Part shown: piece after piece, positions 1 through 64,000 of the stretch
Position numbering within the stretch: the stretch's first letter is position 1
Layout of the letters: the number at the start of each line of letters is the position of its first letter
Assembly: GCF_029846715.1 (NCBI RefSeq)
Contig: NZ_JARVWW010000002.1
Coordinates: 1-64,000 of the forward strand
Reading direction: 5' to 3'
DNA from: Bradyrhizobium nivariense
GTDB taxonomy: Bacteria > Pseudomonadota > Alphaproteobacteria > Rhizobiales > Xanthobacteraceae
DNA length: 64,000 bases
Notes under the pieces: generated by a model
What the model was told of the DNA's origin: nothing
Databases searched by the model: none
What the model saw: only the letters and a program-made list of their open reading frames with translations
Program-made: the position numbers and the translations under genes

Positions 1-1140
1 CGGTGACGACGGTGGGTCCGGTGACGGCGACCAGCGGCAACGGCATCTTCGCGCTGGCCACCGGCGGGAATGTGACGGTGACCGCGGCCGATGTGACCGC
101 GACCGGCAACACCGCGATCATGGCGCAACAGACCAAGGTGGGCGCTGCCGGCGCGATCGCCGTGACCGCGGCCAACGTGTCGGGCACCACCGGCGTCATT
201 GCGGCCAACGCCGGCGTCGGCGCCGTCAGCGTCACCACCAACGGCACCGTCACCGGCACCGTCGCCGAGGGCATCAAGGCAACCGGCAACGGCGCGGTGA
301 GCGTGGCGGTTGCCGGCACGGTGACCGGCGCGACGCTCGGTCTGAGCCTGACCGGTGGCACCGGGGGGGCCGGCAACATCCTGGTCACCGGAACGGGCGG
401 GTTCGCGGGCGGCACTGGCGATGCCGCAAACATCAAGAACAACGGCTCGGGCACGGTCACGCTCAACGTCTCCGGCGCGAGCAGTTCGACCGGCGGCAAC
501 GGCATTTTCGTGCGCGACACGGCGGCGGGCGGCAACATCAGCGTGACCGCCGGTGCGGTGACCGCGCTGACGGCGAACAAGAACGGGATCGACGTCATTA
601 CGTCGACGCTGACCGGCAATCTGACGGAGGTGGCGAACGGCGATGTCAAGGCGGGCAATGCCGGCCTGGTGGGCGCGATCGTCGCGGCCGCGGCGACCGG
701 CAACATCGCTGTGACCGCGAACGGGGCAACTACCGCGCGGTTCGGGATCGACGCGGAGAACTTCGGCTCGGGCGCGACCACGGTGACGACGGTGGGTCCG
801 GTGACGGCGACCAGCGGCAACGGCATCTTCGCGCTGGCCACCGGCGGGAATGTGACGGTGACCGCGGCCGATGTGACCGCGACCGGCAACACCGCAATCA
901 TTGCGCAGCAGACCAAGATCGGCGCGGCGGGCGCAATCGCCGTGACCGCACGCAATGTGTCGGGCACGACCGGCATCGATGCGACCAACAGAGGCACGGG
1001 CGCGACCAGCGTCACCGCCAACGGCACGATCACCGGCACGGCCGCCGAGGGCATCAAGGCAACCGGCAGCGGCGCAGTGAGCGTGGCGGTCGCCGGCACG
1101 GTGACGGGCGCGACGCGCGGGCTGAGCCTGGTCGGCGGCA
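1..1140 (+). repeat. Two in-phase copies of a 780-bp passenger repeat (second copy partial)
   Basis: Bases 1-114 are identical to 781-894, and similarity continues at the same 780-bp offset up to about 360/1140 (for example the GCCGAGGGCATCAAGGC block at 265 and 1045). The period is 260 codons, so copy number can change without a frameshift. The left edge cuts the array, so more copies may lie outside. Confidence 0.85.
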
Positions 1141-2954
1141 CGATTGACGTTACGAACTCGCCGTCCGGAACGATTCGCAACATCTCCGGGCTGTCTTCCG
1201 ACGCAGCGATCCAGGCCACTGGCGGATCGGTTACGCTCACAAACGGAGGATCGATCGTCGGCACGGTCCAGTTCACCAGCGCGGCAACACTGTTCACCAA
1301 CAACGGTAGCTGGAACGGCGCCGGAGCGACAAGCGACTTTACAGGCGCCGGCAGTACGCTGGTCAATGCTGGTACCCTCGTCGGAGGAAATGCCTCGGGT
1401 ACAGCCGAGGTCACAATATTGTCCAATCTGACTCAGTTGACCAACCGGGGGCTCATGACGATGGTCGACGGCGGTGCAGGCGACGTCATCCGGCAGACGG
1501 GGGGCAATGCGAGTTTCCAGGCCGGCAGCATTCTGGCAATTGATGTGAACACGGTCGGCCAGGCCGACCGCTTCACCACCACCGGCACGGCGACGCTGAC
1601 GGGGACGTCATTGGTGCTGCACGGCGGATTGGCAGTTGGCAATCACTACACGGTGCTGACTGCCGATATCGGCCTGACCGGAACCTTCACCTCCATTACG
1701 CTCCCCAGCGCGTTTCTGGGCGTTAAGGATAGCTACGACGCCTTCAATGCTTATCTGGACGTTCTGGTCTCCCACCCATTCGTCGTGGCCGGTCTTACGC
1801 CGAACCAGATCGCGACAGGGCGCGGCCTCGACAGCATTCCGCAGTCCGGCACATTGTTCAATGCAGTGGCTAACCTGGCCACCTTTGCGGACGCACGCGC
1901 CGCCTTCGACAGTCTCTCGGGCGAGGTGCATGCGTCTGCGCAGACGGCGCTGATCGAGGAGAGCCATTTCGTCCGAGACGCCATGAACGACCGACTGCGC
2001 CAGAGCTTCGCAGCGGTCGCCGCACCGTCAATGCCAATGATGGCATTTGCCGCGGATGCGCCGGCCAGCAGCGCGCTGGCTTATGCGATGTCCACTAAGG
2101 CGCCGCCGCGGGGCGCGCTCGCGCCGGCGCCGACCTATGCGATCTGGGGTCAGGCCTTTGGTTCGTGGGGCCACACCGACGGCGATGGCAACGCCGCCCG
2201 GCTGAGCCGCTCGACCGGCGGCATGGTGAGCGGCTTCGATGCGATCGTCGGTGAAACCTGGCGGGCCGGTGTGCTTGGGGGCTACAGTCATACCTCCTTC
2301 GACGTGTCCGATCGCGCCTCGTCCGGCCAGAGCGACAATTATCACGTCGGCCTCTACGGCGGCACGCAATGGGGCGCACTCGGATTCCGTTCTGGGGCAG
2401 CCTACACGTGGCACGACATCGGCACGGCGCGTTCGGTCGCGTTTCCCGGCTTCACCGACAACCTGAAGGCCGACTATCATGCCGCTACGATGCAGGTGTT
2501 CGGCGAGTTCGGCTATCGGGTTGAAACACGGGCAGCCGCGTTCGAGCCGTACGCCAATCTGGCTTACGTCAACCTGCGCAGGGAGGGGTTTAGCGAGCGT
2601 GGCGGTGCGGCGGCGCTGACCAGCACGGGCGAAAATACCGGCACTGCGTTCACCACATTCGGCCTGAGAGCTTCAACCGCGTTTGCAATTGGCACGGTGA
2701 AAGCTGATTTGCGCGGCACGGTAGGCTGGCGTCACGCGTTCGACGATGTGACGCCATTCTCGACTTTTGCTTTTGCTGGCGGCAGCGCCTTTAATATCGC
2801 GGGGGTGCCGATCGCGCGTGACGCCGCTGTGGTCGATGCAGGTTTGGATTTCGCCGTCGCGAAGGGCACCACAGTCGGCATCTTCTATAACGGGCAATTC
2901 GGCAACGCAGCCGCTGATCAAAGCATACGCGGCAACTTTGTGATCAAGTTCTGA
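3..2954 (+). CDS. Autotransporter, 3' part (passenger plus beta-barrel), truncated by window edge
   Basis: The reading frame is open to the left edge, so the signal peptide and part of the passenger are missing. The first ~390 residues are Gly/Thr/Val/Ala-rich repeats typical of beta-helical passengers (recurring TVTGT, ATSGNG, VTAADV blocks). From roughly residue 715 (AIWGQAFGSWGH) to the end lies a ~265-residue autotransporter beta-domain with alternating aromatic/hydrophobic strands. It ends in Phe (FVIKF), the usual signature for outer-membrane insertion. Expected role: type Va secretion of a surface adhesin-like passenger. Family assignment is firm; the passenger's ligand cannot be guessed. 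The valine codon at the edge is not taken as a start. Confidence 0.9.
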   Translation: MTTVGPVTATSGNGIFALATGGNVTVTAADVTATGNTAIMAQQTKVGAAGAIAVTAANVSGTTGVIAANAGVGAVSVTTNGTVTGTVAEGIKATGNGAVSVAVAGTVTGATLGLSLTGGTGGAGNILVTGTGGFAGGTGDAANIKNNGSGTVTLNVSGASSSTGGNGIFVRDTAAGGNISVTAGAVTALTANKNGIDVITSTLTGNLTEVANGDVKAGNAGLVGAIVAAAATGNIAVTANGATTARFGIDAENFGSGATTVTTVGPVTATSGNGIFALATGGNVTVTAADVTATGNTAIIAQQTKIGAAGAIAVTARNVSGTTGIDATNRGTGATSVTANGTITGTAAEGIKATGSGAVSVAVAGTVTGATRGLSLVGGTIDVTNSPSGTIRNISGLSSDAAIQATGGSVTLTNGGSIVGTVQFTSAATLFTNNGSWNGAGATSDFTGAGSTLVNAGTLVGGNASGTAEVTILSNLTQLTNRGLMTMVDGGAGDVIRQTGGNASFQAGSILAIDVNTVGQADRFTTTGTATLTGTSLVLHGGLAVGNHYTVLTADIGLTGTFTSITLPSAFLGVKDSYDAFNAYLDVLVSHPFVVAGLTPNQIATGRGLDSIPQSGTLFNAVANLATFADARAAFDSLSGEVHASAQTALIEESHFVRDAMNDRLRQSFAAVAAPSMPMMAFAADAPASSALAYAMSTKAPPRGALAPAPTYAIWGQAFGSWGHTDGDGNAARLSRSTGGMVSGFDAIVGETWRAGVLGGYSHTSFDVSDRASSGQSDNYHVGLYGGTQWGALGFRSGAAYTWHDIGTARSVAFPGFTDNLKADYHAATMQVFGEFGYRVETRAAAFEPYANLAYVNLRREGFSERGGAAALTSTGENTGTAFTTFGLRASTAFAIGTVKADLRGTVGWRHAFDDVTPFSTFAFAGGSAFNIAGVPIARDAAVVDAGLDFAVAKGTTVGIFYNGQFGNAAADQSIRGNFVIKF

Positions 2955-2985
2955 TCCAGTCTAAAATTAGATACGATGCACTGCA

Positions 2986-3792
2986 CTATTTGCTCATCTG
3001 GGTGAGACCGGTCGGCGGTCCGTCGACGGCGGTCCAGCCGCCATCGACGAACAGCGTGCTGCCGCTGACATAGCTCGCGGCGTCCGAGGCGAGATAGGCG
3101 ACGGCTGTCGCGACCTCGTCGGCGCTGCTCCAGCGGTTGAACACGGTGTGGCCGGCGTAGAGATTGTAGATGTCGGGACGCTGCTTGAACGGGCCGGTCA
3201 GCGCGGTCTCGGCGATGCTCGGCGCGATCGCGTTGACGCGCACGCCGGAGCGGCCGACCTCGGAAGCAAAGCCCTTCACCAGCAGGCCGATGGCCGCCTT
3301 GGTCGAGCCATAGACTCCCAGGCCCGGCTCGATGGTCACGGCGCGCACCGAGGAGCAGGCGATGATGCTGCCGCCCTTCTGCTCGACCATGATGCGGCCG
3401 AAGGCCTGGAAGAACCAGACCGTGCCCTTGACGTTGAGGTTGAGGACGCGGTCGAGATCCTCCTCGGTGTAGTCGAGGATGGTCTTGCGGATGTTGAGCC
3501 CGGGCGTCGTCACCGCAATGTCGAGCCGCGGAAGTTTCTGCATCACGGTCTTGGCCAGCGCATTGACGTCCGCAGCGCTGGCGGCGTCACACGCAGCGGC
3601 CTCGGCCCAGCCGCCCTTGTCGCGAATGCCGGCGGCTGTTGTTTCGGCGGCGTCAAGCGCACGATCGGCGCAGACCACACGGGCGCCGAGCCCGGCCAGC
3701 GCCTCGGCCGACGACTTGCCGATGCCCGAGGCGGCGCCGAGCACCACGGCCGTTTTGCCGCTGAGATCGAAGAGCTTGCGATAGTCAGTCAC
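2986..3792 (-). CDS. SDR-family oxidoreductase
   Basis: 268 residues, normal SDR length. The Rossmann motif is GAASGIG (residues 19-25). The catalytic set is Ser147/148, Tyr161 and Lys165 (YGSTK). The usual NNAG motif is altered to TTPG near residue 96. Probable cytosolic NAD(P)-dependent alcohol/ketone oxidoreductase. It begins 24 nt after the TRAP large-subunit gene, so it is most likely the last gene of the TRAP operon and acts on the imported hydroxy- or keto-acid, or a product of it. The substrate is not readable from sequence. Confidence 0.85.
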   Translation of the reverse strand: MTDYRKLFDLSGKTAVVLGAASGIGKSSAEALAGLGARVVCADRALDAAETTAAGIRDKGGWAEAAACDAASAADVNALAKTVMQKLPRLDIAVTTPGLNIRKTILDYTEEDLDRVLNLNVKGTVWFFQAFGRIMVEQKGGSIIACSSVRAVTIEPGLGVYGSTKAAIGLLVKGFASEVGRSGVRVNAIAPSIAETALTGPFKQRPDIYNLYAGHTVFNRWSSADEVATAVAYLASDAASYVSGSTLFVDGGWTAVDGPPTGLTQMSK

Positions 3793-3816
3793 GGATAGAT
3801 TCTCCCTGCGTTGCTG

Positions 3817-5109
3817 CTATCCCTTGTAGCCCATCAGCAGGCGGGGCAGCCACAGCGAGAAGGCGGGAACATAGGTCACGAACATCAGAGCGGCGATCAG
3901 GGCAGCGTAGAACGGCAGGATGGTGCGCATCACCGCGCCCACCGAGATGCCACCGATGGCGCAGCCCACGAACTGCGTCGTCCCGACCGGCGGGGTGTTC
4001 AGCCCCAGGGCGCAGTTGATCAGCATCAGCATGCCGAACTGCACCGGGTCCATGCCCGCCTTCATCGCGATCGGCAGGAAGATGGGAGTGCAGATCAGGA
4101 TGGTCGCGGCCATGTCCATGAACGTGCCCAGCACGAACAGGATGACGTTGATGAGCAGGAAGATGACCCAGGGTTGCGTCGAGACCTTGCTCATCATGTC
4201 GCCGGCGAAGTCGGCCACCTCGTAAAGCCCCATCAGATACTGGAACATGGTGGAGACGCCGATCAGCAGCAGCACCACGCCCGTCGTCTTCACCGCCTTG
4301 GCCGCGGCGCGCAGGAAGTTGGGCAAGGTCATGGTACGGTAGATGAAGAACGTCAGCAGGATGGTGTAGGTGACCGCGACGGCCGCGGATTCGGTTGCCG
4401 TGAACACGCCGGACAGAATGCCCGCCAGGATGATGCCCACGATCAAAAGGCCAGGCAGAGCGGCCGCCAACGAGCGAACAACCGCGGGCCAGCCCGGGAA
4501 CTTGCCGGCCGGATAGCCTCGCTTCACCGCGACCCCGTACGCGGCGACCAGCATGCACACCATCAGCACGAGCGCCGGCAGCAGGCCGGCGGCGATCAGC
4601 GCGCCGATCGAGACCTTGCCGCCGGCGGCGAGCGCATAGATGATCATGTTGTGACTGGTCGGCATCAGTGCTCCGACCAGCGAAGCATGGGTGGTGACGT
4701 TGACGGCGTAATCGGTGTCGAAACCTTCCTTCTTCATCATGGGGATCATCACGGCCCCCATCGCCGAGACGTCGGCCACGGGCGAACCGGATACGCCGCC
4801 GAACAGCGTGCAGGCGACCACGTTCGACATGCCAAGCCCGCCGCGGATGTGTCCGACGAGATTCTTGGCGAGTTGCACGATCTTGTCGGCGACGCCGCCA
4901 TGCAGCATCAGCTCACCGCTGAAGACGAAGAACGGGATGGCGAGGAAGGAGAAGATGTTCATCCCCGACATCATCTGCTGGAAGATGACGGCGACCGGCA
5001 GGCCTTCGTAGAGGATGGTGCAAATCGCCGAGAGGCCGATCGCGAAGGCGACCGGTACCCCGAGGACCAGGAAGCCGAAGAAAGTGGCGCCGAGAATGAT
5101 CAGTTCCAT
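3817..5109 (-). CDS. dctM: TRAP transporter large permease (DctM family)
   Basis: 430 residues, very hydrophobic, about 12 membrane segments. It carries DctM-family features such as the GVFTATESAAVAV stretch and NTPPVG near the C-terminus. It is the ion-coupled membrane channel subunit of a tripartite solute importer. It overlaps the small-subunit gene by 10 nt, which indicates translational coupling. The binding protein, small subunit and large subunit are all present in canonical order, so this looks like a complete TRAP system. Confidence 0.95.
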   Translation of the reverse strand: MELIILGATFFGFLVLGVPVAFAIGLSAICTILYEGLPVAVIFQQMMSGMNIFSFLAIPFFVFSGELMLHGGVADKIVQLAKNLVGHIRGGLGMSNVVACTLFGGVSGSPVADVSAMGAVMIPMMKKEGFDTDYAVNVTTHASLVGALMPTSHNMIIYALAAGGKVSIGALIAAGLLPALVLMVCMLVAAYGVAVKRGYPAGKFPGWPAVVRSLAAALPGLLIVGIILAGILSGVFTATESAAVAVTYTILLTFFIYRTMTLPNFLRAAAKAVKTTGVVLLLIGVSTMFQYLMGLYEVADFAGDMMSKVSTQPWVIFLLINVILFVLGTFMDMAATILICTPIFLPIAMKAGMDPVQFGMLMLINCALGLNTPPVGTTQFVGCAIGGISVGAVMRTILPFYAALIAALMFVTYVPAFSLWLPRLLMGYKG

Positions 5110-5651
5110 GAGGGGACGACCTCTTCGCCGCGCAGGAGAGCGATGATGTGCTCGATTGAAAAGGAGACGATCAGGACGCCGGAGGCGATCAGCGGCACGT
5201 AGCGGATGACCTCAGGCAGGCCGAGATTGGGGATCTTCACGGTTCCGACCGACGCCCCGAGGATCCAGCCGTTGTAGGCCATCGCAATGCCGAACACGGC
5301 CACCAGGATGTGGATGATAAGCTCGATTTTCTCACGCACGTGATCCGGCAGCATCACCAGCAAGCTGTCCATTCCGATGTGTCCGGCATCGCGTACGCCG
5401 ACGGCGGCGCCGATCAGCGTGACATACAGGATCAGAACCAGCGCAAGATTCTCCGTCCAGGTCGGGCTGGAATTGAGCACGTAACGTCCGAACACCTGGT
5501 AGAACACGATGGTGACGATGACGAGCAGTCCGGTCACCGACAGGTACATCCCCGCGCGAGCGACGACGGCATTGATCCGCGACAGCAAGCCGGTAGACGG
5601 GGGTCCGGCAACCGCCTCCTGCTCGTGGCTTGCGACGTGAGGGTCTGTCAT
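5100..5651 (-). CDS. dctQ: TRAP transporter small permease (DctQ family)
   Basis: 183 residues with four hydrophobic segments and the W-T-E-N-L region (SPTWTENLALVL) typical of DctQ. It partners with the large subunit that overlaps it. The start codon is preceded at 6-nt spacing by AGGAG, which is the last of four tandem 12-bp units each carrying a Shine-Dalgarno-like core (see the repeat at 5654-5701). A 97-bp gap separates it from the binding-protein gene upstream. Confidence 0.93.
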   Translation of the reverse strand: MTDPHVASHEQEAVAGPPSTGLLSRINAVVARAGMYLSVTGLLVIVTIVFYQVFGRYVLNSSPTWTENLALVLILYVTLIGAAVGVRDAGHIGMDSLLVMLPDHVREKIELIIHILVAVFGIAMAYNGWILGASVGTVKIPNLGLPEVIRYVPLIASGVLIVSFSIEHIIALLRGEEVVPSWN

Positions 5652-5653
5652 CC

Positions 5654-5701
5654 AAGTCTCCTTGCAAGTCTTCTTGCACGTCTCCTTGCGCGTCTCCTTG
5701 C
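5654..5701 (-). repeat. Four tandem 12-bp repeats, each with a Shine-Dalgarno-like core, before dctQ
   Basis: On the minus strand the units read GCAAGGAGACGC, GCAAGGAGACGT, GCAAGAAGACTT, GCAAGGAGACTT, followed by GG and the dctQ ATG. Three of four contain an intact AGGAG. Only the last is correctly spaced for the annotated start. The 12-bp period means unit number could vary by slippage without disturbing the gene. Confidence 0.85.
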
Positions 5702-5748
5702 GGGGCGTCCGGTGTCGCCAGTCGGCGACGCCGGACCGACACTAGGTC

Positions 5749-6720
5749 TTACTTCGTGTCCTGGATACGCTTGACGAGGCTCTGCAGCTTCTCGTCACCG
5801 GCGAACTTCTGGTACACCGGCTTCATCGCGTCGACGAATTCCGCCTTGTTGGCGATCGTCACGACCTGAACGCCGGCCGCTTCGACGGTCTTGCGGGACG
5901 CCTGCTCACGCTCGTCCCAGAGCTTGCGCATGACGGGCACCGATTCCTTGGCCGCCTTGCGGACCATCGCCTGATCCTCCTTGCTCAGCGTGTCCCAGAC
6001 CGTCTTGGACATCACGAGAACTTCGGGCGCCAGCGAGTGCTCGGTGACGTTGTAGAACTTGGCGGCCTCGAAGTGGCGTGAGGACTCGTAAGAGGGCCAG
6101 TTGTTCTCCGCAGCGTCCACCAGACCGGTCTTGAGAGCGGTATAGACCTCGCCATACGGCATCGGCGTCGGATTGGCCCCGAGGCTCTGGATCATGCCGA
6201 CCCACAGGTCGGATTGCTGGACGCGAATCTTCAGACCCTTGAGGTCCGCGAGCGACTTGATCGGTGCCTTGACGGTGTAAATGGACCGGGCGCCGCTGTC
6301 ATAATAGGCGAGGCCGACTAGGCCTGCGGGCGCCATGGCCGCCAGGATCTCGTCGCCGATCGGCCCGTCAAGGACAGTGCGCATGTGCTGCGTGTCCCGG
6401 AAGACGAAGGGCAGGCACAACGCGATGGTTTCCGGCACGAAGTTGTTCAAGGGCGATGCGTTGATCCGCATCATGTCGAGTGCGCCGATCTTGAGCTGCT
6501 CGATGGTGTCCTTCTCGGAGCCCAGGGCTCCGTTGGGAAACACCTTCACGCCAAGCTTGCCACCGCTCGCCGTCGCGAGCTGCTTGCCCATGAACTTGAC
6601 GGCCTCGACGGTCGGATAATCGGCGGGGTGGATGTCGGCGGAACGGAAATCGCGGGCGGTCGCCAAGGGGGCTGAGACCGCCAGCAGAGCGGCTGCGATG
6701 ATGCCGGTGAGTGTCTTCAT
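5749..6720 (-). CDS. dctP: TRAP transporter substrate-binding protein (DctP family)
   Basis: 323 residues with a signal peptide (about residues 1-22, ending in ATA-RDF). It shows the DctP-family region LKGLKIRVQQSDLW, in which the Arg normally clamps the ligand carboxylate, and the segment AAENNWPSYESS. Periplasmic receptor of the TRAP importer encoded just downstream, so the substrate is probably an organic acid. First gene of the putative dctP-dctQ-dctM-SDR operon, divergent from the cyclase-family gene. Confidence 0.93.
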   Translation of the reverse strand: MKTLTGIIAAALLAVSAPLATARDFRSADIHPADYPTVEAVKFMGKQLATASGGKLGVKVFPNGALGSEKDTIEQLKIGALDMMRINASPLNNFVPETIALCLPFVFRDTQHMRTVLDGPIGDEILAAMAPAGLVGLAYYDSGARSIYTVKAPIKSLADLKGLKIRVQQSDLWVGMIQSLGANPTPMPYGEVYTALKTGLVDAAENNWPSYESSRHFEAAKFYNVTEHSLAPEVLVMSKTVWDTLSKEDQAMVRKAAKESVPVMRKLWDEREQASRKTVEAAGVQVVTIANKAEFVDAMKPVYQKFAGDEKLQSLVKRIQDTK

Positions 6721-7044
6721 CTGGGCTTCCTCCTGAGGTGATTATGTCGTTGGGCAGAGCTGCGGGCCGCCTTGGGTCGCTCCACTTCAGGTGTGAAGTC
6801 AAGCGCCAATGTCGTCCCTAGGGCCGGCGGCATTCTGAGTCCAAGCCAAATGCGGCATCGATCAATGCTAGAGTTGCATCGATGGATCACGCGGGCTTCG
6901 GGGAGGTTGTCGGCGAATGGTCCGTTTTTTCCGAAGCTACCTGGCTGGCTACCCGCGTGATGCGTTCATGCGCGTCGCTTGACGCCGCCGGCGCGGCCCC
7001 CTCTAGATGCTCCGAAGCAAAAACGGACGACCCGAGGAATGCCC
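6721..7044. other. Divergent promoter region between the TRAP operon and the cyclase-family gene
   Basis: 324 bp without a convincing gene. It must hold both promoters. I see no copy of the MarR-type palindrome found elsewhere in the window and no obvious terminator. Confidence 0.5.
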
Positions 7045-7821
7045 ATGCCGCGGAAGCTGATCGACATCTCCGTGCCGCTCAGAAACGACGTGACGGCCGA
7101 TCCGCCGGGCAATCACCCGACGATCCAGTACATCGATCACCAGCAGGGCCTGCCGCGGATGCTGCAGTTCTTCGACGGCCTCAAGGCGCAGGATCTGCCG
7201 GACGGCCAGGGCTGGGCCGTCGAGCAAGTCTCGCTGTCGACCCATAACGGCACGCATCTCGATGCGCCCTGGCACTTCCATCCGACCATGAATCGCGGCG
7301 AGCGGTCATGGACGATCGACGAGGTGCCGCTGGAATGGTGCCTTCAGCCCGGCGTGAAGCTCGACTTCCGGCATCTCCCCGACGGCTACGTGGCGAGCGC
7401 CGACGACGTCGAGAAGGAGTTGAGGCGGATCGGGCATACGCTGTCGCCGCTGGAGATCGTCGTCGTCAACACCAGCGCCGGCGCGAAGTTCGGCCGCGCC
7501 GAATACGTCAACTCCGGTTGCGGCATGGGCTATGAGGCCACCATGTATCTGCTCGAACGCGGCGTGCGGCTGACCGGCACCGACGGCTGGAGCTGGGACG
7601 CGCCCTTCGTCCACACCGCGAAGAAATATGCGGAAACAAAAGATGCCGGCCTGATCTGGGAAGGCCACAAGGCGGGACGGCACATCGGCTATTGCCATCT
7701 CGAGAAGCTGCACAATCTCGACCAGCTGCCTTCGACCGGGTTCACGGTCTCATGCTTTCCGATGAAGATCGAGCGTGCCTCCGCGGGCTGGACCCGCGCC
7801 GTCGCGATCATCGACAGCTAG
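7045..7821 (+). CDS. Cyclase-family metal-dependent amidohydrolase (kynurenine formamidase / isatin hydrolase-like)
   Basis: 258 residues. The family signature HNGTHLDAPWHFHP supplies the metal-binding His/Asp residues. The start at 7045 is chosen over an upstream TTG (6979) and ATG (7039) because GAGGA lies 6 nt before it. This superfamily includes N-formylkynurenine formamidase (KynB) and isatin hydrolase, both of which hydrolyse amide bonds on routes leading to anthranilate. The TRAP operon is divergent, and an anthranilate-type CoA pathway may lie 8 kb away. Substrate is inference; other cyclic amides or arylformamides remain possible. Confidence 0.85.
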   Translation: MPRKLIDISVPLRNDVTADPPGNHPTIQYIDHQQGLPRMLQFFDGLKAQDLPDGQGWAVEQVSLSTHNGTHLDAPWHFHPTMNRGERSWTIDEVPLEWCLQPGVKLDFRHLPDGYVASADDVEKELRRIGHTLSPLEIVVVNTSAGAKFGRAEYVNSGCGMGYEATMYLLERGVRLTGTDGWSWDAPFVHTAKKYAETKDAGLIWEGHKAGRHIGYCHLEKLHNLDQLPSTGFTVSCFPMKIERASAGWTRAVAIIDS

Positions 7822-8543
7822 CCGTCGAGCCCGCTCTCGGCGAGTTCGCGCAAGGCATCAATGTCGAGCACGACGATGGCGCCGTGCTCGAGGCGAACCC
7901 AGTTGCGGCCCGCCCAGGCGCGCAATTGCTTGTTGATGCTCTCGCGCGTCATCCCCACCATCTCGCTGATCTCCTGCTGCGTGATGGCGAGCGTGCCGCT
8001 GCCGGAGTCGAACTTGCGCTCCTCGGTGAGGCCGAGCAGCGCGCTCGCAAGCCGGCCCGGCAGATTTTGCAGGATCACCTGCTCGACCTGCTGGCTGGTC
8101 CAGCGCAGGCGCGCGCAAAGCAGCTCGATGAATTTCATCGCCAGCGCCGGCTGGCTCTTCACGAACGGCAGGAAGTCCCGGCGGTCGATGATGTAGAGCT
8201 CGCAATTGGTGTTGGCGGTCGCATCGGCCGACCTGGGGGCGCCGTCGAGCACCGCGATTTCGCCGAAGATCTCTCCGGGACCGATCAGATTGAGAATGGC
8301 ATTCCGCCCGTCGGGCGATGAGGAGGAAATCTTCACCGTCCCGGTGATCACCGCGAACAAATTGTTGCCGGGATCGCCCTTGGCGGCGATCGTCGCGCCG
8401 CGCTTCACCGTGCTGTGCTTGGCATAGCGGCAGAGCTGATCGAGCGCCTCCGGCTCCAGATCCGCGAAGATCGGGTGCTTGCGCAGGACCGATAGTTTGT
8501 TGCCCGCCGACTGTCGCGGGTCGCCGGTCTTGTCCTGAGGCAC
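7818..8543 (-). CDS. Crp/Fnr-family transcriptional regulator
   Basis: 241 residues. The N-terminal cyclic-nucleotide-binding fold has FGEIAVLDGAPRSA; the PRSA element resembles the phosphate-binding part of Crp-type cNMP pockets. The C-terminal winged helix has recognition region MVGMTRESINKQLRAW. There is no N-terminal Cys cluster, so an Fnr-type Fe-S sensor is unlikely. Its end overlaps the convergent cyclase gene by 4 nt. Targets are unknown; an inverted repeat 180 bp upstream (8724-8743) may belong to its own or a neighbour's control region. Confidence 0.9.
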   Translation of the reverse strand: MPQDKTGDPRQSAGNKLSVLRKHPIFADLEPEALDQLCRYAKHSTVKRGATIAAKGDPGNNLFAVITGTVKISSSSPDGRNAILNLIGPGEIFGEIAVLDGAPRSADATANTNCELYIIDRRDFLPFVKSQPALAMKFIELLCARLRWTSQQVEQVILQNLPGRLASALLGLTEERKFDSGSGTLAITQQEISEMVGMTRESINKQLRAWAGRNWVRLEHGAIVVLDIDALRELAESGLDG

Positions 8544-8723
8544 GCCACGGGGCTCCTAAGACTGCAAGGCACTGAAGTTTCTGCCTAGTCAACGTTATCA
8601 GGCTTTTCAACCAGAAAGCACGCGCGCATCTGGAGGCAAATGCCGCGAAAATGCGGCGGCCGGGCCCGGAGTCCGCATCCGAAGGATGCGCCTATGCCTT
8701 TGGATAGATGCAGAGTTGCAGGT

Positions 8724-8743
8724 AACGCAAGTCGTATTGCGTT
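8724..8743. promoter_or_regulatory. Perfect inverted repeat AACGCAA-N6-TTGCGTT
   Basis: Seven-base arms match exactly around a 6-bp spacer, giving a 20-bp dyad. It is 180 bp upstream of the Crp/Fnr-family gene. The geometry is unlike the TTGAT-N4-ATCAA Fnr/FixK box. It may be an operator for an unidentified dimeric regulator. Confidence 0.35.
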
Positions 8744-8821
8744 GAGGCGCTGCCGAACGCCGAGATCCACGGCGCATCCCTCGAAGCCCTTCAGCTCGAA
8801 GCCCGCGCACTCCAGGCCCAG

Positions 8822-8956
8822 ATGTCGGGCGCCGTACATCATCCGCTCGGCACGATCGCGCCGGTGCTGGTGCCGCTGATTGCGGTCATCGTCAAGAATT
8901 TGCGGAGGACGGCCAAGGACCCCGCCGCCGCAAATTCGGCTGAAGCGCGCTCCTAG
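8822..8956 (+). CDS. Possible 44-residue membrane protein
   Basis: Begins MSGAVHHPLG and contains one hydrophobic segment (TIAPVLVPLIAVIVKNL) followed by a basic/polar tail. The open frame extends upstream as a plausible peptide (ALPNAEIHGASLEALQLEA) to a stop at about 8723, but without an ATG or GTG start. No clear ribosome binding site precedes this ATG. It could be the 3' end of a decayed gene. Confidence 0.3.
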   Translation: MSGAVHHPLGTIAPVLVPLIAVIVKNLRRTAKDPAAANSAEARS

Positions 8957-8965
8957 CGGGCGCGC

Positions 8966-11659
8966 TCAGAGCTTCAGCCTGACGTCGCAGATATCCGGCT
9001 CGGCAGGATCCGGCTTCACCTCGAAGCCGAGCTGCCGGCACATATCGAGCATCACGGTGTTCTCCCGGAGCACGTCGCCCGATATGGCCTTCAGCCCTTC
9101 CGACTTCGCGTAGTCGATGATCAACTGCATCAGGGCCCATCCCAGCCCCCTGCCCTTGAGATCTGACCGCAGCAGGATCGCGTATTCGCCGCTCTCGTAG
9201 ATCGAATCCGAATGGAGCCGGACCACGCCGACCATCTCGCCGGTGGCCTCGTCGAATGCGATGAAGGCCATCGCGCGCGCATAGTCGAGCTGGGTCAGAC
9301 GCGCGATGAACTCGTGACTAAACTCCTTCATCGGCGCGAAGAAACGCAAACGAAGGTCGTGCGCCGTGACATGACGCAGGAATGCGTGGATGGTCGGCTC
9401 GTCCTCCGGACGCAGGGGCCGCGCGAAGATCCGCCAACTGTCCTTGAGCTCGAGGCGGCGCTCCCATTGCGACGGATAAGCTCGAACGGCGAAGTTGGCA
9501 GGGCTGGAGCCGGCAAACTTCTGTTGCGGCGGTCCAACCGCGACACGGGCATCGACCGCGGTCACGCTGGTCTCGTCCGCGAGCAGCGGATTGATGTCGA
9601 GTTCGCGGATCTCGGGAATGTCGGCGGCCATCTGCGCCAGCTTGACCAGAACCATGGCGACGGCGTCCGGCTTCACCGCCGGTACGTCCCGATAGGCCTT
9701 CAGCAGCCGTGAGACGCGCGTGCGGTCGATCAGGTCGCGGGCCAGTTGCAGATCGAGCGGCGGCAGCGCAAGCGCCTTGTCGTTGATGATCTCGACCGCG
9801 GTCCCACCGCGACCGAACACGACGACGGTTCCGAAAGTCGGATCGTCGGCAAGGCCCAGGATCAACTCGCGCGCCTTCGCCTTGACGACCATCGCCTGCA
9901 CGATGACGCCCTCAATTCGAGCTTTGGGACGCAGCTTCCTTGCCCGGGCGAGAATGTCGGTGGCAGCGGCGCGCACCATCTCGGGCATCGTCAGATTGAG
10001 CACGACGCCGCCGACGTCGGATTTGTGCACGATGTCGCGCGACATGATCTTCAGCACGACGGTGCCGCCTTTTGCGAGGATTTCTTTCGCGCAGGCTACC
10101 GCCTGCTCGACATCGGTGGCGGCATAGGTCGGAACCATTGCGATGTCATAAGCCTCCAGCAGAAGCTTGATCTCGACGGGCTCGAGCCATTCGCGACCGT
10201 CGGCGATCGCAGTCGTAACAATCTGCCTGGCAGCCTGGGCGTCAGGCACGAACGTATCGGGCATCGCCGGAGGAACCTGGCTCAGCTCCTCCACGACTTC
10301 GCGGTGCCTCACGAGGTACATGAAGCCGCGCACCGCGTCGTCTTCGGTCGGATAGTTCGGAATGCCGGCGCCGGACAGTGTTTCGATGATGTTTTGGTCG
10401 GCTCCGATCCAGGAGGCGAGCACGGGCTTGGCCCAACTGCGTTGCTTCTGGCGATATGCCTTAACGCGCTCGGTCACCATCGCCGCGATATCGGCAGCCG
10501 AGGCGATCGCTGTCTGTACATTGAGGACAAGGACTGCGTCATTGTCGGGATCGGCGAGCAGCACCTCCAGCGCCGCCGCGTAGCGCGAGGCGTCAGCGTC
10601 GCCCACGATGTCGACGGGATTTGCGCCGGACCAGGTCGACGGCAGCACGTCGTCGAGTTTCTTGCGCGCGTCCGCCGAGATGGTTGCTGGAATTCCGCCA
10701 AGCTCGACCAGCCGATCGACGGCGAGGACGCCAATGCCGCCGCCATTGGTCAGGATGGCGAGGCGCTTCCCGGTCGGCGATTCGACGCGGCCGAGCGTCT
10801 CGGCGCAATCGAACAGCTCGCGCAGATCCGAGACCCGCAGGACGCCCGCGCGGCGGAACGCCGCGTCATAGACGGCGTCGGCGCCCGCGAGCGCACCGGT
10901 ATGCGTGGCAGCGGCCTTCGCGCCCTGAGCCATGCGGCCGGACTTCACCACGACGACCGGCTTCACGCGCGCCGCGGCACGCGCCGCCGACATGAACTTG
11001 CGCGCGTCCTTGATGGCCTCGATATAGAGCAGGATCGCGCGGGTCTTGTGATCCATCGCGAAATAGTCGAGCAGGTCGGCAATATCGACATCGATCTGAT
11101 CACCGATCGAGACGATGCCGGAAAAGCCGACGCCGCGCTGCGCGGCCCAATCGACCATGCCGGCCGCGATCGCGCCCGATTGCGAAATCAGCGCGAGATT
11201 TCCCGCCCCCGGCATGTGTGCGGCGAAGCTGGCATTGAGGCTCACCCCAGGCATCATGATGCCCAAGCAGTTCGGCCCGATCAGCCGCATGCCGTATTTG
11301 CGGGCCGCAGCGATTGCGGCCTCGTGCAGGGACCCCGGTCCGTGACCGAGCCCGGCCGAGACGATCAGCGCGCCCGCCGAGCCGCGACGTCCGGCTTGAT
11401 CGACGATGCCTGGAACCGCTCGCGCCGGCGCGGTGATGACCACGAGCTCGGGCACGAACGGCAGCCTATCGAGGCTGCCCACCGCCGCGACGCCGCCGAT
11501 CTCGGCATGACGCGGATTGACGAGGCCGAACTGCCCCGTGAATTCAGCCTTGCGGATGTTCTCCAGAACGGCGCGTCCGACGGAGACCGGGCGGGCGCTC
11601 GCGCCGACGAGCGCGACCGAACGCGGCGACAGCAGATTCTTCAGGCGATAGGTTGACAT
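8966..11659 (-). CDS. pat: Pat-like protein acetyltransferase: NDP-forming acyl-CoA synthetase domain fused to C-terminal GNAT
   Basis: 897 residues. Order: CoA-binding Rossmann domain (1-130; VALVGASARP), succinyl-CoA-ligase-like domain containing THTGALAG (~254), ATP-grasp domain (~490-700; GRGGTAVEIINDKA), and a GNAT acetyltransferase (~735-890; LRSDLKGRGLGWALMQ is the acetyl-CoA loop). This is the architecture and size of Salmonella Pat/YfiQ and Rhodopseudomonas Pat, which acetylate the catalytic Lys of AMP-forming acyl-CoA synthetases. A ligase of the BadA type lies 4 kb away. A metabolic ADP-forming acyl-CoA synthetase role cannot be excluded, since the His of HTGALAG is kept. Confidence 0.85.
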   Translation of the reverse strand: MSTYRLKNLLSPRSVALVGASARPVSVGRAVLENIRKAEFTGQFGLVNPRHAEIGGVAAVGSLDRLPFVPELVVITAPARAVPGIVDQAGRRGSAGALIVSAGLGHGPGSLHEAAIAAARKYGMRLIGPNCLGIMMPGVSLNASFAAHMPGAGNLALISQSGAIAAGMVDWAAQRGVGFSGIVSIGDQIDVDIADLLDYFAMDHKTRAILLYIEAIKDARKFMSAARAAARVKPVVVVKSGRMAQGAKAAATHTGALAGADAVYDAAFRRAGVLRVSDLRELFDCAETLGRVESPTGKRLAILTNGGGIGVLAVDRLVELGGIPATISADARKKLDDVLPSTWSGANPVDIVGDADASRYAAALEVLLADPDNDAVLVLNVQTAIASAADIAAMVTERVKAYRQKQRSWAKPVLASWIGADQNIIETLSGAGIPNYPTEDDAVRGFMYLVRHREVVEELSQVPPAMPDTFVPDAQAARQIVTTAIADGREWLEPVEIKLLLEAYDIAMVPTYAATDVEQAVACAKEILAKGGTVVLKIMSRDIVHKSDVGGVVLNLTMPEMVRAAATDILARARKLRPKARIEGVIVQAMVVKAKARELILGLADDPTFGTVVVFGRGGTAVEIINDKALALPPLDLQLARDLIDRTRVSRLLKAYRDVPAVKPDAVAMVLVKLAQMAADIPEIRELDINPLLADETSVTAVDARVAVGPPQQKFAGSSPANFAVRAYPSQWERRLELKDSWRIFARPLRPEDEPTIHAFLRHVTAHDLRLRFFAPMKEFSHEFIARLTQLDYARAMAFIAFDEATGEMVGVVRLHSDSIYESGEYAILLRSDLKGRGLGWALMQLIIDYAKSEGLKAISGDVLRENTVMLDMCRQLGFEVKPDPAEPDICDVRLKL

Positions 11660-11728
11660 GACAGCAAATGCGCCCGGTCGCTGGCGGTTCCGATGGTTGA
11701 CGGTCGGGCCGATGAACTGGCTATCCGC

Positions 11729-12568
11729 CTAGTACGAGATCATAACCCAGCACGGTGGCTCGCCAATGACGGTCTTTGTCACACCGCCCCAAACGATCTC
11801 GTTCAGGCGCGAATGATGGTAGGCGCCCATCACGATCGCGTCGATGGCATGGGAATTCGCCCAGCTTCCGAGCACCTTGCCGATCGAACTGCCGTTGCCC
11901 TTCGCGGTTTCGAACGAGGCGTAGACCCCGTGTTCCCTCAAGTGGTCGATCAGAGCCGTCCCGGATTGCACGATCGCGTCGGATTTATCGTCCGCCACGG
12001 TCACCACGCGAACCGAGGCGGCCGCCTGAAGGAGCGGGAGCGCGTCGCCGACCGCTCGCGCCGCACGCGCGGAGTGATCCCAGGCGATCATGACGCTCTC
12101 GAATTCCGGCCGCAGCTCGTCCACGTGCTGCTCCGGGCAGAGCAGCAGCGGTCGTCCGGATTCGAACAGGAACGTCTCGATGATGTGCTCGGTTCGACTG
12201 TCGTGCAGCTTGACGGGGACCAGCGTAAGATCGCTGAAGCGCGCATGCTCGGCCAGGACCGACGCGACCTGGTCAGCCGGTACCTTGGCCGATCGGCTTT
12301 GAGCGCGAATGTTGACGCGGGAGGTTGCATGGGCGAACGCATTCAGGAGATGCTGCATGTCGCTCGCCTCAAGCAACCCTTTTGCCTCGGCCGCATCGGA
12401 ATCATCGGGGAGCACCACCTTCGGCCGCACGAAAACATCCTCCTCGAGCGCAAGCGCGGTGATCCGGGCACCGAGGTCGGCGGCAACGGCCACGCATTTC
12501 TCGATCGCAGCAAGGGCCGGCCCGCGCGGCTGGCCGACGAGCGGTAGAAAGACATCCTTGATGGTCAT
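11729..12568 (-). CDS. Universal stress protein, tandem UspA domains
   Basis: 279 residues, about twice a single UspA domain. The second half begins VMIAWDHSARAARAV and ends with a G-rich nucleotide-binding-like stretch (MGAYHHSRLNEIVWGGVTKTVIG). The first half is more diverged. Cytosolic stress or nucleotide-sensing protein; no specific partner is readable. It stands alone, 69 bp from the Pat-like gene and divergent from the kinase-like gene. Confidence 0.85.
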   Translation of the reverse strand: MTIKDVFLPLVGQPRGPALAAIEKCVAVAADLGARITALALEEDVFVRPKVVLPDDSDAAEAKGLLEASDMQHLLNAFAHATSRVNIRAQSRSAKVPADQVASVLAEHARFSDLTLVPVKLHDSRTEHIIETFLFESGRPLLLCPEQHVDELRPEFESVMIAWDHSARAARAVGDALPLLQAAASVRVVTVADDKSDAIVQSGTALIDHLREHGVYASFETAKGNGSSIGKVLGSWANSHAIDAIVMGAYHHSRLNEIVWGGVTKTVIGEPPCWVMISY

Positions 12569-12762
12569 CGGGATTCTCCTTGGCCGCCAGAATAGGCCGG
12601 CTTTGGTCGGGACGCTTGATCCTCGTCAAGCCCGGGGAACTCCGACCGGTCGGACGGAGACCAGCGTTGACAGAAGTCAAGGACTGGCCGCGATCTGCGT
12701 CTAAGGGTTACCCTGGTCGCCGGGCGGGCCGCCTTCCGACGCATCTGGATGTAGCAGCTGGA

Positions 12763-14295
12763 ATGACAGACGATTCTGCGACCCAGGACCGGATCTTTGC
12801 GGCGCTCGCCGATTCCGCTGCGCATCCGGACATGAGGCGGATCGATACGCACGCAGCTTCGGTCTTTCTCGAAGGCAGGCGCGCGCTGAAAATCAAGCGC
12901 GCCGTGCAGTTTCCGTTTCTCGATTATTCGACGCTCGAGAAACGCAAGGCGGCCTGCGAGGAGGAGCTCAGGATCAACCGGCCGCTGGCGCCGCAGATCT
13001 ATCATCGCGTCGTGGCGATCACGCAAGAGGCCGATGGATCGGTGAAGGTCGACGGAAGCGGCCGGCCGATCGAGTATGCGGTCGACATGTCGCGCTTCGA
13101 CGAGAGCCGGACGCTGGATCACCTGGCCAAGGCCGGTCCGCTGGATGCCAACCTTGCCTCGGCAGCCGCTGACGCCATCGCGGCTTCGCATGCGGCAGCG
13201 CCCCGCGCCGACGGCAAGGCATGGGTTTCATCCATCCCCGGCCTGATCGACGGCAACAGCGATGGCCTGCGAACCGGCAACCATTTCGAAGCTGAAGAGA
13301 TTGCACAGCTCGGCACAGCCTCGCTCGCGACGTTCCTGCGCCTCCAACCGCTGCTCGTCGAGCGCGGCCGTCAGGGCTTCGTGCGCCGCTGCCACGGCGA
13401 CCTCCATCTTGCGAACATCGTGTCGATCGACGAACAGCCGGTGCTGTTCGATGCCATTGAGTTCGACGCCCAGATGGCAACCATCGACGTGCTCTATGAT
13501 CTCGCATTCACGCTGATGGACTTGCTGCGCCATGATCAACCACGCGCGGCCAACGTCGTGCTGAACCGATATCTCGCCGCGACGCCGGCCGAAAATCTCG
13601 ACGCGCTCTCCGCATTGCCGCTGTTCATGTCCATTCGGGCGGCGATCCGCGCCCAGGTGGCCCTGGCACGGCTGAAGCCGCCGCATTCTGATGATCCGGG
13701 CTTTCTCGACGACGCACGGCGCTATTTTGGCCTCGCCCGGGCGCTGATCCATCCTCCCGCACCCCGGCTGATTGCGGTCGGCGGACTGTCAGGCACCGGA
13801 AAGACGGCTTTGGCGCACGCGCTGGCGCCGGTGGTTACGCCGCAGCCGGGAGCCGTCGTGCTGCGCAGCGATGTCGTCCGCAAGCAAATGTTCGGGGTCG
13901 AGGACACGGACCGGTTGCCGGCATCCGGATACACGCCGGAAGTTACAGCGCGCGTTTACGACATGTTGGCTCAGCACGCCCGGCGGGTGCTGGCGCAAGG
14001 CCATTCGGCGATCATCGACGGCGTTTTCGCCCGTGAGGACGAACGCGACGCGGTCGCCGCTCTGGCACGCGAGCGCAACGTTCCGCTGAGCGGCCTATTT
14101 CTGGTTACCGACCTCGCGACCCGGCAGGCGCGGATCGGCAGCCGCCGGGGCGACGCATCCGACGCCACGCAAGAGGTTGCCGCGCTGCAAGAGCACTATA
14201 ATATCGGCCATGTCGGTTGGGCGACCATCGATGCATCCGGGACGCAAGAGCAGACGCTCCAGAACTGCCGGGACGCGATCACTGCGGGCAAATAA
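12763..14295 (+). CDS. Two-domain phosphotransferase: APH-like kinase domain plus P-loop AAA domain
   Basis: 510 residues from ATG 12763; the longer frame from 12580 adds a basic, low-complexity N-terminus without family character. The N-terminal ~340 residues are aminoglycoside-phosphotransferase-like, with RRCHGDLHLANI (catalytic HGDxxxxN) and LFDAIEFD (metal-binding Asp). The C-terminal domain has a Walker A motif GGLSGTGKTALA and resembles small zeta-toxin-like or nucleotide kinases. This fusion is common in proteobacteria but its substrate is unknown. A polyphosphate-binding CHAD gene follows, so a link to phosphate metabolism is possible but only inferred. Confidence 0.8.
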   Translation: MTDDSATQDRIFAALADSAAHPDMRRIDTHAASVFLEGRRALKIKRAVQFPFLDYSTLEKRKAACEEELRINRPLAPQIYHRVVAITQEADGSVKVDGSGRPIEYAVDMSRFDESRTLDHLAKAGPLDANLASAAADAIAASHAAAPRADGKAWVSSIPGLIDGNSDGLRTGNHFEAEEIAQLGTASLATFLRLQPLLVERGRQGFVRRCHGDLHLANIVSIDEQPVLFDAIEFDAQMATIDVLYDLAFTLMDLLRHDQPRAANVVLNRYLAATPAENLDALSALPLFMSIRAAIRAQVALARLKPPHSDDPGFLDDARRYFGLARALIHPPAPRLIAVGGLSGTGKTALAHALAPVVTPQPGAVVLRSDVVRKQMFGVEDTDRLPASGYTPEVTARVYDMLAQHARRVLAQGHSAIIDGVFAREDERDAVAALARERNVPLSGLFLVTDLATRQARIGSRRGDASDATQEVAALQEHYNIGHVGWATIDASGTQEQTLQNCRDAITAGK

Positions 14296-14320
14296 GGCAA
14301 TCTGATTGACGCGGGCAAGG

Positions 14321-15295
14321 ATGGCGCGACCCAGCACGAGTTCGACGGCGACCGCGCGCGCCAAGCCTGCGGCGAGGCGCAATGCCCTGCCCGGCCGCCT
14401 CAGCCCCGGCATGGTCTGCGACACGGCCTTCCGGATCATCGCCCGCCGTCACCTCGACGCCGTTCTGGCCCAGCATGACGGCACCTGCCGAGGCGATCCG
14501 GAGGCGCTGCACCAGATCCGCATCGCACTGACGCATCTGCGCACCGCCATCCGCTTCTTCTCGCCGATGGTCGACGACGCCCTGCGGCCGGATGTCTGGG
14601 CCGAACTGAAATGGCTGAACAGCCAACTCGGCATGGTGCGGGACCTCGACGTGGCGATCGAGCGAGTCCTCGCCGAGAGCGGAGGCGAGTTGACCGTGAT
14701 TGCCGAGCTCCAACATTGGGACGAGAAGCGCGCCGAGAGCCACCGCCTGCTGGCCCGCGCGCTGCAATCCGCGCGGTATCGCCGTCTCGTCGAGCAGACG
14801 TCGGCCTGGATCGAGAGCGGTCCCTGGTCGACCCGGCGCAGCAAGGAGGCCATCAGATTGCGCCGCTGCTCGCTCGCCGACCACGCCACGGCGCAACTGA
14901 CGGAATGGGAAAAGACGCTGCTCAAGAAAGCGCGCAAGCTCCGCAAGCTCGATGTCGAGAAGCGGCACAAGCTGCGGCTTCTCAACAAGCGGCTGACCTA
15001 TTCGATCGAATCGCTCGAGGACCTGTTCGCCGACGACTCGTTGACGAAGCAGAAGTCCATCCTCAAGCAATTGCGCAAGGCGCAAAAGTCCCTCGGACAA
15101 TTGAACGACGATGCCCGTGGGCAAACTCTGGCAGCGTCGTTGAACGAGGCCGTCCCCGAGGCGGGCATTCGCTTCCTCAACCGCAAGCGGGAAAAGAAGC
15201 TGTTGCGAACCGCTTCGAAAGCCTACCGGAAACTGGACGAGGCCAAGCCGTTCCGCTCCGCCGACCTTGCGCCGAATGCGGAGCCTGAGGATTAG
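14321..15295 (+). CDS. CHAD domain protein
   Basis: About 324 residues, His/Arg/Lys-rich and all-helical. It shows CHAD features such as ALHQIRIALTHLRTAIRFF near the N-terminus, where basic residues line the polyphosphate-binding groove. CHAD proteins bind inorganic polyphosphate. ATG 14321 is chosen; an in-frame TTG at 14306 would add five residues. It starts 25 bp after the APH/P-loop gene and is probably co-transcribed with it. Confidence 0.85.
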   Translation: MARPSTSSTATARAKPAARRNALPGRLSPGMVCDTAFRIIARRHLDAVLAQHDGTCRGDPEALHQIRIALTHLRTAIRFFSPMVDDALRPDVWAELKWLNSQLGMVRDLDVAIERVLAESGGELTVIAELQHWDEKRAESHRLLARALQSARYRRLVEQTSAWIESGPWSTRRSKEAIRLRRCSLADHATAQLTEWEKTLLKKARKLRKLDVEKRHKLRLLNKRLTYSIESLEDLFADDSLTKQKSILKQLRKAQKSLGQLNDDARGQTLAASLNEAVPEAGIRFLNRKREKKLLRTASKAYRKLDEAKPFRSADLAPNAEPED

Positions 15296-15331
15296 GTGAC
15301 CTCGCCAAGGCAAGCTGAAATCGAACGCAAT

Positions 15332-15796
15332 TCAGCGCGGAATCACGGCGGTAGCTTCGATCTCGACGCGCGCCGCCTTCTCGACGAGGCGGACCACCTG
15401 AACCAGCGCCATCGCCGGATAGTGCGCGCCGAAGATGGTGCGGTAGACCTTGCCGAGCTCTTTCAGGTTCGTCAGGTACTCGTCCATGTCAACGACGTAC
15501 CAGGTCAGGCGCACCAAATGCTCGGGCTGCGCCCCGGCCTCCGCGAGGATCTCGGCGATGTTGCTCAGGATCTGGCGCACCTGCGCGACAAACCCCTCCG
15601 CGAGACGCTCCTCGGCATCCCAGCCGATCACCCCGCCCGTGACGACGATGCGTCCCTCGGCGGCCATGCCGTTGGCATAGCCTTTCGGCACCGGCCAACC
15701 AGACGGCTGGAGCACCTGCGCCTTGGAGCGGGTTTCGTCCTCGGCTGCTGTCGGCAGCACCGCGAGGTGCGGGCCTTTCGGCGTCGTCACGGACAA
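15332..15796 (-). CDS. RidA/YjgF-family protein with altered catalytic Arg position
   Basis: 154 residues, a RidA fold with a short N-terminal extension. The C-terminal VEIEATAVIPR matches the family end and keeps the conserved Glu. The family motif PARS, whose Arg (Arg105 in E. coli RidA) binds the imine substrate, reads YPAMAL here, so Arg appears replaced by Met. That places it in a Rid subgroup not expected to be a standard enamine/imine deaminase. It starts 15 nt after the ligase stop codon, so it is the second gene of the ligase operon. Confidence 0.85.
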   Translation of the reverse strand: MSVTTPKGPHLAVLPTAAEDETRSKAQVLQPSGWPVPKGYANGMAAEGRIVVTGGVIGWDAEERLAEGFVAQVRQILSNIAEILAEAGAQPEHLVRLTWYVVDMDEYLTNLKELGKVYRTIFGAHYPAMALVQVVRLVEKAARVEIEATAVIPR

Positions 15797-15811
15797 TTCA
15801 CTATCCTTCTC

Positions 15812-17503
15812 TCATTTCGCCGCGACGCCGGAGGACGTCACCGCGGCCTGCGCCAGTTGCCGCAGGGCAAAGCGCTTTAGTTTGCCGGTCTCGGTCTTCG
15901 GCAGTTGCGTCACGAACTCGATTGCGCGCGGATATTTGTAGGGCGCGATCTCGCGTTTGACATGCTCCTGCAACGCTGCCACGAGCTCGGCGTCCGGCGT
16001 TACGCCCGGCGCGGCAATGACATAGGCCTTCACGATCATGCCGCGCGCCTCGTCCGGCGCACCGACGACCCCGCACTCGACGACCGAGGGATGCGTGAGC
16101 AGCGCCGCCTCGACATCCGTGCCTGCGATGTTGTAGCCGGCCGACACGATCATGTCGTCCGAGCGCGACTGGTACCAGAAATAGCCCTCGCTATCCATCA
16201 GATAAGTGTCGCCCGTGATGTTCCAGCCGTTCTGGACGTATTTGCGCTGCCGCTCGTCGGCGAGATAGCGGCATCCGGTCGGCCCGCGTACCGCGAGCTG
16301 TCCTATCGTGCCCGGCGGCTCGTCATTGCCGGAATCGTCGACGATCTTCGCTTCATACCCCGGCACGGGCTTGCCCGTCGCGCCCGGGCGAATCTCGTCC
16401 TCGGTCGCGCTGATGAAGATGTGCAGCAGCTCGGTCGAGCCGATGCCGTCCATCAGCTTGATGCCGGTCGCCTTGAGCCAGGCATCGAATGTCGGCTTGG
16501 GCAGCGTCTCGCCGGCGGACACGCATTTGCGGAGCGAGGAAATGTCGCGGCCCGGAAGCTTGCCAATCATCGCCCGGTACGCGGTCGGCGCGGTGAAGCA
16601 GACCGTGGCCTTGTACCGCTCGATCGCATTCAGAATGTCGTCGGGCGTCGTCTTCTCCAGAACGACGAAGGAGGCGCCGATGTGCATCGGAAACAGCACG
16701 CCGCCGAAGCCGAACGTGAAGGCGAGCGGTGCCGAGCCGACGAAACGATCCTTCTGCTCCGCGCGCAAGATGTTGCGCGCATAACCATCGCAGACCGCCA
16801 GCATGTCACGATGGAAATGCATGGTGCCCTTGGGATCGCCGGTCGTGCCCGACGTGAAGGCGATCAGGCAGACGTCGTCGGAGGCGGTATCGACGGCTCT
16901 GAACTCCGGGCTTGCATCCGCCGTCAGCGCTTCGAGGGAGTCGCCGGCGCCGTTGCCCCAATAGACCACGTGCTTGAGACCGGGGGCTGCGGCTTTCGCC
17001 TTCTCCATTTCCTCGGAGAGCTTGCCGTCGCAGAGCGCGAGTGTGATCTCCGCCTTCTGGATCGGATAGGACAGCTCCTTGGCGCGCAACAGCGGCATCG
17101 TCGCCACGACGATACCGCCGGCCTTGATTACCGCCAGATAAGTCGCGACCATCATCGGATTGTTGGCCGAGCGCAGCAGAACGCGCCCGCCGGTGACGAG
17201 ACCAAGCTCGCCGACCAGCACGTTGGCGATGCGGTTCACGAGCGTTTGCAGCTCGCGATAGGTGTAGCTGGCAGCGGGGCTGATGACGCAAGGGGCGTCG
17301 CCATGTCCCTGCTCGACCCAGCGGTCGAGGAAATAGCTGACGCAGTTCAATCGCGGCGGATAGTGCAGCTCCGGCCGCGTGAAGATGAATTCGGGCCAGA
17401 GCTCGCGCGGCGGAAGATGCTGCCGCGCAAACGTATCGACATGGGCCGTTGCGGTGTTGCCGTCATCCGAGCCCGTCACTTGAATCTTGGCGGCGTTGGC
17501 CAT
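15812..17503 (-). CDS. Benzoate/2-aminobenzoate-CoA ligase family (AMP-forming)
   Basis: 563 residues. The ATP-binding motif is TSGTTGDPKGTMHFH, the adenylate-forming core has GIGSTELLHIFISA, and the C-terminal catalytic Lys lies in LPKTETGKLKRFAL. The overall pattern (RWVEQGHGDAPCVI near the N-terminus, FSGTTG-type loop) fits the BadA/benzoate-CoA ligase clade rather than long-chain acyl-CoA ligases. It would activate an aromatic acid to its CoA ester. The aryl-CoA monooxygenase/reductase 4 kb away makes anthranilate or salicylate the leading substrates. A MarR-type palindrome sits 50 bp upstream. Confidence 0.85.
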   Translation of the reverse strand: MANAAKIQVTGSDDGNTATAHVDTFARQHLPPRELWPEFIFTRPELHYPPRLNCVSYFLDRWVEQGHGDAPCVISPAASYTYRELQTLVNRIANVLVGELGLVTGGRVLLRSANNPMMVATYLAVIKAGGIVVATMPLLRAKELSYPIQKAEITLALCDGKLSEEMEKAKAAAPGLKHVVYWGNGAGDSLEALTADASPEFRAVDTASDDVCLIAFTSGTTGDPKGTMHFHRDMLAVCDGYARNILRAEQKDRFVGSAPLAFTFGFGGVLFPMHIGASFVVLEKTTPDDILNAIERYKATVCFTAPTAYRAMIGKLPGRDISSLRKCVSAGETLPKPTFDAWLKATGIKLMDGIGSTELLHIFISATEDEIRPGATGKPVPGYEAKIVDDSGNDEPPGTIGQLAVRGPTGCRYLADERQRKYVQNGWNITGDTYLMDSEGYFWYQSRSDDMIVSAGYNIAGTDVEAALLTHPSVVECGVVGAPDEARGMIVKAYVIAAPGVTPDAELVAALQEHVKREIAPYKYPRAIEFVTQLPKTETGKLKRFALRQLAQAAVTSSGVAAK

Positions 17504-17552
17504 CGCACGCTCCTTTCAGCATGGAAAGCACCCGGCAGCACTAACTTGAAAA

Positions 17553-17570
17553 CATTTTATGCTTAAAACA
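17553..17570. promoter_or_regulatory. Putative MarR operator, site A (upstream of the ligase)
   Basis: CATTTTATGCTTAAAACA, a near-palindrome with TTTTA/TAAAA arms around a GC centre. It lies 50 bp upstream of the aryl-CoA ligase start and on the far side of the MarR stop. One of seven related sites in the window. Confidence 0.65.
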
Positions 17571-17652
17571 ATTTGGCGCAATAGCGGATTTTGGGCATCC
17601 CGTGCTTTTTCCGGCGGCAACGTGGGATCGGCGGACGCGTCGGCCCGCGGGC

Positions 17653-18171
17653 CTAGGCCCGGCGGCGACCGGCCGATTTCTGCGCCGACGCCTTGGTCTT
17701 GGCGAGGAGCCGCATCAATTCGCGCACATCCTTCGGCGTCAGATCGGCGAACAGATCGGCAATCCAGGTCTCGTGGTCCGCGGCCATTCTGCGGAACTCG
17801 GCACGCCCGAGTTTCGTGAGCCGGATCACCTGAACGCGGCGGTCCGTCTCCGAAGTGCGGCGGTCGAGATGACCGGATTCCACGAGGCGTTCGACGAGGC
17901 CGGTCACGTTGCCGTTCGACACCATCATGCGCTTGGAGACGTCGGACAGCGTCATGCCGTCAGGCGCCTTGTCGAGCTGCGCCATCAGGTCGAAACGGGG
18001 CAATGTGACGTCGAAGCGCTGCCGCAACCGGCCGCGGACCTCGCCCTCGATCAGGGTCGTGCAGGTCAAGAGGCGCAGCCACAGCCGAAGCTCTTCGGCG
18101 TGATCCTCCGGAGTTTCGACGGCCTTGGTCTCGGAATCGAGCATGTTGATGCTGTCACTCACGGCCGGCAT
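17653..18171 (-). CDS. MarR-family transcriptional regulator
   Basis: 172 residues. The winged-helix core includes LSDVSKRMMVSNGNVTGLVERLVESGHLDRR and the wing ETDRRVQVIRLTKLG, canonical for MarR. The N- and C-terminal helices would form the dimer. It is the only dedicated regulator inside the catabolic cluster and is divergent from the binding-protein gene. The 250-bp gap between them carries two copies of the palindrome found before the other transcription units. It probably represses the cluster and responds to an aromatic acid or aryl-CoA, as BadR/CouR-type MarR proteins do; the ligand is inferred. Confidence 0.9.
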   Translation of the reverse strand: MPAVSDSINMLDSETKAVETPEDHAEELRLWLRLLTCTTLIEGEVRGRLRQRFDVTLPRFDLMAQLDKAPDGMTLSDVSKRMMVSNGNVTGLVERLVESGHLDRRTSETDRRVQVIRLTKLGRAEFRRMAADHETWIADLFADLTPKDVRELMRLLAKTKASAQKSAGRRRA

Positions 18172-18194
18172 TGGCGCCCGGCACGGATTCCCAA

Positions 18195-18212
18195 CGTTTT
18201 GAGCTTCAAATA
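18195..18212. promoter_or_regulatory. Putative MarR operator, site B (marR side of divergent region)
   Basis: CGTTTTGAGCTTCAAATA, with TTT/AAA arms around AGCT. It lies 24 bp upstream of the MarR gene start, where binding would give autorepression. Confidence 0.55.
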
Positions 18213-18263
18213 AATCGAAGCCGGCTGCAAGCCTAAAGCCGCAACAATCGACCGCACGCCGAT

Positions 18264-18281
18264 TTCTTTAGGCTTCAAACA
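18264..18281. promoter_or_regulatory. Putative MarR operator, site C (binding-protein side)
   Basis: TTCTTTAGGCTTCAAACA, similar to sites A and D. It lies 140 bp upstream of the ABC binding-protein start, in the same divergent gap as site B. Confidence 0.55.
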
Positions 18282-18421
18282 ATTGGCGCGCCGCTTGCAT
18301 GCGCCGCTGCCCGCAGGATGACGACGCCTTGAGCTCGCTTGCCGCGGCAGCAATCATCGGCATAAGCTTGGATCGGAGTAGCGGCTTGCAGCGCAAGACC
18401 TGTTATCACGGGGGACAGATC

Positions 18422-19597
18422 ATGAAGACGCAAATGACCTTGGCCGCAGCCGCCGTGCTGCTTGGCACCGCGGTGAGCCCTGCCCTCGCCCAGGAGAAGA
18501 TCAAGCTGGGTGTGATCGTGACCCTCTCGGGGCCCGCCGCCGCGCTCGGCCAACAGGTTCGCGACGGCTTTGCGCTCGGGGTGAAGGATCTCGGCGGCAA
18601 GATGGGCGGCCGCGATGTCGAGGTCGTCGTGGTCGACGACGAATTGAAGCCGGATGCAGCGGTAACCAAGGTCAAGGGCCTTCTGGAGCGCGACAAGGTC
18701 GACTTCGTGGTCGGCCCGATCTTCTCCAACATCCTCCAGGCGATCCACCGGCCGGTCACGGAATCGAAAACCTTCCTGATCAGCCCCAATGCCGGCCCGT
18801 CTACTTTTGCCGGCAAGGACTGCAATCCGTTCTTCTATGTGACCTCGTACCAGAACGATCAGGTGCACGAAATCCTCGGCAAGGTCGCGCAGGATCGCGG
18901 CTACAAGCGCATGTACCTGATGGTACCGAACTATCAGGCCGGCAAGGACTCGGTGGCCGGCTTCAAGCTCGACTACAAGGGTGAGATCGTCGAAGAATCC
19001 TACATGCCGCTGAACACGCTGGACTTCCAGCCGGAGCTTTCCAAGATTTCATCGCAGAAGCCGGATGCTCTCTTCACGTTCATGCCCGGCGGTCTCGGGG
19101 TCAATCTCGTCAAGCAATACCGGCAGGCTGGCCTCGCCGACAGCATTCCGGTGCTCTCGGCCTTCACGGTGGATGAATCGACCCTGCCGGCGCAGCAGGA
19201 CGCGGCCGTCGGCATGTTCGGCGGCGCGAACTGGGCACCCAATCTCGACAATCCCCAGAACAAGAAGTTCGTCGCCGCCTACGAAACCGCCTATAGCGGC
19301 GTGCCCGGCACTTACGCCTTCCAGGCGTATGATGCCGCGATGCTGATCGACAGCGCCGTCAAAACCGTGAAGGGCGACCTCTCCAACAAGGACGCGGTCG
19401 GAGCCGCTCTGAAGAAGGCCGACTTCACCTCGCTTCGCGGCGCCTTCAAGTTCAACACCAACGGCTATCCGATCCAGGACTTCTACCTGACCAAGGTCGC
19501 CAAGCGTGCGGACGGCAAATTCCAGACCGAGATCGTCCAGAAGGTCTTCGAGAATTACGGCGACCGCTATGCCAAGGATTGCAAGGCGGCGAACTAA
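18422..19597 (+). CDS. ABC transporter substrate-binding protein, Leu/Ile/Val (Peripla_BP_6) type
   Basis: 391 residues from ATG 18422, preceded by GGGGGA. The signal peptide is residues 1-23, ending ALA-QEKIK. The mature part follows the branched-chain amino-acid-receptor pattern (LGVIVTLSGPAAALGQQVRDGF). No permease or ATPase of this class is nearby, so it is an orphan receptor sharing a transporter from elsewhere. Receptors of this class commonly serve aromatic acids in aromatic-degradation clusters of this lineage, so the pathway substrate is a likely ligand. A cupin gene follows after 30 bp. Confidence 0.9.
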   Translation: MKTQMTLAAAAVLLGTAVSPALAQEKIKLGVIVTLSGPAAALGQQVRDGFALGVKDLGGKMGGRDVEVVVVDDELKPDAAVTKVKGLLERDKVDFVVGPIFSNILQAIHRPVTESKTFLISPNAGPSTFAGKDCNPFFYVTSYQNDQVHEILGKVAQDRGYKRMYLMVPNYQAGKDSVAGFKLDYKGEIVEESYMPLNTLDFQPELSKISSQKPDALFTFMPGGLGVNLVKQYRQAGLADSIPVLSAFTVDESTLPAQQDAAVGMFGGANWAPNLDNPQNKKFVAAYETAYSGVPGTYAFQAYDAAMLIDSAVKTVKGDLSNKDAVGAALKKADFTSLRGAFKFNTNGYPIQDFYLTKVAKRADGKFQTEIVQKVFENYGDRYAKDCKAAN

Positions 19598-19627
19598 GGC
19601 TGCGCGTCGCGTTAAGGGAGGACAGCA

Positions 19628-20083
19628 ATGAAGAGCGAAATCACCGGCATCACGCGGGCCAATGAGGGGATCCAGGGCATTTCCTGGAATATCCTCGGCC
19701 AGACCTACGTGCCGAAGAGCAATACCGAGCACAGTTTTTCCTGGCATGCGACCCTGCCGCCTGGAACATTCGTGCCGCCGCACATTCATCCCGACCAGGA
19801 TGAGTATCTCTACATGCTGGAGGGCAAGCTCGATTTCATGCTCGGCAATTCCGAGTCGCAGGCAACCGCGGGTGACCTGATCCGGCTCGGCATGGGCGTG
19901 CCGCACGGCATCTTCAACAAATCGGAGCAGACCGCAAAAGTGCTGTTCTGGGTCTCGCCGACCCGCAAGCTGTTCGACCTGTTCTGGGGTCTTCACAACA
20001 TGAAGGAACAGAAGCCGGAGGACGTGGTGGCGATGGCGGCCGAGTTCAATATCCACTTCCTGCCGCCGCCTCCCGGCGGCTAG
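19628..20083 (+). CDS. Cupin-domain protein
   Basis: 151 residues with one cupin barrel. Motif 1 is PPHIHPDQDEYLYMLEGKLD (His/His/Glu metal ligands) and motif 2 lies around the GMGVPHG region with a third His. A small metal-binding protein that might be an isomerase, a dioxygenase-like enzyme or a ligand sensor. It probably shares an operon with the binding protein. Its end faces the FAD monooxygenase gene convergently. Confidence 0.8.
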   Translation: MKSEITGITRANEGIQGISWNILGQTYVPKSNTEHSFSWHATLPPGTFVPPHIHPDQDEYLYMLEGKLDFMLGNSESQATAGDLIRLGMGVPHGIFNKSEQTAKVLFWVSPTRKLFDLFWGLHNMKEQKPEDVVAMAAEFNIHFLPPPPGG

Positions 20084-20092
20084 CAGCGCATC

Positions 20093-21343
20093 TTAAGCGC
20101 GCACCGCCGCCAGTCCCGGCACTGCGGCGAAGCCGGCCTTGGTGGCATAGCCGCGCACGATGGCCTCGCGCTGGGAATAGCTCAGCACGTTGTCGACATT
20201 GTCGAAACCGTCAGGCGCGAGCTGCTCGACCGCGTCGATGACGCCCTCGGGGCCGCCGCGCCGGTTGGAACGGACGATGTCCGCGGTCATTGGCAGGCGC
20301 TTTTTCTCGTATTCAAGCAACGCCTGGCGCGGATGCTCGGCGCGCACCAGCGCGTCGGCGAGGCAGCGCGCATCGAGGATCGCCTGCGAGGCGCCATTGG
20401 AGCCGACCGGATACATCGGATGTGCGGCATCGCCGAGCAGCGTGACGCGCCCGGACGACCAATAGGGCAACGGATCGCGGTCGCAGGTCGGATACTCGTA
20501 GAATTCGGGCGTTGCCGAGATCAGGCTCTTCACGTCGATGTATGGCACCGAAAAGCGCGCCACATGCGGCATCAGCTCCTCGCGCCGGCCCGGCCGCGAC
20601 CAGTCTTCCTTCCGCGGCGGCGGGGCATTGCCCTCGCCGACCTTCACCAGCACCGCCCAGTTGGTGAGACGGCTCGCCGGGCTCGATCCCTCCGCGATCG
20701 GATAGATCACCACCTTGGCGTTGAGGCCACCGGCGACGATCATCGACTTGCCGGTGAGGAACAGCGGCCAATCCCGCGCACCGCGCCACAGCATCAGGCC
20801 ATTCCAGCACGGCGGTCCCTCGCTCGGGAACAGCGTGTCGCGGACCCGCGAATGGATGCCGTCGGCCCCAATCAGAATGTCGCCGCGCGCCGTGTGGATG
20901 TGCGCGCCTGAGCGGTCGAAGAAGTAAGCGGTGACGCCGCCCTCGTCCTGCGTGAAGGCGCCGAGGCGGCAGCCGGTGTGGATTGCCTCCGGCCCGAGCC
21001 GCTCCTCGACGGCCCGATGGATGACGCTCTGAAGGCGGCCGCGGTGGATCGAGAATTGCGGCACGTCGTGGCCGGCGTCGATGCCGCGGGCCTCGCGCCA
21101 GACCTCCTGGCCGTGACGGTTGAGGTAATAGAGCTGGTCGGTGCGGATCGCGACATCGTCAAGCTGCTGGAGCAGACCGAGGCCCGCCAGCTCACGCATG
21201 GCATGCGGCAACGTGTTGATGCCGACGCCAAGCTCGCGGATGGTGTCGGACTGCTCGAAAATCTCGCAAGCCAGGCCACGCGAGCGCAGCATCAATGCGG
21301 TGGTGAGACCACCGATACCGCCACCGACGATAATCGCCTTCAT
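20093..21343 (-). CDS. FAD-dependent aromatic monooxygenase (salicylate/3-hydroxybenzoate hydroxylase-like)
   Basis: 416 residues from the ATG at 21343, where the Rossmann motif starts at once (MKAIIVGGGIGGL); the longer in-frame start adds 23 non-homologous residues. Other class A flavin-hydroxylase motifs are GADGIHSRVRD and GDAAHPMYPVGSNGASQ. It probably uses NAD(P)H and O2 to hydroxylate a small aromatic. It lies 55 bp downstream of the aryl-CoA monooxygenase/reductase gene, same strand, so likely one operon. It may funnel a related aromatic into the pathway. Confidence 0.85.
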   Translation of the reverse strand: MKAIIVGGGIGGLTTALMLRSRGLACEIFEQSDTIRELGVGINTLPHAMRELAGLGLLQQLDDVAIRTDQLYYLNRHGQEVWREARGIDAGHDVPQFSIHRGRLQSVIHRAVEERLGPEAIHTGCRLGAFTQDEGGVTAYFFDRSGAHIHTARGDILIGADGIHSRVRDTLFPSEGPPCWNGLMLWRGARDWPLFLTGKSMIVAGGLNAKVVIYPIAEGSSPASRLTNWAVLVKVGEGNAPPPRKEDWSRPGRREELMPHVARFSVPYIDVKSLISATPEFYEYPTCDRDPLPYWSSGRVTLLGDAAHPMYPVGSNGASQAILDARCLADALVRAEHPRQALLEYEKKRLPMTADIVRSNRRGGPEGVIDAVEQLAPDGFDNVDNVLSYSQREAIVRGYATKAGFAAVPGLAAVRA

Positions 21344-21398
21344 CGCCCTCACTCCACTCGATACACACCAGGCAATGCGGCTAAATTCGCACGGGCGG

Positions 21399-23750
21399 TC
21401 ACTCGGCCGCAAGCGGCTTTGTCGCCTCCGCCTTGAGCTCGGCCCGGGTCTTGGGCTTAGCCTTAATTCTCAGCTCCTCGAGATCCTGCCGGTCGCGCAC
21501 GCTGTTGCGGAAAATCTGATCTTTTCCGGGAAGATATTGCGGCGGGCAGAACGCGTCGCCCGCTCCGTACCAGGCCGCCGCCCTCATGGTGAAGAAGGGA
21601 TCGACCAGGTGCGGCCGACCGAGCGCGACGAGGTCCGCCCGGCCGGCGGCCAGGATGGTGTTGGCCTGGTCCGCCGTCGTGATGTTGCCGACGCACATGG
21701 TGGCCACCCGCGCCTCGTTGCGGACCTGGTCAGAGAACGGCGTCTGGAACATGCGGCCGTAGATCGGCTGCGCATCGCGCACGGTCTGACCGGTCGAGAC
21801 ATCGACGAGATCGACGCCGGCTTCGGCAAAAGCCCGCGCGATCTCCACCGCATCGTCGCCGCCGATACCACCTTCGGCCCAGTCGGTCGCGGAAATGCGC
21901 ACCGACATCGGCTTGTGCGACGGCCACACGGCCCGCAGCGCCTCGAAGATTTCGAGCGGAAAACGCAGGCGATTTTCGAGCGAGCCGCCGAAATCGTCAG
22001 TACGCGTATTCGTCAGCGGCGAGATGAAGCTCGCAAGCAGATAGCCGTGGGCGCAGTGCAGTTCGAGCATGTCGAAGCCGCAGCGTTCGCCTCGCTCGGC
22101 CGCCGCGACGAAGGCGTCCCTCACCGCATCCATGCCGGCGCGATCGAGCTCGCGCGGAACCTGGCTGTCGGGGAAATAGGGCAGCGGCGATGCGGAAAAG
22201 ACCTCCCAGCCGCCTTCGTCCAGCGGCCGATCCATGCCATCCCACATCAGCTTGGTCGCACCCTTCCGCCCGGCGTGCCCCAATTGCAGGCAGATTTTTG
22301 CGACAGAATTGGCATGGACGAAATCCACAATGCGCCGCCAGGACGCCTCCTGCTCGTCATTCCACAATCCTGCGCAACCCGGCGTGATGCGGGCGTCGCG
22401 AGCAACGCAGGTCATCTCCGTGAAGATCAGGCCGGCACCGCCGATCGCGCGCGACCCGTAATGCACCAGGTGGAAATCGGTCGGCACGCCCTCCTTCGCC
22501 GAATACATGCACATCGGTGACACCACGGCGCGATTGGCGATCTCCATCTCGCGCAGCCGGAATGGCTGGAACAGCGGCACCATCGGCTTGTTGGTGTCGA
22601 CTTCAAAACCGCTGTCACGAACACGCCTGGCAAACGATCTCTCGACCTCCGCCACGAAGTCAGGAGCGCGGAGTTTCAGATTGTCATAGGTGATCGCCTT
22701 CGCGCGCGTCATCACGCCGAAGGCGAACTGCACGGGGTCAAAATCCCAGAAGCGGTCGACATGCTCGAACCAGACCAGCGAGACGTCAGCGGCGTGCTGC
22801 GTCTTCTCGACCTCCTCACGCCGCCCGTGCTCATAGAGATCGAGCGCCGCCTTGATGCCGGGCGCCTTCTCCATCGCCTCGGCCAGCGCGATCGCGTCTT
22901 CCATTGCGAGCTTGGTGCCCGAGCCGATCGAGAAATGCGCGCTCGCCTTGGCGTCGCCGAGCAGGACCATGTTGTCCTTGACCCAGCGCTTGCTGCGGAT
23001 CATCGGGAAATTGCGCCACATCGAGCGGTTGGTGCGCAGTTGATGCCCATCGAGGAACCAACCGAAGATCTCAGCCATCCGCGCGGCGGACTGAGTCTCG
23101 TTCAGACCCGTCAGTCCCGCGCGCTCGAACGTCTCCGGATCTGTCTCAAAAATCCAGGTCGAGTGCCCGGCTTCATATTGATAGGCATGGGCGATGAACG
23201 GCCCCCACTCCGTCTCCTGGAAGATGAAGGTGAAGGCATCCAGCGGCTTGGTCGAGCCCATCCAGGCGAACTTGTTGGTACGGAGGTCGACTTCCGGCTC
23301 GAAATGATCGACGTATTTCTCACGGAAACGACTGTTGACGCCGTCCGCGAGCAGAATGAGATCAGCATCGGCGAAGCGGGACTCGTCGTCGACGTCCGCT
23401 TCGAAATGCAAGACGACGCCAAGCTCGCGCGCCCGCTCCTGCAGGATCAGGAGCAGTTTTTGCCGCGAGCAGCCACAAAAGCCGTTGCCGCCGACCCGAT
23501 GGACCGTTCCGCGGAAGTGCACGGCGATGTCATCCCAGTAGGCAAATTCCTGGGTGATACGGCGATAGCTCGGAAGATCGTGCTTCTCGAAATTATCCAG
23601 CGTGGCATCTGAGAACACCACGCCGAAGCCGAAGGTGTCGTCGGCGCGGTTGCGCTCGTACACCGTGATCTCAGCGCTCGGCCGCTGCTTCCTAAGCAGG
23701 ATTGCAGCGTAGAGACCCGCAGGTCCGCCACCGATGATCGCGACTTTCAT
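21399..23750 (-). CDS. Bifunctional aryl-CoA monooxygenase / OYE-type reductase (2-aminobenzoyl-CoA or salicylyl-CoA 5-hydroxylase type)
   Basis: 783 residues in two parts. Residues 1-~390 are an FAD monooxygenase ([18 protein letters not shown]; later [19 protein letters not shown]). Residues ~395-770 are an Old Yellow Enzyme-type FMN reductase ([45 protein letters not shown]). This order and length match 2-aminobenzoyl-CoA monooxygenase/reductase of Azoarcus evansii and the related salicylyl-CoA 5-hydroxylases. The enzyme hydroxylates the ring at C5 and, in the anthranilate case, also reduces it so that beta-oxidation can follow. Operator D lies 31 bp upstream. Confidence 0.88.
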
Positions 23751-23780
23751 GGGAGCCTCGCCAATTCAACCCGCCAAAAC

Positions 23781-23798
23781 TATTTTAAGCCTAAAATA
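23781..23798. promoter_or_regulatory. Putative MarR operator, site D (best palindrome)
   Basis: TATTTTAAGCCTAAAATA: arms TATTTTA/TAAAATA match perfectly, with only the central bases asymmetric. It sits 31 bp before the monooxygenase/reductase start codon, where it would overlap the promoter. Confidence 0.7.
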
Positions 23799-23844
23799 AT
23801 TTCGCGCAAGTCCCCATTGCAGCAGGCTGCCGGCAAAGTCCGAC

Positions 23845-24681
23845 TTAGTCGCCCCTGAAGACCGGCTTGACCTTGTTGGCGAAGGCCTCGAAGGCCCGTT
23901 CGAAATCGGCCGTCGTCATGCACAGGGCTTGTGCAACAGCTTCCGCCTCGATCGCTTCATCCACCGACATCGCCCATTCCATGGCCAGCATCCGCTTGGT
24001 CATGGTGTTGGCGAAAGTCGGCCCCTCCGCGATCTGCTTGGCCAGCACTTGTGCCTGGGGCAGCACCTGCTCCGGCGTGACGAGGCGGCTGAAGAAGCCC
24101 CAGCGCTCGCCCTCTTCCGCGGTCATGAACCGGCCGGTGTAGAGCAATTCGGAGGCGCGGGACTGTCCGATGATCCGCGGCAGGATTGCGCACGCACCCA
24201 TGTCACAACCGGCAAGGCCCACCTTGTTGAAGAGGAATGCGACCTTGGCCCCGCTCGCCGCAAGCCGCATGTCCGACGCCATGGCGATGATCGCGCCCGC
24301 GCCGGCGCAGATGCCCTCGACGGCGGCAACGATCGGTTGCGGGCATGCCCGCATCGCCTTGACGAGGTCGCCGGTCATCCGCGTAAACGCCGTCAGCCCC
24401 TTGGTGTCCATCTTCACGAGCGGACCGATGATCTCGAACACATCGCCGCCGGACGAAAAATTGGCACCGGCACCCGTGACGACGATGGACTTGACCGCAT
24501 CGTCGAACGCGCAGGCCCGGAAGAAGTCGGTGAGCTCGCGATAGCTCTCGAAGGTCAGCGGATTCTTCCGTTCGGGACGATTGAGCGTGACTGTCGCAAC
24601 ACCGTCGACCACGGCCAGCAGGAAGTGCTGCGGCGAATAGTCCGCGAGCGGTAAGGTCACGGGATTGGCTGGCCTGCTCAT
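23845..24681 (-). CDS. Enoyl-CoA hydratase/isomerase family protein
   Basis: 278 residues, crotonase fold. The oxyanion-hole segments are [15 protein letters not shown] and [15 protein letters not shown]. The residue after AGAGA is Ile-Ile rather than a classical catalytic Glu, while [16 protein letters not shown] follows the family. It acts on a CoA thioester: hydration, isomerisation or ring C-C hydrolysis. It is 41 bp downstream of an SDR gene in the same direction, so an SDR-ECH operon for the beta-oxidation phase is likely. Confidence 0.85.
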
Positions 24682-24722
24682 GCGATCTCCTTAGCTTCCT
24701 TGTTCCGCGCCCGCCATGCGCG

Positions 24723-25484
24723 CTAAATCTCACCACCGGCAACAGCGATCGCCTGTCCGGTGATTGCACCGGCGCCCTCGCCGCACAGCCAGAGCACGGC
24801 ATCCGCGACCTCCCGAGGAGAGATCAGCCGCCCCTGCGGATTATGTTTCGCGAGCTCGGCGATCGCCTGCTCGCGGCTACGCCCCGTCTTTTTCATGATG
24901 TTCTCGATGCTGCCGGCGACCAGATCGGTGTCGGTGAAGCCGGGACACACCGCGTTTACGGTCACGCTGCTGCCAGCCATCTCGATAGCAAGGGAACGCA
25001 CGAGACCGACCACAGCGTGCTTGGCCGCAGTGTACGCGCTGACATAGGCATAGCCCTTGAGCCCCGCCGTCGACGCGATCGCGACGATACGGCCATAGGG
25101 ACGATCCCTCATCCCCGGCAGCACACCGCTGATAGCATGGACCACGCCCATGAAATTGACGTCCATCATGCGCGCGAACAGGGCGCTGTCGGATTTGGAG
25201 AACGGCGCGGACTCGGCACTTCCCGCGTTGGCGATCAGAATATCGATCGGCTGCCGCGCACTCGCTTCAGCGATGGCGACTTTCAATGAGGTTTCGTCCG
25301 AGACGTCGGCAACGGCCACAAAATGCGCGGCCCCTGCGCTGACGACCTCTTCAAGCGTCGCAGCGTTCCGGCCAAGGACGGTCACCGTCGCACCGGCCTC
25401 GACGAGCGCTGCTGCGATGGCGCGACCGATGCCGCGACCGCCACCGGTCACCAGCGCGTGCGGCGAATGCGGTAATCCGGACAT
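24723..25484 (-). CDS. SDR-family 3-hydroxyacyl-CoA-type dehydrogenase
   Basis: 253 residues from MSGLPH; the in-frame ATG 18 bp earlier is less likely. Cofactor motif TGGGRGIG, structural motif IANAGSAE, active-site Tyr/Lys in YVSAYTAAKHA, and PGFTDTDL after the catalytic region. NAD(P)-dependent oxidoreductase, probably for a hydroxy- or oxo-acyl-CoA intermediate given the enoyl-CoA hydratase next to it. Operator site E is 40 bp upstream. Confidence 0.87.
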   Translation of the reverse strand: MSGLPHSPHALVTGGGRGIGRAIAAALVEAGATVTVLGRNAATLEEVVSAGAAHFVAVADVSDETSLKVAIAEASARQPIDILIANAGSAESAPFSKSDSALFARMMDVNFMGVVHAISGVLPGMRDRPYGRIVAIASTAGLKGYAYVSAYTAAKHAVVGLVRSLAIEMAGSSVTVNAVCPGFTDTDLVAGSIENIMKKTGRSREQAIAELAKHNPQGRLISPREVADAVLWLCGEGAGAITGQAIAVAGGEI

Positions 25485-25524
25485 GCACTGGCTCCCTTGC
25501 AATCTGCTGATCGCTCTCTCGATA

Positions 25525-25542
25525 TATTTTAACCTTCAAACT
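25525..25542. promoter_or_regulatory. Putative MarR operator, site E (upstream of SDR-ECH operon)
   Basis: TATTTTAACCTTCAAACT, a degenerate relative of site D. It lies 40 bp before the SDR start in the divergent gap shared with the five-gene operon. Confidence 0.5.
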
Positions 25543-25605
25543 TTTGCAAACAAAGGTCGACTTGGCACCGCAAGCGGATGCACGCCGAAAGACCGGCCCG
25601 AAAAT

Positions 25606-25623
25606 TGCTTTAAGTATAAAATT
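25606..25623. promoter_or_regulatory. Putative MarR operator, site F (upstream of the five-gene operon)
   Basis: TGCTTTAAGTATAAAATT, close to the TTTAAGCATAAA pattern. It lies 59 bp before the alpha/beta hydrolase start. Confidence 0.55.
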
Positions 25624-25682
25624 ATCTCTTCCCATCCCTCACAGGCCTGTTAGCATCGAAGGGCCAAGCAAAAGGATGTCGC

Positions 25683-26513
25683 GTGTCGCAGCCTGCGCCA
25701 ATGATAACAAAGGACGGCCGCTTCGCCTATGAAGCCGCGGGCGATCCGGGCGCGACACCTCTGATTTTCCTGCATGGCATCGGCGGTGCGGCACGGGCCT
25801 GGCGGCAGCAGCTTGCCACATTCGGCGACCGCTTCCACGCGATTGCATGGGACATGCCCGGCTATGGCGGATCGGCGCCGCTCGCCAGCGTCAGCATCGC
25901 TGCCCTGGCGGATGCGCTTCAGCGATTCATCGAGCAGCTTGGTGCGAGCAGGCCAATTCTGGTCGGCCATTCCATCGGCGGCATGATCGTCCAGAAATGG
26001 CTGGTGCAATCCCCAAAACTGGCGCGCGCGGTCGTGCTGGCGCAGACCAGCCCGGCCTTCGGCAAGGCCGACGGCGATTGGCAGAAATCGTTTATCGCCG
26101 CACGGCTCGGGCCGCTCGATCGAGGGGAGACGATGAAGTCGCTGGCGCCCTCTCTGGTGAAGGAACTCGTGGGCGACGATCCTGATCCCAGGGGGATGGA
26201 GCTCGCTCGCGAGTGCATGGGTAGCGTACCCCAGGCAAGTTATCGCGCCATGATGCTGGCCTTGATCGGGTTCGATCAGCGGGCCACGCTCAAGGACATT
26301 TCCATCCCGACGCTGCTGCTGTCCGGCTCCAAGGACAACAACGCGCCTGCGCCTATGATGGCGAAGACGGCGACCCACATTCCCTCGGCTGAATATGTCG
26401 AACTCGACGCTGTCGGCCATCTCGCCAACCTCGAACGCCCAGATGCCTTTGACGAGGCCCTCGGCCGGTTCCTGGACTCCGTCGCGACCAAAACACGGGT
26501 GACTGCGCAATGA
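25683..26513 (+). CDS. Alpha/beta-fold hydrolase
   Basis: 276 residues with a GTG start. Oxyanion segment FLHGIGG, nucleophile elbow GHSIGGM (Ser), acid Asp in SGSKDNNAPAP, and catalytic His in DAVGHLANLE. It resembles enol-lactonase and ring-fission-product hydrolases. First gene of a tight plus-strand operon: it overlaps the next gene by 4 nt. It could open a ring, cleave a C-C bond or release CoA; the choice cannot be made from sequence. Confidence 0.87.
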   Translation: MSQPAPMITKDGRFAYEAAGDPGATPLIFLHGIGGAARAWRQQLATFGDRFHAIAWDMPGYGGSAPLASVSIAALADALQRFIEQLGASRPILVGHSIGGMIVQKWLVQSPKLARAVVLAQTSPAFGKADGDWQKSFIAARLGPLDRGETMKSLAPSLVKELVGDDPDPRGMELARECMGSVPQASYRAMMLALIGFDQRATLKDISIPTLLLSGSKDNNAPAPMMAKTATHIPSAEYVELDAVGHLANLERPDAFDEALGRFLDSVATKTRVTAQ

Positions 26514-27799
26514 CCATGCAAGTCAGCCAGACCATTGGCACGACCGACAAGGTCGTGCTCGATCCGCCCATCTTCGATCCCGTCGCGTTCCGCTTGAGCG
26601 ACGAACAGGCCCGCATCATCACGCGGGCGCGCGAAATCGGCCAGAGCGTGTTCGCCGGTCGCGCCGCGGCCTACGATCGCGAGGCGATCTTCCCGACCGA
26701 GAATTATCGCGACCTGCATCGCGTCGGCCTGCTCGGCATTGCCGTTCCCAAGAAGCACGGCGGACTCGGCGCGAACTACCAGACCTACGCCTTGGCGGCA
26801 GCCGAAATCGGCCGCTATTGCGGCGCAACGGCGCTCACCTGGAACATGCATGTCTGCTCGACCCTGTGGTCGGGCCCGCTCGCCGACGATCTCGACATGG
26901 ATGCAGAGGCCCGCGCGGAACACGAGCGGAGGCGCGCCGTCCACTACAAGCGCATCGTCGAGGACGGCGCCATCTATTCGCAGCCCTTCTCGGAGGGTGG
27001 TGCGGCAGCGGCAGGCGGCGTCGCTTTCGGCACGGAAGCAAAACCGGTCGAGGGTGGCTGGATCGTCAACGGCAAGAAGATCTTTGCATCGCTCGCCGGC
27101 CACGCCGACTATTACGGCGTGCTCTGCACCGAGATCGAGGAAGGCGCGAAGGCCTCGCGCCGCAACACGCTTTACCTCGCCATCCCCTCAAAATCGGAAG
27201 GCGTTTCGGTCGTCGGCGACTGGGATCCGCTCGGCATGCGCGGCACGGTCTCGCGCACGCTGCTGTTCAAGGACGTGTTTGTGCCGCGAGATTCAGCGCT
27301 GATGCCGCGGGGCATCTATTTCCAGGCCGCGATGCGCTGGCCGCACATGTTCCTGACGCTGTCGCCGACCTATATGGGCCTCGCTCAAGCAGCCTATGAC
27401 TTCACCGTGCGATATCTGCGCGGCGAAGTACCGGGCATGCCGCCGGTCAAGCGCAGGATGTATCCGACCAAGCAAATTGCGGTCGCGCAGATGCAGATCA
27501 AGCTCGAGCAGACCAAGGCGATCTGGTTTCAGGCTGTCACCGAGGCGCGCGCCAATCCGAGCAAGGAGCAGGTATTGCGCGCCTATGCCGCGCAATATTC
27601 GGTGATGGAGGGCGCCAATGAGCTCGCGGCGCTCGCGATCCGCACCTGCGGCGGCCAGGCCATGCTTCGATCGCTGCCGCTGGAGCGAATCTACCGCGAC
27701 AGCCGCTGCGGTTCGCTGATGCTGCCCTGGACAGCCGAGCTCTGCCTCGATCGCATCGGCCGCGAGGCGCTGTACGAGGCCGGCGAAACGGACGACTGA
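26510..27799 (+). CDS. Acyl-CoA dehydrogenase-family flavoprotein lacking the usual catalytic Glu motif
   Basis: 429 residues with the ACAD three-domain layout: N-terminal helices, beta-domain (GGWIVNGKKIFASLAGHADYY, LGMRGTVSRTLLF), and C-terminal helices (RTCGGQAMLRSLPLERIYRD). Where many ACADs have Y-E-G-T near the C-terminus, this protein has MLPWTAE, so the common catalytic base is absent. It may oxidise an unusual CoA ester or use a base elsewhere, as isovaleryl-CoA dehydrogenase does. ATGA overlap with the hydrolase before it and a 2-nt gap to the ligase after it. Confidence 0.83.
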   Translation: MTMQVSQTIGTTDKVVLDPPIFDPVAFRLSDEQARIITRAREIGQSVFAGRAAAYDREAIFPTENYRDLHRVGLLGIAVPKKHGGLGANYQTYALAAAEIGRYCGATALTWNMHVCSTLWSGPLADDLDMDAEARAEHERRRAVHYKRIVEDGAIYSQPFSEGGAAAAGGVAFGTEAKPVEGGWIVNGKKIFASLAGHADYYGVLCTEIEEGAKASRRNTLYLAIPSKSEGVSVVGDWDPLGMRGTVSRTLLFKDVFVPRDSALMPRGIYFQAAMRWPHMFLTLSPTYMGLAQAAYDFTVRYLRGEVPGMPPVKRRMYPTKQIAVAQMQIKLEQTKAIWFQAVTEARANPSKEQVLRAYAAQYSVMEGANELAALAIRTCGGQAMLRSLPLERIYRDSRCGSLMLPWTAELCLDRIGREALYEAGETDD

Positions 27800-27801
27800 C
27801 G

Positions 27802-29325
27802 GTGGACCTCTGTAGTCTGATCGATCGCAACGCGGCGTTCGCGCCAGACAAGACAGCCCTTGCCTTCGAAGGGGAACGGCTGAGCTATGCCGCATTTGCT
27901 GGGCGCATCGAACGGACCGCAACTGCATTGAAGCGGGAGCTTGGCGTCGGTCGGGGTGACCGTGTCGCGATCCTGAGCCTGAACCGTCCGGACTATCTGG
28001 TTCTGCTCTATGCCTGCGCGCGGCTCGGCGCGCTGCTGGTGCCCCTGAACTGGCGACTGGCTATCGCCGAGCAGCTTTTCATTCTCACCGATGCCGGCGC
28101 CAAGGTCCTGGTGCTCGAGCAGGCATTTGAGGGGGTTCTTGCCGAGCTTGAGGGGATTACCGCCGTCGGGCTTGATTTCGAGCCGGCTCGCGGCACGACG
28201 TTCGAAAATCTGTTGGCTCGCGGCGAGGGCACCGGCCGCAACCCGCATACCGACCTCTCCTGTCCGCTGCTCATCGTCTACACGTCAGGGACGACCGGAC
28301 GACCAAAGGGCGCGGTGCTGCGCCAGGAGGCTCTGTTCTGGAACAGCGTCATGAGCCAGCACATGCACAACATGACGTCCGACGACCACATCCTGACGGT
28401 ACTGCCGTTCTTCCATGTCGGCGGCCTCAACATCCAGACCACGCCGGCACTCCACCTTGGCGCGACCGTCACGATTCATGCCCGTTTCACGCCGGACATG
28501 GCGCTGGCTGCCATCGCGGGCGAGCGGCCGACGCTGACAGTGATGGTGCCGGCGATCATCCAGGCCGTAAGCGATCATCCCGCTTGGACCACGACCGACC
28601 TTTCGTCACTCAAAGCCGTCTCGACCGGCTCGACCATCGTGCCGCCGCATCTGATCGACCGCTTCGTCGCGCGCGGCGTCCCGGTGCTTCAGGTCTACGG
28701 CTCGACGGAGACTTGCCCCATCGCAGTCTACACCCGGCTTGGTGGCGATCTCTCGCGCGCGGGATCGACCGGACTTGCCGGCCTGTGCTGCGAGGCGAAG
28801 GTGATTGATCAGGACGGCTACGAGATGCCGGCGGGCGCGCCGGGCGAGATCGCGGTGCGCGGCCCCAACGTGTTCTTCGAATATTGGGGCAATGCGGACG
28901 CCACGCGCGACGCGCTGCACGACGGCTGGTATCGCACCGGCGATATCGGCCTGTGCGACGCGGACGGCTATTTCTGGGTGCGCGACCGCAAGAAGAACGT
29001 GATCATTTCCGGCGGCGAGAACATCTATCCGGCGGAGGTCGAACGCGTCTTGCTCGAACATCCCGATGTCAGCGAATGCGCCGTGATCGGCCGGCCCGAT
29101 CCGCGCTGGGACGAGGTGCCGATCGCCTACGTGATCCAGCGATCCGGGTGCCGGCTCGATGCAGACGAGTTGAAAGTGCATCTTCAGGCACAACTCGCCC
29201 GCTACAAGGTTCCGCGCGACATCGTCTTCGTCACCGACCTGCCGCGTACCGCGTTAGGTAAGGTCCAGCATTTCCTGCTGAAGCAGCTTGATGCGCAATC
29301 ACACGCGCAAGGAGAAACATCTTGA
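27802..29325 (+). CDS. AMP-forming acyl-CoA ligase (FadD-like)
   Basis: 507 residues with a GTG start. Motifs: VYTSGTTGRPKGAV, YGSTETCPIA, GWYRTGDIG, and the C-terminal Lys in LPRTALGKVQHFLLK. It is distinct from the BadA-type ligase at 15.8 kb and closer to medium/long-chain or cyclic acyl-CoA ligases. Inside this operon it may activate a ring-opened or side-chain acid. It overlaps the next gene by 4 nt. Confidence 0.88.
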   Translation: MDLCSLIDRNAAFAPDKTALAFEGERLSYAAFAGRIERTATALKRELGVGRGDRVAILSLNRPDYLVLLYACARLGALLVPLNWRLAIAEQLFILTDAGAKVLVLEQAFEGVLAELEGITAVGLDFEPARGTTFENLLARGEGTGRNPHTDLSCPLLIVYTSGTTGRPKGAVLRQEALFWNSVMSQHMHNMTSDDHILTVLPFFHVGGLNIQTTPALHLGATVTIHARFTPDMALAAIAGERPTLTVMVPAIIQAVSDHPAWTTTDLSSLKAVSTGSTIVPPHLIDRFVARGVPVLQVYGSTETCPIAVYTRLGGDLSRAGSTGLAGLCCEAKVIDQDGYEMPAGAPGEIAVRGPNVFFEYWGNADATRDALHDGWYRTGDIGLCDADGYFWVRDRKKNVIISGGENIYPAEVERVLLEHPDVSECAVIGRPDPRWDEVPIAYVIQRSGCRLDADELKVHLQAQLARYKVPRDIVFVTDLPRTALGKVQHFLLKQLDAQSHAQGETS

Positions 29326-30410
29326 AGATTGCGGTTCTGGGTGGGGGGAACGGCTCTTTCGCGGCCGCGGGCGATTTTGCGCTGTCGGGACATGAGGTCC
29401 GGCTCTGGCGCCGCGACGCGGATCAGGTCGCAGCACATCGCGCCGCCGGTTCGCGCATCCTGGTGAAGGATCATAACGGCGGACACGACGTCAAGCTCGC
29501 GCTGGTCACGGCCGGCATCGCCGAAGCTGTCAACGGCGCAGAGCTGATCCTGTGCCCCGCCCCCGCCTTCGCGCAGACTGACATTGCCCGGCTGCTTGCT
29601 CCACATCTGCGGGACGGACAGGTCGTGTTTCTGCCGCCGGCTACGTTCGGCTCGATGGTCTTCGCCCAGGCTGCACGGGATGCCGGCAACCACGCCAAGG
29701 CGAGCTTTGCCGAGACCGGGACATTGCCCTGGCTGACCCGCAAGCACGGGCCATTCGAGGTCGCAATCACCATCCGCGCCAAGCGACTTCCGGTCGGCGT
29801 TTTCCCGCTCGATCAAGCGCCGCATGCACTTGAGGTGATTGGACGGGCTTTCCCCGGCGCGGTCGAGCCGTGCGGAGATGCTCTCTCCGGCGCGCTGATG
29901 AACGCAGGCCCGATCATCCATCCGCCGCTGATCGTGATGAATGCAGGCCCGATCGAGCATTTCGAAAAGTGGGACATTCACAAGGAAGGAACGCAAGCCG
30001 CGATTCGCCGGGTCACCGACGCGCTCGACGCCGAACGGATCGCCGTGCGTGAGGCGCTCGGATATGGCGCACCGCATTTTCCGCTCGCTCATCATTATGC
30101 CAAGGAAGGCGAGATGTGGATGTATGGCCGCGGCTCGCATGACCGGCTGACCGATTCCGGTGACTGGCGCGAACGCATTGTGCTGACGGAGCACCGCTAC
30201 ATGCGCGAGGATCTGCGGCTTGGACTGTCGCTGCTGGTCTCGGTCGCGGAACTGGCCGGCGTTGCCACACCACTTGCAAAGGCTTTTCTGGCGATCGGCG
30301 GCGCCATTTGCGGCGAGGATTTTGCGCAAGGCGGCCGAACGCTCGAGACCTTGGGGCTCGGCAATCTAGGCAAGCCCGAATTGCAAACGCTCCTTAGCAA
30401 GGGGTTCTGA
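29322..30410 (+). CDS. NAD/NADP octopine/nopaline dehydrogenase-family protein
   Basis: 362 residues. N-terminal Rossmann motif LGGGNGSFAAAGDFAL; C-terminal helical catalytic domain with ALMNAGPIIHPPLIVMN, in which the Asn and His are characteristic of opine dehydrogenases. Such enzymes reversibly join or split amino acids and 2-oxo acids by reductive amination. Its place between a CoA ligase and a 3-hydroxyacyl-CoA dehydrogenase is unusual. It may instead reduce or oxidise a small 2-oxo acid or hydroxy acid intermediate. Confidence 0.82.
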   Translation: MKIAVLGGGNGSFAAAGDFALSGHEVRLWRRDADQVAAHRAAGSRILVKDHNGGHDVKLALVTAGIAEAVNGAELILCPAPAFAQTDIARLLAPHLRDGQVVFLPPATFGSMVFAQAARDAGNHAKASFAETGTLPWLTRKHGPFEVAITIRAKRLPVGVFPLDQAPHALEVIGRAFPGAVEPCGDALSGALMNAGPIIHPPLIVMNAGPIEHFEKWDIHKEGTQAAIRRVTDALDAERIAVREALGYGAPHFPLAHHYAKEGEMWMYGRGSHDRLTDSGDWRERIVLTEHRYMREDLRLGLSLLVSVAELAGVATPLAKAFLAIGGAICGEDFAQGGRTLETLGLGNLGKPELQTLLSKGF

Positions 30411-30413
30411 CCG

Positions 30414-31406
30414 ATGACGACCCGCGCCAACATTGCCTGTCTCGGGGCCGGCCGCATGGGGCGCGGCATCGCCGTCGCGTTCGCCTACGCGGGGCATACC
30501 GTCACGATGATCGACATCAAGGCCCGTTCAGCGGAAGATTTCGCCAGGCTGGAGGCAGATGCGCTCGGCGAAGTCGGGAAAACCTTTGCCAGCCTGTCGA
30601 AGCTGGGGCTGCTGACCGAGGCGGATGTCGATCCGCTGATCGCACGGGTCTCGGTGGTGTCGGCCAGCCAGAGCGGTGAGGCACTATCCGATGCGGCAAT
30701 CGTCTTTGAGGGGGTCCCCGAAGTCGTCGAGCTCAAACGGGATGTGCTGGGGGCGGCCTCAAAACAAGTCGGCCCCGACACGATCATCGCATCGACGACA
30801 TCGACCATTCTCGTCGACGATCTCTCAGGCGCGATCGTGAACCCTCGTCGCTTCCTCAATGTGCACTGGCTCAATCCGGCCTATCTGATCCCGCTGGTCG
30901 AGGTTTCGCCCGGCAAAGCAACCGACGCTGCGGTCGTTGACGAGGTCAAGACGCTGCTCGAAGGCATCGGCAAGGTGCCGGTGGTCTGCGCGGCAACACC
31001 CGGCTTCATCGTTCCGCGCATCCAGGCGCTGGCGATGAACGAGGCCGCACGCATGGTCGAGGAAGGCGTCGCCAGCGCCGAGGAGATCGACAAGGCGATC
31101 CGCTACGGCTTCGGCTTCCGCTACGCCGTGCTTGGGCTGCTCGAATTCATCGACTGGGGTGGCGGCGACATCCTCTACTATGCCAGCCGCTATCTCGAAG
31201 GCGCACTCGGCAGCGACCGCTATCGTGCGCCGGAAGTGATTTCAAGGAACATGCACGAGGGTCGGATTGGCCTGCGAACGGGCGCAGGCTTTCTCGATTA
31301 TTCCGGCCTCGACGTCGACGCCTATCGGGCAAAGCGGCTTCAGGCAATGGTCGACCTGCTCCGGCACTTCGACCTGGCGCGGCCGCCGGTGCTCGATCGC
31401 GGCTAG
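30414..31406 (+). CDS. 3-hydroxyacyl-CoA dehydrogenase (3HCDH family)
   Basis: 330 residues. NAD-binding LGAGRMGRGIAVAFAYAGH, catalytic HWLNPAYLIPLVEV (His of the His-Glu pair), and a C-terminal dimerisation domain ending VDLLRHF. It converts a 3-hydroxyacyl-CoA or similar hydroxy acid to the keto form with NAD. Last gene of the five-gene operon; its stop codon overlaps that of the convergent dioxygenase gene by 4 nt, leaving no room for a terminator. Confidence 0.9.
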   Translation: MTTRANIACLGAGRMGRGIAVAFAYAGHTVTMIDIKARSAEDFARLEADALGEVGKTFASLSKLGLLTEADVDPLIARVSVVSASQSGEALSDAAIVFEGVPEVVELKRDVLGAASKQVGPDTIIASTTSTILVDDLSGAIVNPRRFLNVHWLNPAYLIPLVEVSPGKATDAAVVDEVKTLLEGIGKVPVVCAATPGFIVPRIQALAMNEAARMVEEGVASAEEIDKAIRYGFGFRYAVLGLLEFIDWGGGDILYYASRYLEGALGSDRYRAPEVISRNMHEGRIGLRTGAGFLDYSGLDVDAYRAKRLQAMVDLLRHFDLARPPVLDRG

Positions 31407-32449
31407 CCGAAGACGTCCTGAAGCACCCCTTCACGCACCACCGCGACGCCATCGAGCTCGATGGTCGTCCCCATCATCGGCAGATCGAAATGGCCCGCCG
31501 TGTAGCGGCCGGCGAATTCGTTGGCCCCGGTCGAGAACAGGAAGTTGCCGGAGACGGCGCGAATTTCCGTCCCGTTGGTGTCGCGCTGATCATACATCGA
31601 CAGCGCCTCGTAGCGCGCGCCCGGATTCATGCCGAAGCCGACATGCGATACCGCATAGGCTTCCCGATCGCCCCAGGCGGCAAGATAGGCACGCATCATC
31701 GCGGCATCCGTGCCCTCGCCTTCCAGCTCGACGACATAATCGTCCTTCAGTGTCATCTTCACCGGCGATGTGAGGTAACGCTTGAAGGTCAGGTTGATAT
31801 CCCCGGGCGCCATCACCAGCGTGCCGTTGATCGTTCCGCTCTTGGGGAAGCTGACAACGATGCCGCCGGGCCAATGCGCCAGCGTACCGGGCTTGTCCGT
31901 CCACCCCCACACGCCGACCGTGGACGCGCCGACCATGTCGACGTCGAGCGCCGTGCCGGCCTTCGAGGTGACCCGCATCCGCTTGGTCCCGCGCAGCATC
32001 TTCGCCGCCGCGCGAACGCGCTTCTCGAGCGCCGGATCCGGCACCATCCGCTCCAGCGCCTCGGGATGCTCGTTGGAGATCACCAGGATACGCGCGCCGG
32101 CCTTCAGGATCTCCGGCGTTTCCACGGCATGCATCAGGCCCTCGATGGTGCAATCCACCACAAAGCCGGCCTGTTGAAGCGCGGTGATGACCGGGCCAAG
32201 CCGCTGGATCGCCTCGCTTGCCCCGGTTGAGCGAACCGGAACGATATTCCGGTTACGCGGGGTCGGCATCACCACGTGAAACGGTCGCGCGCCCATCCGC
32301 AGCAGCGCGAGCTCCGCCAGATGAACATTCAACGCACGTGACTGGGTTTCCGAGAGGATCGCCGCGGTATCGCCGGCCTTGACGGCGCATCGCTCAAAAA
32401 TCTCGCAAAATGCGTCGATCCATTTTGCCTCGATGCGATCAGCCAGCAT
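31403..32449 (-). CDS. NicX-like (M29-fold) extradiol dioxygenase, 2,5-dihydroxypyridine 5,6-dioxygenase family
   Basis: 348 residues from MLADRIEAK; the longer frame adds 30 Cys/Lys-rich residues of no family character. Three residues match the iron ligands of Pseudomonas putida NicX (His265, His318, Asp320) almost in register: His269 (SHVGFGMN), His320 and Asp322 (TAGHFDLP). It is therefore more likely an Fe(II) ring-cleaving dioxygenase than an aminopeptidase. It is the last gene of an operon with a TauABC-like importer and an IlvD-type dehydratase. No maleamate amidase or maleate isomerase is nearby, so the substrate may differ from the nicotinate pathway's. Confidence 0.8.
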   Translation of the reverse strand: MLADRIEAKWIDAFCEIFERCAVKAGDTAAILSETQSRALNVHLAELALLRMGARPFHVVMPTPRNRNIVPVRSTGASEAIQRLGPVITALQQAGFVVDCTIEGLMHAVETPEILKAGARILVISNEHPEALERMVPDPALEKRVRAAAKMLRGTKRMRVTSKAGTALDVDMVGASTVGVWGWTDKPGTLAHWPGGIVVSFPKSGTINGTLVMAPGDINLTFKRYLTSPVKMTLKDDYVVELEGEGTDAAMMRAYLAAWGDREAYAVSHVGFGMNPGARYEALSMYDQRDTNGTEIRAVSGNFLFSTGANEFAGRYTAGHFDLPMMGTTIELDGVAVVREGVLQDVFG

Positions 32450-32483
32450 GGTCCACTCCCGGTCTTGTTTCTTCTTTGTCAGT

Positions 32484-33251
32484 TCATGCTTCGGGGAAAC
32501 CCCGCAGCAGGTACGAGCGCACTGCCCCCAGCAGGCCATTCAGGATCAAGCCCAGCAGCGAAATCGTGATCAGCGGCACGAACATATCGACCGCCTGAAA
32601 GGTCCGCGCCGCCGTGACGAGGACATGTCCGAGCCCGTCCGTCGACGTGATCATCTCGGCCAGAAACACCACGATGCAGGAAATGACAAGGCCGATCCGG
32701 CAACCGGTTAGGATCGACGGCATCGCCGCCGGCAACACTACCTTAAACAGGATTTCGAAGCGCGGCGTTCCCGCCGCCATGGCCGACCAGATCAGCTTCT
32801 GCTCGACAGTTGAGGCGCCGTAATAAGTGGACAGCAGGATGGGAAAGAGCGCGTCCGCCGCCACCAACGTGATCTTCGATCCATGGCCGAAACCAAGCAG
32901 CAGCAATAGCGCCGGATACAGCGCAACCTTGGGCAGTGGCGCCAGCACGCGCACGATCGGCCGAACCACGGCGTTGATTGCCGGATTCGCCGCGGCAGCG
33001 ATGCCGATGCTGACACCGAGCACGACCGCAGTCGCGAAGCCGGCAAACAGCCGGATCAGGGTCGCCGCGATTTCCTGCTGGAACGTCCACGTCACGAGCT
33101 GCTGGAGCAGCCGGCTGAAGACGAATCCCGGCGGCGGCAGCAGGACCGCAGGCGCAAACCCGAATGATACGAGGCCCTGCCACACCGCGATCAGCAACAC
33201 GATCGGCGCGAGCCCAAGCATGACGTTTGCTGAAAGAAGGCGCGATGTCAT
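32484..33251 (-). CDS. ABC transporter permease (SsuC/TauC family), second
   Basis: 255 residues, about six membrane segments. Permease signature near residues 150-190 (AAGTPRFEILFKVVLPAAMPSILTGCRIGL, EAA loop). Second permease of a NitT/TauT-type importer; overlaps the first by 4 nt. Two non-identical permeases suggest a heterodimeric channel, which is less usual for this class than a homodimer. Confidence 0.9.
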   Translation of the reverse strand: MTSRLLSANVMLGLAPIVLLIAVWQGLVSFGFAPAVLLPPPGFVFSRLLQQLVTWTFQQEIAATLIRLFAGFATAVVLGVSIGIAAAANPAINAVVRPIVRVLAPLPKVALYPALLLLLGFGHGSKITLVAADALFPILLSTYYGASTVEQKLIWSAMAAGTPRFEILFKVVLPAAMPSILTGCRIGLVISCIVVFLAEMITSTDGLGHVLVTAARTFQAVDMFVPLITISLLGLILNGLLGAVRSYLLRGFPEA

Positions 33252-34033
33252 GAGAAGCTCAGCGGCATGTCGAACTGCGGCTCAGACCAACGGACAAGCC
33301 TTGCGCGGACGCGCTCGAAGATTGCATCGAGGCAGATTCCCATCGCCCCCACGATGATGATCATCGCAAAGACGGTGTCGTATTGGCCCATGTCGAGCGC
33401 GTTGAACAGGATATTGCCTGCGCCGGACTGGCGGGCGATCATCTCGCTGGTGATCATCGTGATCAGCGCCAGCACGAGTCCCGTGCGGCAACCGGTCAGA
33501 ATTTCCGGAAGCGCCGCCGGCAGCACGATCCGCGACAGCCGTTGCACGGGCGAAAGCCCCATCGCGGCGCCCGACCACAACATCTTCTCTTCCACCGCCT
33601 TGGCGCCCTCGAAGCTGTGATAGATCACCGGCAGGCTGACGCCGAGGAAGATGACCAGTGTCTTCGTGATGTCGCCGACGCCCAACCACAGCATGATGAT
33701 CGGCATCAAGGCTGCCTTCGGCACCGGATAGATCACCATCAGGAGCGGATTGAAGAAAGCCGCGACGGCCCGGCTGCGGCCCATCAACAGGCCCAGCGGA
33801 ATCGAAACCAATACTGCTATGCCGAACCCGATCGCCATGCGGCGGAGCGAGGCCAGGATGTTGATCAGCGATTCCCTGTCGCCAAGGATGTCCGGAATCG
33901 CCCGGATCGCCTCGATCGCCGTTGGAAAGCTGTCATTCTTCAACGCGAGCGACGCAACCTGCCACACTGCCAGCAGCCCGATGCAGGCGAACACCGGGGC
34001 AGCGCGTCTGACCAGAGCCGCTGGCCACGTCAT
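33248..34033 (-). CDS. ABC transporter permease (SsuC/TauC family), first
   Basis: 261 residues, about six membrane segments. EAA loop AAMGLSPVQRLSRIVLPAALPEILTGCR. It is clearly homologous to the permease downstream, so the pair arose by duplication. It overlaps both the ATPase and the second permease by 4 nt, so all three should be translated in coupling. Confidence 0.9.
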   Translation of the reverse strand: MTWPAALVRRAAPVFACIGLLAVWQVASLALKNDSFPTAIEAIRAIPDILGDRESLINILASLRRMAIGFGIAVLVSIPLGLLMGRSRAVAAFFNPLLMVIYPVPKAALMPIIMLWLGVGDITKTLVIFLGVSLPVIYHSFEGAKAVEEKMLWSGAAMGLSPVQRLSRIVLPAALPEILTGCRTGLVLALITMITSEMIARQSGAGNILFNALDMGQYDTVFAMIIIVGAMGICLDAIFERVRARLVRWSEPQFDMPLSFS

Positions 34034-34875
34034 GATGGCGCCCCTGTCTCGTCGACTTCATCGAACATGCGCTCGATATCGACGACGTACTTCTGGTAGC
34101 GTGGATCGAGCAGCAGCTCGTTACGGCGCCGCGGCCGCGGCAGATCGATGTCGATCACCTGCCGGATGCGGCCGGGCGATGTCGACATCATCACGACCTT
34201 GTCCGACAGGAAAACGGCCTCGTCAACCGAGTGGGTAACGAACAGCACCGTCTTGCGATCGCGTTCCCAGATATTCAGCAGATCGTTCTGCAGGCGCGTC
34301 CGGGTGTGAGCATCGAGCGCACCGAACGGCTCGTCCATCAACAGAACCTCAGGATGGTAAGCCAGCGTCCGAGCCAATGCCACGCGCTGCTTCATGCCGC
34401 CCGACAGTTCCTTGGGATAGAAGTTCTCATAGCCCTTGAGCCCGACCATCTCGATCAGGGCCCGGCTCTGCGCTTCCGCCTCAGTAGCCCGCACGCCTTG
34501 CTGACGCGGGCCATACATCACGTTGCCCAGCACGGTTTTCCACGGAAACAACGCGAATTCCTGGAATACGGGACCGCGGTCCGGCCCTGGTCCCGTGATC
34601 GTCTGCCCCTTTATCTTCGCTGAGCCGCTTGTCGGGCTGACGAAGCCGCCGACGACGTAAAGCAGCGTGGACTTGCCACAGCCGGACGGACCAAGGATGG
34701 AGACGAAGGCTCCCTCGTCGATCGCCAGCGAGATGTCCGATAGCGCCACATGATCCTTGCGCGTCGAGGTCTGAAATACCTGCGAGACGCGCTCGATCTC
34801 GATGATTGCAGAAGCCGGTTTTTGCGGCGTCACCGGTCTCACCCATTCGCTCGATCTCGAAGGCACTACCTTCAT
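34030..34875 (-). CDS. ABC transporter ATP-binding protein (TauB/SsuB family)
   Basis: 281 residues. Walker A GPSGCGKST, Q-loop VFQEFALFPW, signature LSGGMKQRVALARTL, Walker B VLLMDEPFGALDAHTR, H-loop FVTHSVDEAVFL. It energises the importer formed with the two permeases and the NMT1-type binding protein of the same operon. Confidence 0.95.
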   Translation of the reverse strand: MKVVPSRSSEWVRPVTPQKPASAIIEIERVSQVFQTSTRKDHVALSDISLAIDEGAFVSILGPSGCGKSTLLYVVGGFVSPTSGSAKIKGQTITGPGPDRGPVFQEFALFPWKTVLGNVMYGPRQQGVRATEAEAQSRALIEMVGLKGYENFYPKELSGGMKQRVALARTLAYHPEVLLMDEPFGALDAHTRTRLQNDLLNIWERDRKTVLFVTHSVDEAVFLSDKVVMMSTSPGRIRQVIDIDLPRPRRRNELLLDPRYQKYVVDIERMFDEVDETGAPS

Positions 34876-34998
34876 CCCGTCTCACTTCATTCGCGCGCGA
34901 ACCCTGCGCAACAGACTCGCTGAATGTCCTCCATCAGCGGCACGAGCTTAGCAAGAAACCTGCCAGACTACCGGCTGTTTCCGAGCAGGCGCGCCGCA

Positions 34999-36693
34999 TC
35001 ATTCGAACCAGGGCCATTCTGCGGGCCCCTCATGCGTGACGGCCCCGCCCGGTGCCTGGCCAACCAATCGCGCATATTTCGCGAGGGCGCCGGCACGGTG
35101 ACGAGGCGGCCGCGGCTTCCAATCGTGTCGGCGAGCCGTGAGTTCCTGCTCGTCGACCAGCATATCCATCCGCCGATTTGCGGCATCAATCCGGATCCTG
35201 TCGCCGTCGCGAACCAGCGCCAGCGGACCGCCGACGAAGGCCTCGGGGGACACATAGCCGATGCACATTCCGCGGGTGGCACCAGAGAACCGTCCATCAG
35301 TGATCAGGGCCACTTTTTCGCCCATGCCCTGTCCATAGATCAGCGCGGTGACGCCGAGCATCTCGCGCATGCCTGGGCCGCCAACCGGCCCTTCATTGCG
35401 GATCACAAGCACTTCGCCCGCTTTGTAGCTGCGGTCACGAACCGCTGCGACACAAGCTTCTTCGTCTTCGAAGACGCGCGCGACACCTTCGAACAACTGG
35501 CTTTTCAAGCCCGCGACCTTGATCACCGCACCATCAGGACAGAGGTTTCCCTTCAGCACGGCCACGCCGCCATCGGGCATGATTGGCGCGCGAGCCGCGT
35601 AAACGATCTCTCCGTCAGGCGCGTTGGCGGCGCCGTATTCTTCGGCAAGTGTACGGCCCGTGACGGACAGGCAACTGCCATCAATATGCCCACTCTGGAT
35701 CAGCTCCCGGATCACCACGGCGGCGCCGCCGATATCGTAGACATCCTTCGCCGTATATTTGCCTCCAGGCCGCAGGTTTCCGATCAGCGGCGTCCTGGCA
35801 AAAACCTCGCCGACATCATCGATCGTGAATGCGATCCCGGCCTCGTTCGCCATCGCCGGCAGATGCAGCGCAGCATTGGTCGAACCACCCGTGGCAGCCA
35901 CGATCGCCGCGCCGTTTTCCAGGGATTTCCGCGTCACGATGTCGCGCGGCAATGGCCCGCCGCGCTCCAGCATCTCCATGATGAGGCGTCCGGCGCCTCG
36001 CGAAATCTGGGCGCGCTCGGCATAGACGCCCGGCACCATCGACACGTTGGGAATGGTAAGGCCCATCGCTTCAGACACCATCCCCATGGTGTTCGCAGTG
36101 AACTGGCCGGCGCACGCGCCGATGGTCGGCAGGCAGGCCCGCTCGATCCGCTCGAGCGTGGCGGCGTCGATCTCTCCGGTCATGAAGCTGCCGACAGCCT
36201 CGTAGGAGTCGAGCACGGTCAGGATCCGCCCGTCCACGCGGCCCGGCAGCGAGCTGCCGCCATAGATGAAAATGGACGGCACGTTGCAGCGGACCATGCC
36301 CATCATCACGCCGGGAAGCGTCTTGTCGCATCCGCCGTATCCGATCAGCGCATCGTAGGCGAGACCATGGACGACGGCTTCGATCGAGTCGGCAATCAGC
36401 TCCCGCGAAAACAGGGAGAACTTCATCCCCTCGTGATTCATGCTGATACCGTCGGAAACCGACACGGTCGAAAACTCGCGCGGCGTGCCGCCGGCCTCCT
36501 CGATTCCCGTCTTGGCCGCCGCCACCTGGAAGTCGTGGGTCATGTTACAGGGCGTCTGTTCACCCTTCATGCTAACGACGCCTACCATCGGCTTGGCAAT
36601 CGCAGCGTCGTCGAGCCCCATGGCGCGCATGAACGCGCGGTGCGGGGCCCGGTCGAGGCCGTCCGTCGTGATCCGAGATCGCAACTTCTTCAT
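34999..36693 (-). CDS. IlvD/Edd-family dehydratase
   Basis: 564 residues from MKKLRSR; an ATG 21 bp upstream is possible. Fe-S cluster Cys residues lie in [19 protein letters not shown] and [13 protein letters not shown], and [10 protein letters not shown] near the C-terminus is typical. Family members dehydrate dihydroxy acids or sugar acids. Lying between an importer's ATPase and its binding protein, it is unlikely to be the housekeeping isoleucine/valine enzyme. It more probably dehydrates an imported polyhydroxy acid or a late pathway intermediate. Confidence 0.85.
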
Positions 36694-36771
36694 ACGTGCA
36701 TCTTCTTCATGCAACGTCCCGGATCATCCTGGACGCCGCGACCTCCTCGCTCGGATCATTCGCCCGATCGC

Positions 36772-37755
36772 CTATTGTAGCGGAGCGACAATCGCCGGAT
36801 GCTTGAATTGCGCGACATCCAATTTCGGTAGCATCCCTGTCTCCGCGTAGATATCCAGCATCTTCTGGATCGCGGGGAAATTCGGTGCCGCACCCGGATC
36901 GCGACCGAAGTCGTTGTCCTTGAGCAGATAGGTCTCGAGAACCGGAATAGGTGCCTTTAGAACCTCATTGACGACCTTCAACGTCTCTTCGCGGTTGGCC
37001 AGCACTTTCTTCATGCCAGAGGTAATGTCACGCACATAAGCCTTCACCAACTCCGGGTTCTTGTCGACGAAATCGGCACGGCAGGCTTCCAGGATGTGCA
37101 CGATGTTCGGCATCGCCTGCGACAGCGAGAACAGTTTGCGAGTGCCGCCCTTTGCCTCCGCACGCGCGGCAAACGGCTGGTTCATGTTGACCGCATCGAC
37201 GCGGCCCTGCCGCAACGCATCTTCGGAGACGGCAAAGCCGACCTCGACCAGCTTGATGTCCTTGGCCGGGTCGATGCCATTCTGCTTCAGGAGCAGATTG
37301 AACGGGCCTTGCGTGCCGCCGCCGATCACGGAGATCCCGATCGTCTTGCCCTTGAGATCGGCGATCGTCTTGATCGGGGAGTCGTCCATGACAGCCCAGT
37401 AGACCGAGAAACCGCCGGGCTTCTCGAAGACATGCTGCGCCACGATGTAGGCCTTGAGGTTGCCGCCAACCACGCCGTTGGCGAGCGACAGCGGCGCCTG
37501 CGTCGCGCAATCCAGCGCGCCGGCCGCCAATGCCTGTGTCATCGGAGCGGTGCCCTGAAATTGGGTCCATTCGATGTTGTAGGTCTTGCCGATATTAGGA
37601 AACTCAGCCGGGCGGCGCATCATCCAGTATTTGGATTCCTCAGCCGGAATCGTCCAGCCGACGCGGATCGTCTGCTGCGCCCATGACGAGCCTGCGTTCG
37701 CGCTCACGGCCGCTACCGCCCCCAAAGCCAGGATCCACTTCGAAACGGTTCGCAT
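36772..37755 (-). CDS. NitT/TauT-family ABC substrate-binding protein (NMT1/THI5-like)
   Basis: 327 residues from MRTVSKW. Signal peptide 1-26 (ends SWA-QQT). The family pattern includes RVGWTIPAEE, AGALDCATQAPL and LKGKTIGISVIGGGTQG. Periplasmic receptor of the importer encoded downstream on the same strand. First gene of the operon that ends with the NicX-like enzyme. Putative operator G lies 58 bp upstream, which ties this operon to the MarR regulon of the first half. Confidence 0.9.
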   Translation of the reverse strand: MRTVSKWILALGAVAAVSANAGSSWAQQTIRVGWTIPAEESKYWMMRRPAEFPNIGKTYNIEWTQFQGTAPMTQALAAGALDCATQAPLSLANGVVGGNLKAYIVAQHVFEKPGGFSVYWAVMDDSPIKTIADLKGKTIGISVIGGGTQGPFNLLLKQNGIDPAKDIKLVEVGFAVSEDALRQGRVDAVNMNQPFAARAEAKGGTRKLFSLSQAMPNIVHILEACRADFVDKNPELVKAYVRDITSGMKKVLANREETLKVVNEVLKAPIPVLETYLLKDNDFGRDPGAAPNFPAIQKMLDIYAETGMLPKLDVAQFKHPAIVAPLQ

Positions 37756-37812
37756 TGTGCCCACTCCGCTGCTCCGGCGCCGACTGGCGCCATCCAACCC
37801 GACCGCCCCAAA

Positions 37813-37830
37813 TGTTTCATGGTTCAAACA
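37813..37830. promoter_or_regulatory. Putative MarR operator, site G
   Basis: TGTTTCATGGTTCAAACA, with TGTTT/AAACA arms. It lies in the divergent gap between the binding-protein gene and the hydroxyisobutyrate-dehydrogenase-like gene. It is the most distant member of the set from the MarR gene, about 19.6 kb away. Confidence 0.45.
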
Positions 37831-37932
37831 ATCAAGCAAGCCATGTGGGCCGGGGCGGTTTCGTCATGGGATTCGCCATGTATGGTAAGGCAGCGCCGCG
37901 CGGCATCGCGGAGCGACAGATGGAGGCAACCT

Positions 37933-38868
37933 ATGGCTGAAGCGAGCAAGACAAACCCGCAAGGCGTCGAGCGGCTCGGCTATCTCGGCCTTGGACTGAT
38001 GGGGACACCGATGACCCGCCGTCTGCTCAAGAACGGCCATCAGGTCGCTGTCTGGAACCGTTCGGAAGGAAAGATGGCTGCGCTCGTCGAGGCCGGCGCC
38101 AGGCGCGCAGCCACCCCACGCGACTTGATGGAGAGCTCGGACATCGTTTTCATGTGCGTAACGGATGCGGCCGCCGTGGAAGACGTGATCTTCGGGACCT
38201 CGAGCATCTCAACCGCGCCCGGCGTGGGCAAGCTCGTGGTCGACTTCTCATCCATCCATCCCGACGCGGCGCGTGACCTTGCAGCACGGCTGAAAGCTTC
38301 GAACGGCGCGGGCTGGATCGATGCACCGGTATCCGGTGGCACCAAGGGCGCCGAGGAAGGCACGCTCGCCATCATGGCCGGCGGAGAAGCTGCCGACATC
38401 GACAGGGTCCGGCCCTATGTGCTGGCCATGGCACGCAGGTTCACCCACATGGGTCCGACCGGCGCCGGCCAGACCACAAAGCTATGCAACCAGGTGATTG
38501 TCGGATGCGCGATGGCTGTACTTGCGGAAGCAACGCGCCTTGCCGTGAACGCCGGAATCGACGCCAACCGATTGCCCGAAGCACTCGCTGGCGGCTTCGC
38601 AGACTCCATTCCGCTTCAGCTGTTCGTGCCGCGGATGGTCCAGGGCATTCACTCACCGCCGCTTGGTCACATCGCTACAATGCTCAAGGACCTCGATACG
38701 GTCGCCGATGTCGCGCAGTCGACGTCGACACCAGTGCCCATGGCCTCGCTTGCGGGACAACTTTTCAGGCTCGCCAAGGCCGCGCGAGGCGCGGATGCGG
38801 ATGCGCTCGAAATCTACAAGCTTTCGGCGGGGAGCGCTGACCCGCCGAGCGCGAGCGAAGCACGTTAG
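37933..38868 (+). CDS. NAD(P)-dependent beta-hydroxyacid dehydrogenase (3-HIBADH family)
   Basis: 311 residues from MAEASK, preceded by GGAGG at good spacing; the frame continues upstream without family character. Rossmann LGYLGLGLMGTPM, substrate loop DAPVSGGTKGAEEGTLAI, catalytic Lys in GAGQTTKLCNQ. It oxidises a 3-hydroxy acid or reduces a semialdehyde. Divergent from the importer operon and overlapping the flavin reductase gene (convergent) by 4 nt. Confidence 0.9.
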   Translation: MAEASKTNPQGVERLGYLGLGLMGTPMTRRLLKNGHQVAVWNRSEGKMAALVEAGARRAATPRDLMESSDIVFMCVTDAAAVEDVIFGTSSISTAPGVGKLVVDFSSIHPDAARDLAARLKASNGAGWIDAPVSGGTKGAEEGTLAIMAGGEAADIDRVRPYVLAMARRFTHMGPTGAGQTTKLCNQVIVGCAMAVLAEATRLAVNAGIDANRLPEALAGGFADSIPLQLFVPRMVQGIHSPPLGHIATMLKDLDTVADVAQSTSTPVPMASLAGQLFRLAKAARGADADALEIYKLSAGSADPPSASEAR

Positions 38869-39428
38869 GGTGCCTGCTCGCGCTCGTTGTCGGCGAGAAA
38901 TCGGCCAAACGCGCCCCGCGCGAAGAGCAGCGGCTCCGTCGCATTGTAAGTATAGGCCTCGACCGCACCGAGAAAGATCACGTGGTCGCCGCCGTAATAG
39001 CGATTGACCGAGCGGCATTGAAAATTGGCGACGCTCTCGGCGAGCACCGGCGCGTTGCCGAGGCCCGGCGTCCAGTCCACACCGGTGAACTTGTCATCCG
39101 ACGACTTGGCGAACTTGCTCGCAAGCGCCTGTTGCGAAGCGCCAAGCACGTTGACGGTGAAATGACTGGCGTTCTGGAAGATGGTCAAGCTGGAGGAATA
39201 GACGACCAGGCTCCAAAGAACCAGCGGAGGATTCAGCGAGACCGAGGCGAACGAATTGCACGTCAGGCCATAGGGCTTGCCATCAGGAGCCGCGGCCGTG
39301 ATGATCGTCACGCCCGTGGCGTAAGTGCCGAGCGCGCTGCGAAAATCACGGGGATCGATCGACGAGCTGTCGCTCGCGAATTCGTTGGCTGGATCGGGAA
39401 CGGCCGGCTGCTTCGGCAGATCATTCAT
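38865..39428 (-). CDS. Flavin reductase (HpaC/HsaB-like) of a two-component monooxygenase
   Basis: 187 residues, flavin_reduct fold: FRSALGTYATGVTIIT, PPLVLWSLV, FTVNVLGASQQALASKFA. It supplies reduced flavin using NAD(P)H. It starts 9 nt after the stop of a flavin-dependent oxygenase gene on the same strand, the expected partner. The first ~28 residues are a polar extension. Confidence 0.87.
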   Translation of the reverse strand: MNDLPKQPAVPDPANEFASDSSSIDPRDFRSALGTYATGVTIITAAAPDGKPYGLTCNSFASVSLNPPLVLWSLVVYSSSLTIFQNASHFTVNVLGASQQALASKFAKSSDDKFTGVDWTPGLGNAPVLAESVANFQCRSVNRYYGGDHVIFLGAVEAYTYNATEPLLFARGAFGRFLADNEREQAP

Positions 39429-39437
39429 CGGCCGGCC

Positions 39438-40667
39438 TCACAGCGTGAGATTCTCGGACGGCAGGCCCAGCGCCACGCGTCCATAATTGGTCCCGGCCGC
39501 ATCGAAATTGAACGCGAGATGCGAGTTGATCGCGTGCGCATCGCGAAACTGCCGCTGCAACACACCCGTCGTGAACAGGCCCCGTGCTCCGCTCGCGGCA
39601 AACAGCATCGAAACCGCATCCGTGCAGAAGTTTACTGAAAAAGCCCCGTCGCGCCGATATCTGGTCTTAGTTGCCATATCGGGGATATGACCCCGCCGTG
39701 CATCCTCCGTGGCATTCAGACAGGCCGAGCGCATGATCAAGCGTGCAGCGTCGATCTTCGCCGAGGCCTCCGCGATCTTGATCTGGGTGCTTTGAAAGTC
39801 GCTCAGCCTGGCGCGGTTGTAGGTGGAAATGCGATGACGGACGACCTCCGCATAATCGTCGAGACACGCCTGCGCGTTTCCCAGTGCGACGCCGGAGAGG
39901 ACGTAAGGAAACAGCGAGAACACGGGGAGCGCATACAGCGGGTTAGGATTGAGCTTGCTTCCTGGAGTCGGACCACCGTCAAGATCGCCGACCGCGACCG
40001 TCATGTAGTCGGGCACAAAAGCGTCCCTGACCTCCACGTCGCAAGACCCTGTCCCGCGCAGTCCCGCGACATTCCAGGTGTCGAGGACCTTGTAGTCGTC
40101 TTTCGGCAGCAGAAATATCCGATACTCGATGCCGTCTGCCTCATCGTCGGAGTAGACCACGCTTGCAAGCATGTTCCATGCGCAGGAGGCAACGCCCGAG
40201 GAGAACGGCCAGCTGCCATGGAGGCGGTATCCGCCCTCGACTCTCGTGGCGCGTCCGGCGGGAAAAATGAACGAGGACGCGATCAGCGCGTCCGGATCAC
40301 GGCCCCAGACCAGATCCTGCGCCGTCGGCTCGAACATGCCGAGCATCCAGTGGTGGCTCGCCAGATTGGCCAGATTCCAGGCGACCGAGGCGTCTGCTTG
40401 TCCGAGCAGGTCCGCGCAGTCGATCAAGGCGACATAATCGAGTTCTGCGCCGCCAATGCGCCTGGGCTGGAGCATCCGGAACAGGCCGGCCTCGTGCAGG
40501 TCCAGCTCGGTCTCCGGCGGCAGGTGCCGCAGCTCTTCCGTTCGCGCCGCGCGGTCTCGCAGCCGTGGTACGAGCGCCCGGGCCTTCGCGACCATTGCCG
40601 CATGGGCACGTTCATCGGATTGCGCCCCCGCAGGCTGGCCCACGCTCGGCTCTTGACCAGGCGCCAT
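39438..40667 (-). CDS. Flavin-dependent monooxygenase, ACAD-fold (HsaA/HpaH-like), oxygenase component
   Basis: 409 residues with acyl-CoA-dehydrogenase fold: RRIGGAELDYVALIDCADLLGQADASVAW, HGSWPFSSGVASCAWN, GLRGTGSCDVEVRDAFVP, and a C-terminal helical bundle. Members of this group (HsaA, HpaH, DszC types) hydroxylate phenols or heterocycles with reduced flavin and O2. The immediately following reductase supports that role. Probable function: ring hydroxylation ahead of the NicX-like cleavage step; this is inference. Confidence 0.83.
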   Translation of the reverse strand: MAPGQEPSVGQPAGAQSDERAHAAMVAKARALVPRLRDRAARTEELRHLPPETELDLHEAGLFRMLQPRRIGGAELDYVALIDCADLLGQADASVAWNLANLASHHWMLGMFEPTAQDLVWGRDPDALIASSFIFPAGRATRVEGGYRLHGSWPFSSGVASCAWNMLASVVYSDDEADGIEYRIFLLPKDDYKVLDTWNVAGLRGTGSCDVEVRDAFVPDYMTVAVGDLDGGPTPGSKLNPNPLYALPVFSLFPYVLSGVALGNAQACLDDYAEVVRHRISTYNRARLSDFQSTQIKIAEASAKIDAARLIMRSACLNATEDARRGHIPDMATKTRYRRDGAFSVNFCTDAVSMLFAASGARGLFTTGVLQRQFRDAHAINSHLAFNFDAAGTNYGRVALGLPSENLTL

Positions 40668-40854
40668 TCGTATCCCTCGCTTTCACACATTTATGCGGCT
40701 AGACCCTTGCCAAATCAAGCCGAGGCAGCGCTGTCTGGGTATGGCCGCCCTGACCCCGGCTGCCCGGGAAGGATGCGATGTCGCGAAGGCGGCATCGCCA
40801 AGCCGTGATCCGCAAGCCGCGCAAGGCCTGGCCTGCAGGATCAACCCTTCAGGC

Positions 40855-42129
40855 TCAAACCGACGTCGAGGGCTTGCCTGAGCCAAAGACACCCTTTTGG
40901 GTGAACGCCGATATCCGACGCTCATCACAACCGAGCGTATCACGTAAAACCTGCTCCGTGTGCTCGCCCAGCAGCGGAGCAGCTACAGGGTCGATCGGGC
41001 CGGTCAAGCTCATGGCAATCGGCGGCTCGATGTTCGGGACCCACTCTGCCGTACGATGCGGAATCCGGCTCAAGCGATGGCGCTCGCGCGCCTCCGGTGC
41101 ATTGAACCCCTCCTCGACCGTCCGGAGATAGCCGACCGGGATATTGGCGAGCTTCATCTTCGCCATCCAGTTCTCGAGGGTATCGCTTGCAAAGACCTCC
41201 GCGATGGCTGCTCGCAACAGCTCCTTGTTCTGCGAGCGGGCTTTGCGCGTTGCAAACTGCGGATCGGTAATGAGATCGGGCCGGTTCAGCACCTCGACGA
41301 CCAGCCTGCGATAGAGCCGGTCGTTGGCACATGCGATGTAGAGCGGCCCATCGGAGGCCTCGTAGACGCCGACGGTGGGAGACCCGCTCGGCGAATTACC
41401 GAACCGCCCAGGGTTCTCGCCGTTGATCAGATAAGCCATGCCGTAGAAGCCCGTCATCCCCATCGCGACGTCGAACAAGGCGACCTCGACCTCGACATGC
41501 TGGCCGCGACCGAGCCGATCCCGCGCCAACAGCGCCAGCAGGATGGCGTTGCAGGCAGACATCCCCGTCGCCATGTCCACAATGGGCGGCCCGGTGCGAA
41601 CCGCCGGGCCGTCGGCAAATCCGTTGAGCGACATGAAGCCGCTTTCCGCCTGCGTGATCGGATCAAAACCGGGACGCGAGGCAAACGGTCCGGTGCGCCC
41701 GTAGGCGGAGATCGAGCAATAGACCAGCCGCGGATTGAGTGGCGCAACAGCCTCATAGTCGAGGCCAAATTTCTTCATGACCCCGCTGGAAAAGTTCTCG
41801 ACCACCACGTCGGCCTTGCGAATCAAATCCAGCGCAATCTCACGAGCCTCCGGCAGGGTAAGGTCGAGCGCGATGCCGCGCTTGTTGCGATTCAGGCTGA
41901 GATAAGCAGCACTCTCTCCACCGATTTCGGCGTGTTCATACGCACGCGTGTCGTCGCCACCGTCTGGATTCTCGATCTTGATGACGTGCGCGCCGAAATC
42001 AGCAAGCGTCTGCGTACAGGCCGGACCGGCAACCACACGCGTAAAATCAACGACCAGCAGACCGTCGAGTGCGGTTGGCCCTCCCGTCGTCCGCGACGAA
42101 CGTTCCGGCAGTTGTGGCTTGGTGGGCAT
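40855..42129 (-). CDS. CaiB/BaiF-family CoA-transferase (class III)
   Basis: 424 residues. N-terminal domain LLVVDFTRVVAGPACTQTLADFGAHVIKIE; the catalytic Asp is probably in PPIVDMATGMSA. Interlocked-dimer family enzyme moving CoA between carboxylic acids. Same direction as the two-component monooxygenase downstream (187 bp away). It can activate an aromatic or dicarboxylic acid without ATP. The adjacent 30 kb contains two further acid-activating ligases. Confidence 0.9.
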   Translation of the reverse strand: MPTKPQLPERSSRTTGGPTALDGLLVVDFTRVVAGPACTQTLADFGAHVIKIENPDGGDDTRAYEHAEIGGESAAYLSLNRNKRGIALDLTLPEAREIALDLIRKADVVVENFSSGVMKKFGLDYEAVAPLNPRLVYCSISAYGRTGPFASRPGFDPITQAESGFMSLNGFADGPAVRTGPPIVDMATGMSACNAILLALLARDRLGRGQHVEVEVALFDVAMGMTGFYGMAYLINGENPGRFGNSPSGSPTVGVYEASDGPLYIACANDRLYRRLVVEVLNRPDLITDPQFATRKARSQNKELLRAAIAEVFASDTLENWMAKMKLANIPVGYLRTVEEGFNAPEARERHRLSRIPHRTAEWVPNIEPPIAMSLTGPIDPVAAPLLGEHTEQVLRDTLGCDERRISAFTQKGVFGSGKPSTSV

Positions 42130-42240
42130 CGATAGCGCTCCCTTGCATCGGCTTGTGGTCGCCGAATTTCCTGCGAGAGCTTAAAGCCCGCCCCCGCCGA
42201 CTTCGCAAGTGCTTCACCCGCATCGCTTGAATACGCAAAA

Positions 42241-42272
42241 AAAGGCCCGGCAGCCGAAGCTGCCGGGCCTTT
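42241..42272 (-). terminator. Rho-independent terminator of the GNAT gene
   Basis: Perfect 13-bp stem (AAAGGCCCGGCAG / CTGCCGGGCCTTT) with a 6-nt loop. On the minus strand a run of seven T follows. It lies 84 bp past the GNAT stop codon. Confidence 0.85.
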
Positions 42273-42355
42273 GGACATTCTGGACATGCGGTCGGCGCCA
42301 CGTCTCGCGCGTTGCGACAGCCACGTTCCGCATCGCGGGACACCTGCTGGAATCG

Positions 42356-42796
42356 TCAGCGAAGCGACCTTCGCCAATAAAGCGTATGTGACCAAGCCCA
42401 GGGCACCTCGGGTTCGTAGAGTCGATAGCCCGCCTGGATGAAATTGTTGGCAGACACCGGATTGTTCGTCGTATCGGAGACGATGCTGTCCCATCCGATG
42501 CGGCGCCCCCGCGCCTCGACCGCCCGCATCAGCCTGAGCTGAAGTCCCCGCCCCCAATGCCGCTGCACGACCCCGACCCTGGCGAAGTAGCCGCTGTTTC
42601 GTGCATGCGTGGACGGCACGACGCCGGCAAAGGCGATCGCGTCGTCCCCGTGATAGGCCAGCCACCACGTTCCAAGGTCGAATTGCGGCATAGCCGCCGC
42701 ATCGAAGAACGTCAGCTGGTGCAGGTCGGACAAGGTGTCGACAACGTCATCATCAGACGCATCGACGATACGAATTCTGTACATGAGATGGCTCAT
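42356..42796 (-). CDS. GNAT-family N-acetyltransferase
   Basis: 146 residues. Acetyl-CoA-binding motif VVQRHWGRGLQLRLMRA and the following GWDSIVSDTTNNPVSANNFIQAGYRLYEP are classical GNAT motifs A and B. Substrate unknown. Single gene with its own strong terminator, marking the border between the catabolic region and the accessory island. Confidence 0.88.
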   Translation of the reverse strand: MSHLMYRIRIVDASDDDVVDTLSDLHQLTFFDAAAMPQFDLGTWWLAYHGDDAIAFAGVVPSTHARNSGYFARVGVVQRHWGRGLQLRLMRAVEARGRRIGWDSIVSDTTNNPVSANNFIQAGYRLYEPEVPWAWSHTLYWRRSLR

Positions 42797-42849
42797 TGGA
42801 GCGAAACGATCCTTTAGGGGGCATGCGGAAGGTTACCGCCACGCGAAAC

Positions 42850-43149
42850 TCATTTACCCAGCACGACCTTGACGCCTAGCCAAACCGCACCCATCAGGCC
42901 GGTGGCGATCACCGTAATCACGGCCTTGAAGGTGTAGCTCTGCGCCTGCTCCACGCTCGTTCGCCATCGGCGCAGGTGCTGAAAATCAGCCCTCAGCTCC
43001 TTTCGATCGTCATCCTCGATTCCAAAGGAGGCCAGCACCGATGCCACGGTCTGCAATACGATCGCATCGATATTCGCCTGCTGAAGCCTGTGTTGCTCGG
43101 CCAGCGTCTCGGCAACGATCGCCCTGATTTCGTCATCTGGTATCTTCAC
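42850..43149 (-). CDS. Small single-pass membrane protein, phage-associated
   Basis: 99 residues with a GTG start that overlaps the stop of the terminase fragment (GTGA). The N-terminal two thirds are charged helix (DDEIRAIVAETLAEQHRLQQ); a single membrane segment lies near the C-terminus (FKAVITVIATGLMGAVWLGV). The linkage to the terminase remnant suggests a phage morphogenesis or lysis-cassette protein; no clear family was recognised. Confidence 0.65.
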   Translation of the reverse strand: MKIPDDEIRAIVAETLAEQHRLQQANIDAIVLQTVASVLASFGIEDDDRKELRADFQHLRRWRTSVEQAQSYTFKAVITVIATGLMGAVWLGVKVVLGK

Positions 43150-43529
43150 CGCTTGATGATCCTCGCAACATTCTCGAAGCCGCGCTTGGCGAAGTAGAAG
43201 GAGACAACCAGATTGGCCTGCAGTCCGCGAAAGATGATCAGCCCGTCCCCGGGCGTCTCGATCTTGTCGCTGAACAGCTTGAAGCCGTGGCCGAGCCCAA
43301 GGCTCGCGATCTTGCCCTCGATCAGCCGCTTGGAAGACTGCGCCAGCGTCCGCTGCGCCTCGCGGATACAAACCGCAAGCGTACCGCGCTCGGCCTGGCA
43401 GGTCTCGACCAGAAGCTCGCCGAAGAAATGCGATTTGCCCGAGCCGCGTCCGCCGTAAATGCCCTTGTAGCGCGCGGGCTTGAGCAGCGGCTCGAAGATC
43501 TCGGCCGTCGGAATTCTCAGGATGGACAA
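43146..43529 (-). pseudogene. Phage terminase large subunit, N-terminal fragment
   Basis: 127 residues. It starts like a large terminase (TAEIFEPLLKPARYKGIYGG) with a Walker A motif GGRGSGKSHFF, then the adenine-motif region and DGLIIFRGLQ. There the terminase similarity breaks: the remaining ~20 residues do not follow the family. Full-length proteins are ~400-550 residues, so Walker B and the nuclease domain are gone. An internal deletion is likely. Confidence 0.7.
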
Positions 43530-43547
43530 TGGCTGCGCTCGCTCGCC

Positions 43548-44354
43548 CTAGGGCAGGCCGGTACGCCTGCGCCACATCGTGGACCAGTCTTCTGTGTCGG
43601 GAGTGTCGAGTTGTCGCTGCCGGGTTTGGCTCAGGTCAGGAGCGGCCGCGTTTTCAGAGAATGGCGGCCAGAGTCCAAAAAGCCCTCCGAACTGTTTCTG
43701 CGCGGCTGGTGGAAGCGTAGACGCAGGGCCGGCTTCGGGGACCGCTATCGGCTCCGAATCGAATGCCGATCGGCTCGGGCTTCCTGCAGGCATTCTAGTC
43801 AGAATCCGCACGTCTGCTGGTGACGTTGCCGGTACCGTCCGGGCGTCTCGCAAATATTGTCGATACTCCGGAATATAAGCTGGCGGTGCTGGGTTGGGAT
43901 CGAACGGCCCCAACGCATCGGAAAACGCGCGTGGATCTATGAGATTTCCCGAAGGATCCTTGATTTGATAGTGAACGTGCAGGTCTCCCTTCTTCCCATC
44001 TTTACGGATTAGACCTGTGTTTCCCATTGTCCCAAGGATCTGGCCTGCCGCCACGGGATCGCCGATCTTCACGTGCCTGGCATTGCTGTGCAGTATCTGA
44101 TGCAGGAGGCCGTCCTTATCTCGGATGGCAATCGTTCCCCACTTGTCTTCGCCGGCGTTCTCAACAACCCCATCCACCGGCGACCGCAACGCGGGATGAC
44201 TCTTGTTCAAACGAGCCTCTTGTCCGCCGACATAGTTGAAATCGATACCTCGATGCGGATTGGATGAACCACGCGGCCGGTTGGTCGTCTCTCCATATCC
44301 ACTCGTACCATGGGGCGCCACGCGCCCGATGGGTTGCAAGATGCGCCGCATCAT
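43548..44354 (-). CDS. M23-family (LytM) metallopeptidase-like protein
   Basis: 268 residues. Zinc-site motifs HRGIDF (HxxxD) and HVHY (HxH) are both present, at about residues 34 and 128. The central part LRSPVDGVVENAG..KWGTIAIRDKDG is typical of LytM endopeptidases. The C-terminal 110 residues are Pro/Ala-rich and unstructured. No N-terminal signal peptide is visible, which fits a phage-type or otherwise exported peptidoglycan hydrolase. It sits 18 bp upstream of the terminase fragment. The start could be either of two adjacent Met codons. Confidence 0.8.
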   Translation of the reverse strand: MMRRILQPIGRVAPHGTSGYGETTNRPRGSSNPHRGIDFNYVGGQEARLNKSHPALRSPVDGVVENAGEDKWGTIAIRDKDGLLHQILHSNARHVKIGDPVAAGQILGTMGNTGLIRKDGKKGDLHVHYQIKDPSGNLIDPRAFSDALGPFDPNPAPPAYIPEYRQYLRDARTVPATSPADVRILTRMPAGSPSRSAFDSEPIAVPEAGPASTLPPAAQKQFGGLFGLWPPFSENAAAPDLSQTRQRQLDTPDTEDWSTMWRRRTGLP

Positions 44355-44522
44355 GTGAGGACATATTCAACTCCATTTGTAGTGACGTAAGCGCGTTCTG
44401 CCGGCACGCTGCAATTCGCAGCTTCGGCCGACTTGCTCAACTCACGATAATTGCTTAACTATCTCACCCGCACGGGTTGGCAGAGCGCAACCGTTCGATC
44501 TGATGAAGCAGGGGAGATTCGC

Positions 44523-45470
44523 GTGAGGAGATGGTCAGTCCTCAGAATTTTAAGTCATGCGATGCTGGCGACATTCGCACCAGCCGCCTTCGCACAAGAG
44601 CCATCTGCTCAGGCATTCGACAAATGGCGCCCCAAAGCCGGTGTCTATGCCGAACCCGGCAAGAATTTCCGTTCGTCTTGCGATGAAAGCGGCGGCCTTA
44701 CGATCGACCTTCGCGAAAAGTCGGTCAGCGGTTACGAATGGGGCTGCGACGTCAAGAAAATCACCGATCTCGGCCCGGGCTCGCTGAAGGTTGAAATGGT
44801 GTGTGACGATTACAATCTGGCGCAGAACCTCGACCCTCGCGATCCCAACTGGGAGACCAGGCAATTCAACGAAGTCATGTTCATCAAACGGCTCGATGCG
44901 GCGACAATCTCCGTTCAGAAGAGCCTGAATGGGAAGATCAAGGATCCACCCTGGCGTGCGGCCGACTGCCCTCCGAACACGCAGCGCGCGCTTGCCGAGG
45001 CCACACTGAGAGCCAAGGAAGAGGCGAAGCAGAAGGCCGAGCAGGATCGAGCCCTCAAGGAGGCCCACCCGCGGGATGGTGTCTACGCAGCGGCCAGCGC
45101 CGATTTCGAGGACCGCTGCGCGAAATTCAACGACACCATAGTCGCGTTCTCCGGAAAATCGATCACGACGGCGTCCAACATTTGCAAGATCGAAAATACG
45201 CGAGTTCAGCTTCCCGACACCGTCAGGATCGACGCTGCCTGCACATTGCAAGCGGCTTCCGGCCCTGAAACCGTCAGCGTGCAGGACCCGAACACCATTC
45301 AGAACCGAGAGAATCTGATGCTCAAGAAGATCGACGACAAGACCGTCATCCTCTGGATCATCAAAGACGGACACTTCACCGGCGACGGGCGGACGCTGAC
45401 TTATTGCAGCGACAAGATACAGCGCGCCTATGCCGGGCAGCGCCGGACCAACCAGCAGACCAGGAACTAG
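44523..45470 (+). CDS. Secreted protein of unknown function with two related domains
   Basis: 315 residues from a GTG preceded by AGGGGAGA. Signal peptide about 1-24 (ends AFA-QEP). The mature part holds two ~80-100-residue modules that begin similarly (KAGVYAEPGKNFRSSCDES and RDGVYAAASADFEDRCAKF) and each contain paired Cys, suggesting duplication and disulfides. A charged Ala/Lys/Glu helix (ATLRAKEEAKQKAEQDRAL) links them. I do not recognise the family. It probably acts in the periplasm. Confidence 0.75.
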   Translation: MRRWSVLRILSHAMLATFAPAAFAQEPSAQAFDKWRPKAGVYAEPGKNFRSSCDESGGLTIDLREKSVSGYEWGCDVKKITDLGPGSLKVEMVCDDYNLAQNLDPRDPNWETRQFNEVMFIKRLDAATISVQKSLNGKIKDPPWRAADCPPNTQRALAEATLRAKEEAKQKAEQDRALKEAHPRDGVYAAASADFEDRCAKFNDTIVAFSGKSITTASNICKIENTRVQLPDTVRIDAACTLQAASGPETVSVQDPNTIQNRENLMLKKIDDKTVILWIIKDGHFTGDGRTLTYCSDKIQRAYAGQRRTNQQTRN

Positions 45471-45490
45471 CGAGGAGGACCATCGAAACG

Positions 45491-45578
45491 AAAAACCCGC
45501 GACCAACCGTTCGGCGCGGGCATCAACCAACTCGTCTCGATGATGCCATTCTGCCGGTGTTTTGCCCGACGTGTCAAA
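45491..45578 (-). repeat. Dispersed promoter-terminator element, copy 1
   Basis: Minus strand: TTGACA (45577-45572), 18 bp, CAGAAT (45553-45548), leader, then a hairpin with CGCGGG/CCCGCG arms (45520-45496) and T5. It lies 42 bp past the end of the terminase-small-like frame. Confidence 0.8.
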
Positions 45579-45619
45579 CCGTAAGTCCAATCGAACTCGA
45601 AATCGGGTTGTCCGTCAGC

Positions 45620-46045
45620 TCAAGCATCTTTTCCGGCGTCACCGCTGCTCGCGCTCTCCGGATGCACGATCACGCGCTGGATTTGGTGAATCAATTCCAG
45701 CGTTCCATCCTCGCCGTTCTCGACCGGCTGCGCGGCCTTGCCCCAGCCACGGTCGAGGATGGCGTTGGCGGCTGAAGCTCGGGCGGCCGGCGTCGCCTCG
45801 TTGCTGCGCATGATCCCGACCAGCACACGAATTGCGGTTCTGGTGTGGCTGCGCGCGAGCGAGCGAATTTCGGTCAGGGTGCGCGCGTTGGACGTCCTCC
45901 TTCGCGCGGGCAAGCGAACCGGCTCGCCTGCGCCCTCACATTCGACCTCCTCGCTCAAGAGAAAATCTCCCACAACACGATTGCAACCAGGCCCGCGAGC
46001 GCGAGCGATATCAGATAGGCGGTCATCGTCTCTCCATGAAAACAA
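45620..46045 (-). CDS. Terminase small-subunit-like / DNA-packaging protein, start uncertain
   Basis: The last ~95 codons carry a pattern seen in rhizobial phage-derived small proteins (EIRSLARSHTRTAIRVLVGIM, ARASAANAILDRGWGKAAQP). The first ~45 codons of the open frame have no family character, and a separate tiny ORF with a better ribosome binding site occupies part of that stretch, so the true start is probably near 45915 or the gene is decayed. It fits the neighbouring large-terminase fragment as prophage debris. Confidence 0.55.
   Translation of the reverse strand: MFSWRDDDRLSDIARARGPGCNRVVGDFLLSEEVECEGAGEPVRLPARRRTSNARTLTEIRSLARSHTRTAIRVLVGIMRSNEATPAARASAANAILDRGWGKAAQPVENGEDGTLELIHQIQRVIVHPESASSGDAGKDA
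45955..46026 (-). CDS. Possible 23-residue hydrophobic peptide
   Basis: Encodes MTAYLISLALAGLVAIVLWE plus three residues, a single membrane helix. GGAGAG is correctly spaced before the ATG. It lies in another frame within the unlikely 5' part of the terminase-small-like frame. The size and composition fit small bacterial membrane peptides; a phage origin is possible. Confidence 0.45.
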   Translation of the reverse strand: MTAYLISLALAGLVAIVLWEIFS

Positions 46046-46268
46046 ATGCGCGGCAGATCGCGCGACGAAGCGCGATCGTTTCGGGCGCGAACCCTATCTC
46101 CGTTCCCGGAGACCGCAGCGGCGCGAGCAAATGGCCCAGCGCCGCGGGCCGGCACGTTCGCGCGTGCACGGCCAGCAATGGTACGGACGGCGGCGCGCCG
46201 ATCGGCGCTCCAAGTTTGACGAGTGCGTGGCCGCAATGCGCCGCCGCCGTCCGATCTCAATCGAGACG

Positions 46269-46357
46269 AAAAAACCCGCGGCGGATGCTTTCCGCGCGGG
46301 TGAACCAAACTCGTCTCGATGATATCATTCTGCCGGTGTTTTGCCCGACGTGTCAAA
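46269..46357 (-). repeat. Dispersed promoter-terminator element, copy 2
   Basis: Minus strand: TTGACA (46356-46351), 18 bp, CAGAAT (46332-46327), leader, hairpin CCCGCGCGGA / TCCGCCGCGGG (46300-46275), then six T. It is the best terminator of the set. The outer stem pair is A-T here, where copies 3, 5 and 6 have G-C. Confidence 0.85.
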
Positions 46358-46371
46358 ACCTATGTTGAATT

Positions 46372-46460
46372 AAAAAGCCCGCCGCAGATCGCTCCGCGCG
46401 GGCTGAACCATACGTCTTTCGATGATGCCATTCTGCCAGTGTTTTGCCCGACGTGTCAAA
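46372..46460 (-). repeat. Dispersed promoter-terminator element, copy 3
   Basis: Minus strand: TTGACA (46459-46454), 18 bp, CAGAAT (46435-46430), leader, hairpin AGCCCGC / GCGGGCT (46404-46376), then five T including the last stem base. It is immediately followed on the plus strand by the 70-codon gene. Confidence 0.85.
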
Positions 46461-46507
46461 CGAACGAATTCGCTTTGGCTGCGTTAGGCGATCAGGAGGA
46501 GCGGCAG

Positions 46508-46720
46508 ATGACACGCGGGACTACGTCACAAAGGACTTCGTCACCAAAGACTTCGCGAAATCTTCCAGGACGCAAGCCGCGCATCGACAAGGAGCGCGAC
46601 ACGCAAGAAGCCATCGTTGAAGACGCCGGCGAGACGGAGAAGGGCCGCGATCTCGTGCACGGCGATGGCGGCACCATCGACCTTCCCACCAAGCCCGGCG
46701 ATTTGTCGAAGGACGATTAA
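46508..46720 (+). CDS. Small hydrophilic protein of unknown function
   Basis: 70 residues, preceded by AGGAGG at 7-8 nt. Highly charged and probably disordered: basic N-terminal half (RTSSPKTSRNLPGRKPRIDK), acidic C-terminal half (DLPTKPGDLSKDD). No family recognised. It lies between element copies 3 and 4, and its stop codon directly abuts copy 4. Confidence 0.6.
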   Translation: MTRGTTSQRTSSPKTSRNLPGRKPRIDKERDTQEAIVEDAGETEKGRDLVHGDGGTIDLPTKPGDLSKDD

Positions 46721-46786
46721 GCCGCTCCGCGGGCGGCGCGCATCTCGATGATGCCATTCTGCCGGTGTTTTGCCCGACGTGTCAAC
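46721..46786 (-). repeat. Dispersed promoter-terminator element, copy 4 (short)
   Basis: Minus strand: TTGACA (46785-46780), 18 bp, CAGAAT (46761-46756), shorter leader, hairpin GCCGC / GCGGC (46737-46721), no T-run. The terminator half seems to have been replaced by, or merged with, the 3' end of the adjacent gene. Confidence 0.7.
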
Positions 46787-46916
46787 GCGACGAAGGCGGA
46801 AGAAGGATTCCTTCCTCCCACTCAGATATCTGGTGTGCAAGGGGCTTGCTTCAAGCCCCCGGCCCTGCCGTAGAACCCTCGCCCCGAAGACCATCCAAGC
46901 CTCGAGGGGTCATCAC

Positions 46917-48467
46917 ATGCCTGTATTGCTCCCGACGTCCCGGACGCGCGGCCACACCAAACGGGCCGGCGCCCGCCACGCCAAAGACCACGCCGTGGTG
47001 ATCGCCGGCGGTGGCCCGACCGGGTTGATGCTGGCCGCGGAGCTGGCGCTCGCGAATGTCGACGTCGCCGTGGTCGAACGGCGCGCCAACCGGGACCTCG
47101 TCGGCACGCGCGCCGGCGGCTTGCACGCGCGCAGCATCGAGATCCTCGATCAGCGCGGCGTCGCTGACCGCTTCCTGCGCGAAGGACAGATCACCCAGCT
47201 CGCGGGATTCGCCTGGACCAGGCTCGACATCAGCGACCTCCCCACCCGGCACGCTTACGGGCTCACGCTGCGGCAGAGCCACATCGAGCGCATCCTGGCC
47301 GATTGGGTCGAGGAGCTCGCGGTGCCGATCTATCGAAACGCCGAGGTGGCGGGCTTCGCGCAGGACGAGACCGGCATCACCGTGACGCTCTCCGGCGGCG
47401 AGACGTTGCGCGCAGATTATCTGGTCGGCTGCGACGGTGGACGCAGCCTGGTGCGCAAGACCGCCGGCATCGACTTCGCCGGCTCCGATCCGACGCTGAG
47501 CAACCTCATGGCCGAGGTCGAGATGCGCCAGGACCCGGCTGGCGAGCTGGCATGCGCGCCGGCCTGGGGCCTGCGCCACGACGCGCTCGGTTTTCACGGC
47601 CTCAGCAAAACCGAGAGCGGACGCGTGCTGGTGGTCGTGACGGAAGCGACGCTCGAGCGCACCGGCGAGCCCGGCTTGCGCGATCTCAGCGACGCCCTCG
47701 TCGCCGTGTACGGCACCGACTTCGGGCTCCACAGCCCGTCCTGGATCTCCCGTTTTACTGATGCGGCACGGCAGGCCCACTCCTATCGCAAGGGACGCGT
47801 GCTGCTCGCCGGCGATGCCGCGCATATCCATCACTCCGTGGGCGGACAAGGCCTCAACACCGGCGTGCAGGACGCCGTCAATCTCGGCTGGAAGCTGGCG
47901 CAGGTCGTCAAGGGCACGTCGCCCGACAGCCTGCTCGACACCTACCACACCGAGCGCCATCCCATCGCCGCGCGCGTGCTGCGCAACACCATGGCGCAAA
48001 TCGCCCTGCTCCGCCGCGGCGACGACGGCCTCAAGGCCGCGCGCGAAATCGTCTCTGAACTGCTCACGATGGACGAGCCGCGCAAACGTTTTGGCGCGAT
48101 GATGAGTGGGCTCGACGTGCACTATGATCTCGGCAAAGGACACGCGCTGCTCGGGCGGCGCATGCCTGATCTCGATCTGACGATCGACGGGCGTCCGCTG
48201 CGACTATTCACGCTGCTGCGCGGCGCGCGAGGCGTGCTGCTCGATTTTGGTAAGGCCGGCGGCCTCGATATCGCGCCCTGGGCAGATTGCGTCGATCGCA
48301 TCGACGCCGATTGCGACGGCCCGTGGCAGCTTCCGGCGATCGGCCAAGTCGCCGCACCAGGCGCCGTCCTGGTGCGGCCCGACGGGCACGTGGCCTGGGT
48401 GGGAGATCAGAGCCAACACGGACTTGCTGACGCGCTGACGAGGTGGTTCGGACCGCCTGCGGCGTGA
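46917..48467 (+). CDS. FAD-dependent monooxygenase, PHBH superfamily with C-terminal thioredoxin-like domain
   Basis: 516 residues from ATG 46917, preceded by GAGGGG. FAD motifs: IAGGGPTGLMLAAELAL, GCDGGRSLVRKTAG, and GDAAHIHHSVGGQGLNTGVQ. A C-terminal ~110-residue domain (LLRGARGVLLDFGKAGG, PGAVLVRPDGHVAWVGD) matches the extended group that includes PgaE, MhpA and rifampicin monooxygenase. It hydroxylates a phenolic or polyketide-like substrate. It is isolated from other catabolic genes inside the accessory island, so detoxification of a foreign aromatic is an alternative to catabolism. Confidence 0.87.
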   Translation: MPVLLPTSRTRGHTKRAGARHAKDHAVVIAGGGPTGLMLAAELALANVDVAVVERRANRDLVGTRAGGLHARSIEILDQRGVADRFLREGQITQLAGFAWTRLDISDLPTRHAYGLTLRQSHIERILADWVEELAVPIYRNAEVAGFAQDETGITVTLSGGETLRADYLVGCDGGRSLVRKTAGIDFAGSDPTLSNLMAEVEMRQDPAGELACAPAWGLRHDALGFHGLSKTESGRVLVVVTEATLERTGEPGLRDLSDALVAVYGTDFGLHSPSWISRFTDAARQAHSYRKGRVLLAGDAAHIHHSVGGQGLNTGVQDAVNLGWKLAQVVKGTSPDSLLDTYHTERHPIAARVLRNTMAQIALLRRGDDGLKAAREIVSELLTMDEPRKRFGAMMSGLDVHYDLGKGHALLGRRMPDLDLTIDGRPLRLFTLLRGARGVLLDFGKAGGLDIAPWADCVDRIDADCDGPWQLPAIGQVAAPGAVLVRPDGHVAWVGDQSQHGLADALTRWFGPPAA

Positions 48468-48494
48468 CGCATGGACGTCCGGCGCGCCTTCGAG

Positions 48495-48581
48495 ACAAAG
48501 AAGCCCGCGGAATTCCGCGGGCTTGAACCAGGCACCTTTTCGACGATGCCATTCTGCCAGTGTTTTGCCCGACGTGTCAAA
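48495..48581 (-). repeat. Dispersed promoter-terminator element, copy 5
   Basis: Minus strand: TTGACA (48580-48575), 18 bp, CAGAAT (48556-48551), leader, perfect 10-bp stem AAGCCCGCGG / CCGCGGGCTT with AATT loop (48524-48501), then TCTTTG. It lies between the convergent FAD monooxygenase and AHH-protein genes. Confidence 0.85.
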
Positions 48582-48624
48582 CGACCGATCTCAACAGCAC
48601 ACGCACGTCTCCATATCCTGCATT

Positions 48625-50295
48625 TCAGTCCGGCCGAAGCAGCGGCCTTATCCAGCGCGAGAACCACTCCTCGGCTTCACTGTGCGGACTGCCTGCACCA
48701 TCCACTCCAAAGATCGGTGGCGGAATGAGATAGCTCGGCTCATTCGCAAATGGGCCGATCGGCCTGCTCGGCTCCGGCTGTCGGCCGTCAGCAGTCGGCA
48801 TGGTCCAGTTGCCAAACCGATCGTTGAATTCCGTGGAAGGCAGATAAGGGACTGGCGCACTCCCCGACGTGAAAACGCTGCCCGCATTCGACTCATTGAC
48901 ACGGGTGAGACGGCGAACCTCTTCGGGCGCGAGAGTCGCTGCGGCAGGAGGGGCCGACCCTTCTGGCAAGTTCGATGGCCGCGCAGGCACAGTGCCTGCC
49001 GAAGTGTCGGCCCAGTTTCCGAAGCGGTCGGCAAAGGTGCTGGCCCGAGCCACATCTGGATCAAGCGGGTAATGTCCGGCCAGCGGCAGCCCGAGCATCG
49101 AGGAAGCAGAATCGTCGCCGCTGTTGGTGGCGTTATCGGAAGTGTGGCTAATCCCGAGATAATTGTAAGGGGCCGCACCTGCGGAGAAAACTCCTCGGCC
49201 ATCGGCTTCCGCGCCCTCCGCCGGCACCGATTTGATGTCTTGCGCCCCGGCGGCGCCAACACCCACCGCCACACCTGCGCCCAAGCCCAACATGGCTAGC
49301 CAAGCGGGAATGAACGGAACCGCTACGCCGAGCGCCGCCGCTCCGGCCAACCACGGAAGAACATCTCGGGCCAGAGTCGAGTTATTGGCCGAATGGCCCG
49401 TCAAGGGATTTTCGTAGAACGGAAGCGACACCCCGGTCATCGGGTCGGATTTGAGAACAAACGGGTCCGACGGCGCGGCGGTAGTCGGAGGTAATTGGCC
49501 AAACTGTTGTTCATTCGGATCAGGCACCGGAAAAGCCGGTAGCACACCTGTGAAGCGCGGATCACTTCGCGCAAACCCTTCCGTTGCGTTCAGACCTGCG
49601 AGAGAAGGCGAACTGTAGCCTCGCAGCGGTGGAAACTCGCTCGGGTTGACTGGTGTCGAGCCGGGTATACGAAAGATGCTTGAGGAGGGATCGGACGCTT
49701 CGAACCTGGACCAATGCGTTCCGTTCAGGTCTCGATTGCCTGAAGTTAAGTTAACGTCAGGATTTTGAGCTATCACTTCATCTAGCAATTTCCGTCTCTC
49801 AGGGTTATCCAGGTAAAGCATCCATTTAATCAGATGGTCCTGGCCGGAAGCTGCTCCTTTTTGCTCAAGGTCTCTAATTGCCTGTAGTCTCTCCGGGTAT
49901 CGATCGCGATAGGCCTTGTAATCTGCGAAGATCTTCGCAATTCCGAGAGCAACGTCCTCGTCCGTTTTTCCGATCGGCACATTTGTGTAGAGATCGCCAT
50001 TGGCGAAGCCTATACGCATTGCATCAATAAGAGCCTTTATTTCTGCGGCTCGATCGCCTGAACTCGGAATATCTGCGATCCGATCAAGTGTTTTACAGAC
50101 GGCCTCGACATAGGAAGTAACGTGTCTGCCGGGATGAGGCGACACATTCAGTTTCGCGGCGAACTCCCGATCTGCTGGCAGATAGATGCGATTTGCGGGT
50201 GAATCGATATCGAACGTTTGCTTATCTATATCCTTAAACGCGGGGTGGCTTCTAAAGCGCTCGAGGATAATGTGATGATCAAACAGAATTGCCAT
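48625..50295 (-). CDS. Large protein with N-terminal AHH-type nuclease domain (putative toxin)
   Basis: 556 residues. Residues 1-75 match the AHH (HNH/Endo VII) nuclease pattern: His7-His8 (DHHII), Asn35 in NRIYLP, and HPGRH at 54-58. A helical region to ~175 follows, then a long Pro/Ser-rich part. A Gly/Ala-rich hydrophobic stretch at ~313-351 could cross or perforate a membrane. Unlike most polymorphic toxins, the nuclease sits at the extreme N-terminus with no signal or trafficking domain before it. The Imm11-like gene upstream on the same strand is the likely immunity partner. Activity is inferred. Confidence 0.72.
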   Translation of the reverse strand: MAILFDHHIILERFRSHPAFKDIDKQTFDIDSPANRIYLPADREFAAKLNVSPHPGRHVTSYVEAVCKTLDRIADIPSSGDRAAEIKALIDAMRIGFANGDLYTNVPIGKTDEDVALGIAKIFADYKAYRDRYPERLQAIRDLEQKGAASGQDHLIKWMLYLDNPERRKLLDEVIAQNPDVNLTSGNRDLNGTHWSRFEASDPSSSIFRIPGSTPVNPSEFPPLRGYSSPSLAGLNATEGFARSDPRFTGVLPAFPVPDPNEQQFGQLPPTTAAPSDPFVLKSDPMTGVSLPFYENPLTGHSANNSTLARDVLPWLAGAAALGVAVPFIPAWLAMLGLGAGVAVGVGAAGAQDIKSVPAEGAEADGRGVFSAGAAPYNYLGISHTSDNATNSGDDSASSMLGLPLAGHYPLDPDVARASTFADRFGNWADTSAGTVPARPSNLPEGSAPPAAATLAPEEVRRLTRVNESNAGSVFTSGSAPVPYLPSTEFNDRFGNWTMPTADGRQPEPSRPIGPFANEPSYLIPPPIFGVDGAGSPHSEAEEWFSRWIRPLLRPD

Positions 50296-50956
50296 GCACC
50301 CTCACGAAATGGGTCTCATTAGGACGTGGGCTGATGAACTGCGATCCTGAGACGTATTAAGGCGAGCGACCGCGGCGGGAATTTCGCGCGCTCGTCAAGC
50401 GAGATTGCAATACGTCTGGAATGCTTGGCTTGCAGACGAGGCGGTCGAGCACTCGGTGCAGAGAGCGCTGGTGTAGTCGCCGCTCCGAACGAATATGGGC
50501 CAGGCACTTCCGAATTTGTGCGAAAAATGCATCTGCGTTATGGCCGCCACGGCGCTACAGCACGCGATCCACTCTCCACCGAAAAGGAAGGAGCGGGCAG
50601 ATCTGATCATGAGCTAGTTTGAACGGAGCCGGCAGGCGCTCTCACGGGGGCCGTGTTGATCTTTATGCCTATGTTCTTCAAGAACAGGCCATGGCGCAGT
50701 CCTCGCCATTTTTAGTCGCTTCGGCGTTATGAGGTTCGACGCGTCGATCTGCGCATTTGAATGAGGCGAGGCTGTCGAAAAGTCACAGCTAAGCACTGCT
50801 CAATATCAACGATCGGGGGGCGACTATCGCATCGTCCCGTGAGATCAGGGCAGACGGACCGAAGTACATGGAATGTGCCGCTAAGGAGCCGCAATCTTCT
50901 ACTCGCGCTCCCGCTCGTGCCTGCGAGCGAACCGGACCTCACGACTCCAGGCCCGT
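50296..50956. other. Gene-poor gap between the AHH protein and the Imm11-like gene
   Basis: 661 bp with only short, unconvincing open frames on both strands. No repeat element copy and no terminator recognised. It may contain the promoter of the AHH gene or remains of a deleted gene. Confidence 0.5.
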
Positions 50957-51589
50957 TCAGAGCTTCGAGACGTCGCTAAACCAGATTCTCTTGAGACCCG
51001 CGGACTTGCAGGCGTCCTTCAATTCTTGATCGCATATGACGTTCGCCTCGCCATGAGCCATACGAAAGATATGCGCTTCGCCGATTGCAGTCTCGCTAAA
51101 GACCAGTTTGGAGCCCGGCAGGGCCAAGTAGATCTTCTTTCCAAACTTGAGAGAGCGAGCATCGTCTTCAATTCGGATGATCAAGCGCGATTGCGCTTCA
51201 TCCAGCGCGTCGAGGACGCGAACAACATCGCAGAGCCAATAGTTCGGCCCATGGTAGCTACCACCCGGTACTCGCACGTCACACGGCACAAACACAAAGG
51301 CCTCTGGGTCAAGCCTCTCGAATATCACCTTTGTCCGGTCCGAAATAAGCCACCAGCGGTAGTACGGCTCCAAGTCATAAGGCAAATCGCCTGCCGATTT
51401 GTCAAACATGAAAGGGGCAGGCGGGGTGGAAGCTGGAAGACGAAAAACCTCGTAGGGAGGAAGGATACTTTTGTCCTCCAGCCAATAGCCCGGCTTGCCC
51501 CCCACCCGGAGGTCGGGACCGATTTCGTAGTAGCGGCGCTTTCGCCCTTTGGATTGTTTCGTAATCGAAGCTGCTCTTTCTTTAGCCAC
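50957..51589 (-). CDS. Imm11/DUF1629-like protein (putative immunity protein)
   Basis: 210 residues, soluble. The pattern of a Trp/Tyr-rich N-terminal half (YYRWWLISDRTKVIFERLDPEAFVFVPCDV) and a C-terminal region with LCDVVRVLDALDEAQS and HIFRMAHGEANVICDQELKDACKSAGLKRIWF fits the Imm11 (DUF1629) family, found beside contact-dependent or polymorphic toxins. The nearest toxin candidate is the AHH protein downstream on the same strand, 660 bp away. Pairing is inferred from neighbourhood. Confidence 0.7.
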   Translation of the reverse strand: MAKERAASITKQSKGRKRRYYEIGPDLRVGGKPGYWLEDKSILPPYEVFRLPASTPPAPFMFDKSAGDLPYDLEPYYRWWLISDRTKVIFERLDPEAFVFVPCDVRVPGGSYHGPNYWLCDVVRVLDALDEAQSRLIIRIEDDARSLKFGKKIYLALPGSKLVFSETAIGEAHIFRMAHGEANVICDQELKDACKSAGLKRIWFSDVSKL

Positions 51590-51652
51590 GACCGAGTCCC
51601 ATTGAACATCGTACCCACGATGACGACATGCAAAGAATCAATATCGCTGCAC

Positions 51653-51739
51653 AACAATAAAGCCCGCGGCATTCCCGCGGGCTTTATCCGAATTCTTCCG
51701 ATGATGCCATTCTGCCAGTGTTTTGCCCGACGTGTCAAA
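51653..51739 (-). repeat. Dispersed promoter-terminator element, copy 6
   Basis: Minus strand: TTGACA (51738-51733), 18 bp, CAGAAT (51714-51709), leader, perfect 11-bp stem AAAGCCCGCGG / CCGCGGGCTTT with GAATG loop (51685-51659), then ATTGTTGT. It sits between the DUF4261-like and Imm11-like genes, both on the minus strand, so it could also end one transcript or start another. Confidence 0.85.
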
Positions 51740-51781
51740 CCAACCCGTTTAGACGGCCCCAGCAACTCTCTCCCTACATCA

Positions 51782-52564
51782 TCACTCTGGATCAGAACCG
51801 TCGTCACAGAAAAGTACGGGCAAGCCATCGAACTGCTGGGAGTTTTTGTAACGGACCCTGAAGCGCTCGCGCATGTTGGCGCCAAACGTATCACCGTCTT
51901 TGACCACAAGTCCGTGCTCAATCAGATAGTCGGTAAGACCGTCCACCTTGTCCATCAACGCTGCAAGCGTTAGCCTGTGAGTCTCGAACTCGATTTCACG
52001 TTCGGCAAATGCCGAGAGCCCCACCGTCACCGCGCCGATGCCGCCCTCTGATCGGAACGGCAGTACATCGACCCACAGCGTGGAAGGATAGTCTGGGAAC
52101 GGCGCAAACGATCGACTGGACATGTCCAACCATAGATCGGCAGGCCGTGCGACCTTGCCATTCCATACAACGGCGCAACATTGCGGCATGGTCGCGATCA
52201 ATGCGCCGATGACAGCAGTTGTCAGACGAGCGGCCGGCAATGATCGCTGCTTTTGACCGAGCACCGAGACGATCAGATGCCCACGATGCCGCGCCGCGAT
52301 GGCCTTGCCCTGCGGCCACGACGGAGACGCGCGCGACCACAGGCCGGGATCGTCAGGAATGCGCGCCGGCATCGACATGACGGCAACAAATTCATTGCCA
52401 CAGCGAATGAGCGGCGAGTTTGCTTGAACCTGTTGCGCCTCCTCGTTCTCCGCAGCCTCCGTTGCCAGCTCCGGATGGCGAGCGCGGAGGACCTTCGCAA
52501 CCGCCGACATGTCCGGCGTTGCCGGATCGTCCAGGAGGACCAAAGCCAGAAGCGAGTTACTCAT
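51782..52564 (-). CDS. DUF4261-like protein, putative LexA-controlled gene
   Basis: 260 residues from MSNSLLALVL. Overall pattern (LLALVLLDDPATPDMSAVAKVLRAR at the N-terminus; VSMPARIPDDPGLWSRASPSWPQG; HRGHLIVSVLGQ; CCAVVWNGKVARPADLWLD; SAFAEREIEFETHR near the C-terminus) resembles DUF4261 proteins, whose function is unknown and which often lie near toxin/immunity loci. The frame extends upstream through the promoter, but the LexA-type promoter at 52635-52663 argues for this start. A GGGGTGGCG stretch precedes it. Confidence 0.65.
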   Translation of the reverse strand: MSNSLLALVLLDDPATPDMSAVAKVLRARHPELATEAAENEEAQQVQANSPLIRCGNEFVAVMSMPARIPDDPGLWSRASPSWPQGKAIAARHRGHLIVSVLGQKQRSLPAARLTTAVIGALIATMPQCCAVVWNGKVARPADLWLDMSSRSFAPFPDYPSTLWVDVLPFRSEGGIGAVTVGLSAFAEREIEFETHRLTLAALMDKVDGLTDYLIEHGLVVKDGDTFGANMRERFRVRYKNSQQFDGLPVLFCDDGSDPE

Positions 52565-53097
52565 CGCCACCCCACGGAAATTTGGGCGACGCCGAGCGCT
52601 TCCGCTTGTCGCCCACAGGTAGAAAGCTTGACGAGAATAGAACAAAAGAAGAACATTGTCAACCAATGCTCGCTGCTCGCATCAACCGACCACGACAGCG
52701 CTGCCGGTTCAAGCGGTGTCAAACATCTCTTAGCTGGCAGGCGATACACGCGTTCTTCTGCAATCTTTCTCGCGAGTGATGACGCACTGAGCGGCGGCGG
52801 CACTTGAGCCGACGCAGAAACGTCACGTCACGCGTTCAGCGTCCGAAGCAACTCTGCCCGCACGATCCGATCTCGCTTCTGTCCAAAAGTGAACATTGGA
52901 ATCACAAACACTCAAGATGAGTAACTCGCTCAAGTCGCTGAACTTGCTCTCGCAATTTAATCCGCCAACATATCAAATGATGTGTCTCTCTCGCCGACAG
53001 AAGCGCAAAATTAATCCATCACCGCAAGGCAATTGGCATCGACCGATGATGAGACCGCCGAGATTGCTCCCGCCCCAAAAGAACGAGGGAGACGTGC
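52565..53097. other. Regulatory gap with SOS-type promoter; otherwise AT-richer, no gene seen
   Basis: 533 bp. Besides the LexA-type promoter, it holds an AT-richer part (52880-53030) likely to contain the promoter for the plus-strand small genes at 53098. No convincing open frame. Confidence 0.5.
52635..52663 (-). promoter_or_regulatory. SOS-type promoter: LexA box inside a sigma70-like promoter
   Basis: Minus strand: TTGACA (52663-52658), 17-bp spacer, TATTCT (52640-52635). The spacer contains GTTC-N7-GTTC (52655-52641), the alphaproteobacterial LexA box. Expected transcription start is near 52628, giving a ~64-nt leader before the DUF4261-like start. Confidence 0.7.
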
Positions 53098-53298
53098 ATG
53101 CATACGCGTAGACGATTCAAGCAAACCAAGAGGCTCGACGAGCGGCTCGCCGAGGAGGCCGCGCGGCTTCGCGAGGAGGCGCGCACGCTCGCGCCGGGGC
53201 GCCGCCGCGAGATGCTGCTGCGCAGGGCGCGGCAGGACGAGACGGCCATGCAGATCGACGCCTGGCTGCATTCACCGGGCCCGAGGGCGCCGACATGA
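53098..53298 (+). CDS. Small basic coiled protein, unknown function
   Basis: 66 residues, Arg/Glu/Ala-rich and helical (RLDERLAEEAARLREEARTLAPG, RRREMLLRRARQDET). GAGGGAGA precedes the ATG. Overlaps the next gene by 4 nt, so co-translated. It looks like a lineage-specific small protein; no function assigned. Confidence 0.65.
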   Translation: MHTRRRFKQTKRLDERLAEEAARLREEARTLAPGRRREMLLRRARQDETAMQIDAWLHSPGPRAPT

Positions 53299-53501
53299 CA
53301 CAGCAATATCGCGCCTACCTCGTCGGCGAAAACGGCGTTTTCCGCTCCGCCGAAGCTTTCGAGGCCTCGTCGGATGCTACCGCCCTCACCTTCGCGCAGC
53401 AGTTCACGCGGCACGGCAAGGTCGAGGTCTGGCAGCTCGGCCGAAAGATCGCCGTGCTGGAGCCCGAGTCATCTCCGCCGAGATTGCTCACGCGACAATG
53501 A
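53295..53501 (+). CDS. Small conserved-type protein, unknown function
   Basis: 68 residues (YRAYLVGENGVFRSAEAF near the N-terminus; GKVEVWQLGRKIAVLEPE near the C-terminus). The pattern suggests a small alpha/beta domain. ATGA overlap with the preceding small gene. Confidence 0.65.
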   Translation: MTQQYRAYLVGENGVFRSAEAFEASSDATALTFAQQFTRHGKVEVWQLGRKIAVLEPESSPPRLLTRQ

Positions 53502-53544
53502 TCGCGTGGCGAAAACGACAGGGGCGAAACGACACTCGGCACCC

Positions 53545-53793
53545 TCACTCCTCCGCAAGCTTCCGCTCGATATAGGCATCCACCGTCTCGGCGAACGAGC
53601 GCTGCACGCCGACCGCGGCATCATGCTGGTCGAGCGCATCGCTCCGGAGCACGCGCAGGCCGCGCCCGCGCATGCAGACCGGCGCCGTATTCAGATATTG
53701 ATCGATGGCGCCTTGGGCGAGCGGGATGGCCTTCGGGTCGCCCCTTGCGATCAGAAGGCGCAAGAGGCTCTGGCATTCGGCCAAACCTGGCAT
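53545..53793 (-). CDS. Small protein, unknown function
   Basis: 82 residues. Mixed composition, with ECQSLLRLLIARGDPKAIPLAQGAIDQYL near the N-terminus and SFAETVDAYIERKLAEE at the end. It follows a 34-codon ORF by 12 nt and may share a transcript with it. Family not recognised. Confidence 0.5.
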   Translation of the reverse strand: MPGLAECQSLLRLLIARGDPKAIPLAQGAIDQYLNTAPVCMRGRGLRVLRSDALDQHDAAVGVQRSFAETVDAYIERKLAEE

Positions 53794-53805
53794 GGGATCA
53801 GCGCC

Positions 53806-53910
53806 TCACGCCTGCTGCGATTTCGACTTCGGCCGCTTGACCGGCTGGGTGTGCGTGCCGAACAGCGCCAGCAGAAACGCGACTTCTTCCTTCGAACCGA
53901 TCTGGATCAT
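53806..53910 (-). CDS. 34-residue ORF, unknown function
   Basis: Starts MIQIGSKEEVAFLLALFGTH and ends in a basic tail (KRPKSKSQQA). A strong AAGGAG lies 6-7 nt before the ATG. The longer frame upstream has no start signal of similar quality. Confidence 0.5.
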   Translation of the reverse strand: MIQIGSKEEVAFLLALFGTHTQPVKRPKSKSQQA

Positions 53911-54295
53911 GATGATCTCCTTTTCGCTTCGTTGGTCGGGCGCAGCGGGCGGAGAGTTCGAGGCTATCTGGTTTCGGCATTGTTTCAGGCGTGTTTCGTC
54001 GGGACGCCGGAGCCGTGCTCCGGCCCGCTTGTGCCGACAATTGTACATGGCGGGTGCGCGGCTCTCGATCTGTTCATGCCCAAATGCGGAAAACAGGCCA
54101 CCTATTAGGAACACGTTTAAGGGCCAAGGGGTTATTCGGGTGTCGGTCCGGATGCACGACCGACAATCCCTACGGCCTCAGCTCGGCCCCCCGTGCTGGG
54201 GCCTTTTTTGTCCACTCGCAGGTTCAAAATAGGCCACAGATTTCAGGCGCGACGGAAGCAGCATTGGCAGCCTGGAGGGGCCGACTGAGGCAGCC
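53911..54295. other. Gap with an orphan plus-strand terminator
   Basis: 385 bp without a gene. It contains the intrinsic terminator at 54185-54209, which has no coding sequence upstream on the plus strand within about 680 bp. A small RNA ending there is possible. Confidence 0.45.
54185..54209 (+). terminator. Strong intrinsic terminator with no upstream plus-strand gene
   Basis: GGCCCC, 7-nt loop, GGGGCC, then six T. On the minus strand it has no T-run, so it works only for plus-strand transcription. Confidence 0.75.
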
Positions 54296-54457
54296 TTACT
54301 TTTGGTCTCGCCTGGGCTTCTCCCAGAATAGCTTGTTGCAGTCGGAGCACCGAAAGATGGCAATCGCCCCGTCCGGTGAACCAACCGCGTCGATGAACAC
54401 CATGGGCTTGTTGCACCCAGCACAAATCGGCCGTTGCTTGGTTTCTCGGTTCGCCAT
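54296..54457 (-). CDS. 53-residue zinc-ribbon-like protein
   Basis: Reads MANRETKQRPICAGCNKPMV at the start and IFRCSDCNKLFWEKP near the end, giving two CxxC knuckles (Cys12/15 and Cys37/40) separated by ~21 residues, a single zinc ribbon. Short basic N- and C-termini. It may bind nucleic acid or be a regulatory adaptor; no family known to me. No partner gene in the same direction. Confidence 0.6.
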   Translation of the reverse strand: MANRETKQRPICAGCNKPMVFIDAVGSPDGAIAIFRCSDCNKLFWEKPRRDQK

Positions 54458-55069
54458 TCCGCGCAACGCGGGAACAGCGGACGAGGTTTCTATGGTTTTG
54501 GAGGCTCAGGGTGCCAGATTTTCGGAACCTGTTGCTGAAGCAGTGCCATTGACACCGCGATCTGCTCCCGAGAACGGCGCAGCATTTGTCGTGTCGTTTG
54601 GCTTGCATCAAGCTGGTGCATTTTCTGCCCGTCGAGAGGCACCTCAAATTCCTTCCTGGTGAGATGACAAGCTCCCGTCTTCCTGCTCCATTCGCAAAGT
54701 ACGTTAAGAAGCGATCCAGGACAGTCCAAAAGTGAACACGGGAAGCTCGCATGCAACCATCCGGGGCGCTCTTCCCTCTTGCAACCGGAACCCGCGCGCC
54801 TTTCACCTCACATTCATGACCCCGTCCCTAAACCCCCGGCCGACAAAGGGCACGCAGGTAGGATGATGTTCCCGTCCAGATGTTCTCGTCCCGATCACAC
54901 GTCCTGATAGCGCAGAAAACTGCAACCAATGGCGGCAGTGTCCCGCAGGACAGATCGACTTTAGTTCAAATGCAGCAAGGCAGATTCGGCAGGATGCAAT
55001 TTGTTCGCGCCATGCTGGGACATGTCCCTTGCGAAAGACGCAATCGGGAAAGGTTCGGAGAGATCGTCG
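54458..55069. other. No gene recognised
   Basis: 612 bp. Open frames here lack start signals and protein-like composition. It contains a 15-bp sequence (GTCCAAAAGTGAACA, 54724) also found at 52881; see rejected items. Confidence 0.45.
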
Positions 55070-55255
55070 ATGTATTACGTCGCCGCTGCGTTGCTGGTGC
55101 TGTCGGGACTGTTCTATTCCGCGAGCCATCACGAGATCGGCTCGTTCGGCGTCACCATGTGTACCTATGGCAGTGCGTTCTGCGACAATCCGCTGATCGT
55201 CTTTTCCGGCGCCGCGCTGGCCGGCGCCTGGGGCATGTTCGTCAGCATCAAATAG
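55070..55255 (+). CDS. Small two-helix membrane protein
   Basis: 61 residues (YYVAAALLVLSGLFYSASHH; ending SGAALAGAWGMFVSIK). Two hydrophobic helices flank a short loop with two Cys (TMCTYGSAFCDNP). GGAGAG lies about 6 nt before the ATG. Probably an inner-membrane protein of unknown role. Confidence 0.65.
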   Translation: MYYVAAALLVLSGLFYSASHHEIGSFGVTMCTYGSAFCDNPLIVFSGAALAGAWGMFVSIK

Positions 55256-55390
55256 CCCCGGGACCGCACTCGCTCAGGGGACAAACACCTCGCTGGTGTC
55301 CATGCGCACGTTGCGGACTGCGCGACAGGCGTCCATGGTCTCCCGGTTACGCTCGGGATGCGCGCAAAAGCCCGCATCGAGTGTTCTTGC

Positions 55391-55430
55391 GATGATGCAC
55401 TTATACAGGTGTTTTGCCCGACGAGTCAAA
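55391..55430 (-). repeat. Dispersed element, copy 7 (promoter half only, better -10)
   Basis: Minus strand: TTGACT (55429-55424), 18 bp, TATAAG (55405-55400). Spacer is as in the other copies except for its last bases. The hairpin is decayed: only a half-arm ATGCGGGCTTTTGCG remains near 55375. It lies 110 bp upstream of the NRAMP gene, pointing away from it. Confidence 0.7.
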
Positions 55431-55540
55431 AGCGATTAGCAAAATCAGAAATGGCATCGGAGCCCGCTAACCAGTGGGGAACCTTTGTTCCCTCATTGGC
55501 ATTTGCTCAAGGATGCGCCCCCGATCGAGGTCCTTCTTCC

Positions 55541-56827
55541 ATGAGCGACAGTGCCCTCACCCCCATGAAATCCGCGCCCACACTGTTGCAAAGGCTGGGG
55601 CCGGGGCTCGTCACCGGGGCCGCTGACGACGATCCGTCCGGCATCGCCACCTATTCGCAGGCCGGCGCGCAATTCGGCTACGGACTGCTCTGGACGGTGT
55701 TTCTGACTACGCCGTTCATGATCGCCATTCAACTCGTCAGCGCCCAGATCGGCCGCGTCACCGGCAAGGGGCTGGCCGCCAACGTCATGCAGATCGCGCC
55801 GCGCTGGGCGGTGCTGGGTCTCGTCGCCATGCTGGTCGCCGCCAACACCTTCAACATCGCCGCCGACATCGCGGCGATGGCGGAGGCGCTCTCGCTCGTG
55901 ATCGGCGGCCTCAACCACGAGCACGCGCTGATTTTTGCCGCGGGCTCGACGCTGCTGCAGGTGTTCCTGCCTTATCGGCGCTATTCGCCGGTGCTGAAAT
56001 TCCTCACACTGGCGCTGTTCGCCTATGTCGCAACCGCCTTCACCGTGAAGATCCCCTGGAGCACGGCGCTGCTCGCGGCGGTGTGGCCGGAGACCAATGT
56101 CAGCGCCGACTATTTCATGATGGTCGTCGCCGTCCTCGGCACCACGATCAGCCCGTATCTGTTCTTCTGGCAGGCCTCGCAGGAGGTCGAGGAGATGAAC
56201 CAGGGCACGCGCGACAAGCCGCTGCGCGAGCTGAAGCGCGGCGGCAGTCCGGAGCTGGCGCGTATCCGGGCCGACACCATCGCCGGAATGCTGCTTTCCA
56301 ACGGCATCGCCTTCTTCATCATCCTGACCACGGCCTCGGTCCTGCACGCCAACGGCGTCACCAACATCGGTTCGGCGACGCAAGCCGCAGAAGCCCTGCG
56401 TCCGCTCGCCGGCGACTTCACCTTCGCCCTGTTCGCGCTCGGCATTATCGGCACGGGCCTGCTGGCGATCCCGGTGCTGGCGGGCTCCGCCGCCTACGGA
56501 GTGGCGGAGATCTTCGGCTGGCGTGCGACGCTGGAGGCGAAGCCCGACGAGGCCGTCGGCTTCTACACCATCATCGCGGCCGCGACCGCGATCGGCTTCG
56601 GTCTCGGGTTCACCGGGATCGATTCCATTCACATGCTGGTGTGGAGCGCCGTGCTCAACGGCATCGTCGCCGTCCCGATCATGGCGATGATGATGCTGAT
56701 CGTCTCCAGCAAGGCGATCATGGGCCCCTTCAAGGCCCGGTCATGGCTCGTCGTGCTGGGCTGGCTCGGCACCGCCCTGATGGCGCTGGCCGTGCTCGCT
56801 CTGCTCGGCTCGTCCGCGATCGGCTGA
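55541..56827 (+). CDS. NRAMP-related metal-ion transporter, atypical metal site
   Basis: 428 residues, ~11 membrane helices. TM1 reads ADDDPSGIATYSQAGAQFGY: Asp-Pro is kept, but DPGN of true NRAMPs is DPSG. The TM6 region GTTISPYLFFWQASQEVEEM lacks the Met-Pro-His of MntH/NRAMP. These changes resemble the NRAMP-related branch that transports other ions such as Mg2+. Ion is inferred. Several start codons are possible; ATG 55541 is taken, 55565 is an alternative. Confidence 0.82.
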   Translation: MSDSALTPMKSAPTLLQRLGPGLVTGAADDDPSGIATYSQAGAQFGYGLLWTVFLTTPFMIAIQLVSAQIGRVTGKGLAANVMQIAPRWAVLGLVAMLVAANTFNIAADIAAMAEALSLVIGGLNHEHALIFAAGSTLLQVFLPYRRYSPVLKFLTLALFAYVATAFTVKIPWSTALLAAVWPETNVSADYFMMVVAVLGTTISPYLFFWQASQEVEEMNQGTRDKPLRELKRGGSPELARIRADTIAGMLLSNGIAFFIILTTASVLHANGVTNIGSATQAAEALRPLAGDFTFALFALGIIGTGLLAIPVLAGSAAYGVAEIFGWRATLEAKPDEAVGFYTIIAAATAIGFGLGFTGIDSIHMLVWSAVLNGIVAVPIMAMMMLIVSSKAIMGPFKARSWLVVLGWLGTALMALAVLALLGSSAIG

Positions 56828-56977
56828 CTAACCTTGCGGCAATGGCCGTAAAACGTCCCCGAGAAGCCGGCTACGGGCTTCACGCCGATCGGTGGTTGGC
56901 CTTACAGTTGCGGCCAGGGCTCGGGCTTGCGACCAGGCCACAAGAAAACAGAGCCCGGCCGGGCGACAGGGAGCGAC

Positions 56978-58192
56978 ATGACCACATCATCAAAAGCAAC
57001 AAGTCTCGAAATTCTCGCCTGCGATGCTGGTTGGAGAAACTATCACTTCGTCAAGCTGACGACCGAAGACGGCATCGTCGGCTGGAGCGAGTTCGACGAA
57101 GGCTTTGGCTCGCCCGGCGTCGGCGCTGCGATCCAGCGCCTCTCCGCCCGTGTCGTCGGGCAGAACGTTTTCCAGCACGAGCGCATCTACGCCGAGCTGT
57201 TCGCGGCTACACGTCCCGCTGCCGGCGGCGTGGTGGCGCAAGCGCTCGGCGCGATCGAGAATGCGCTGCTCGATGCCAAGGCGAAGTGTCTCGGTATGCC
57301 CTGCTACGAACTGCTCGGCGGCAAGATCCGCAACCGCGTCCGGGTCTACTGGTCGCATTGCGCCACATGGCGGATCAATCACCCTGCCTGGTACAAACCA
57401 TCGATCGAAAATCTCGACGGCGTCAAGGCAATGGGACGCGAGGTGCGCGAGAAGAAGTTCACCGCGCTCAAGACCAACATCTTTTCCTACGACGACGGCA
57501 AGCCGACCGGCTGGCGGCCGGGCTTCGGCTCTCCCTTCGCGCCCGAGATCAACGTCGACCGCAAAATCCTGCACGATCTGCGCATGCATCTGGAAGCGAT
57601 CCGCGACGGTGCGGGCCCCGACGTCGACATCCTGCTTGACTGCAACTTCAACGCCAAGACCGAGGGCTATCTGAAGATCCTGCGCACCATCGCGGACCTC
57701 GACATGTTCTGGATCGAGATCGACAGTTTCAATCCGGAGGCTCTCGGTTACATCCGAAGGCAAAGCCCGCATCCGATCTCGTCCTGCGAAACGCTATTGG
57801 GCCTGCGGGAATTCCTGCCCTATTTCCGCGAGCAGGCGATGGACGTCGCAATCATCGACACGCCCTGGAACGGCGTCTGGCAGTCGATGAAGATCGCAGC
57901 CGCCGCGGAAGCGTTCGAGGTCAACGTCGCCCCGCACAATTTCTACGGCCATCTCTGTTCGATGATGAACGCGCATTTCTGCGCCGCGGTGCCGAACCTG
58001 CGCATCATGGAGATCGACATCGACCGCTTGGCGTGGGACCGCGAGCTGTTTACGCATGAGCCGGAGATTGCGAACGGGCATCTAGTCGTTCCGGACCGGC
58101 CCGGCTGGGGCACCGAGCCGAACGAGGAAGCCCTTCGCGCGCATCCGCCAAAGACCAGCGGCGGGCTCCTCAACTACGGTCGCAAGAACTGA
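56978..58192 (+). CDS. Enolase-superfamily (mandelate racemase/muconate lactonizing-like) dehydratase
   Basis: 404 residues from ATG 56978, preceded by AGGGAG. Metal ligands are probably in LLDCNFN (Asp), FWIEIDS (Glu) and SSCETLLG (Glu). A basic residue lies in LKTNIF, and an Asp/His pair is suggested by AIIDTPWNG and NVAPHNFYGH, the mandelate racemase-like arrangement. Likely an acid-sugar dehydratase or racemase. It stands alone. Confidence 0.82.
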   Translation: MTTSSKATSLEILACDAGWRNYHFVKLTTEDGIVGWSEFDEGFGSPGVGAAIQRLSARVVGQNVFQHERIYAELFAATRPAAGGVVAQALGAIENALLDAKAKCLGMPCYELLGGKIRNRVRVYWSHCATWRINHPAWYKPSIENLDGVKAMGREVREKKFTALKTNIFSYDDGKPTGWRPGFGSPFAPEINVDRKILHDLRMHLEAIRDGAGPDVDILLDCNFNAKTEGYLKILRTIADLDMFWIEIDSFNPEALGYIRRQSPHPISSCETLLGLREFLPYFREQAMDVAIIDTPWNGVWQSMKIAAAAEAFEVNVAPHNFYGHLCSMMNAHFCAAVPNLRIMEIDIDRLAWDRELFTHEPEIANGHLVVPDRPGWGTEPNEEALRAHPPKTSGGLLNYGRKN

Positions 58193-58202
58193 GGCTGACC
58201 AA

Positions 58203-58228
58203 GTACTGAGCTAATGTACTGAGCTAAT
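58203..58228. repeat. Perfect 13-bp tandem duplication
   Basis: GTACTGAGCTAAT occurs twice head to tail, ending at the stop codon of the minus-strand small membrane protein gene. Confidence 0.8.
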
Positions 58229-58524
58229 TACGGCGTCACCGGATTGACGGTCGGGGACGTCTTCGGCCCCGGCCGCTCCGGCTCGATTGGCGACTTCTGT
58301 TCGGTCGGAAGCACTGCGGCGCCTGCGGCGCGCGCGGCCTCGCCCGTGGTTGCATACATCGCGACGTGAGCCGGCTGCGTCTTGGCGCGATTCCATGGCC
58401 CATGATCGACGATGAGCATCGCGGCAATCGTCACGCCGGCCACAATCAACGCAATCACGCCGGGATGGCGAAGCGCTGAGGACATGGAGTTTGCGAAGCG
58501 ATCAGTTGCCATCGAAGGACCCAT
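58228..58524 (-). CDS. Small single-pass membrane protein
   Basis: 98 residues from ATG 58524, preceded by AGAGG. One membrane helix near residues 24-43 (GVIALIVAGVTIAAMLIVDH), then a Pro/Ala-rich soluble tail (PIEPERPGPKTSPTVNPVTP). Unknown function. It lies next to, but 103 bp from, the cytochrome c gene. Confidence 0.6.
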   Translation of the reverse strand: MGPSMATDRFANSMSSALRHPGVIALIVAGVTIAAMLIVDHGPWNRAKTQPAHVAMYATTGEAARAAGAAVLPTEQKSPIEPERPGPKTSPTVNPVTP

Positions 58525-58627
58525 ACGTTTTTCCTCTGGCAGGTTAATGCAATCGCGTCCTGCGAGTTCCGCCCTTTGCCCAGGCAAGTTCCGAGCCAAT
58601 GCGTGGAACCTGATCGCCACAAGGTCT

Positions 58628-59170
58628 TCAGTTTTTCACATCGGGCCGCGCATCGCCGACGAACTTGTCGCGGTTCGGCATTTTGACAGCCGCAAGCGAT
58701 TTGGCATCGAGCGTCACATCGGTTCCAACCAGTCCGTTCAGGTTCAGGATATAGGCGGATACCGCATAGATGTCCTCGTCGCTCAGCGATTGCGGTGCGT
58801 TCTGCGGCATCGCGCGGCGGATGTAATCGAACAGCGTCGGCGCATAGGGCCAGTAGCTGCCGACGGTGCGGATCGGCTTTGGAGTTCCGATCGTGCCCTG
58901 CCCACCGACGAGCCGGTCACCCAAGCCGCCCTCGCCTTTGTCGCCATGGCATGAAGCACATTGCTGGGCGAACACCTCGCGCCCCTGGCTGACCGAGCCA
59001 CTTCCCTTCGGCAGATTGCTGCCGTCGCGTCCGATGTCGATATTCCAGCCCGCGATCTCCGCAGCCGTCGCGGGGCGTCCGAGGCCATACGGGCTTTGCG
59101 CCTGCGCTCCGCTCGCGAACGCACACAGCACAATTACGACAGCAATTCCGCAAATCTCACGCCAGCGCAT
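58628..59170 (-). CDS. Mono-heme cytochrome c, electron acceptor of sulfite dehydrogenase
   Basis: 180 residues. Signal peptide 1-24 (ends AQA-QSP). One heme site C71-A-S-C74-H75; axial Met is probably Met120 in RRAMPQNAP. It overlaps the molybdenum-subunit gene by 14 nt, so the two form one complex as in SorAB or SoxCD. It is about half the length of a di-heme SoxD and larger than SorB. Confidence 0.88.
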   Translation of the reverse strand: MRWREICGIAVVIVLCAFASGAQAQSPYGLGRPATAAEIAGWNIDIGRDGSNLPKGSGSVSQGREVFAQQCASCHGDKGEGGLGDRLVGGQGTIGTPKPIRTVGSYWPYAPTLFDYIRRAMPQNAPQSLSDEDIYAVSAYILNLNGLVGTDVTLDAKSLAAVKMPNRDKFVGDARPDVKN

Positions 59171-60428
59171 TGGTCACCTCACCATCAGCCGCGATGCGCC
59201 AGGGCCAGATTGCGTTGTTGTGGTAGAAATAGTTCTCGCCGCGCACCGCGAGCAGCTCGGAGAGCGTCGGCTGCACATAGCCGGTCTCATCGATGGCACG
59301 GCTCTGGATCACGGCAGGCTTGCCGTCCCACTGCCAAGGCAGGCGAAAGCGCGTCAAGGCACGCGTCAGCACCGGCTCCTGCAATTGCGCGCCTTGCCAA
59401 CTCTTTCCCTCGTCGACGGACACTTCGACGCGCGCGATCTTGCCATGCCCGCTCCAGGCGATGCCGGTGATCTCGTGGAAGCCTGGCGCGTTAAGGCGCT
59501 GGCCGCCCGAGGGCCGCGTGATGATCGACTTCGCCTCCATGTAGAACGAAAATTCGCGCGCCGTGCCGTCCGGCAGGAGGTCGGTGTATTTCGAGGTCTC
59601 CTCGCGCGAATAAACCGGCTCCGCCGCCACATGCAGGCGGCGCAGCCACTTCACGCTCATATTGCCCTCGAAGCCCGGCAGGAACAGCCGCAGTGGATAG
59701 CCCTGCTGCGGACGCAGCCGCTCCCCGTTCTGGCTGTAGACCAGCATGGCGTCCTCGAGGCATTTCTCGATCGGGATGCTGCGGGTCAGCGCGGCCGCGT
59801 CGGCGCCCTCGGCGACGACCCATTTGGCCTCCGGCTTCAACCCGGCCTCCTGGAGCACCAGCTTGAGGCTGACGCCGGTCCATTCCGCACAACTCACCAG
59901 ACCCACCAGGTCAGATGCTGTCTTGCCGTAAGGCTTGCTGTAGCCGGGATTGCCGGAGCATTCGAGAAAGTGGACGCGCGATTGCGACGGGAAACGCCTG
60001 AGATCGTCCAATGTGAAGATCAGGGGGCGCTCGACCAGCCCGTGCAGCATCAACCGGTGCTGGGCCGGATCGATGGCCGGAACGCCGCCATGATGCCGCT
60101 CGTAGAACAGTCCGTTCGGCGTGATGATGCCATCGAGCTCCTGCAATGGCGTCCGGCTGGAGGCCGATATGTACTGCTTGAGAGTCTTCGAGATGTTCTT
60201 GACGACGCCCTTCTCGAACGGTGATGGCGCGCCATAGGGCTGGCTTCCCATCGGTTCGCCCGGCGCCTTCATCCATTCGGGAATGTTGGGAGGAAGGTTG
60301 CCGGTCTCAGCGGCAGCCGATGCGCCGGCACCCAGGACAGTGCCACCCGCAGCGGCAGCGCTGCCGCGCAGAAAGTGGCGGCGAGTCGTCCCCGCGGATT
60401 TGTCGTCGACGTCGAACGTGCTGCTCAT
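59157..60428 (-). CDS. soxC: Sulfite dehydrogenase molybdopterin subunit (SoxC/SorA family)
   Basis: 423 residues from MSSTFDV. Twin-arginine signal TRRHFLRGSAAAAGG. The molybdenum-ligating Cys is Cys157 in VHFLECSGN, followed by the dimerisation domain (EITGIAWSGHGKIARVEVS). Periplasmic oxidation of sulfite or protein-bound sulfane sulfur, passing electrons to the adjacent cytochrome c. No soxXYZAB genes are in view, so the free-sulfite role is favoured. The longer in-frame start would put the Tat motif too deep. Confidence 0.87.
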   Translation of the reverse strand: MSSTFDVDDKSAGTTRRHFLRGSAAAAGGTVLGAGASAAAETGNLPPNIPEWMKAPGEPMGSQPYGAPSPFEKGVVKNISKTLKQYISASSRTPLQELDGIITPNGLFYERHHGGVPAIDPAQHRLMLHGLVERPLIFTLDDLRRFPSQSRVHFLECSGNPGYSKPYGKTASDLVGLVSCAEWTGVSLKLVLQEAGLKPEAKWVVAEGADAAALTRSIPIEKCLEDAMLVYSQNGERLRPQQGYPLRLFLPGFEGNMSVKWLRRLHVAAEPVYSREETSKYTDLLPDGTAREFSFYMEAKSIITRPSGGQRLNAPGFHEITGIAWSGHGKIARVEVSVDEGKSWQGAQLQEPVLTRALTRFRLPWQWDGKPAVIQSRAIDETGYVQPTLSELLAVRGENYFYHNNAIWPWRIAADGEVTNALA

Positions 60429-60589
60429 TTGCGGATCCTCGGCTGAAGCGCGACCCGCATGAAACATTCCGCGACGTGCATTGGCAATTCGCACCTGTTT
60501 CAAAGATAGGCGATTTCGACCTGGACTGATCTAAATCTGGCGGCCCCGACGGCAGTTCCCTTCTTCGCAACGCACAAACGGATCATGCG

Positions 60590-61573
60590 TCACTCGCCCG
60601 GCGCGATCGCATTGCTCGGGGTCGGCCGGTCGGCGATCTGCTGGCCGAACAGGCTGCCGATCAATTCAACCGCGGTGCGCGCGGTGCGGCCACGCTCGTC
60701 GAGGAACGGATTGAGCTCGACGATGTCGACTGATCCGACCACGCCGGAATCGTGCAGGAGCTCCATGATCAGATGCGCCTCACGATAGGTCGCTCCGCCC
60801 GGCACCGTCGTGCCCACGCCGGGTGCGACGCAGGGGTCGAGAAAATCGACATCAAAGCTGACATGCAGCACACCATCGCACGCTTTCACGCGTTCGATGA
60901 CGCGGCGGATCAGCACGGCGACGCCGAACTCGTCGATCTGGCGCATGTCGATAACCCTGATCCGACGCGCGCGCATCAACTCCTTTTCGAGCTTGTCGAT
61001 CGAACGCGCGCCGAACAGGTCGAGCCTGTCGGGATGGATCGAGGCGCGCGGATCATCGCCGAGCAATCCGTCGAGGCCGGGTTCGCCGCACAGGAACGCC
61101 GCCGACATGCCGTGCATGTTGGCGGTGATCGTCGTCTCCGGCGTGTTGTAGTCGGCATGGGCATCGAGCCAGAGCACGAACAGCTCGCGTCCGCGCTCCT
61201 GCCAGTGGCTGGCCATGGCATTCACCGATCCCATCGACAGCGTGTGATCGCCGCCGAGGAAAATCGGCAGCGCACCGGTTTTTGCGATCTCGTAGCCTCT
61301 GCGGCTCAGCACGCGCGTCCAGCGCTGGATTTCGCGGTAATGATTGGCTCTGTCGGGGGGCCTGTCTGCGAGGTCCCGGACCTCGGCCACCGAGAGATCG
61401 CCGTAATCGGCTACCTCAAAGTCCAGGCTTTCGAGCAGCGTCGCAAGGCCGGCGGTGCGGAGCGCCGCAGGACCCATCAGGGTGCCGCGCTGCGAAGCTC
61501 CCATGTCGATGGGAGCGCCGAGCAAGGCGATGCGCCGGGCTCGATCCGTCGGGGTCCGATCGGTCTCGGTCAC
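60590..61573 (-). CDS. rocF: Arginase (ureohydrolase family)
   Basis: 327 residues, arginase length. The dinuclear Mn site is carried by GGDHTLSMG, LWLDAHADYNTPE and SFDVDFLDP; Glu in DIVELNPFLDERGRTA is also conserved. N-terminal LLGAPIDMGASQRGTLMGP is the arginase start pattern. It hydrolyses L-arginine to ornithine and urea. Single gene in its direction. Confidence 0.92.
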   Translation of the reverse strand: MTETDRTPTDRARRIALLGAPIDMGASQRGTLMGPAALRTAGLATLLESLDFEVADYGDLSVAEVRDLADRPPDRANHYREIQRWTRVLSRRGYEIAKTGALPIFLGGDHTLSMGSVNAMASHWQERGRELFVLWLDAHADYNTPETTITANMHGMSAAFLCGEPGLDGLLGDDPRASIHPDRLDLFGARSIDKLEKELMRARRIRVIDMRQIDEFGVAVLIRRVIERVKACDGVLHVSFDVDFLDPCVAPGVGTTVPGGATYREAHLIMELLHDSGVVGSVDIVELNPFLDERGRTARTAVELIGSLFGQQIADRPTPSNAIAPGE

Positions 61574-61702
61574 AGCTGTCTCCTGAGATCAGCAAGGTTG
61601 AACCAGCCTAACAGAGATTCGCATCCGTCGTTGCACGGGGAAGGTCTGCGTAGGGGCGCATCATCTCGGAACAAAATCCCGCGGGCCGAATTGCTCATCC
61701 AA

Positions 61703-61808
61703 GGCCGGTACCCGCCGTAAATACCACGGCGCCTGTCGCGGATAGCCAAAGGTCATCTGACCCGCTGTTCAGAACGAGCGCTCGCGCGGATAGCCAAAGG
61801 TACCGGCC
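61703..61808. repeat. Nested short repeats between arginase and a small membrane gene
   Basis: A perfect inverted pair GGCCGGTACC (61703-61712) / GGTACCGGCC (61799-61808) flanks a 17-bp direct repeat CGCGGATAGCCAAAGGT at 61737-61753 and 61785-61801. It may be a regulatory region or a small decayed mobile element. Confidence 0.7.
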
Positions 61809-61816
61809 TCCGTCAC

Positions 61817-62101
61817 ATGGTCAGCCTGGAGGTCGCGCGCTTGAGCACGGAGATCCCGCAGTCCCCTTCCCATCCCGGCATGGCCGAGCGCGCCATCGAT
61901 GCCGCGACGGACGTATCCCGCACGGTCGGTGAAGTCGCAGGTGGTCTACATGCAGCTGTCGACCGCTTGACATCCGCAATCGAGGAAGCACGAAGGCCCG
62001 GCCGGCCCCTCGCGACCGTCGCAGCAATCACGCGAGAAGCACCGCTTGCCAGCCTGTTCGTTGCTTTCCTGTTCGGCGTCGCGGTGGCTCGTCGGCGCTA
62101 G
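61817..62101 (+). CDS. Small membrane-anchored protein (ElaB-like architecture)
   Basis: 94 residues. A helical soluble part (AERAIDAATDVSRTVGEVAGG, AAVDRLTSAIEEARR) is followed by a C-terminal membrane segment (LASLFVAFLFGVAVARRR) ending in a basic patch, as in ElaB/YqjD-type ribosome-associated membrane proteins. The function there is not certain for this protein. The inverted repeat at 61799-61808 ends 8 bp before its start. Confidence 0.6.
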   Translation: MVSLEVARLSTEIPQSPSHPGMAERAIDAATDVSRTVGEVAGGLHAAVDRLTSAIEEARRPGRPLATVAAITREAPLASLFVAFLFGVAVARRR

Positions 62102-62119
62102 AAATCGAGCGGGGCCCTT

Positions 62120-64000
62120 TCAGGCGGCGCTGACGGCGGCGCACTCCACCGCGAGGAATTGCCGCTCGAATGCTTCCGCCGGCATCGGGCGGCCGAAGAA
62201 ATAGCCCTGACCTTCCTCGCATCCCATGCTCACCAGGAAATCGGCCGTAGCGCGATTCTCGATGCCTTCAGCCACGATCGAGAGTCCGAGCTGCTTGCTG
62301 AGGCCGATGGTCGACCCCACAATCGCGGCATCGTCGGAATCCACGAGCAGATCAAGCACGAACGACCGGTCGATCTTGAGCCCGTCGAGCGGAAACTTCT
62401 TCAAATAGCTCAGGCTCGCATAACCAGTGCCGAAATCGTCGAACAGGACACGGACGCCGAGCTGCTGGATCCGCTTGAACATGTCGAGCACGCGGCCTTC
62501 GTCGTGAAGCAGGATGTCTTCGGTCACCTCGAGCTCGAGCAGCGACGGCGTGAGCCCCGTCGCTTCGAGCAGTCCCGCGACCGAATGCGCGAGATCACCG
62601 GAGTGGAGCTGCGAGGGCGACAGGTTGATCGCGACGCGCACACTGTCGCCGGACAATTCCCAGGCGCGCGCCTGCCGGCAGGCGGTCTCCATCACCCAAT
62701 TTGCGATCCGCTCGGACAGGGCCGAGCTATTGACCACCGGCATGAACTCCCCGGGCGAAACGTAGCCGCGCACCGGATGCCGCCAACGGATCAGCGCTTC
62801 CGCCCCGACCAGGCTGGCGTCGATCAGGCGAACCTGGGGTTGGTAGAACAGCTCGAACTCGTCGCGATCCGCGGCAAGCGCCAATTCGCTCTCCAACGTC
62901 AGCCGGTTCTCCAACTCCTGCCTGATCGCGCTCTCGAAGATCACATGGCTGCCGCGCCGCGTCAGCTTTGCCTTGCTCAGCGCGAGATGGCCATTGCTCA
63001 GGAGATCGTCCGCGTTGTGCCCGCCTTCCGGATAGACGGCGACGCCGATGCTGATCCTGACGCGATGCTGCCGCGTGCCGGTTGCAAGCGGCGCCTCGAA
63101 CGCGCGCGCAATTCGTTCGGCGAACTCTGCGATCGGCTCGGCGCCATCCGAGCCGTCACGCGCAATGGCGAATTCGTCTCCGCTCAGCCGGGCAACGATG
63201 GCGCCATCCGCAGTCTGGCCTTTCAGGCGAATAGCGACCGCCTGCAGGACAAGATCTCCGGCGGAATGACCCAGCATGTCGTTGATGCTCTGGAAGCCGT
63301 CGAGCCCGATCACGAGCAGCGCGAGCTCGCGAGTGCGCTGCCCCGCGTCCGCAATCATGTCGACCAGTCCGGCATGCAGCGTGTTGCGGTTGGCAAGACC
63401 GGTCAGCGCGTCGTATTCGGCGAGATATCTGACGCGTTCGGCCTCGCGCTTGCGGACCGAGATGTCGCGCAGGATCGCTCCGTACTGGAAGCCGTCCGTT
63501 CCCTGCCAGCCCGAGAAGCTCGCTTCGACCGCGAAAGTTTCACCGTTTTTGCGCCGCCCTTCGAACTCGACGACGACCGCCCCGCCGGGCACGAGGAGCG
63601 CTTGGCGTGCGGCGACGCGCATGGACGGCTTGTCGTCACCGCCCACCGGCAAGGCGCACAACGTTTCGAACGGACGGCCGATGATTTCGGCCGGCATATA
63701 GCCGAAGATCGTACTGGCGCCGGGATTCCACACCGTGATCAGCTGATCTTCGTCGGTGCAGACGAGGCCATCGCCGAGCGACATCGCGATGCGATGAAAG
63801 CGGCTTTCAGCGATGCGCCCCAGGAGACTACGGAAATCGATTTCGTCGAGTGCGATCGCCGTCAGATAAGCGACAATCGCGATGTGGAACAGCGATGTGT
63901 CGATGATGAAGGGCCATCTTGCCTGCACGAGGACAGCGACCAGCTCGAAGGCCGCCCCGGCTGAGATCAGGATTGCGACGCGAATTCCCGGTGCGAAGCG
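62120..64000 (-). CDS. Membrane PAS-GGDEF-EAL protein, 5' end cut by the window
   Basis: The open frame continues to base 64000 without a start, so the N-terminus is missing; at least two hydrophobic segments are visible. A PAS domain follows (~45-165 from the GTG at 63928; LVCTDEDQLITVWNPGA), then GGDEF (~175-335) with the active-site loop RLSGDEFAIA (SGDEF form). The EAL domain (~345-595) has AEALIRW and DDFGTGYASLSYLKKF. The EAL motifs are intact, so c-di-GMP hydrolysis is likely. Cyclase activity of the SGDEF form is possible but uncertain. Confidence 0.9.
   Translation of the reverse strand, partial: RFAPGIRVAILISAGAAFELVAVLVQARWPFIIDTSLFHIAIVAYLTAIALDEIDFRSLLGRIAESRFHRIAMSLGDGLVCTDEDQLITVWNPGASTIFGYMPAEIIGRPFETLCALPVGGDDKPSMRVAARQALLVPGGAVVVEFEGRRKNGETFAVEASFSGWQGTDGFQYGAILRDISVRKREAERVRYLAEYDALTGLANRNTLHAGLVDMIADAGQRTRELALLVIGLDGFQSINDMLGHSAGDLVLQAVAIRLKGQTADGAIVARLSGDEFAIARDGSDGAEPIAEFAERIARAFEAPLATGTRQHRVRISIGVAVYPEGGHNADDLLSNGHLALSKAKLTRRGSHVIFESAIRQELENRLTLESELALAADRDEFELFYQPQVRLIDASLVGAEALIRWRHPVRGYVSPGEFMPVVNSSALSERIANWVMETACRQARAWELSGDSVRVAINLSPSQLHSGDLAHSVAGLLEATGLTPSLLELEVTEDILLHDEGRVLDMFKRIQQLGVRVLFDDFGTGYASLSYLKKFPLDGLKIDRSFVLDLLVDSDDAAIVGSTIGLSKQLGLSIVAEGIENRATADFLVSMGCEEGQGYFFGRPMPAEAFERQFLAVECAAVSAA

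What the first reader, a model, noticed from the sequence alone, without database searches (positions are those of the whole stretch)
52635..52663. LexA box embedded between -35 and -10 upstream of the DUF4261-like gene
TTGACA-N17-TATTCT with GTTC-N7-GTTC filling the spacer is a textbook alphaproteobacterial SOS promoter. It implies the DUF4261-like gene, and perhaps the Imm11 and AHH genes downstream, respond to DNA damage. Damage-induced expression near a nuclease-type gene is meaningful for a toxin, prophage or defence system.
Basis: seen in the sequence. Interest (0 to 1): 0.66.

Follow-up and report, generated by a model that had tools for sequence, protein, structure and literature searches.

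The report
DNA-damage switch on prophage toxin cassette
A soil bacterium carries, beside the remains of an old virus, a small toxin-and-protection gene set whose front promoter is conserved in relatives and looks as if the cell's DNA-damage alarm switches it on.

Summary
On the minus strand TTGACA-N17-TATTCT, with GTTC-N7-GTTC filling the spacer, lies upstream of a 260-aa DUF4261 gene in a Bradyrhizobium genome. The bare motif is not enriched, but the promoter is a sharp phylogenetic footprint: 55 of 56 genus orthologues keep it (core 79% identical, flanks about 30%); 0 of 14 distant copies do. The same box precedes lexA (30 of 30 loci) and recA.

Orthologues share a gene order: DUF4261, Imm11, AHH nuclease. 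The window also holds a terminase fragment and an M23 gene; in relatives the same slot holds SU10-like phage genes with further copies of this promoter. In 80 viral contigs fetched by that capsid alone the promoter occurs 46 times in 36 contigs, always on the capsid's strand; the reversed control 0 times.

Best reading: a LexA-controlled toxin-immunity cassette of a decayed, fixed-slot SU10-like prophage. A hairpin behind DUF4261 leaves it open whether Imm11 and AHH are co-induced here. LexA binding, induction, toxicity and the role of DUF4261 (weak SUFU-like fold hint) are untested.

The parts
52634..52662 (-). SOS-type promoter: -35 TTGACA 52657-52662, 17-nt spacer, -10 TATTCT 52634-52639
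   Evidence: footprint in 55 of 56 orthologues
52640..52654 (-). LexA box GTTC-N7-GTTC (GTTCTTCTTTTGTTC)
   Evidence: same box at lexA in 30 of 30 loci and at recA
51782..52564 (-). DUF4261 protein, 260 aa; C-terminal half has a weak SUFU-like fold hint
   Evidence: PF14080 E 2.3e-9; model pLDDT 89.5
51657..51687 (-). GC-rich hairpin with T-containing tail between DUF4261 and Imm11, possible terminator
   Evidence: folds at -27.1 kcal/mol in a 46-nt stretch; similar hairpin in 21 of 36 loci; not listed by the consensus scan; position
50957..51589 (-). Imm11 immunity-family protein, 210 aa
   Evidence: PF07791 E 1.6e-46; follows DUF4261 in 36 of 37 mapped loci
48625..50295 (-). 556-aa protein: N-terminal AHH nuclease domain, disordered middle, conserved C-terminal tail
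   Evidence: PF14412 E 1.2e-7; H7 H8 N35 H54 H58 Y62 invariant in 32 of 32; model; tail
46770..48467 (+). FAD-dependent monooxygenase, between AHH and the terminase fragment in many relatives
   Evidence: PF01494 E 2.5e-86
43548..44354 (-). M23-peptidase protein of the prophage remains
   Evidence: PF01551 E 2.3e-12; phrog_7767 E 3.2e-15
43146..43529 (-). terminase large subunit fragment, 127 aa, against 428 aa in relatives
   Evidence: PF04466 E 2.2e-8; phrog_3717 E 3.8e-15; 90% identity over 110 aa
42356..42796 (-). GNAT acetyltransferase at the far end of the island
   Evidence: PF00583 E 4.9e-8; at the same place in G007 and G109

Best explanation
This is a LexA-repressed sigma-70-type promoter at the head of a toxin-immunity cassette (DUF4261, Imm11, AHH nuclease) that belongs to a SU10-like prophage family sitting in one slot of Bradyrhizobium chromosomes. 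In the uninduced cell LexA, bound to the two GTTC blocks that fill the space between -35 and -10, keeps RNA polymerase off. After DNA damage RecA promotes LexA cleavage and DUF4261 is expressed. Shown by comparison: the box, its conservation, the gene order, the conserved nuclease residues and the prophage context. Inferred from established SOS biology: LexA binding and induction. Inferred: DUF4261 is an extra immunity-type protein that, with Imm11, guards against the AHH nuclease, and the nuclease's C-terminal tail marks it as prophage cargo. Imm11 and AHH may be reached by read-through, most plausibly in lineages without the hairpin. Here most virion genes are gone while the cassette is kept intact, so it probably now serves the host in self-protection or competition. 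My separate odds: LexA control 0.93, cassette of this prophage family 0.85, DUF4261 as an immunity-type protein 0.45.
For: Footprint: 55 of 56 orthologues, core 79% against flanks about 30% pairwise identity. Same box at lexA 30 of 30 and recA. LexA in 60 of 60 genus genomes searched. Imm11 in 36 and AHH matches in 34 of 37 mapped loci; over all 56, 50 also carry the AHH C terminus. Catalytic residues invariant in 32 of 32. DUF4261 dN 0.112, dS 0.525 to its nearest orthologue. Terminase match downstream in 14 of 20 module genomes, 2 full length, and in the window. Same slot in the window, G007 and G109, host genes on both sides. In 80 capsid-fetched viral contigs: 46 promoters in 36, reversed control 0. 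One viral contig holds both the capsid and an 82%-identical DUF4261 with the promoter.
Against: No binding or expression data. Bare motif not enriched. A hairpin separates DUF4261 from Imm11 in this clade. No portal or capsid match in the window; 6 of 20 module genomes show no terminase match in the stretch read. SUFU likeness fails every sequence test and its Z of 7.6 is below 8. Other DUF4261 proteins sit in unrelated surroundings. The related induced phage ppBeUSDA76-2 lacks the promoter. G210 keeps an intact DUF4261 without box, Imm11 or AHH.
Confidence: 0.65

Rival explanations
1. Host SOS gene: DUF4261 is a host damage-response protein in its own right; Imm11, AHH and the prophage remains are incidental neighbours.
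For: Only DUF4261 has the box directly in front, and the hairpin isolates it here. G210 has DUF4261 without Imm11 or AHH. Distant copies stand among host genes.
Against: 50 of 56 genomes with DUF4261 also carry the AHH C terminus, and 50 of 53 the reverse. The same promoter drives other cassettes of the phage islands. G210's DUF4261 has also lost the box.
Confidence: 0.15
2. SOS-timed bacteriocin: like nuclease colicins, damage makes the cell produce the AHH nuclease with its immunity protein and release it by lysis.
For: AHH with Imm11 is a known toxin-immunity pair; in 11 of 36 loci the gap is 84 nt or less with no hairpin.
Against: No receptor or translocation domain recognised; hairpin in 21 of 36 loci; no lysis gene recognised beside the window cassette.
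Confidence: 0.12
3. Intracellular defence: the nuclease and DUF4261 form a damage-induced anti-phage or abortive system.
For: Nuclease plus regulator-like partner, kept after the prophage decayed.
Against: No PADLOC match for the 3 proteins; Imm11 and the shared cargo tail point to toxin-immunity.
Confidence: 0.05
4. Chance: the two GTTC blocks are coincidental.
For: Bare motif not enriched in window or genome.
Against: 55 of 56 orthologues and 46 to 0 in viral contigs.
Confidence: 0.01

Closest known systems
Alphaproteobacterial LexA regulon, GTTCN7GTTC (Caulobacter, PMC12700426, passages read)
   Same: same box, inside a promoter, also at lexA and recA here
   Different: the target is a prophage-linked DUF4261 cassette; binding not tested
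AHH-Imm11 toxin-immunity pairs (PMC3482391, passages; Myxococcus commentary PMC12077181, section read)
   Same: AHH nuclease residues and an adjacent Imm11
   Different: nuclease is N-terminal, the immunity gene lies upstream with DUF4261 before it, and the head of the cassette carries an SOS promoter; the passages seen do not mention SOS
MuF polymorphic toxins of temperate phages (PMC5576092, abstract and outline)
   Same: phage-borne toxins joined to a shared phage-linked part
   Different: no MuF match by Pfam; the shared part is C-terminal
Nuclease colicins (search listing, and recalled)
   Same: nuclease plus immunity with an SOS promoter
   Different: promoter stands before an immunity-type candidate, not before the toxin; no colicin delivery domain recognised
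Bradyrhizobium podophage ppBeUSDA76-2 (OP596614; PMC10127595, passages)
   Same: terminase 73% and capsid 68% identical to the island's
   Different: has an integrase and lacks the promoter

Membership tests
LexA (SOS) regulon | GTTC-N7-GTTC placed to block the promoter | tested here: met
LexA (SOS) regulon | box conserved upstream of orthologues | tested here: met
   55 of 56
LexA (SOS) regulon | organism has LexA and uses this box at lexA and recA | tested here: met
LexA (SOS) regulon | LexA binding and damage induction | not testable with these tools
   needs experiment
AHH-Imm11 polymorphic toxin-immunity pair | Tox-AHH residues HH, N, H, H, Y (first motif letter A or G) | tested here: met
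   HH, N, H, H, Y in 32 of 32; first letter varies and is D in the window
AHH-Imm11 polymorphic toxin-immunity pair | Imm11 gene adjacent | tested here: met
   36 of 37 mapped loci
AHH-Imm11 polymorphic toxin-immunity pair | classical order: toxin domain at the C terminus | tested here: not met
   AHH at residues 7-79 of 556
AHH-Imm11 polymorphic toxin-immunity pair | toxicity and its neutralisation | not testable with these tools
   needs experiment
SUFU immunity family (for DUF4261) | sequence match to SUFU | tested here: not met
SUFU immunity family (for DUF4261) | SUFU-like fold | tested here: inconclusive
   six of the seven top rows, Z 5.8-7.6
SU10-like prophage (the window copy) | terminase large subunit | tested here: met
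   fragment only
SU10-like prophage (the window copy) | SU10 portal and capsid | tested here: not met
   no tblastn match in the window; present in G007
MuF toxin | MuF domain | tested here: not met
   not among Pfam matches of the AHH protein at E up to 1
Catalogued anti-phage defence system | PADLOC model match | tested here: not met
   0 matches for 3 proteins

The most novel reading that the evidence does not exclude
Bradyrhizobium carries in one fixed slot a phage-derived SU10-like element, apparently without an integrase, whose effector cassettes are switched on directly by host LexA; cassettes couple small immunity-type genes to an N-terminal effector with an interchangeable C-terminal tail that tags it for the particle: a domesticated, damage-triggered toxin-delivery device, of which the window keeps one cassette.
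Probability: 0.28. Interest if true: 0.88.

Novelty: new variant of a known kind. Interest (0 to 1): 0.7.

Why it matters
It gives a testable role to an uncharacterised domain, ties a group of SU10-like bradyrhizobial phages to direct LexA control, and points to phage-borne effectors whose shared, interchangeable part is C-terminal instead of N-terminal. The cassette is kept after most of the prophage has gone, which suggests a benefit to a nitrogen-fixing genus used in agriculture.

Tried and rejected
Chance was rejected by conservation, not by motif counts: the bare motif is not enriched. The tight motif was chosen after seeing hits.

SUFU homology by sequence failed: no SUFU among the families matched by 55 members, none in PDB sequences, hhalign probability 0.1 on its percent scale against eight Bradyrhizobium SUFU proteins. 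In one search the N-terminal half matched a CdiI immunity protein (Z 6.1) but also unrelated folds at similar Z, so only a hint remains. Foldseek gave no PDB or viral match at E 0.001 or better.

A conserved extra gene between Imm11 and AHH was sought; none was clear. No separate promoter for Imm11 was clear by eye; the scan lists TTGACA-18-CAGAAT at 51738-51709 inside a dispersed repeat, upstream of the hairpin. In 4 of 36 loci the gap is 127-273 nt and my hairpin search found none.

A beta-type LexA box upstream of the Burkholderia module was not found from 700 bp upstream to 100 bp into the gene. DUF4261 in plasmids: 4 distant records; in phage records: none. The AHH tail has no match in named phage records. 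The phylum search outside the genus gave only weak matches.

Dropped or partial: fragmentary DUF4261 matches (such as G242, G104, G214, G182, G019, G184, G213) are not in the 56; G113, with a stop inside, is. The 14 distant copies are a sample of a longer list, and the start of L112 was not resolved. The 37 mapped loci are a part of the 56. Only proteins above 450 aa entered the AHH alignment (32). The AHH model beyond residue 200 is too weak to read. I gave 42 of 49 ORFs of one island; one search showed 25 of 39 families. The 80 viral contigs are the best of 338 and were not dereplicated; 44 of the 46 promoter contexts are distinct. Several strict promoters drive genes without the tail, and one recurs on second replicons outside this context. 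The co-occurrence test does not correct for relatedness.

Full report
Observation. The minus strand reads TTGACA-ATGTTCTTCTTTTGTTC-TATTCT over 52662-52634, as described but one base lower. GTTC-N7-GTTC by itself is expected by chance: 2 in the window against 1.88 in shuffles, 192 in the genome against 236 for the reversed control. The strict promoter TTGACN3GTTCN7GTTCTA occurs once in this genome, here.

Organism and genes. The window lies in a 9-Mb genome; the named records with close DUF4261 relatives are nearly all Bradyrhizobium. The gene behind the promoter has a DUF4261 domain (PF14080, E 2.3e-9). On the same strand follow Imm11 (PF07791, E 1.6e-46) and a 556-aa protein with an N-terminal AHH nuclease domain (PF14412, E 1.2e-7). 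PADLOC and NCBIfam give no match for the three.

Conservation. Of 265 genus genomes 85 have a DUF4261 match; 56 have an orthologue aligned from its start at about 64% identity or more. I read the upstream DNA of all 56: 29 of 30 and 26 of 26 have a perfect GTTC-N7-GTTC beginning 50-130 nt before the ATG. The one miss, G210, also lacks Imm11 and AHH. None of 14 distant copies (30-46% identity) has it within 500 bp. In the stack of 55 sites both GTTC blocks are invariant, TTGAC is 93-100% conserved, the -10 only as T (80%) A (100%); pairwise identity is 79% in the core and 30-31% in the flanks.

Is it LexA? 30 of 30 lexA loci carry the box upstream, 60 of 60 genus genomes searched have LexA, and the recA locus of this genome carries GTTCGCAATATGTTC 146 nt before the matched domain. 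Of the 11 tight sites in this genome some lie beside a DinB-type polymerase, Ku, a metallophosphoesterase and a radical SAM gene; several others have no recognised gene. GTTCN7GTTC is the published Caulobacter motif (PMC12700426, passages). Binding and induction are untested.

The cassette. In 37 mapped loci of the 56, Imm11 is present downstream in 36 and AHH matches in 34. Over all 56, 50 carry the AHH C-terminal region; of 53 genomes with that region at E below 1e-30, 50 carry DUF4261. Residues H7 H8 N35 H54 H58 Y62 are invariant in 32 of 32 AHH proteins and match the published Tox-AHH residues except for the first motif letter (PMC3482391, passages). AHH with Imm11 is a known pair. DUF4261 has dN 0.112 and dS 0.525 to its nearest orthologue. 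A Burkholderia contig has the same three genes in the same order.

Transcription unit. A GC-rich hairpin at 51657-51687 lies between DUF4261 and Imm11. My search found a similar one in 21 of 36 loci; 11 of 36 have gaps of 22-84 nt without it, and 4 have longer gaps without it. The consensus scan did not list the window's hairpin. So the promoter fits DUF4261 directly, and Imm11 and AHH only conditionally. No second GTTC-N7-GTTC lies inside the window module.

What DUF4261 may be. The model is confident (pLDDT 89.5, pTM 0.87). Six of the seven best structural rows are SUFU proteins (Z 5.8-7.6, C-terminal half); the other is a CdiI immunity protein. SUFU-like domains are an immunity family listed with AHH toxins. 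Z stays below 8 and the sequence tests fail, so this is a hint.

Prophage context. The strict promoter has 97 sites in 72 of 265 genomes, against 2 for the reversed pattern; 40 lie at DUF4261 starts (one of them, G182, a fragment), 57 elsewhere in 38 genomes. In the 20 stretches I fetched around such other sites many lie among phage genes: terminase (PF04466, E 5.9e-25), SU10 portal (PF23899, E 9.1e-122), SU10 capsid (PF17236, E 3e-93), tail-fibre and virion proteins. In the window a 127-aa terminase fragment and an M23 gene follow the cassette. Of 20 module genomes read further downstream, 14 have a terminase match (2 full length, 12 partial) and 6 none. The window, G007 and G109 share host genes on both sides of the island; for G013 one side was seen. 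From CoA-transferase to the start of DUF4261 is 38.7 kb in G007 and 11.7 kb in the window. For 42 of 49 ORFs of the G007 island Pfam names SU10 portal, capsid and adaptor, terminase, collar, AHH, WHH, SUKH and DUF4261, and no integrase.

Independent test. 80 viral contigs, the best of 338 relatives, were fetched by the island's capsid alone. They hold 46 copies of TTGA[CT]N3GTTCN7GTTC in 36 contigs, all on the capsid's strand, and 0 of the reversed control; bare boxes number 96 against 21. They were not dereplicated, but 44 of 46 contexts differ, and some may come from genomes already searched. One contig holds both the capsid and a DUF4261 82% identical to ours with the promoter. The sequenced phage ppBeUSDA76-2, reported as produced spontaneously (PMC10127595, passages), is related (terminase 73%, capsid 68%) but lacks the promoter.

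Shared tail. A profile of the AHH C terminus matches other island proteins with different N termini, among them M23 proteins (E from 1e-22 to 1e-4); of 36 promoter sites in the loci scanned, 10 have a tail-bearing ORF within 4.5 kb downstream. AHH residues 1-190 fold well, the middle is disordered.

Literature. DUF4261 occurs in one held paper (listing only). Searches for Bradyrhizobium with LexA and SOS, LexA box with toxin, and Bradyrhizobium with prophage and SU10 listed no paper that appears, by title and abstract, to describe this cassette; the library lacks most subscription papers.

Conclusion. It heads a toxin-immunity cassette of a fixed-slot SU10-like prophage family and has outlived most of the prophage here. 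Sequence, conservation and context are shown; LexA binding, induction, nuclease action and the role of DUF4261 are inference.

Noticed in passing
45546-45577, 46325-46356, 46428-46459, 46754-46785, 48549-48580, 51707-51738 (and a variant at 55412-55429): A dispersed repeat (TTGACACGTCGGGCAAAACACTGGCAGAATGG), 6 copies with up to 3 mismatches against 0 expected, all on the minus strand, clustered in and around the island.
   Followed up: partly
L304 (G007 island): Two SUKH (SMI1/KNR4) immunity-family genes lie beside the portal and capsid genes; the island's ORFs also give a WHH nuclease match and a weak colicin-DNase match.
   Followed up: partly
G046, G048, G049, G114, G148, G149, G150 (contig C2), G264 (C3): An identical strict promoter TTGACACTGTTCTTTATTTGTTCTA recurs in eight genomes on secondary contigs, before a small 83-aa gene in the one I read (L307), apparently unrelated to the prophage.
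   Followed up: no
L069, L071 (G000): Two related small proteins beginning MDNRINEIRR lie behind tight LexA-type boxes in this genome; L071's has no Pfam match.
   Followed up: no
L233 (Burkholderia sp. 4M9327F10): DUF4261, Imm11 and a protein of at least 1426 aa with AHH at its N terminus stand in the same order; C-terminal repeats are shared with two neighbouring genes.
   Followed up: partly
61002-61016: The second GTTC-N7-GTTC of the window has a GC-rich centre (GTTCGGCGCGCGTTC) and looks like chance.
   Followed up: no
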